Below, one piece after another: positions 1-32,605 of a DNA stretch of 32,605 nucleotides. Numbering within the stretch: the stretch's first letter is position 1; the number at the start of each line of letters is the position of its first letter. The position numbers and the translations under genes were made by a program. Source of the DNA: Dehalococcoidia bacterium (GTDB lineage Bacteria > Chloroflexota > Dehalococcoidia > SHYB01 > SHYL01); the NCBI GenBank assembly GCA_009692825.1, contig SHYL01000010.1:1-32605 (forward strand), given 5' to 3'. Under the pieces are notes generated by a model, which did no database searches, was not told the origin of the DNA, and saw nothing but the letters and a program-made list of their open reading frames with translations.

Positions 1-1
1 A

Positions 2-87
2 TGGTGCCGAGGAAGAGACTCGAACTCTTACGACTTACGTCACCACCCCCTCAAGATGGCGTGTCTACCAATTCCACCACCCCGGCA
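2..87 (-). tRNA. tRNA-Leu (anticodon GAG), CCA encoded
   Basis: Reverse complement TGCCGGGGTGGTGGAATTGGTAGACACGCCATCTTGAGGGGGTGGTGACGTAAGTCGTAAGAGTTCGAGTCTCTTCCTCGGCACCA: long variable arm, TTCGAGTC T-loop, CTTGAGG anticodon loop. Confidence 0.93.
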
Positions 88-118
88 GGTACCACTTCAT
101 TCGGTTGCTGTGCGCTTG

Positions 119-319
119 TTAGTTCCTGTCCTGCGTATCGCTTGACCAGATCACGCGTGCGCCTTTGCCTCCGCGCGACCAGCGCCAGCCGCTCCGGCCC
201 AGCTTCGCCAGTATCAGCAGCCTTGCGCCGGCTACGATGAAGGCTATCGGCATCACAATCGACCACTTATCCAGCAGCCAGGCCATGCCTATCGCTATCA
301 GGAGCATTCCAAGCGTCAA
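119..319 (-). CDS. small putative membrane protein between two tRNAs
   Basis: 66 aa ORF with two hydrophobic segments (MLLIAIGMAWLLDKWSIVMPIAFIVAGARLLIL); TTG start. Confidence 0.4.
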   Translation of the reverse strand: MTLGMLLIAIGMAWLLDKWSIVMPIAFIVAGARLLILAKLGRSGWRWSRGGKGARVIWSSDTQDRN

Positions 320-341
320 ATTTCGCCTCGTTTCAATATGG

Positions 342-414
<73 letters not shown>

Positions 415-476
415 AAGTAATGCGACCCAAAAGGGCAACTGCAAGTATAGCAATCGCCAATCTATAGCGACAAGTC

Positions 477-1145
477 TTATCCCTTCATCTTCTCATTAAG
501 CAGTTCCAGATACTCTCCCAATGACCTACCTGTATTCGTAAGTTCCAGTATCGCGTATGCCGTTGCATCAACGATATCGTCGTGCGGCGCGAGCAGAGAG
601 CCGCACGACATGCGCCTCGAACTCCGCCAGCTGTACTGATTTCGCCGGCACCATAACTTCGCTCCTATCGAAGTACGGCGTCATAGTCCTGGATCGCATC
701 ATCTTGATGCCGCGCTCTGCGTGTGCGCGTCGTGCCGCCCCTACAGGGATTTCGTTCGTGTGTCTCAGCTTTTGCAGCAGTGGCGTCCTTGATTCGGCGT
801 CTTCCACCGCGACTGAGCCCGGCTTCCATCGCGTGCACTACTTTAAAACCGTGCGCTCCAGTTCAAGCGACTACGTCCTAGCGTGCAGCATCTCCTTCAG
901 ATATATGCGTCTCTGCGTATCCTTGCCCGCCGTTATGCATACAGAGAAATCGTTGTCCCGTCCGGTCTTCAACGCCGTATCCCACGCCTGCACTGTGGTG
1001 ACTAGCTTCTGGAGCTCAATGCACTGGTTATACCCGAGCCAGTGTGTCTCGAACACATACCCGGTCAACGATTGCGTATCGCTCATGAACATACAGTTGA
1101 ATATGGCGGTGGCCAACTCGCGCCGTTTAGCCTCCGGACACGCGC
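477..1145 (-). pseudogene. phage terminase large subunit, nuclease-domain remnant (two in-frame stops and one frameshift)
   Basis: Minus frame reads ...VQAWDTALKTGRDNDFSVCITAGKDTQRRIYLKEMLHART*SLELERTVLK*CTRWKPGSVAVEDAESRTPLLQKLR...EFEAHVVR, then after a frameshift LAPHDDIVDATAYAILELTNTGRSLGEYLELLNEKMKG*. WDTA.K, VEDA and HDDIVDATA are TerL RNase H-fold motifs. Confidence 0.83.
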
Positions 1146-1432
1146 ACTATCTTTATCAGGACCTCAGTTACCGATGAAATCAGTACCGCTCCTGGCAGCA
1201 CTAGGAATATCCCTATGACTACCAGTGACCCAGTTTCCACATCGTTAATGGACTTGTACCTTGGAGAATTCCTGTAGTCTGAGCTGTTTTTCTAATCAAT
1301 TCCCCACACAAATTATTAAATTCAATCTTATAACAGTCTGTAATATGCCTCGTCTTCCTCAAAACTCAAGCATTCCTTAACAATTGTTCTGTACAATACC
1401 CCTGATAAACCATTTAAGCTGGAGAGTGAACC

Positions 1433-2203
1433 TTGGACCGTAAGATTCTAGTTATCCTCTGCGTGAGCGGTGCCCTGTCCCTGACTTTGGCGCTTTCCAC
1501 AATGTCCGTAGCACTGGCAAGAACTGGTAGATCAAATCAACAGCAGTTTGGGCAAACAAGCGTGACAGCCTCTCAGGAGGGCCAGCAAAAGCCTGGCGAC
1601 CATAAAGGATTTTTGGTCAGCGGCACCGTTAAATCAGTCTCGCCGACGTCCATTGTCGTTAACGATTCAACCGGCAAAGACGTGACTGTGACTGTAAATG
1701 GCGATACCGGCTTCACTGTTAAGGGTGCCGTTGATAAAACGATCTCGCAGATTCTCGTCGGCCAGAAAGCCACCATATTTCAGGACGCTGACGGCGTAGC
1801 AAAGATGATCGTTAGTAGCGTAATGCCGAAGCGGCCTGAGTTGCCCGGCATGGGCCGGATGGGTCCCCGCCGCGGTCCTGAAGGCCTGGGTGGTGGCCCA
1901 GGCAGACCTCGCATGGGTCTGAGTGGTCCTGGTATAGGCATGTCAGCATATGCTGGACTTGGCACGGTCGCACAGATTAGCGACACCAGCATAACCATTA
2001 CGCTCGCGCATCCTGCAAGTGGTGGCGCCGCAACTGAGACATACTTTATAAACGGCGATACAAAAATCATGCCGGTCGCCGGCCAGACCAAGATAGCCGT
2101 TGGAGATAATGTTCTTGTCGTCCCAGATGAGGGCAAAGTCGCTAAGAGCATCATGCGCTCTCCTGCTATGCACAAGCCCGCTAAGACGCCAGCTTCAACA
2201 TAG
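1433..2203 (+). CDS. exported protein with two DUF5666-like domains separated by a G/P/R/M-rich linker
   Basis: Signal peptide MDRKILVILCVSGALSLTLALSTMSVALA; two beta-type segments (VSGTVKSVSPTSIVVND..., LGTVAQISDTSITITL...FINGDTKIMPVAG); linker PGMGRMGPRRGPEGLGGGPGRPRMGLSGPG. TTG start. Confidence 0.65.
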   Translation: MDRKILVILCVSGALSLTLALSTMSVALARTGRSNQQQFGQTSVTASQEGQQKPGDHKGFLVSGTVKSVSPTSIVVNDSTGKDVTVTVNGDTGFTVKGAVDKTISQILVGQKATIFQDADGVAKMIVSSVMPKRPELPGMGRMGPRRGPEGLGGGPGRPRMGLSGPGIGMSAYAGLGTVAQISDTSITITLAHPASGGAATETYFINGDTKIMPVAGQTKIAVGDNVLVVPDEGKVAKSIMRSPAMHKPAKTPAST

Positions 2204-2360
2204 AATAACCTCAAGAATAGCCCTAGGCCCGTGTAAATTTTGGGCCTGAGTTTATCACACCAAACCTCTTTATTCATAGCTGTCATGATTTCACGTCACG
2301 GGGTTATAATTTGAATCGGTTCGTGATAATCAGTTCATTACAGATAGATTCGGGGGAATC

Positions 2361-2597
2361 ATGACCACACAGCAAAAGTTACCCATCGTTTACACCATCC
2401 GCGGCTGCGACGCGTGCACGAAGCTTATGAACAAGTGGAACGCTGAAGGCATAGCCTATGAAGAGCGCCGCGCGGAGCTTGACCAGAAGACCTACGACGA
2501 AGCGATCTCATATGGCCATACTGTGCCTATCGTTGTTTATCCTGATGGCCATGTCGAAGAGGGTTTCGAGGGCGGCATCGGCTGCTACATCATCTAA
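2361..2597 (+). CDS. glutaredoxin-like protein
   Basis: 78 aa; IVYTIRGCDACTKLMNKW redox CxxC, cis-Pro in HTVPIVV, C-terminal GGIGCY. Confidence 0.8.
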   Translation: MTTQQKLPIVYTIRGCDACTKLMNKWNAEGIAYEERRAELDQKTYDEAISYGHTVPIVVYPDGHVEEGFEGGIGCYII

Positions 2598-2845
2598 CCG
2601 CTAGGCGATATACCCAAACGCGAAGATGAATCCCGCCCTGCATCCAAAGGACCAGCCGGCACAGTACCCGGCCCATTTTGCGGCGGCCGAAATGTTGCCT
2701 TCAATGAAATATCACGCAAGGGGCACTGCCGCAATAAGAGTTGTGATAAACATTTGCCTGCGCCCAGCTACGGTCCCGGTGGTAAACCAGGAACTCCGAT
2801 GGGGTGATACTCGTGGTTTTCCAGGTTACTTAGACGTAAAGTCTA

Positions 2846-3619
2846 TTGAAGATCGCAACGTGGACCGTTAACTCCATACGCGCAAGGCTAGATCGTCTGC
2901 AGACGTGGTTGTTAGCTAATCAGCCTGACTTGCTCTGCCTGCAGGAGCTTAAAGTCGCCGAGGATGCGTTCCCATTAAAGCCGATTCGTAAGGCTGGTTA
3001 TTACGTATCCATGAACTGTCAGAAGACGTATAACGGCCTTGCTATCCTCTCAAAAACCGAACCTGTTGATGTGAGAAGCGGCTTTGCGGACGGTATTGAA
3101 GACGCTGAGGCGCGGCTCATGTCCGCTACGGTTGACAGCGTCCGCATTATCTCTGACTACATCCCAAATGGTGATACTACAGCTTCCGACAAATATGCTT
3201 GGAAGCCTGAATGGCTCGGCAGGCTAAAAACCTAACTCTCGAAAGTAGATACCACTGCTGAATAAAATGGTTATCTGCGGCGACTTTAACATCGTTCCAG
3301 CCGCCATCGACGCTGCGAGGCCTGAATCATGGGAAGGCAGTGTTCTCTACAACGAGGATCTCAGGCGGGAGTTCTGTCTTATTCAGGAGCTTGGCTGGGT
3401 CGATATCTTCCGTCGGCATAAACCTGAGGCTGGACTGTATTCATGGTGGGACTACCGTCAGCTTTCATTCCAGCGCAACGATGGCCTACGTATAGGCCGC
3501 ATTCTTGCTACCCATGCCCTGGCGCCATCTAGCACCGGTGCTGGCATCGATAGAGAGGCGCGCAAAGGCGGGAAGCCCCTCCGATCACGCGCCGGTGTGG
3601 GCAACCTTCGACGTTAAAT
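2846..3619 (+). pseudogene. xth: exodeoxyribonuclease III (xth), nonsense and frameshifted
   Basis: Frame 1 KIATWTVNSIRARLDRLQTWLLANQPDLLCLQELKVAEDAFP...QKTYNGLAILS...WLGRLKT*; second frame MVICGDFNI...WEGSVLYN...LYSWWDYRQLSFQRNDGLRIGRILAT...IDREARKGGKP; then third frame PSDHAPVWATFDVK*. Confidence 0.88.
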
Positions 3620-3624
3620 AGTGC

Positions 3625-4737
3625 CTAACTTGTCTCATCGTATCGCTTCCGCCACACTCCGCTGAGCGAACGCTCGCCGTCGACCATGCCCTCCGCCGCT
3701 TTGCGCAGGCGTGAGCTCATCGCGAACACCCTCAGCGACAGAGACGGGAAGTTGTAGAGCAGGAACTTCATCCCCCGCACATCCGCGTATTCCCTTGCGA
3801 GCGTTTCATTGAGCACCGTCGTATAGCCGTCCAGGTCCTTGGCTTCGCCGCGCAGGTACTTCTTGATAACGCTTGCGGCCAGCTCAGCGCTTTTGAGCGC
3901 GAACGCTATCCCCTCGCCGAACACTGGTTCCGCCAGCCACGCCGCGTCTCCTACCAGCAGTGCGTTGCCCTTGTTGACCGCTTGCCGCGAGCCCCCGGCC
4001 GGCACACGCTGGCCGACTAACGGGCCGGCGTTTTTAATATCTAGGCCGCGCTTCTTCGCGAACGCACCCAGTAATTGTTCCAGGTTGTGATATTTATCCT
4101 TGCGCCCGGTAACCACGCCTACGTTATAGTACCTGCCCTTCGGGAATACCCATCCGTATCCGCCCGGCACGTCAAAGTCCACGACCGCTGAGTCGCCGTA
4201 CGGATAATGCTCCATTGGTGCGTTCAGCTCTATGCCCAGCAGATGCTCGAAAGCATTGCGTCTTTTGATGCCCGCCCACTGAGCCGTCTTGCCCTTCGCC
4301 CCGTCTGCGCCGACTAGCGTTCTGGCCTCATATTTGCCATTGTTGGTTGTGATGATGGCCTTGCTGTCAGTCATCTCAACATTAGTGACTGATTCATCTT
4401 GAAATAGCTTTGCGCCGCTGGCTACCGCTTTTTGCGCCAGCCGCTGGTCGAACTCCGAGCGCTCCACCATGTAAACGGGCGATTTGTCCGTGTTCATAAC
4501 CACGTCTTGCTTGCCGCGGAGGATGTGGACGCTGCGAACTGTCTCTTTTATGAGGTCGTCCACTGGAAAATCGAGCAGTTGTATGCCCTTTGGCGTGATG
4601 CCTCCGCCGCATGGTTTGTTCCGCGGCAGACGGCTCTTTTCGATAAGCGCCACGCTGTGGCCGCGGCTGGCAAGTTTATATGCCAGGAATGCTCCCGCTG
4701 GCCCGGCCCCGACTATCGCAACGTCATAATATTCCAT
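3625..4737 (-). CDS. geranylgeranyl reductase-family FAD-dependent oxidoreductase
   Basis: GxGxxG motif DVAIVGAGPAGAFLAYKLA; KPCGGGITPKG; VGADGAKGKTAQ; LLVGDAAWLAEPVFGEGIAFALKSAELAA. Confidence 0.85.
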   Translation of the reverse strand: MEYYDVAIVGAGPAGAFLAYKLASRGHSVALIEKSRLPRNKPCGGGITPKGIQLLDFPVDDLIKETVRSVHILRGKQDVVMNTDKSPVYMVERSEFDQRLAQKAVASGAKLFQDESVTNVEMTDSKAIITTNNGKYEARTLVGADGAKGKTAQWAGIKRRNAFEHLLGIELNAPMEHYPYGDSAVVDFDVPGGYGWVFPKGRYYNVGVVTGRKDKYHNLEQLLGAFAKKRGLDIKNAGPLVGQRVPAGGSRQAVNKGNALLVGDAAWLAEPVFGEGIAFALKSAELAASVIKKYLRGEAKDLDGYTTVLNETLAREYADVRGMKFLLYNFPSLSLRVFAMSSRLRKAAEGMVDGERSLSGVWRKRYDETS

Positions 4738-4816
4738 TAAAGTCCCCGTGTTAGGCTTGGATTGCTGATGGACTATCGGATATAGTACCAGTAGCTCGAA
4801 TTTGCTCGGAGGGAAT

Positions 4817-5134
4817 ATGGCCTATTACTTAATGCTTAGCAAGTTAACCGATAAAGGCAGGCAGACGCTCAAGGAGAACCCTGACCGCGTTTTGGAAGTC
4901 AATAAAGAAGTCGAAAAGATGGCCCCGAACACCAAAGTGGTTTCTCAGTGGTGGCTGCTCGGACCGTACGACTTCGCTACGGTGATAGAGGCTCCTGATA
5001 ACTGGCACATGGGCGATATCGCTCTGGACCTTGGCGCTCGAGGTACGGTTGAGACACTTACAATGCCTGCTCAGCGGACCGAGGATTTCGTTAGTTTCAT
5101 CAAGGCTAACGCCCGCTTCCACAAGAAGGGCTAG
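4817..5134 (+). CDS. GYD domain-containing protein
   Basis: MAYYLMLSKLTDKGRQTLKENPDRVLEVNKEVEKMAPNTKVVSQWWLLGPYDFATVIEAPD; ATG preceded by GGAGGG. The ORF track extends to a TTG at 4802. Confidence 0.82.
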   Translation: MAYYLMLSKLTDKGRQTLKENPDRVLEVNKEVEKMAPNTKVVSQWWLLGPYDFATVIEAPDNWHMGDIALDLGARGTVETLTMPAQRTEDFVSFIKANARFHKKG

Positions 5135-5138
5135 TCAG

Positions 5139-5996
5139 CTAGAAGTTACGCCTGGGATAAGAGCCGAAGAGCTTGAACATGCTCGACTTATTTTTCACGA
5201 TATGGAGTGTTTCGGCTACGGCCTTATCCTTGCGGTGGCCGTTGAGATCGATAAGAAATACATATTTTCCTAGCGCTTCTTTTGACGGGCGGCTCTCGAT
5301 TTTGGCAAGGTTTATACCTCGCCTGGCGAACTCGCCCAGCACGCCATAAAGCTGGCCCGGCTTGTCCTCACTGAACATGAATGCTATCGAAGTCTTGTCG
5401 TCACCACTAGGCTCTGCGTCTATGTGAGATAGCACCACGAACCGCGTGACGTTGTTGGGGTTGTCTTGCACGTTTTTTGCGACTATCGCCACCCCAAACA
5501 GCTCCGCTGCCCGGGAGGATGCTATCGCAGCTGCTGGGATGCTGGACTTCTTCATATCTTCCACCGCTGCCGTCGTGCTCAATGATGCCAGCGTCTGCAC
5601 TCTGGGGAACACGCGCTCAACGAATCGTCTGCACTGCCCCAGCGCCTGAGGGTGGCTGTAAATCACCGCTATATCTTTGGTCTCGGTGCCCTGCTTGGCC
5701 AGCACGCAGTGGTTTATAGGTATGACGATCTCGCTCTTGATCTGCAGGCGCGATTCGTGTATCAGCAGGTCCAGCGTGTCATTCACTGACCCCTCGATGC
5801 TGTTCTCGATTGGAACTATGCCTTCGTCTGCCATGTGCTTATCCACCGCGTCCATCACGGCGCTGTGGCTTGGCATGGGCACCAGGTGGGCGTGTGGGTT
5901 ATATGTCAGCGCGGCCTCTTCGCCGTACGTGCCTGCGGGACCAAGGAATGCGATTTTAGTCAATAGAAAATCCTCTTTCAGCGTGGAATCAAGCAA
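5139..5996 (-). CDS. pheA: prephenate dehydratase with ACT domain
   Basis: KIAFLGPAGTYGEEAAL; VPIENSIEGSVNDTLDLL; NVTRFVVL (TRF motif); ACT segment KPGQLYGVLGEFARRGINLAKIESRPSKEALGKYVFLIDLNGH. Confidence 0.93.
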   Translation of the reverse strand: MLDSTLKEDFLLTKIAFLGPAGTYGEEAALTYNPHAHLVPMPSHSAVMDAVDKHMADEGIVPIENSIEGSVNDTLDLLIHESRLQIKSEIVIPINHCVLAKQGTETKDIAVIYSHPQALGQCRRFVERVFPRVQTLASLSTTAAVEDMKKSSIPAAAIASSRAAELFGVAIVAKNVQDNPNNVTRFVVLSHIDAEPSGDDKTSIAFMFSEDKPGQLYGVLGEFARRGINLAKIESRPSKEALGKYVFLIDLNGHRKDKAVAETLHIVKNKSSMFKLFGSYPRRNF

Positions 5997-6091
5997 TTGT
6001 ACCGCAGGTGTGTACTTTTCCGTAGCTTTATACCAACACTCATAGCATCCAAATATCGGTTCATACGGGATGTACAGAAGGATGCAACCTT

Positions 6092-6188
6092 TCTGACGGG
6101 GTGAGCGAGGGGTGTCCCCTCGGCTTAATTAAAGTCCCCTTCCAGAAAGTACTCTTTCAAGAGTGGAAGGGGGTCAGGGGCTGGCTGA
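6092..6188. repeat. dispersed intergenic repeat, copy A (hairpin-rich)
   Basis: TCTGACGGGGTGAGCGAGGGGTGTCCCCTCGGCTTAATTAAAGTCCCCTTCCAGAAAGTACTCTTTCAAGAGTGGAAGGGGGTCAGGGGCTGGCT; imperfect second copy at 29818-29894. Confidence 0.65.
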
Positions 6189-6265
6189 TACGCTTATATA
6201 AAAACCTTTGAGGAACCATATACAAAATTGTTTATGTACAACGCCGCCTGTGATTAATTCAGCGT

Positions 6266-7444
6266 GTGTTTAAGCCATCGTGTTTCGCGCTAACATTTTT
6301 ATTGTGTAATTCCATACTGCTGGCAGCCTGCTCAGGAGGCAGTACCACATTCTCAAAGTACTCTGTGGATCCAAGCAACGGCACATGCCATGGCATGTGC
6401 CGTCCAGTTTGGTGCTTCGCTCTTTGAGCTCGACAAGCTGGATATCATTCAGCCCATGGGCCAGATGGTTGGCGGATACGTTACTCCCATAGACCACGGC
6501 TACATGTTCGGCAAAGACGGATTTACTGCGGCAGATGATGCCTTCGCAGTCCAGTCGCCTGCCAAAGGCTACGTGGTTAATATCTCGATGACCCGGCGCG
6601 GCGATTTTATGGACCACGCTCTCACCATCGAGTTCACCTGTACGCATTACGTCTATTACTCGAACATGACGAGCTTCTCGCAAAAACTTATGGACGCGGA
6701 CGGCGGGAAGATTGAGGATGGTAACTAGGGCTATATGCGTATGCCCGTTAGCGAGGGTGAAAGCGTTGGGAGAACCGGCAAATATGGCATCGACCTCTAC
6801 GTATGGGACCTTGAAAAAACTTAACCGGTTTCGTCAACCGAGATAGCTACACAGACAGCGCGGCGATGAAAGTCCATTCTGCACAGCTCTTTGACTACCT
6901 AAAAGAGCCGCTAAAAAGTCAGCTTCTTGCCCACGACCTGCGCCAGGCTGAGCCGCGCTTCGGCAAAATCGATTACGACATTGACGGCCGGGCTGTCGGC
7001 AATTGGTTCTTGGAAGGCACAGGCGCTTATGACAATCATGGCGGCGGCGAAGATTATTGGGCGGGGCATCGATCTCTCGTTTACGACGCGCTGGACCCGT
7101 CAGGCGTCATGGTGTCGATAGGCGACTGGCAAGGACAGGCGCTTCAGTTCGGCGTTAAGGGCAACTCGCCTGACCCTGAAGACGTCAGTGTCGATAAGGG
7201 CATGGTCAAATACGAACTCGTCATGACGGATTACCTAGTTACCTCCACAGGCCAAAAGTGGGACAGGCAGCACTACGTGAATGGGCTTACCTTCGTGGAC
7301 ATCGATAACGTTCCCAGTGCCGTTAAAGGCGTGCTTGCCGTACAGCTGATAGAGTCGCGCAAGCTCAAAGTCGAAACGTTCCTGGGTAAGACAGCAGACC
7401 AGGTCACCGGCTTCACTGCCGCCGCCATAATCTACGAGAGATAA
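6266..7444 (+). pseudogene. M23-peptidase-like lipoprotein, multiply disrupted
   Basis: GTG start; MFKPSCFALTFLLCNSILLAACSGGSTTFSKYSVDPSNGT (lipobox LAAC), frame break, VQFGASLFELDKLDIIQPMGQMVGGYVTPIDHGYMF...DGGKIEDGN*GYMRMPVSEGESVGRTGKYGIDLYVWDLEK, frameshift, NLTGFVNRDSYTDSAAMKVHSAQLFDYLKEPLKSQLLA... Confidence 0.72.
6378..6403. repeat. perfect 26-bp palindrome with no spacer
   Basis: ACGGCACATGCCATGGCATGTGCCGT equals its own reverse complement (13-bp arms). Confidence 0.97.
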
Positions 7445-7447
7445 CGC

Positions 7448-8554
7448 TTAGGTCTTACCGTTTTTCTTCGGGTACCCTACGATAAGTACATCGCCGCCTA
7501 TCGTCTTCACGCGCGTCCGCTCCAGCCTCAGAGCCTGCGTGATGCGCCCCGGTCCCACGCCGCCCACCGCTGACGGTGCGCCTGCCCCGCCGATAACTAT
7601 CGGCGCTATGAAAGCGTAGACCTTGTCGGCGAGCCCTTCGTCCAGCACGCTGCCCAGTACGGTCGCGCCGCCCTCGATCAGAATGCTCGTGACCTGGCGC
7701 TTGCCAAGCATATCAATTAACGCCGTCAGGCTCACTACGCCGGCCTTTGCGGGCAGTACGGCGATCTCTGCGCCGTTTTCCTTGAGCGCAATTGCCTTTG
7801 ATGCTGGCATGGCTTTAGTAGTGGCAATCAGGCACTTGCCGTCCTGCTTCAGGACCTTTGCTTCGGCGGGCGTCCTGCCCGTGCTGTCGACTATTACACG
7901 GAGCGGCTGTCTGTTGATATCCCTGTCCCCGGCGTCCCGTGCTGTGAGCATCGGGTCGTCCTTGATGACCGTGTTCACGCCCACCAGTATCGCGTCCACC
8001 CAGTGCCGCAATTCTCTGTTCGCGTGAAATCTGGATTCTCCACTGCTTATCCAGTGCGAATCGCCCTCGCGTGTCGCCATCTTGCCGTCCAGGCTGCATG
8101 CAAACTTTGCAATAACGAAGGGCTTACCGGTGGTTATCCATTTCGTATGCGCCTCTACCATCTCATTCGCTTCATCTTCGTGCTCGCCAACGGTCACGCG
8201 TATGCCTGCGTCCCGCAACTCCTGCGCGCCTTTGCCTCGCACGTTTGGGTTGTGGTCCAGAGTGGCGATATGCACCTCGGCTACGCCTGCGCGGATGATG
8301 GCCTTTGTGCATGGCGGGGTCCGTTTGTTTGTGTGGCAGCATGGCTCGAGCGTGACATAGAGCGTCGCGCCGCGTGCGCTTGCGCCCGCATTCTTGAGCG
8401 CGTCGGCCTCGGCATGCGCTTGCCCCAGCGGCTGCGTGCGCCCTTCGCCGACTATGACGCCGTTCTTGACCAGCACCGCGCCTACGGCCGGGTTAGGGCT
8501 TGTGTATCCGCGTGCTTTCTTCGCAAGGCCTAATGCTCTTTTCATGTAATCCAT
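7448..8554 (-). CDS. ribD: bifunctional diaminohydroxyphosphoribosylaminopyrimidine deaminase / 5-amino-6-(5-phosphoribosylamino)uracil reductase
   Basis: Deaminase Zn motif AHAEADAL...LEPCCHTNKRTPPC; reductase domain KFACSLDGKMATREGDSHWISS...GVNTVIKDDPMLTAR...SILIEGGATVLGSVL. Confidence 0.94.
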   Translation of the reverse strand: MDYMKRALGLAKKARGYTSPNPAVGAVLVKNGVIVGEGRTQPLGQAHAEADALKNAGASARGATLYVTLEPCCHTNKRTPPCTKAIIRAGVAEVHIATLDHNPNVRGKGAQELRDAGIRVTVGEHEDEANEMVEAHTKWITTGKPFVIAKFACSLDGKMATREGDSHWISSGESRFHANRELRHWVDAILVGVNTVIKDDPMLTARDAGDRDINRQPLRVIVDSTGRTPAEAKVLKQDGKCLIATTKAMPASKAIALKENGAEIAVLPAKAGVVSLTALIDMLGKRQVTSILIEGGATVLGSVLDEGLADKVYAFIAPIVIGGAGAPSAVGGVGPGRITQALRLERTRVKTIGGDVLIVGYPKKNGKT

Positions 8555-8582
8555 ATACCTAGGAGCGCTTACGTTTAACAGT

Positions 8583-9394
8583 TCAAGGTTTGTGATTGCT
8601 ACCTGAGACTTCCCGTACTATCCGCGAGAATCCGAGAAGCCTGATGTCCCTGGCATGAAGTGCACTAATGGTTATATTTGCACGGAACGCTTCGCCGCCT
8701 TTTTGGTGCGTCTCCCTTGCTCATGATATATACCTGTCTTTGCCGCGGTAGCGAGTATTGTTTGTGGCTGTCCATTTGCAATATCTTCAGAAGAAAAGAG
8801 TATTGAGCAATATTTGCTGATTACTTCTTCTCTCTTATACCACTCTAGGTATTCTACATTCTTGTTCCAGGAAGTGACATCGCCTGAGGAATCTAAAAGG
8901 CAGATTGAGTAGTCCTTCAAATTCTCGACTAGTATTCTAAATCTATCTTCGCTTTCACGCAGGTCATTTAATGCCTCAATAAGATCTTTGGGGTGCCTGG
9001 CTACCTGATCCTCAGCCATCTTGCGTACTGTGATGTCCCTTATAAAAGTGATTGACCCCGGCTTTCCATGGTAATTGAAGGGTTTGGGATAACACTCAAG
9101 CACCCTGGGGTCTCCGTCAGATCGAGTGATTCGTAGAGTTACCGCTTCCTGGTTCTCCCGCACATTTTGATTAAATTCTTTAAGCGACTCCCTGTCCTCA
9201 TCGACAATATATTTGTCCAGAGATGATTCAAGAGCTTCACCTATATTTGGGATTTTGAAAATATTCATTCATGCTTTATTTATGAAAACCGTCTTGCCTC
9301 CGGAGCCGATAGCAATCCCGTTTCTTACTTGTTCAAAGGCAATCCTCGCGAAAGCAATTTCTTTTTCAGGAGTCCAAATCGGATTACTTGCCAT
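8583..9394 (-). pseudogene. tandem PAS-domain sensory protein, internal stop and C-terminal frameshift
   Basis: MASNPIWTPEKEIAFARIAFEQVRNGIAIGSGGKTVFINKA*MNIFKIPNIGEALESSLDKYI...(same frame)...YHEQGRRTK, then frameshift, KGGEAFRANITISALHARDIRLLGFSRIVREVSGSNHKP*. Confidence 0.78.
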
Positions 9395-9496
9395 CATCCC
9401 ACCACGTGACCATCAGTTTTCTACGTTGAAAGTGCACTTTAAAATTATTTAACAGCTATTCTTTACTTCGTGGTAAGTACCAGCTTGCGTCTGCCA

Positions 9497-10774
9497 TCAT
9501 GCCTTTGCCGGCGTCGCCTCTGCCGTCTTTGGTGCCGCATCTATCTTGCGTATCCCCGTTCCCACGAAGCCAACCCATATTAATACGGCCACGTATACCA
9601 TCAGCCATACCGCTATCGCCGTTCTCAGGCCTATCCCGTCAGCCAGGAACCCCAGCGGCATCGCACCCACGAACGGGAATGACCCGCCAACATTCCACCA
9701 CGAGAGCGATTTGCCCAGGTAGTCTTTGTGAGCTATCAGCTGCAGAAGCGTGCTGCCTACTGATACGAATACGCTTCTGCTCAGGCCCATGAGAAACAGC
9801 GCTACCAGGCTGCTCGCATACCACGGTGATGCTGCCATCGCGAGTATCCCCACCGCGTAAGTCGCGCCTGTTGTCAGTAGCACCACGTTCTTGTTTACCC
9901 TCTCTCCCAGTGATGCCAGCGCCATATTCCCGATTAGCGCGCCTATGCCTGCCGACATTAGCAGGAATCCTGCCGCTCTTGCTCCTAGGCCAAACTCATC
10001 CTTCACCAGCACCGGCACCATCTGCTGCGCCGGATGCGCGAAGAGCCCCATGATGCAGCCTATCGTGATTATCGAAAAGATGGCAGGCACGCTTTTGACA
10101 TACCTCATGCCTTCGACAAGGTCTTTCAGAGGCTTGCGGAGGTTGACCGGTTTCTTACGTTCATACTTGATGCGGCTGAGCCAGAATATGCTTATCGAAT
10201 ACAGACTGGCGTTGATGAGCAGCGCCGGCCCGACTCCCACAGCGCTGATGATAAATCCCGCGGTGGACGGTCCCGCTATCTGCGTGATGTTCATCAGCAT
10301 CGAGTTCAGCGACACGGCGTTCATGATGTCCTTGCGCTCTACCAGGTCGTTCACCAGCGGCCCGCGCGATGAGTTGGCGAGGCCTTGGAACGTGCCGATA
10401 AGGGGGATTATCAGGTATACCTGCCAGACTCTTACATGCCCCAGCAGGACCAGTACACCTAATAGCGTTAGCAGGACAAGGTTTACTACCTGGCCCGTCT
10501 GGATAAGTCGTACGCGGTTCATTCGGTCGGACAGCATGCCGCCGAATATGACAGCGATGGACATAGGCAGGCCCTGCAGGAATACGGATATGCCGAATTG
10601 CGCTTTGGACCCGGTCAGCTCGAGGATGAGCCATGAAATGGTCAGCGTTTGCATGCCCATCGCCGCAGACTGCCCCAGCGCGCTGTACCAGAATCGCCTG
10701 AAATTTTGCGATTCTAGCGCCGCGAACATCCCAACTTTTGGTCTGGGTCCTAGTGCTTGGCTACCTATGCTCAT
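9497..10774 (-). CDS. MFS transporter (EntS/MFS_3-like exporter)
   Basis: About 12 hydrophobic segments; FGGMLSDRMNRVRLIQTGQ; AGPSTAGFIISAVGVGPALLINASLY; paralogous to 22647-23966. Confidence 0.88.
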   Translation of the reverse strand: MSIGSQALGPRPKVGMFAALESQNFRRFWYSALGQSAAMGMQTLTISWLILELTGSKAQFGISVFLQGLPMSIAVIFGGMLSDRMNRVRLIQTGQVVNLVLLTLLGVLVLLGHVRVWQVYLIIPLIGTFQGLANSSRGPLVNDLVERKDIMNAVSLNSMLMNITQIAGPSTAGFIISAVGVGPALLINASLYSISIFWLSRIKYERKKPVNLRKPLKDLVEGMRYVKSVPAIFSIITIGCIMGLFAHPAQQMVPVLVKDEFGLGARAAGFLLMSAGIGALIGNMALASLGERVNKNVVLLTTGATYAVGILAMAASPWYASSLVALFLMGLSRSVFVSVGSTLLQLIAHKDYLGKSLSWWNVGGSFPFVGAMPLGFLADGIGLRTAIAVWLMVYVAVLIWVGFVGTGIRKIDAAPKTAEATPAKA

Positions 10775-11052
10775 CCGCGTCCAGCTTTTCTACGTTACGG
10801 GCAATCTAAAACGTAGCGGTGAGTCTAACACAATGCCTCTTGAGATGTCGATTGGTGAGCTGCCTGCTTCAATTTGGTGTAGGTGTATCTCCGAAGCAGT
10901 GCCCCTTGATCGGTTCCTCTATCCTCACCAAGACCCTGACGTTGGATTCAGACGTTGGATATGTTACAGGTCGGAGGGCCCAGGTCCGCCTACCCTTTTC
11001 CCATGTTACTCATCTTTAGAAACGTGGGAACAGGACTATTGTCTTACCAGTG

Positions 11053-11697
11053 TTACTTCTTCGGTTCTGTGAACATCCCCATTTGGCGCTCGTTGTCCTC
11101 AATCTCTGCTTCTTCCGCCCATATCTTGCTCTGGTCGGGGCCGCGCTGGCCTGCGTATTTGTTGCCCTTCTTCTTGTAGTAGGGCTGTGAGGTCGGTGTA
11201 AGCAACGTTTCGAACGTCATCGAGCATATGCGCAGGCCTGGGTAAAGCGCCACTGGAAGCACGCCCAGGTTGCCCAGCTCCATCGTCGCTACGCCGCGCC
11301 AGCCGGGATCGAACACGCTCGCCGTACTGTGCACTATCAGTCCCAGTCGTCCAAGGCTGCTTCTGCCTTCAAGCCGTCCCAGGATATCATCTGAAATCTC
11401 AAGCCACTCCAGCGTGCTTGCGAGTACGAACTCGCCCGGGTGCATGATGAACCGCGAGTTCTTGGAGTCCAGCTTGACTTCACGCGTCAGCTTTTCTGAT
11501 GATTTTCTTTCCTTCAGATCAACGTACGGGTGCTCGGTGTGCTCGAATATCCTGAACCTGTACCCCAGCCTCAGGTCAATGGAGCATGATCCTATCGTCA
11601 GGTCCTTTACTTCAAGCGTTTTATCGATTGCGGTATCGTGCACAACGATCTTCTTGTCGGCGATGTACCTCTTGATGTCGATGTCTGATAGGACCAC
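11053..11697 (-). CDS. dcd: dCTP deaminase family protein with conserved catalytic Glu
   Basis: GRLEGRSSLGRLGLIVHSTASVFDPGWRGVATMELGNLGVLPVALYPGLRICSM. Confidence 0.88.
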   Translation of the reverse strand: MVLSDIDIKRYIADKKIVVHDTAIDKTLEVKDLTIGSCSIDLRLGYRFRIFEHTEHPYVDLKERKSSEKLTREVKLDSKNSRFIMHPGEFVLASTLEWLEISDDILGRLEGRSSLGRLGLIVHSTASVFDPGWRGVATMELGNLGVLPVALYPGLRICSMTFETLLTPTSQPYYKKKGNKYAGQRGPDQSKIWAEEAEIEDNERQMGMFTEPKK

Positions 11698-11706
11698 GGT
11701 TTTCCC

Positions 11707-12243
11707 CTATATCTGGCGTTGTCCGCCTTGAAAATTGCTGCCGAGTCCTTCAGACCCGTACGGACGCTCTGAGCTTGTTGATGTCTTGATGAATGTTATC
11801 TGGCATATCTTCATTGGCGATGCCAGCTTGATGGGCAGTGCCCCCACGTTCTTGAGCTGTATCGTCAGCTTGCCCTGCCAACCGGGGTCCACGAAGCCGG
11901 CCGTGGCGTGTATCTGCAGTCCGATGCGCCCTAGCGAACTCTTCCCCTCCAGCTTCGCCACGATGTCCTCAGGCAGGCCGATGAACTCCAGCGTCGACGC
12001 GAGCACGAACTCGTTCGGCTTAAGGATATACGGCTGCTCCTGAGTAGCCTTGGCTTTGGTGAGGAGGTTCGCGAGATCCTTGCGTGCCGGGTCTATGAAT
12101 GGAGTTGAGCCTGTGAACAGGAGCAGTTCCTCGTCCAGGTGCAAATCCACGCTTGCGGGCTGGATGCAGGAGGCGTCCAGTGGCTCAATCTTCAGCCGCT
12201 TCTGTGCCAGCTCCTGCTTTATCGACTTATCGCTGAGTAACAA
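11707..12243 (-). CDS. dCTP deaminase/dUTPase-family paralog with Glu to Gln at the catalytic position
   Basis: MLLSDKSIKQELAQKRLKIEPLDASCIQPASVDLHL; AKLEGKSSLGRIGLQIHATAGFVDPGWQGKLTIQLKNVGALPIKL; ERPYGSEGLGSNFQGG. Confidence 0.85.
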   Translation of the reverse strand: MLLSDKSIKQELAQKRLKIEPLDASCIQPASVDLHLDEELLLFTGSTPFIDPARKDLANLLTKAKATQEQPYILKPNEFVLASTLEFIGLPEDIVAKLEGKSSLGRIGLQIHATAGFVDPGWQGKLTIQLKNVGALPIKLASPMKICQITFIKTSTSSERPYGSEGLGSNFQGGQRQI

Positions 12244-12256
12244 ACCTGAGTTCCAC

Positions 12257-12278
12257 CCGCTTCTCTTTGTCGAAGCGG
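12257..12278. other. short inverted repeat/hairpin between rpmI and the dcd pair
   Basis: CCGCTTC-tctttgtc-GAAGCGG, 7-bp perfect arms, no T-tract. Confidence 0.4.
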
Positions 12279-12376
12279 ATTGTAACAGAGGCGGTATTGC
12301 CCATCAATCCCATATTTCACTCCGATTCGCCGGCTGATAGGAATCTCTAATAAATTACCCGATAGGCTAAGGAAAC

Positions 12377-12586
12377 TTAGCGCTTGCCGGTCCCGTACGG
12401 TAACAGCCGCTTTATCCTGCTTGTGAAAGCATGCGAAACTTCCAGCTTATCGCCAAATTGCCGCTTTACACTTTTGGACTTTGTGGAGCGTAAGTGAGTG
12501 CTGTGGCTCTTTAGCCTTAATATCTTGCCTGTTCCGGTTATATGGAACCTTTTTGCAGCGCCTTTATGAGTTTTTAGCTTTGGCAA
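12377..12586 (-). CDS. rpmI: 50S ribosomal protein L35
   Basis: MPKLKTHKGAAKRFHITGTGKILRLKSHSTHLRSTKSKSVKRQFGDKLEVSHAFTSRIKRLLPYGTGKR; TTG start. Confidence 0.93.
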   Translation of the reverse strand: MPKLKTHKGAAKRFHITGTGKILRLKSHSTHLRSTKSKSVKRQFGDKLEVSHAFTSRIKRLLPYGTGKR

Positions 12587-12794
12587 TTTAATTCTTTCTT
12601 AGTGGGTCGTCGGTACCACAACAAACTTAAAAATGCGGCAGGATACTGTGAAACCTGGCCAGATGCTAGTTCGAAGGTTGCTTAATGTTCCCCAAGGAGG
12701 CGTGAGAGCCGATGTGGAAAATTAACAGGAATATTTGCACCGAGCCAATGGTGCCATCATATTCTCTTTGGCATGTGAATACAATGAATCAGCG

Positions 12795-12992
12795 TCACAG
12801 CGTAGATTTTTCGGGGCTCCGTTGTTTCTTTTGCCATTCATTACCTAGGCCCGACTCTCCACACGTGGTGCATATGTAATTCCCGGTCGCGACCTCTGAA
12901 TTAAATTCCCTCTCAAGGTTGCGGTGCTCGCACAGGGGATTGCCCTTCTTAGTCCATCGCTCCCTTAGCTTGACTGCGTCTTTTGTTTGCAT
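12795..12992 (-). CDS. small zinc-ribbon-like hypothetical protein
   Basis: 65 aa; CEH...YICTTCGESG (C-x-H / C-x2-C). Confidence 0.5.
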   Translation of the reverse strand: MQTKDAVKLRERWTKKGNPLCEHRNLEREFNSEVATGNYICTTCGESGLGNEWQKKQRSPEKSTL

Positions 12993-13172
12993 CTCTGTCC
13001 GCCCTTCCGCAATTATTAACTAATTAGACAAACTTTACTCTTAAGTGTGATATACTGCGAATATCTCCCAACGATTGACACATAGCCTCACCAGCCTGCT
13101 ACCCCCTTTTTCATGTTGTGTGCGACTCTTGCTGACCGATGAAGAGAAATTAGCCAATTAGGAGCACACACA

Positions 13173-13448
13173 ATGAACATTTACGTAGGCAACCTTTCTT
13201 ATGAAGTTTCTGACCAAGATCTTCAGACTGCTTTCAGCGCATTTGGCCAGGTAACATCAGCCAGAGTGATAATTGACCACGAGACGAACAGAGCCAGAGG
13301 CTTTGGATTTGTCGAAATGGCCAACAAAACGGAGGCTGAGGCAGCCATGGTTGCTTTGAACGGCAAAGACATGAAGGGCAGGACCATCACTGCAAACGAA
13401 GCCCGTCCCAAAGCACCCATGGGCTCACAGACCAACAAACGCTGGTAA
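13173..13448 (+). CDS. RRM-domain RNA-binding protein
   Basis: RNP2 NIYVGNLSY and RNP1 RGFGFVEM; 91 aa; AGGAG upstream of ATG. Confidence 0.93.
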   Translation: MNIYVGNLSYEVSDQDLQTAFSAFGQVTSARVIIDHETNRARGFGFVEMANKTEAEAAMVALNGKDMKGRTITANEARPKAPMGSQTNKRW

Positions 13449-13470
13449 ATCAGGAACTCTTAACATTTGA

Positions 13471-13506
13471 GCAAGAGAAGTGCTGCAGGGGCGGCACTTC
13501 TCTTGC
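13471..13506 (+). terminator. strong hairpin downstream of the RRM gene (no T-tract)
   Basis: GCAAGAGAAGTGC-tgcaggggcg-GCACTTCTCTTGC, 13-bp perfect arms and 10-nt loop. Confidence 0.6.
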
Positions 13507-13571
13507 CCGACGCCTCATCCTTATTCACAGATATCCTCTCGATGATGTTCTCACGATTAAAAAGGATTGCT

Positions 13572-14006
13572 ATGACTATCACAGCCAACACCACTTCGCA
13601 CAATCTGAAACAGATACTTCACTCTAATCCTCCAGACCAGGCCAAACTTTTGCAACAATTTTTTCAGAGCCTTGAAACATTGCCTGAAGATGCCAGATGC
13701 TCAGCCATTAAAGGGTTTATCGAATTTGCTGACGCTCTTCCAACCGACGAATACCGCGCTGTCCTTAGCTCAGAACTGCATGCATGGCTGAATATGGTGC
13801 CTGATGCCGCGAAGCTTGTGGGCAACTCTTTTCAGGGTATGATGGATAAAGGTGAGGGCGGCTCAGCGTGGCATCGAGTAGTTGTCTCCCAGTCCCTCAG
13901 CAGAGAGATCTCAACAGAAGAACAGCATCGTCTGCATGAGCTTTTCCCGGAATCAGAGCCGGAACCGATTGCCGTCCGTTTGCAAAAGGCGATGGCGTCC
14001 AAGTAA
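13572..14006 (+). CDS. hypothetical protein upstream of groESL
   Basis: MTITANTTSHNLKQILHSNPPDQAKLLQQFFQSLETLPEDARCSAIKGFIEFADALPTDEYR...; AAAGGA upstream. The ORF track start (13467) would run through the hairpin. Confidence 0.65.
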   Translation: MTITANTTSHNLKQILHSNPPDQAKLLQQFFQSLETLPEDARCSAIKGFIEFADALPTDEYRAVLSSELHAWLNMVPDAAKLVGNSFQGMMDKGEGGSAWHRVVVSQSLSREISTEEQHRLHELFPESEPEPIAVRLQKAMASK

Positions 14007-14065
14007 TAACCTAAATCACAGGCGAGCCGTAGAGTCTATTTCTTAATTTCTAAAAGGAGAACATT

Positions 14066-15966
<1,901 letters not shown>

Positions 15967-16040
15967 GCATTAGGAAGCAGGCCACGAATTGTAAAGGTTG
16001 CCTGATACTCCAATCCGGAAACACTATAAGTAACAAAAAG

Positions 16041-16069
16041 AACGGCCCGCCTAAGGCGGGCCGTTTTAT
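16041..16069. terminator. bidirectional rho-independent terminator between convergent groEL and aldolase genes
   Basis: AACGGCCCGCC-TAA-GGCGGGCCGTTTT, 11-bp stem; A-tract upstream, T-tract downstream. Confidence 0.88.
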
Positions 16070-16090
16070 ATTATCTAGCTTAAAGGCGTG

Positions 16091-17110
16091 CTACTTTGCA
16101 GCCGCGGCTTTGACGAATCTGTCCCTGAAAGGCATCCACTTTTTCATAGACTCGTCGATTTCATGGGCTTCATGCGCTGGCAAGTCTATGTATGGCGCGC
16201 GGAACGGTCCCATGTTGATGTATCCGCTCACGTTCCACATGTGCTTGTTGTGTTGTGCGTTGTAGCGGGCGTGGTCGGTTTCCTGTCGCTCTTTCCACGT
16301 GGTATGCACGGGCTCGCCTGCGGCTGCGGGCCTTGGAGCGCCTGATGACATGGCCGCTCTTATCTCCGTCTGAATTTGCTCGGCTCTTGCCGCATCATTC
16401 TTGTTCATCGCGTCTATGAGCGCTACGTATGGCTCAGGGGCCGGGCTGGTTGCCCACGTCGTTGTTACCCTGCTGCCAACCTTTTTCCAGAGGTTGTAGG
16501 CGCCGCCGGTGTTCGGGATGAAGTTGATGTTTGGAGCAGCAGCGAGGTCCTCTACAATGTGCTCAGTCCCGTGTGAAATCTTGTCGCACGCGACTGTTGG
16601 AGCCTTCTTGGATATTCCGGCCCAGAATTCTGGCAAGAAGTCTGACTTGAAGAAGGTGTAGTTGGAGTATATGAGTATCGGGATGTCGGGTACTGCTTCG
16701 CTGAGGTCCGCGTAGAACTGTACGGAGTTATCCAGCGTTGGTGTCTGCCACAGAGGTAAGCCTATGAATGCGCCTTCGGCTCCGATGTCCTTCATCGCGC
16801 GCATCTGGCGAATGACTTCCTTCGTGCCAAGGGCCGTGGAGCCTGCGAAGATTATTGACCTCTTCTTATTCTCTTCAACTGCGGTCTGGATGAAAGCTTT
16901 TTTCTCTTCCCAGAGCAGGGCGCCGCATTCGCCAGTGGTGCCGCAGAGAGCGAAGTTCTTTACTCCGGCGCCGACCATCATGTTTATCAGTTTGCGTGTA
17001 TTGTCATATTCGATTGAATCGATTGTGCGCCAGCTGCCACCGTTCTCTTTGGTAGGCGTTGGCGGCATTGAAATTACCCCTCTTACATCTTTGCCTGTTA
17101 CTTTTAACAT
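16091..17110 (-). CDS. DapA/NAL-superfamily aldolase, resembling trans-o-hydroxybenzylidenepyruvate hydratase-aldolase (NahE/PhdJ type)
   Basis: EYDNTRKLINMMVGAGVKNFALCGTTGECGALLWEEKKAF; EGAFIGLPLWQTPTLDNSVQFYADLSEAVPDIPILIYSN; putative Schiff-base Lys in VACDKIS; AAAGGAGG RBS. Confidence 0.78.
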   Translation of the reverse strand: MLKVTGKDVRGVISMPPTPTKENGGSWRTIDSIEYDNTRKLINMMVGAGVKNFALCGTTGECGALLWEEKKAFIQTAVEENKKRSIIFAGSTALGTKEVIRQMRAMKDIGAEGAFIGLPLWQTPTLDNSVQFYADLSEAVPDIPILIYSNYTFFKSDFLPEFWAGISKKAPTVACDKISHGTEHIVEDLAAAPNINFIPNTGGAYNLWKKVGSRVTTTWATSPAPEPYVALIDAMNKNDAARAEQIQTEIRAAMSSGAPRPAAAGEPVHTTWKERQETDHARYNAQHNKHMWNVSGYINMGPFRAPYIDLPAHEAHEIDESMKKWMPFRDRFVKAAAAK

Positions 17111-17179
17111 AGACCTCCTTTGTATTTGGACGACTTAAATTGCGCCTCGATTATATAACTTTTGTTTGAGATGGATTCA

Positions 17180-17722
17180 TTAGTTTTTAAGGTGATGGTC
17201 GAAGAATTTAATCGTGGCTTTCCATGCCTCTTCTGCGGCTTCGGCGTTATAGTTTGGGTCGCCGTCATTGTTGAAAGCGTGGCCTGCGCCGGCAAGCGTC
17301 TGGTACATGAAGCTCTTGTGGTGCTCTTTCATCGCCTGTTCAAGCGGTGGAAGTGAAGCGTTTATCCTCGCGCTGTTTTCGGCGTACATTGCGTGGACGC
17401 TGGCGTTGATTTTGTGCACATCCTCAAGCGGAGGGGCGATTCCGTAGTATGGCACTGCGGCCTTGACGTCTTTCGTGGCAGTCAGAAACCTGAAAGTGAT
17501 GCCTCCGCCGAAGCAGAAGCCGGTGCATCCGATTCGGTCGGTTCGCACGGAAGGAAGGCTCTTTAGAAATTCCAGCGTTGCGAGCATATTCTTCATATGT
17601 GTTTCTGGAAGGATTGTTCGTATCTGTTCTGGTGTCTCACCCTTTTGCATCGCGGCGGCTGTTCCGCCTATGGGCGACATCAGGTCAGGCGCTGTGGCTA
17701 CATAGCCAGCCTTCGCGACCCG
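17180..17722 (-). pseudogene. dienelactone hydrolase-family protein, N-terminally truncated
   Basis: VAKAGYVATAPDLMSPIGGTA...RIGCTGFCFGGGITFRF...GAGHAFNNDGDPNYNAEAAEEAWKATIKFFDHHL; the N-terminal part of the fold is absent and frame entry is directly from MFS sequence. Confidence 0.72.
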
Positions 17723-17916
17723 CCTGCGCTGATCGCGCCTACAAATTGCGACCGCGTCCAGTTGAATTCTCCGGTTATAGGTCTCATGAAAGAGCTGATA
17801 ACCTGGCCGTAGTAGCTGGTCTGTGAAATGCTGACAAGTCCCGCCACAAGCAAGATGTACCAGCCGTAATAAATCTCCGGTCGTTTTGCAGCCTGAGTGG
17901 TTGTCGACTTAGCCAA
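17698..17916 (-). pseudogene. MFS transporter N-terminal fragment
   Basis: RPEIYYGWYILLVAGLVSISQTSYYGQVISSFMRPITGEFNWTRSQFVGAIS: first TM region of an MFS transporter, then out of frame into the hydrolase sequence. Confidence 0.7.
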
Positions 17917-17920
17917 TCAG

Positions 17921-18286
17921 TTACTTTTTCTCACGTCGTATCTCAACGCCGGCATACTCCATCACGGCGCCCTTGAGTGGCGGCTGTGGCTTCTTTACGC
18001 ATACGTCTACCGCCTTCACGTGCATTATTGCAAGCAACTTCTTTGCGATCCGCTCAGCGACTGCTTCTATCAGCTTGCATGGCGGTCCTTCAACTATCGC
18101 CTTCACCTGTGCCAGGACCTCTGCATAGTTTACCGTTGTGCCGAGGTCGTCGCTGGTTCCTGCTTGGTGTAAATTTGTCTCCAGCGTCACGTCAACTACA
18201 AACCTCTGGCCGAGCTTGCGCTCCTCAGGGAGTGTGCCGTGATACCCGTAGAAAATCAGACCCTTTAGGATTATCTTGTCGGGCAC
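17921..18286 (-). CDS. folB: dihydroneopterin aldolase
   Basis: MPDKIILKGLIFYGYHGTLPEERKLGQRFVVDVTLETNL...TVNYAEV...KLIEAVAERIA...VKKPQPPL. Confidence 0.9.
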   Translation of the reverse strand: MPDKIILKGLIFYGYHGTLPEERKLGQRFVVDVTLETNLHQAGTSDDLGTTVNYAEVLAQVKAIVEGPPCKLIEAVAERIAKKLLAIMHVKAVDVCVKKPQPPLKGAVMEYAGVEIRREKK

Positions 18287-18288
18287 GG

Positions 18289-18975
18289 CTAATTTCTTGA
18301 AAAATTCGGATTAAATTGCCCGCTGTCCGTGGGTCTGTCGTCGCCTCTGCCCTGACGTGCTATGTAGTGTTTGAGCACGGTGTTCTCGCGTTCCAGTAGG
18401 TCAGCTTCTTTACGCAGTCGTAGTTCCAGGCCTGACATCTCCAGCAGCTCCTGTTTGTCGGTTGCGTGTACCTGCATAGTTGACCCCACCAGATAAGAGA
18501 GCGATTCCTCATCTAGGTCGAGGCTTATCACGGGAGTGTCTTGTCTCAGGATTTGAGATACTAGCTTTATATGCGCTCTGAAGGAATGTTTAACCTGGTC
18601 GATCAGATCTTCGCTGCCTATAAGGGGTGTTGAATCATAATCAAGTGTCTCGATGATTGCCGTAATGTACGGCTCCTCGTGCAGGATCTCCAATATTCGG
18701 AACGGCTTTTCGCCGACGCAGGTCATAGCTAGGCGTCCCCCGCCCATTGGCGCTACGCCCTTTATGACGGCTATCGTGCCGACATCGAACGGCGTTGCCG
18801 GCCCGCCGACTTCCACGCCTGATTTTATGAGCGTGACGCCGAACTGGCTACTGCCGCCGAGCACACGTCCCATCATCAGCTTGTATCGCTCTTCGAAGAC
18901 CTGCAGGGGCAGGATAGCCTTCGGAAACAGCACTACATTTAGCGGAAACAATGGAAGCTCTAGCTGTGTTCCCAT
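18289..18975 (-). CDS. LON peptidase substrate-binding (N-terminal) domain protein
   Basis: LELPLFPLNVVLFPKAILPLQVFEERYKLMMGRVL...GTIAVIKGVAPMGGGRLAMTCVGEKPFRI; no ATPase/protease domains. Confidence 0.88.
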   Translation of the reverse strand: MGTQLELPLFPLNVVLFPKAILPLQVFEERYKLMMGRVLGGSSQFGVTLIKSGVEVGGPATPFDVGTIAVIKGVAPMGGGRLAMTCVGEKPFRILEILHEEPYITAIIETLDYDSTPLIGSEDLIDQVKHSFRAHIKLVSQILRQDTPVISLDLDEESLSYLVGSTMQVHATDKQELLEMSGLELRLRKEADLLERENTVLKHYIARQGRGDDRPTDSGQFNPNFSRN

Positions 18976-19018
18976 AGGTGCAATATCTTATCAGATTTTC
19001 GGGCATGAGCCCTAAGGT

Positions 19019-19174
19019 TTATTTCCCCTGTTTTTCTGCATATATGAACAGGATGAATCCGATCACAGCAAAAACAACGCTCGCTACAGTCCATGGTGTA
19101 TTGTGGAATCCGAAGCCGCCGAGAAGCGCTAATGCAGCGCCTATTATAAGTAGGCCAGCGCCCATTCGTTTCAT
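19019..19174 (-). CDS. small two-TM membrane protein (below ORF-track cutoff)
   Basis: MKRMGAGLLIIGAALALLGGFGFHNTPWTVASVVFAVIGFILFIYAEKQGK*. Confidence 0.65.
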   Translation of the reverse strand: MKRMGAGLLIIGAALALLGGFGFHNTPWTVASVVFAVIGFILFIYAEKQGK

Positions 19175-19434
19175 TTAGTTATCCTTTCTCGTACTTTTCA
19201 CTTTAGCTTTTTTGTATAGCTTTTCTTGTACAAAAAGTCTCTCGTAAAAGCGACCAGCGATAATACTGTACCTTTACAAAATTGGTGCTCATTCATGTGC
19301 AGCGAATGTATATGTGCCTTGTAATAGGGAAATCCCAGCCTGTGTATGAAGTAGTGTTCAATGATTTCATGCCGCCGAACTATTTCCTGGTATTTTGCGG
19401 GGTAATGCTTATCGATAAAAATCGTTAAGGTTGT

Positions 19435-19557
19435 TCAGTCCTGCTCATGCCAGCCTCCATAAGGCTCCTTGTCGACTAGCTTTGTGACTATCTTTTCAAC
19501 AGGGGGAAGCCTGTGAGAATCCTTCGTGGATAGAAAATGTCTGCGAAGGATCGACAT
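19435..19557 (-). CDS. possible small ORF
   Basis: MSILRRHFLSTKDSHRLPPVEKIVTKLVDKEPYGGWHEQD*; no recognised family. Confidence 0.2.
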   Translation of the reverse strand: MSILRRHFLSTKDSHRLPPVEKIVTKLVDKEPYGGWHEQD

Positions 19558-19700
19558 GCTTGTTTGCCTTTCGTTTGCTTGCTATCAACAGTGTTGAGTC
19601 TCCTTCACTATATGCCCTTTCGTAACCAATACTGCAAAGTCGTATAATTCTGCCACCGCTTACAGCGATTTAAAACTATAAAAAACTACTGGAGGTTGCC

Positions 19701-20060
19701 ATGGCTGAAGAAATGGACATAAGGGAAGATGGGGAAGGTGTATTTTCAGAGGGTTCGCTTCGTAAGGAAGGCAAAGGCGTAACAGCCCAAAGCCAGCAAT
19801 TGAAGCCTGTGGGTGAAGGTGTGAGGATGGATAATTTTAGCCATCGTACTTATGGCGCGGGTGTGGCAGGCTTTGATTCTAATCTACGTCATGCAGGTGA
19901 AGGGACGCTTGAATCAGTGAACCCATCGTTGCGGACGCACGGTGCAGGCGTGTCAGGCGCTGATTCTAATCTGCGCAGCCACGGTGACGGTGTATCGAAG
20001 AGCGGCCAGCAGCTGCGAAGTTCTGGCGCTGGCACGAAAGAGGAATGGGAATCCGGTTAG
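19701..20060 (+). CDS. tandem-repeat protein, about eight 14-residue LRxxGxGV repeats
   Basis: 119 aa with GGAGG RBS: IREDGEGVFSEGS/LRKEGKGVTAQSQQ/LKPVGEGVRMDNFS/HRTYGAGVAGFDSN/LRHAGEGTLESVNPS/LRTHGAGVSGADSN/LRSHGDGVSKSGQQ/LRSSGAGTKEEWESG. Confidence 0.8.
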   Translation: MAEEMDIREDGEGVFSEGSLRKEGKGVTAQSQQLKPVGEGVRMDNFSHRTYGAGVAGFDSNLRHAGEGTLESVNPSLRTHGAGVSGADSNLRSHGDGVSKSGQQLRSSGAGTKEEWESG

Positions 20061-20095
20061 GGATAACGCTTTTCATTCCGAGCACAGATAGGAAT

Positions 20096-20320
20096 CTAAT
20101 TTCTCATTAAGTCGCCCTTCCTCCCGCTAACGTACGTCCCCTTCCACGCGAGCGCGATGTCCCGCAACCCCTCCATCACAACGTAGGTTATCGCTAGCGC
20201 CGTGCTCAGGTCCATCGCCTTCTCCGGCGATATCTGGTCCGACATAGCTTCGGCAATCGTGCTGACTATACCCAGCGCCACGAACCAGAACTTACGACTG
20301 ATCAATTTTGACATCATCAA
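20096..20320 (-). CDS. small holin-like/phage-type membrane protein
   Basis: MMMSKLISRKFWFVALGIVSTIAEAMSDQISPEKAMDLSTALAITYVVMEGLRDIALAWKG; hydrophobic segments, phage-like size and context. Confidence 0.45.
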   Translation of the reverse strand: MMMSKLISRKFWFVALGIVSTIAEAMSDQISPEKAMDLSTALAITYVVMEGLRDIALAWKGTYVSGRKGDLMRN

Positions 20321-20328
20321 CTTTTCAA

Positions 20329-20508
20329 TTATCCGCCTCCACGGTTAATTGAGTTAGCATCACAGTGACCGCCCATATGAAGTTCAGCTTGAACTCTATC
20401 GCCTTTCAACCTGATGGCATACTCCTCCATACGTACAGATAATCTGCGCACGTGGCGGTCGAGCCTGTGCCTCAGCATCTTTGGATCGTTTAATTCAGTT
20501 ATAGACAA
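20329..20508 (-). CDS. small phage-type hypothetical protein (below ORF-track cutoff)
   Basis: TTG start with GGAG upstream: MSITELNDPKMLRHRLDRHVRRLSVRMEEYAIRLKGDRVQAELHMGGHCDANSINRGGG*; immediately upstream of the holin-like ORF. Confidence 0.5.
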   Translation of the reverse strand: MSITELNDPKMLRHRLDRHVRRLSVRMEEYAIRLKGDRVQAELHMGGHCDANSINRGGG

Positions 20509-20540
20509 TTTTCTCCTTTTTATGAATGACGATGGAAATA

Positions 20541-20563
20541 AAAAACCTCCGATCTCTCGGAGG
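20541..20563 (-). terminator. rho-independent terminator of trpS
   Basis: On the minus strand CCTCCGA-GAGA-TCGGAGG-TTTTTTATT, 7-bp stem then T-tract. Confidence 0.87.
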
Positions 20564-20593
20564 CGATTTCGAATATTTAATTGAAAGTGGCGC

Positions 20594-21637
20594 TTAGCCT
20601 ATGCCCATCCTGTTTCGCACGAGTGCCGCAGTCTTTTCGGCCACTTCTGAGGCCTTACCTGCGCCTTCTTTCAAGAGCGCGTCCAGCTCAGTCGGCGACA
20701 TCATAAGCTCTGCATATCGATTTTGCAGCGGTTCCAGCGATGCCACAACGGCATCTGCTACTTTTGTCTTAAGAGCCCCGTATGTGATGCCGTTGAAGCT
20801 GTCCCATGCGGTCTCCTTCGTCGCGCCTGTCACAGCGCGGTAAATCTCGATAAGGTTCGTTACTCCGGGGCCCGCGTTTTGCACGTCCACAGCGGAGCCT
20901 GAGTCGGTCTGAGCGCGCATAATCTTGCGCTTTATCTGTTCAGGCGGGTCCAGCAGCCTGATGGCATGGCCTGGATTTGTATCTGACTTGCTCATCTTCT
21001 TCGTAGGGTCGTCTAATCCCATTATTTTTGCGCCGGCGCCGATGTGCCCTATCAACGGCCTGGGCAGTTTGAACGTTTCGCCGTAGACGCGGTTAAATCT
21101 CGTTGCTATATCGCGCGTCAGCTCCAGGTGCTGGCGCTGGTCTTCGCCCACAGGCACGAAGTCTGCCTGGTATGCGAGTATATCTGCCGCCATCAGCACC
21201 GGGTATATGTATAGGCCTGTCTGTACGCTCTCTGCTTCAGTATTACCTGATTTATCCTTGAACTGGGTCATGCGGCCCAGCCATCCCATCGGCGTGATGC
21301 AGGTCAGCATCCAGCTCAGCTCCACGTGCGCTCTTACGTGGGACTGCACGAAGATAGTGGAATGCTTGAGTTCCAGTCCCGCGGCAATGTATAGGGCTGC
21401 CAGCTGTCGAGTTTGTTCGCGTAATAGCTTCGGGTCCTGGTAAACGGTGATTGCGTGCAGGTCCACGATGCAAAAGTAGTTACGGTACTTCTCCTGGCCG
21501 AGCACCCATGGCCTCAGTGCGCCGAGGTAGTTACCCAAGTGTAAGCCGCCGGATGGCTGTATCCCGCTTAATACGACTGGTATATCTGCCATGACAGCAA
21601 TTTTATCGTGAGTAGGCTTGAATGCAATGCCACTCAT
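20594..21637 (-). CDS. trpS: tryptophanyl-tRNA synthetase
   Basis: VVLSGIQPSGGLHLGNYLGAL (HIGH-like); PVGEDQRQHLELTRDIA; KKMSKSD (KMSKS). Likely true start is the internal MADIPVVLSG. Confidence 0.95.
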   Translation of the reverse strand: MSGIAFKPTHDKIAVMADIPVVLSGIQPSGGLHLGNYLGALRPWVLGQEKYRNYFCIVDLHAITVYQDPKLLREQTRQLAALYIAAGLELKHSTIFVQSHVRAHVELSWMLTCITPMGWLGRMTQFKDKSGNTEAESVQTGLYIYPVLMAADILAYQADFVPVGEDQRQHLELTRDIATRFNRVYGETFKLPRPLIGHIGAGAKIMGLDDPTKKMSKSDTNPGHAIRLLDPPEQIKRKIMRAQTDSGSAVDVQNAGPGVTNLIEIYRAVTGATKETAWDSFNGITYGALKTKVADAVVASLEPLQNRYAELMMSPTELDALLKEGAGKASEVAEKTAALVRNRMGIG

Positions 21638-21692
21638 GTTAAGGTGTGCGCCTGTCCAGCTTGTACAACTCTAATACTAGAAATTGGCGTGC

Positions 21693-21911
21693 TTACTCAT
21701 CTTTTGCGCTGACTATCAGGCTTTCGAGCCATATGCGCTTGGCATTTGGCTCATCGCTCGAGTTGTCGGCCTGCATAACGAACGTCTTATCGATCGCGCG
21801 CAGCACTGCTTTTGGCGGCGCAGCCATCTGTTTGACTCTGTCCAGCCGAGTATCAAATGGGCGTCGCGCCTCAGCCACCAGTGCCTTCACAGGTTCCGCC
21901 AGCGCTTTCAC
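21693..21911 (-). CDS. hypothetical, translationally coupled to the prohead protease
   Basis: GTG start overlaps the protease stop as GTGA; VKALAEPVKALVAEARRPFDTRLDRVKQMAAPPKAVLRAIDKTFVMQ. Confidence 0.5.
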   Translation of the reverse strand: MKALAEPVKALVAEARRPFDTRLDRVKQMAAPPKAVLRAIDKTFVMQADNSSDEPNAKRIWLESLIVSAKDE

Positions 21912-22579
21912 GAGCTCACCTTGGGCGATTTTGGAGACTCTCGCTGGGCCTCAGTTGCCGCTATTATTCTGCCCATGTGAAATAGGTCTCGTTTGTCTAG
22001 GTTCTCGGATGCTATCTCTGCCAGGCGTCTTCCCACCCGCGCCCACTCTGAACGGCTGTATCTGCCCTTATATCGTGAGTCCCTTTCGTTAAACGCCCGT
22101 AATAGCGCCTCAGCGTTACCGTCATCAGCCGCTTTAACAAGTAGAAACCTGGCGTTCTCGTTTGCAAGGTGGTCTACTAGCGAAACTTCTACGATGCTTC
22201 CCCCAATGATTCGACCGCATGGCGCTCCGGAATCGCTTCTTATTACGGGGTTCTTAATGCCTATGCTAAAGCCCTTGTATACGCTGGCCTTTACCTTTTC
22301 CCAGGCGCCGCTATCGATGATACGGGCCTCTAAGTAGAATCCATCGTCTTTTTCTTCAAATTCCTGTCCAACGCCTGCGGCAAGCGAGTGATGCATTTTT
22401 CGTATGTTCCCCCACCGCTTGAACCATTGCGGGACCTCTCTCCTCAGCCATCCGCGGTCCGCGATTTGTCCGTCTAGGTCTGGCGAATCGTCCGCGACCT
22501 TGCCATAGACGATGTGCTGGTCATCGTCAAACTTCACGATCTCTGCGAATAAAGCTTTGCTGTCAGTTTTAGTAATCAT
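21908..22579 (-). CDS. HK97-type phage prohead protease
   Basis: FDDDQHIVYGKVADDSPDLDGQIADRGWLRREVPQWFKRWGNIRKMHHSLAAGVGQEFEEKDDGFYLEARIIDSGAWEKVKASVYKGFSIGIKNP...IVEVSLVDHLANENARFLLVKA. Likely start MITKTDS at 22579. Confidence 0.72.
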   Translation of the reverse strand: MITKTDSKALFAEIVKFDDDQHIVYGKVADDSPDLDGQIADRGWLRREVPQWFKRWGNIRKMHHSLAAGVGQEFEEKDDGFYLEARIIDSGAWEKVKASVYKGFSIGIKNPVIRSDSGAPCGRIIGGSIVEVSLVDHLANENARFLLVKAADDGNAEALLRAFNERDSRYKGRYSRSEWARVGRRLAEIASENLDKRDLFHMGRIIAATEAQRESPKSPKVSS

Positions 22580-22646
22580 TGGGCCATTCCTGTATTTACT
22601 TCGATTTCCGAAATATTTATGGTATATTTGTTGAAATTCTTTTTGA

Positions 22647-23966
22647 GTGACTGTTTGCGTGAGATCTGGTATAACTAAACCTCCCGGTAAAGACGACCCT
22701 TCCGAAAATAGCGGCCCCACCGATGCCAAGAGTTCAGCCCCCGAAAACATAAAAGGACTTGCATCCTTACAGTTTGAGGGTTTTCGCCTGCTTTTTTGGA
22801 GCACCCCATTCGGCAACATTGGGAACTCCATGCGAACGATTGTCAACGCATGGCAGATATACGAAATCACCGGGTCGTCTGCCCAGTTGGGTCTTGCCTT
22901 CTTGTTTCAAGGTATACCGGGTATCTTCTTTTCGGTCTTCGGCGGCACGCTTGCTGACATGTTCGACAGGCGGAAAATTATCAACATCAGCCAGGGATAT
23001 CAGATTCTCTCTGGCGTCGCGCTTGGGTTTCTCACGTTGTCGGGCCATATTCACGTTTGGCATATCTACGTGATGACATTCTTGTCGTCCTCTATAGGCA
23101 GTGCGGCAGGCCCCGCACGCCGCGCTCTTATTACTAACCTTGTGCCGAGATCCCATCTGCTTAACGCCACTACCCTGCAGACGTCTGTACAGCAGGCTAC
23201 ACAGATTGCAGGCCCAACCCTGGCAGGATTCATCCTTGCAGGTTTTGGCCCCGCTCCCGCCTACTTCATAAACGCTTTATGCATAATCCCTGGCTACTAC
23301 GCCATCATGCTGTTGAAAGATAGACTGGTCCAGAAGGATTCAGGCAAAAAAGAGAAAGTAAAACTGAACCTCAGCTCTATTTTTGGTGGGCTTGTTTTTG
23401 CATGGCAAAGCCAGGTACTTCTATTTATCCTTCTGATGGATACGGTTACTAATGTGCTGGGCTACTACCAGTACATGATGCCCGTAATAGCTAAAGATAT
23501 CCTCAATGCTGGCCCTATTGGGCTTGGTATCCTTCTATCAGCTACACCGTTTGGTTCTTTCTTTGGTTATGCACTGATACTGGCTCTTGGGAACCTTAAG
23601 AGAAAAGGATTGGTGATGGTGATAACCGTTATCGTATACAACATATTCCTGTTTGCTTTTGCCCAGTCCAGGGTGTTTTGGCTGTCGCTTCTGATCTTGG
23701 GGGCTATGGGCGCTGTTGATGCGTTCAGCCGTGCGATTAGGAACACGTTGTTGCAGCTTATGGCGCCTGACGAGAAGCGTGGAAGAGTGGTCGCCTTGAG
23801 CCAGATATTTGCTGGAGGCGGCAACTCTATGGGCGGTGCCTATCTTGGGTTCATGTCGGAAGCCATAGGCATCCAGAAGGCTCTTGCAGTTGGAGCCGTC
23901 ATATCTGCAGGGTTTGCCGTTAGCGTTGGCGCTTTCGTCAAGCGCGTACGCAAGTTCGACGTATAA
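22647..23966 (+). CDS. MFS transporter (EntS/MFS_3-like exporter)
   Basis: FGGTLADMFDRRKIINISQG; TQIAGPTLAGFILAGFGPAPAYFINAL; about 12 TM segments. Confidence 0.88.
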   Translation: MTVCVRSGITKPPGKDDPSENSGPTDAKSSAPENIKGLASLQFEGFRLLFWSTPFGNIGNSMRTIVNAWQIYEITGSSAQLGLAFLFQGIPGIFFSVFGGTLADMFDRRKIINISQGYQILSGVALGFLTLSGHIHVWHIYVMTFLSSSIGSAAGPARRALITNLVPRSHLLNATTLQTSVQQATQIAGPTLAGFILAGFGPAPAYFINALCIIPGYYAIMLLKDRLVQKDSGKKEKVKLNLSSIFGGLVFAWQSQVLLFILLMDTVTNVLGYYQYMMPVIAKDILNAGPIGLGILLSATPFGSFFGYALILALGNLKRKGLVMVITVIVYNIFLFAFAQSRVFWLSLLILGAMGAVDAFSRAIRNTLLQLMAPDEKRGRVVALSQIFAGGGNSMGGAYLGFMSEAIGIQKALAVGAVISAGFAVSVGAFVKRVRKFDV

Positions 23967-24053
23967 CCAAATCCACCACATCCCCTCCCTGATGGCTTGA
24001 CATTGCCTAATCTCATCTCCTATCGTTACGCTACCAAATTTTGGAGGTAATCA

Positions 24054-25823
24054 ATGAGACTCCGTGTAGGTTTGTTACTTTTTACCCTTTTATCGGCGTT
24101 TATTATTGTGAGTTGTGGTGGCGGAGAAGAAGCTACACCGGCTGCAACTGCAACGACTAAGCCAGCCGCGACCACCACTTCGACCCAACCCACCGCGACA
24201 GCTTCAGCTCAATCGGTGATTCCAACCCCTGCCGTGGTTGGAGCCACAGGTACTATTTTCGATAAAGCTGAAATAGGAAAGTATGAGCTCGCTAATGTTA
24301 AGTATGGGGGTGTTTGGAGAGAGCAGCAGGTTAACACCCTCGGTTCTCTGGACCCCAAGCTTTCCACAGGCACTCCTATCTCGCTCTACACTCTGTTCGC
24401 TGCCGATAAGCTCGTAGGCCGCGAGCCAAACCCCGACGATATCCTCTCCAAGCTTGCTCCCGGCCTCGCTGAAAGCTGGAGCATCTCTGATGATCTGAAG
24501 AGGTACACGTTCAAAATTCGCAAAGGTGTTAAATGGCACAACATTGCCCCGGTCAACGGCCGTGAACTGACCGTCGATGATGTGGTGTACACCATCAACC
24601 GATATAAAGAAAAGGACTCAGTTTACGTATCCACCTATTCCAACATAGAGTCCGTAACGGCTCCGGACAGCAGCACAGTAGTGCTTAATCTGAAAGAGCC
24701 CAGCGCATGGGCTGCCAACGACCTGTTCGGAAACTCTGAAGTAATAGTTCCACCTGAGTTAGTTGCCGCCAATAACGGCACAATACCTGGTGTCATCATT
24801 GGCACGGGTCCATACATCCTTAAGGACTTCAAGTTCAGGATTGGCGCTAGCTATGTAAGGAACCCAAACTACTGGCAGAAGGATATTAAAGGCAACGTAC
24901 TGCCTTATCTGGACGCTGTCGAAATAATCATCATGTCAGAGCCTGGCACCATTCTTGCCGCGATGCGTACTGGTCAGCTGGATAGAGCCAGCCTCAGACC
25001 CGGACCGATCCTGAACCTAAGCAAGTCTACTAGCGACTTCCGTGTGTTTATCAATGCATTTGCCGCCAGTGACGGCCTAGCTTTTAATACTAAGAAGGCT
25101 CCGTGGAATGATGTAAGAGTACGCAGGGCCTTCAACATGTCCATTGATAAGAATAAAGTCAGTCAAGTGCTCAACGAATCGAAATGGGTTTTTAACGGCC
25201 CAATGCCCTGGTCGATCGTCTCTGACGAACCATTCACGTTCGATAAGCTCGGCCCCTACTATAAGTACGATCCCGAAGCTGCCAAGAAACTTCTGATCGA
25301 AGCAGGCTATCCAGACGGCAAGTTCAAGCTGGCGGGTGCGAAATTAGAGTACGGTCAGCCGAGCTATACGGCGATATCCCAGGTTCTCCAGGATTCACTG
25401 AAGGCTAACGGTATCGAAATCGAGCTTGGCCCTCTGGACAATAGTGCTTACCAGCAAAAATGGTTCTTCCGCACGTACGATAATCTGACGCTTAACCACT
25501 GGATAGCGCCCGACTACACGCTGAACTGGTTTGCCCAGATCAAGTTCAGCACAGCAGGTGCCCAGAACATTTCCTTAATAGATGACCCCGCTGTTAATGA
25601 AACGATCAGGAACATCAAATTGACCACAGACCCTGCGAAGCTGAAGCAGCTTGGCAAGAGTCTGTGGGACTTTGATACGCTTGGTTCATACACCGTCTGG
25701 GTAGGAGCCTCACAGGCCTATACGCCAACTAGTTCTCGCTCGCGTAACGTGCTTCTCAGGACTGGCGCTGGTGGTGTCCGAATCTTCCCGTGGCTCGCTG
25801 ATGCTCCACGGACCTCTCCATAA
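24054..25823 (+). CDS. ABC transporter substrate-binding lipoprotein (SBP_bac_5, peptide-binding type)
   Basis: Lipobox IIVSCGGG; LAPGLAESWSISDDLKRYTFKIRKGVKWHN...VDDVVYTINRYKEKDS; DVRVRRAFNMSIDKNKV; AAKKLLIEAGYPDGKFKL. Confidence 0.92.
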   Translation: MRLRVGLLLFTLLSAFIIVSCGGGEEATPAATATTKPAATTTSTQPTATASAQSVIPTPAVVGATGTIFDKAEIGKYELANVKYGGVWREQQVNTLGSLDPKLSTGTPISLYTLFAADKLVGREPNPDDILSKLAPGLAESWSISDDLKRYTFKIRKGVKWHNIAPVNGRELTVDDVVYTINRYKEKDSVYVSTYSNIESVTAPDSSTVVLNLKEPSAWAANDLFGNSEVIVPPELVAANNGTIPGVIIGTGPYILKDFKFRIGASYVRNPNYWQKDIKGNVLPYLDAVEIIIMSEPGTILAAMRTGQLDRASLRPGPILNLSKSTSDFRVFINAFAASDGLAFNTKKAPWNDVRVRRAFNMSIDKNKVSQVLNESKWVFNGPMPWSIVSDEPFTFDKLGPYYKYDPEAAKKLLIEAGYPDGKFKLAGAKLEYGQPSYTAISQVLQDSLKANGIEIELGPLDNSAYQQKWFFRTYDNLTLNHWIAPDYTLNWFAQIKFSTAGAQNISLIDDPAVNETIRNIKLTTDPAKLKQLGKSLWDFDTLGSYTVWVGASQAYTPTSSRSRNVLLRTGAGGVRIFPWLADAPRTSP

Positions 25824-25848
25824 AAGTAAACTAGCGATGTAGTAGATA

Positions 25849-25880
25849 GGCGGGCCACGAACGGCCCGCCGTATCTCTTT
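25849..25880 (+). terminator. rho-independent terminator
   Basis: GGCGGGCC-ACGAAC-GGCCCGCC-GTATCTCTTTT, 8-bp GC stem. Confidence 0.8.
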
Positions 25881-25925
25881 TCCCGTACGTGCTAATATCT
25901 CTTACTCGCTAGAGCAGGAGATATT

Positions 25926-26627
25926 GTGAAACTTCCTGAAAAACCGCAGAGATTCCACGCCGTGATTTTCGATCTCGACGATACTCTGCTTGATTCGTTC
26001 CTACTCAGATTAGGCGCTTTGAAACGCACCCTAGCTCAGGCAGACATTAGCACACCTACTGCGCTATCTGTATTTACAGACCTTAAAGGCACATCTTTAG
26101 AGGCATCTCTTGATAAGCTTGAAGTCAATTTAGGTAAATCGCTCGGCCTATACAAACGCTATTTAGACGATATGTTTTCTCACTGGTTGAAAGAGCCGCA
26201 ATCCGTATCCTTGTTCCCCGGCGTTAAGGAGATGCTTGTTAGCCTGCGCGCTGACGGGATTAACCTTGCGGTTGTTACCCAGAAGAGGCGATCCTTTCAG
26301 TTCAATGGCATGCAGGCTGGAGCCTATTCCGAGCTCAAAGAGCTCAGAGTTGCCGATATGTTTGTTACCGTGATAGGCAATGACGATGTGATCAAACCCA
26401 AGCCTGACCCGGAGGCTATATTGCTTGCGTTAAGCAGGCTGTACACAGCATCCGCTGAGACGCTCGTAGTAGGCGATACTTACGGAGATATCATTGCTGG
26501 CAACTCTGCCGGGTGCACTACCTGCCTTGCGACCTGGGGAAGGCTGCCATCTCAGACCGAGCCGGTTCCATCTAACTTCACAGCTAAATCTCCTGCTGAT
26601 GTTATTAAATTAGTCCGTCCTTCTTAG
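25926..26627 (+). CDS. HAD-superfamily hydrolase (phosphatase-like)
   Basis: AVIFDLDDTLLDSF; VVTQKRR; KPKPDPEAILLAL; LVVGDTYGDIIAGNSAG. Confidence 0.88.
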   Translation: MKLPEKPQRFHAVIFDLDDTLLDSFLLRLGALKRTLAQADISTPTALSVFTDLKGTSLEASLDKLEVNLGKSLGLYKRYLDDMFSHWLKEPQSVSLFPGVKEMLVSLRADGINLAVVTQKRRSFQFNGMQAGAYSELKELRVADMFVTVIGNDDVIKPKPDPEAILLALSRLYTASAETLVVGDTYGDIIAGNSAGCTTCLATWGRLPSQTEPVPSNFTAKSPADVIKLVRPS

Positions 26628-26628
26628 C

Positions 26629-26868
26629 CTAATTTCCTAAATCTCTCACCGCAACCACGTTCCCGCCTGCTATCACGTAAGGCGTATCGCCACCTTCGTA
26701 CGGAGGGTCACCATGCCTGGCGCGTATCTCGTTTATCGTCTTCACGCCGGTCGTCAGCCACAATCGTTCTACTTCAGCGTCCGCCTTCTGTTCCTCCGTC
26801 TTGCCGCCTACGAACCTGAAGCATAGCTCAGGCATACCGAAGTCTTTTGCGATAACATTGTCCTGCAT
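26629..26868 (-). pseudogene. phage portal protein, C-terminal fragment
   Basis: MQDNVIAKDFGMPELCFRFVGGKTEEQKADAEVERLWLTTGVKTINEIRARHGDPPYEGGDTPYVIAGGNVVAVRDLGN: typical portal C-terminus; the rest of the protein is absent. Confidence 0.6.
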
Positions 26869-26870
26869 CT

Positions 26871-27869
26871 TTGCGAAGCCGGCTCCGCCTAGTCCCAGGC
26901 GCCGGACTCTTCACCGCTGATACCGAGGCGGCTGCTTACGCCAATACCGTAAAGGTAAGCGTAACGCAGGGCGCAATCACCAAGACTGGCACCGCGTCAG
27001 TAATTGTGATACCGGGTCCGCTGGACCACATGGTCCTTTCTCCGGCGACCTTTACGCTAGCAGCCGGTGCGACCCAGCAGTATTCATCGCAGGGATATGA
27101 CGCTCACAACAACGCCACATCGGGACTCACTTATGCTGGCTCGGTTGTAAATGGCTGCGGAACGATATCTACCGATGGTGTTTTCACCGCTGGTCAGGTT
27201 GCCGGCACTTTCGCCAACACGCTTAAAGTGACCGCGAACCAGGACACAATCACCAAGGAAGCCACCGCTTCAGTGACTGTTACTGCTGCGACTGCTACAC
27301 CAACGCCGACACCCGCTTCGGGTACGCCAACTCCCACTTCGACTCCCGGTAACAATGGCAACGACAATGACCACACAGGTCTGCACGCGATGCTGTGGAA
27401 GTGGTTTGCCCATCGGCTCGGTTTACGTGACGTCAGCAGTATCGACCACACCGTAACCGACAAGGACGGCACGCAGCACAAGGTGCAGGTCGACTCTGAC
27501 GTTATCGCGACTATCAACGGTCAGACCTTCACCGTCACGCTGAAAGGTGAGACCACTACCAAGAGCTTTACGATTGACGCTGACACCAAGTTCATGCCGG
27601 TGGCTCGTGAAGGCAAAAAAGGACTTGCAGGCTTCCAGCTCAGTGATGAAGTGGTAGTCACAACCATGGATAGCAAAGTCTCATTAGTTCAACTGGTTCA
27701 CAGGCCCAAGCCTACCGTTGATGAAAAGCGGACCAAGCTGGAAACAAAATTACAGGCCCAATTGGACAAACATGAAGAAAAAGGCTTAAAGCTTAAGGCT
27801 AATATCCAGACCAAGCTCGATAAGTTTGACGCTAAGCATGAGCACAATGGCGATGGTAACGACGACTAA
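26871..27869 (+). pseudogene. 5'-truncated secreted protein: Ig-like repeats, TP-rich linker, DUF5666-like domain, coiled tail
   Basis: Starts mid-repeat (GAGLFTADTEAAAYANTVKVSVTQGAITKTGTASV); next repeat TISTDGVFTAGQVAGTFANTLKVTANQDTITKEATASV; linker TPTPTPASGTPTPTSTPGNNGNDND; FTIDADTKFMPVA. No signal peptide. Confidence 0.6.
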
Positions 27870-27892
27870 GTAAAGATTCCTACCTTATAAAA

Positions 27893-27920
27893 AGCCCCCG
27901 ACTTTCCCCGGGGGTTTTTT
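27893..27920 (+). terminator. rho-independent terminator
   Basis: CCCCCG-actttccc-CGGGGG-TTTTTT. Confidence 0.88.
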
Positions 27921-28081
27921 CTTATTCTTTTTTCAGTTCGCCCTGTATCCTAACCCCGTATCCTCGGGAAGGATCGATTACTAAATCAATACCCTGTTAA
28001 TCCCTGACTGGCCTCCCCGCTTTATAAGAACATGTGTACGAGATTAATAATACTCAGGCGTGAGAACCGATGGCAAGGCTT

Positions 28082-28117
28082 AAAATGTTCAAAAACACCA
28101 TTCTTTTTAGACATTTT
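28082..28117. other. AT-rich inverted repeat upstream of prfA
   Basis: AAAATGT-tc-AAAAA-caccattc-TTTTT-ag-ACATTTT; plus GTAGCT-CATA-AGCTAC at 28147-28162. Confidence 0.4.
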
Positions 28118-28209
28118 GTCCAGACAACGCTCATAGATATGGTACCGTAGCTCATAAGCTACAATTTACTCGTACGTATGCGTATAATCCCAACGTTAAT
28201 AATGAACCT

Positions 28210-29304
28210 ATGACTACATCAAACCAAAAATTAATCGACCGCCTCGCATCCATCGCCAAGCGCTACGATGACCTCACGTCGCAGATGAACGACGCGGCCA
28301 CCGCTATGGACTTCCAGCGTGTGCAGGAGATTGCCAAGGATCGTTCCCAGATAGATGATCAAGCGGACATGTACAAGCACTACGTCAGGCTCGCCGCGAC
28401 CATCAGCGAAGCTGAGCATATCATCAACAATGAGAAGGACGCCGGGCTGATAGAGCTCGCCAACGTTGAGAAGGCTGAACTCATGGTGCATATGGTAAAG
28501 CTGGACACTGAGATTAAGGAAGCGCTTACTCCCCGCGACCCGAATGACCAGAAGAACGTAATCTTTGAAATACGCGCGGGCACTGGTGGTGAAGAAGCAG
28601 CGCTATTTGCGTCTGAATTGTTCCGCCTTTACACACGCTATGCCCAGCGCAAAGGCTGGGACGCGGAGATTATCGATGCCAACGGCACAGGTATCGGCGG
28701 CTATCGCGAGGTCATTTTTGAGGTCAAGGGTAAGGGTGCGTACAGTCTGCTGAAGCATGAGAGTGGCGTTCATCGCGTCCAGCGAGTGCCTGCCACTGAG
28801 TCCAGCGGACGTATACATACTTCCACGGTAACCGTAGCGGTCCTGCCTGAGGCTGAGGAAGTCGATATCAACATCAACGAGGGCGACCTGCGCATCGATA
28901 TTTACCACGCCGGTGGTCACGGTGGGCAGAACGTCCAGAAAGTCGCCACCGCCGTGCGCATCACGCATATCCCGTCAGGCATCATCGCCACATGTCAGGA
29001 TGAGCGCTCGCAGCTGAAGAACCGCATGAAGGCAATGGCCGTATTGCGCACACGGCTGCTTGCAGTCGAGCAAGAGAAGCAGCATTCACAGATCACCCAA
29101 GCGCGGCGTTCTCAGGTCGGCTCAGGCGACCGCTCCGAGAAAGTGCGCACGTACAACTTCCCGCAGGACCGTGTCACGGACCACCGTGTTGGTGTGAGCA
29201 TCCACAGCTTGCCCCGCGTCCTCGACGGTGAAATCGATACCCTTATCGATGCGCTGGCTGCGCAGGAGCAGAAAGAGCTGATGGAAGCCGCCGCACAGGG
29301 CTAA
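28210..29304 (+). CDS. prfA: peptide chain release factor 1
   Basis: [45 protein letters not shown] (PxT); [19 protein letters not shown] (GGQ); [22 protein letters not shown]. Confidence 0.95.
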
Positions 29305-29305
29305 C

Positions 29306-29701
29306 CTAACGTCTTGGATCCGTGAAAGCTTCTATCGCCTGAAGCAGCATCAGGTCATCGTTAAATCCGCCAAAACGCTCTACTATCCTTCCGCCAGACA
29401 ATCGGTACAGATCGAAGCCACGATACGTAATGTGCTTGCCGGTTGCAGGTATGCCTCTGTATTCCCCTTTATGCGTGCCTTCAGCCGTCCAGTACGACAT
29501 GATCTTATCCCCTTCAGCTACCAACTCTTGCACCGTGTACTTGATATCCGGGAACGAGATGTGCATCCTCGTTACGCCTTCTTTAAGCCTGTCAGCGCGC
29601 TCTTTTGGATACCCCGTGAGCTCATCCACTAACTCCACGTTTCCCTTGCTCCAGATCTCCTCAAAGTACCGTTTTACTATGGCCTTATTTGCCTCTGACA
29701 T
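29306..29701 (-). CDS. SnoaL-like/ester cyclase family protein
   Basis: ANKAIVKRYFEEIWSKGNVELVDEL...FPDIKYTVQELVAEGDKIMSYWTAEGTHKGEYRGIPATGKHITYRGFDLYRLSGGRIVERFG. Confidence 0.85.
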   Translation of the reverse strand: MSEANKAIVKRYFEEIWSKGNVELVDELTGYPKERADRLKEGVTRMHISFPDIKYTVQELVAEGDKIMSYWTAEGTHKGEYRGIPATGKHITYRGFDLYRLSGGRIVERFGGFNDDLMLLQAIEAFTDPRR

Positions 29702-29817
29702 ATTGCCCCCTTTAAATCACACTAAGCTTGCTAAAGTATCCATATTGCTGATGTAGATTAAATCACATTGCCGCTTCAGAGTGCTATCACCAGGGAGTTC
29801 AGAGGGCTGGAGGCCGC

Positions 29818-29894
29818 TCTGACGGGGTTCATGGGTATCCCCCTGGAGGATTTAAAGTACTCCTTCAAATGTGGAAGGGGATTAGGGGATGGCT
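29818..29894. repeat. dispersed intergenic repeat, copy B
   Basis: TCTGACGGGGTTCATGGGTATCCCCCTGGAGGATTTAAAGTACTCCTTCAAATGTGGAAGGGGATTAGGGGATGGCT, alignable to 6092-6188. Confidence 0.65.
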
Positions 29895-29912
29895 AAATTC
29901 TGAATAAGGTAA

Positions 29913-31205
29913 TTATCTCGTCTTCGGGTCTATCTTGATATCTTTCCACGTTTCCGCCTGCATCATCTCAGCCCACCGAGCGTAGAACGCGCGTAAGTTC
30001 ATCTCGCTTACCCCTGGCGAAACGCGTCCAGGGAATTCCTCGTGTATCGTCTCGTGGCCTAGCCCCATCTGCAGGTTCATTGGCACCTTGCGCCCCTGCT
30101 TGCTGCGCGAAAGCTGCGTCGCCTGTTCCCAGTTCTCCACGTCGTCTTGCTCAACCTGCCCGCCTACGCCGTACGTCTGCGTCAGGAAGCGGCGTATCGC
30201 CGTCTTTATCTCTACAGGCGCATCCTTATCGACGATGCAGTACATCCATATCTCTGTTTTCTCTGCGCTGCGTGGGTGGTAGACCCTCAGGTGCGATCCA
30301 GAATGTATCGATAGGTTCGGGAAAATATTGCCCGTCGGTATCGATGGATTTTCACCGCGTATTTCGCCCAGTCTTTTTTTGACTTCGTCGGTCGTCTCAT
30401 CGAAATACTTCTGTACGTTCTTTGGGAAATAGTTAAATAATTCGACAGTCTTCTTGGTCGGCCGTCCGTACTTAACGATGCCGTGGCCGTTGCCGGGGTT
30501 CACCGTGTAGCCGCCCTCGTTCAGGTCGACTGGTGGCAGCAGCCCGAGGATTCGCGCCGCGCCGTGCGCCGTCCCTTCGCGATACTCGTCTCCCGCGAAG
30601 TTATCGGCCGGTATCTTCCAGTTCGTCGGCACTACCCACCTGCTGATGCCGCCGATGACCTCCGTTCCGCCCGATCGTCTGTCCAGTAGCAAATCCAGGT
30701 ACCAGGTCATGTCGCCGAGATAATCCAGCAGCTTCGGTGCTTGCTCATCCCACGTAGCAAATATGAGGCCTTTGTAAGTCTCAAGGTGCGCCGCTGGTAC
30801 TAATCCGTATTCCGCTTGGTCTATTGTCTTGACCTCGTCCGGGTCGTAGCCCGGCACCGCGATCAGGTGGCCTTCCATGTTGTAGAGGCACCCGTGCTGC
30901 GGGCACTCGAACACTTCGTTATTGCCGACGTCTTCCTTGGTGACCTTTGCGCCGCCTCTGCGGCACATGTTCAAGAACACGTGGAATTTGTCCTTGGCGT
31001 CTCGCGTTACGATTATCGGGTCCTGAGCCATCCACCCGCCTATGAACGCATTCGCTTTTGGCAGCTGGCTTTCGTGTCCTACGAATAGCCAGCTTCTGGC
31101 GAATATCTGCTTCAGCTCAAGCTCATACAGCTCCTCATCGCTGAATATCTTCCGCTCTACGAGGCCTTTGTCGGCCTGTACTAGTTTTTTGAAATCGTTA
31201 GGCAT
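29913..31205 (-). CDS. Rieske-type ring-hydroxylating oxygenase alpha-subunit homolog with altered metal ligands
   Basis: FLNMCRRGGAKVTKEDVGNNEVFECPQHGCLYNMEGHLI; NWKIPADNFAGDEYREGTAHGAARI; full-length 430 aa ORF. Confidence 0.85.
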   Translation of the reverse strand: MPNDFKKLVQADKGLVERKIFSDEELYELELKQIFARSWLFVGHESQLPKANAFIGGWMAQDPIIVTRDAKDKFHVFLNMCRRGGAKVTKEDVGNNEVFECPQHGCLYNMEGHLIAVPGYDPDEVKTIDQAEYGLVPAAHLETYKGLIFATWDEQAPKLLDYLGDMTWYLDLLLDRRSGGTEVIGGISRWVVPTNWKIPADNFAGDEYREGTAHGAARILGLLPPVDLNEGGYTVNPGNGHGIVKYGRPTKKTVELFNYFPKNVQKYFDETTDEVKKRLGEIRGENPSIPTGNIFPNLSIHSGSHLRVYHPRSAEKTEIWMYCIVDKDAPVEIKTAIRRFLTQTYGVGGQVEQDDVENWEQATQLSRSKQGRKVPMNLQMGLGHETIHEEFPGRVSPGVSEMNLRAFYARWAEMMQAETWKDIKIDPKTR

Positions 31206-31207
31206 TT

Positions 31208-32044
31208 CTATGCCTTCACTGGGTGCTTCGGCGGTATGTTGCTCGCCAGGTTCGGGTGCGGGTTGCTGCGGTTCACGCTTACGCCACCGTCAACCGTGAT
31301 GCACTGCCCCGTTACGAACGACGCCATGTCTGACACCAGGTACAGCACTGCGCCTGCCACATCCTCGGCCCTGCCGATGCGAGCTAGAGGCGTTGCCTGT
31401 GCCAGGCCTGCCTGAGCGTCCGGCGTGTTCTCCACTTGGAAGCGGGGCGTTAGTGTTGACCCTGGCGATACTACATTCACGCGTATGCCGTATGGTCCCC
31501 ACTCTACGGCCATCGTCATCGCCATCTGCATCACGCCGGCCTTCGCCGCGCCGTAGATGGCGTGCCGCACCGCCGCTATGTGCCCGCTAAGCGAGCCAAT
31601 ATGCACTATCGCGCCGCCTTTGCCGTGCTTCATCATTATTTTGGCGCACTCGGTGCTGCAAAAGAACGTCGATTTCAGGCTGATGTCCAGCACGTCGTAG
31701 AACTGCTTTTCGTCAACCTCTTCAGTCCAAGTGTAATCGTAGCCTGCGCGTCCGCCCACGTTATTGATCAGGATATCCACGGAGCCTAGCTTGCTGACGA
31801 CCTGCTTGACCATCGCTTTGACTTCCGCCAGCTTGGTCACATCCGCGGTTATTGCCATACTCTTGCGGTCCAGCTTCGTAACAGCTCTGGCGGTGTCCTT
31901 GGCGCCAGTGGCGTCTATATCCACCGCAACCACGTTCGCTCCAGCCTTCGCTAGCAAAAGCGCGATCGCCCGCCCTATGCCTTGGCCCGCGCCAGTTACG
32001 ACGGCTACCTTATCGCGTAACCCTAGTATCTCCTGATCGTTCAT
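31208..32044 (-). CDS. short-chain dehydrogenase/reductase
   Basis: VAVVTGAGQGIGRAIALLLAKAGANVVAVD; DILINNVGG; YGAAK; VNVVSPGSTLTPRF; FVTGQCITVDGGVSV. Confidence 0.93.
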   Translation of the reverse strand: MNDQEILGLRDKVAVVTGAGQGIGRAIALLLAKAGANVVAVDIDATGAKDTARAVTKLDRKSMAITADVTKLAEVKAMVKQVVSKLGSVDILINNVGGRAGYDYTWTEEVDEKQFYDVLDISLKSTFFCSTECAKIMMKHGKGGAIVHIGSLSGHIAAVRHAIYGAAKAGVMQMAMTMAVEWGPYGIRVNVVSPGSTLTPRFQVENTPDAQAGLAQATPLARIGRAEDVAGAVLYLVSDMASFVTGQCITVDGGVSVNRSNPHPNLASNIPPKHPVKA

Positions 32045-32071
32045 CCTACTCCACTGTCGTCCTAGAACGAG

Positions 32072-32089
32072 CCCCGACAGATCGGGGCG
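32072..32089 (-). terminator. hairpin downstream of the window-edge CDS
   Basis: GCCCCGA-caga-TCGGGGC, 7-bp stem, poor T-tract. Confidence 0.5.
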
Positions 32090-32123
32090 ACGTGAAGGAT
32101 CGATTCAACAAACTAATACCTCG

Positions 32124-32605
32124 TTATGGCGTTCGTGTTCCAATTGCTGTTGCCGCAGGGCTCGCTGATGGTGACGCTTGCGCCGTCGGCGATGATACTG
32201 GCGTTGCCGATGGTACTGGCGTTGGCGTCGGTTCCGCGAACGGAGGTCCTACCTGCAGTGATATTGTCTCGTTGTTCAGGAGCTTAATAGTCGATATGTC
32301 GGCATCAAAGAGCTTGCCGTCCACGTAGGCTCTTACAAGCTGTCCAATGCCTATGCTCATGTCTGCAATACTCTTGTCTGTGATTGGCTTACCCCAGATA
32401 TTAAGGAAGTTCCCTAGCGTGTAGTCCCGCTGTGTGGGGGACTCGATATGTACGATGCCTGGAGTGTCGTGAGTGTGCAGCCAGTAGATGCATCTGTTTT
32501 CTTTTATGCCTATGCCGGCCGGGAGTGTTTGCTCTTCGCCGTCCTTACATAGCTTAAGCTGAGCGTGTATGTGAAAACCCAGCTGTTCGCTTGTTGAGCA
32601 CTGTA
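32124..32605 (-). CDS. partial CDS, secreted/lipoprotein-like hypothetical with HIHA and YWLHTHD motifs and a TP/SP-rich tail
   Basis: Open to the window edge: ...CSTSEQLGFHIHAQLKLCKDGEEQTLPAGIGIKENRCIYWLHTHDTPGIVHIESPTQRDYTLGNFLNIWGKPITDKSIADMSIGIGQLVRAYVDGK... Confidence 0.65.
   Translation of the reverse strand, partial: QCSTSEQLGFHIHAQLKLCKDGEEQTLPAGIGIKENRCIYWLHTHDTPGIVHIESPTQRDYTLGNFLNIWGKPITDKSIADMSIGIGQLVRAYVDGKLFDADISTIKLLNNETISLQVGPPFAEPTPTPVPSATPVSSPTAQASPSASPAATAIGTRTP

Follow-up and report, generated by a model that had tools for sequence, protein, structure and literature searches.

A short open reading frame of a Dehalococcoidia bacterium (P0001; positions 19701–20060 on the plus strand, stop codon included) encodes a 119 aa protein built of eight units of about 14 residues. 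The frame lies in contig SHYL01000010.1, whose positions 1–32,605 were analysed as a whole and are hereafter called the window. Judged by its sequence, the protein is a genuine lineage-restricted orphan, its unit being new in sequence and ordinary in kind. Tentatively, we propose that it is small, soluble and cytosolic, and that its units could stack to form successive turns in a thin, hydrophilic, oligomeric beta-roll or solenoid.

The frame, assigned on the basis of sequence and codon-position pattern, begins with ATG at 19701 and ends with a TAG stop finishing at 20060. A Shine–Dalgarno-like GGAGG can be read 5 nt ahead of the ATG (19691–19695, plus strand), and the host genome carries a single copy of the gene. 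A short acidic leader, MAEEM, precedes the first unit, and the eight units account for residues 6–119 with nothing left over; no N-terminal signal was found in the protein on inspection. The good ribosome-binding site GGAGG, the acidic N-terminus and the absence of cysteine, which the earlier note had pointed out, agree with our reading of the sequence.

On the plus strand, the units are DIREDGEGVFSEG (unit 1, 19716–19754), SLRKEGKGVTAQSQ (unit 2, 19755–19796), QLKPVGEGVRMDNF (unit 3, 19797–19838), SHRTYGAGVAGFDS (unit 4, 19839–19880, with H in place of L), NLRHAGEGTLESVNP (unit 5, 19881–19925, 15 aa), SLRTHGAGVSGADS (unit 6, 19926–19967), NLRSHGDGVSKSGQ (unit 7, 19968–20009), and QLRSSGAGTKEEWESG (unit 8, 20010–20057, a degenerate tail). 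They range from 13 to 16 aa and follow the consensus [DSNQ]-[LIH]-[RK]-x-x-G-x-G-[VT]-x5. The strict motif [LI][RK]xxGxG[VT] occurs seven times, at residues 7, 20, 34, 62, 77, 91, and 105, and an eighth occurrence with H for L is found at residue 48. Successive motifs are spaced by 13, 14, 14, 14, 15, 14, and 14 residues, the period being 14 in five of seven cases, and both one-residue slips (13 and 15) fall inside the variable x5 stretch, none of them between L, R, GxG and V. GxG, R/K and V/T are kept in all eight units and L/I in seven of them, while the residue preceding L is always the turn-prone, polar S, N, Q, or D (8/8). Along the protein, hydrophobic L/I and beta-branched V/T thus alternate at intervals of seven residues.

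Self-identity of the protein reaches 0.229 at lag 14 and 0.222 at lag 29. Among 20,000 composition-preserving shuffles used as a null model, none contained two or more motifs and none matched either observed self-identity. Since no shuffle came near the observed motif count or self-identity, the eight-unit repeat is confirmed, and with it the earlier description of eight LRxxGxGV units of about 14 residues filling most of the 119 aa. The core of the consensus given there also stands, while its trailing N/S/Q is better placed as position 1 of the following unit.

No significant match to the protein was found in NCBIfam or PHROGs (best E 0.092 in the latter), none in the PADLOC defence models at E 1, and none among PDB sequences with either the single sequence or a unit profile. 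In Pfam (hmmscan, E 10), only PF22190 was listed, at 0.092, and no solenoid or beta-roll model appeared. The earlier statement that no named family has this unit is therefore upheld across all five libraries. Only chance matches were obtained in 60 related genomes, including those of the same order, in about 393 genomes of the class searched with a two-unit pattern and then the unit profile, and in 301 genomes of the phylum searched with the unit profile. The nearest genomes searched belong to the same order, the host family being represented by the host genome alone. The conservation in relatives on which the earlier note had made its reading depend was thus not seen in the order, the class sample or the phylum sample. 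A peptide-seeded scan of one genome per species, able to detect close relatives only, returned no relative, and neither did the same type of scan of viral contigs, tblastn against 50,697 phage records, or a search of plasmid records. A three-unit DNA pattern run against one genome per species yielded no recognisable member of the repeat family among the matches listed, although distant members are possible; most of these matches were minisatellites, either of the GGGATTC type or exact ones within other proteins.

Several individual matches were rejected. In genomes of the class, Gly-rich matches with E between 1e-4 and 1 were regarded as chance, the frames lacking a second motif. A two-unit DNA pattern match in genome G241 (L034), LREFGDGT-LRAEGTGA, was likewise taken as chance because the short frame that contains it showed no further units. 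Profile matches in G450 (L165) and G288 (L173) were single, short, and located in non-repetitive frames, and a Pantoea plasmid match (tblastn, E 3e-3) proved to be a QGSGLRT minisatellite beside repB with no annotated gene. As a separate observation, GGGATTC-type minisatellites, translated as IRDQGSG or IRDSGFG, occur in many bacterial phyla among the matches listed (L036–L149).

Comparison with known repeat systems revealed partial likenesses. Curli proteins of the CsgA type also have a GxG per unit flanked by S, Q, or N. However, their period is about 22 rather than 14, while the present protein is highly charged and has no signal peptide; no curlin match was found in Pfam at E 10, and no csg genes were recognised near the gene. 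MORN repeats have a similar HGxGV-like core but a period of about 23, and the protein shows neither their aromatic YxGxWxxG signature nor a Pfam match to them. The best PDB sequence match was the Sel1-like 1ouv (E 0.079, not significant and with no passing stretch), which shares a local G-x-G-V; Sel1 units, however, are paired helices of about 36 residues, unlike the 14-residue unit, and no Pfam Sel1 match was obtained. The closest parallel in period is the YadA-like head (Hep_Hag) repeat, exemplified by BpaC, with its 14-residue unit, glycine-anchored turn and polar turn residues, and with cores that can be hydrophilic (PMC9543794). The 14-residue period is common to both, but there was no Hep_Hag match in Pfam at E 10 or better. 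Moreover, with eight units in 119 aa and without signal peptide, neck, stalk, or anchor, the protein does not belong to the secreted trimeric autotransporters, and it differs from Hep_Hag in the invariant R/K following the hydrophobic residue.

Since the protein has no detectable relative in the collections searched and lies in a setting of phage remnants, its role must be inferred from its regular structure. In the proposed beta-roll, the protein would have grown through internal duplication of the 14-residue unit, each unit making one turn of a two-sided roll. In each turn of the roll, a first strand would be centred on Leu-2, GxG (positions 6–8) would reverse the chain, a second strand would start with the beta-branched Val/Thr-9, and the polar residue S/N/Q/D-1 would provide a further bend. 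The narrow core would be built of Leu and Val at a distance of seven residues, and because this core is very small, the roll would probably depend on homo-oligomer formation for its stability; the oligomer could display a regular ladder of R/K charges for binding a partner. Stacked repeats keep their hydrophobic and glycine positions and leave those in between free to vary, and the units show the same pattern. We favour the beta-roll because the kept positions fit stacked turns, because the slips fall in x5, and because beta-rolls with 14 residues per layer, one of them hydrophilic in its core, are already known in trimers (PMC9543794). A more far-reaching version, for which our confidence is low, is that [SNQD]-L-R-x-x-G-x-G-[VT]-x5 defines a new minimal 14-residue beta-solenoid family, free-standing, cytosolic and hydrophilic, and possibly spread by phages of poorly sampled Chloroflexota-like bacteria.

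The AlphaFold monomer model of the full-length protein, made with no alignment, had a mean pLDDT of 51, and the second half modelled with the first half as its sole relative had a mean pLDDT of 39; both contained almost no secondary structure. These models are uninformative, also as regards the left-handed parallel beta-roll trimer that characterises YadA-like heads, and constitute weak evidence either way, because only one or two sequences, and no alignment, could be supplied. Together with the position on the Uversky plot, the lack of a Pfam solenoid or beta-roll match, and the failure to find relatives that would show the repeat conserved across species, the low pLDDT values count against the beta-roll.

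Nearly as likely, and held here as tentatively, is that the protein is a disordered, glycine-rich multivalent binder presenting eight LRxxGxGV linear motifs, or a hydrophilin-like protectant. The earlier note had likewise suggested a solenoid or a disordered binding repeat, two readings between which we judge the evidence to be almost balanced. Its composition (Gly 21/119, or 17.6%; Ser 12.6%; 31 charged residues; GRAVY -0.83), its H of 0.408, which against a Uversky boundary value of 0.428 falls barely into the disordered range, and the near absence of secondary structure in the models speak for disorder. Hydrophilins and LEA-like proteins are likewise glycine-rich, hydrophilic, small and repetitive. 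The glycine content is well above the 6% expected of a hydrophilin; however, GRAVY is not below -1, the value that defines this group (PMC4190154), and no Pfam LEA match was found. Furthermore, a flexible chain would need neither strict spacing of motifs nor a hydrophobic residue at every seventh position.

The surroundings of the gene bear on its origin. The earlier note passed over two phage-derived neighbours, both within 3 kb of the repeat gene. The first is a 74-aa frame on the minus strand (20096–20320), which matched no holin model and which we call holin-like from the look of its sequence and the context of a relative in another genome of the class (L170; 37% identity, E 8e-4). That relative adjoins an Amidase_2/endolysin gene with a phage integrase nearby, as in a prophage lysis cassette. 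The second (21908–22870, minus strand) encodes an XkdF-like head maturation protease (Peptidase_S78_2, PF14550 above the cut-off; PHROG annotation, head maturation proteases), 43% identical to its best phage match, from Thermoanaerobacterium phage THSA-485A. Its true start is probably near 22580, since the listed frame overlaps the MFS gene, and no portal or capsid gene was recognised beside it. Between these two lies trpS (20594–21637, minus strand). Its matches among phage records were to short or unannotated records or to records of bacterial genomes, and it was therefore taken as bacterial and not as a phage gene. Its product shares only 34–37% identity with the TrpS proteins of the same order but as much as 52% with one in a Listeria-derived record, and horizontal replacement of trpS is possible. 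About 500 AT-rich bases with no convincing frame (19180–19700) separate the repeat gene from a small membrane protein frame, and neither an Rfam family nor a terminator was found in the repeat-gene region. Elsewhere in the window, an Exo_endo_phos (exonuclease III-like) gene at 2846–3617 (plus strand) is split into two frames that align one after the other along a single Pfam model, which may reflect a frameshift, a pseudogene, or an assembly error, and two dCTP deaminase-like genes, both PF22769, stand in tandem at 11053–12243 (minus strand).

Given the XkdF-like protease and the holin-like gene, the region around trpS is probably the scar of a decayed prophage, and the repeat gene may have come in as phage cargo. 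That it was a cargo or structural gene of this prophage, such as a moron or a fragment of a fibre or decoration protein, now kept or decaying, is on balance unlikely; such an origin would be compatible with either the folded or the disordered reading. Beyond the proximity of the two phage genes, it would explain the third-position GC of the frame (0.45 vs 0.64 in the genes of the window) and its low codon-usage score. It also accords with the situation in three of four genomes of the same order, in which a surE-like gene (so named by eye) comes before the LON-domain gene and folB after it, with no repeat gene; the fourth gave no match in this comparison. On the other hand, the repeat gene lies on the strand opposite to the phage genes, neither viral contigs nor the phage records contained a relative, and other short frames of the window share the low third-position GC.

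That the frame is non-coding, a decayed repeat array open by chance, is highly improbable, even though it has no homologue and scores only 0.076 per codon for codon usage, within the range of the other genes of the window (0.05–0.39) and lower than most. The score is nevertheless above zero, and all five other frames score lower. The DNA has diverged so far that Tandem Repeats Finder barely registers the repeat, which in the protein remains clear. Across all pairs of aligned units, codon positions 1, 2, and 3 differ by 0.50, 0.48, and 0.72, respectively, and different codons are used in 90 of 127 comparisons of identical residues, counts that are indicative, since the pairs are not independent. 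The best DNA pair, a 44-nt direct repeat on the plus strand (19845–19888 and 19932–19975; 75% identity, 87 nt apart), relates units 4–5 to units 6–7, and we read it as the trace of a two-unit duplication, the repeats having apparently spread by internal duplication. Between these unit pairs, nine codons differ synonymously, eight by replacement, and six are identical, with 15 changes at third, eight at first, and six at second positions, an approximately twofold excess at the third. This pattern bears the signature of selection on the protein. Because of these third-position and synonymous differences, together with the GGAGG site, the frame is very probably a real protein-coding gene with atypical codon usage.

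A multi-core precursor of the RiPP type, with one core per unit, is scarcely credible, for although the units are of near-identical length and follow a short acidic start, no adjoining modification enzyme, protease, or dedicated exporter was recognised (the MFS gene lies at a distance of 2.6 kb, beyond trpS), there is neither cysteine nor an invariant Ser/Thr-rich core, and no RiPP family model matched.

If the protein folds, it would be among the smallest natural beta-rolls and could serve directly as a scaffold for design, besides showing clearly how internal duplication within one lineage can give rise to a repeat protein. A disordered protein would be an ordinary orphan. With either outcome, short repeat genes can arise beside prophage scars and be missed by every family library.
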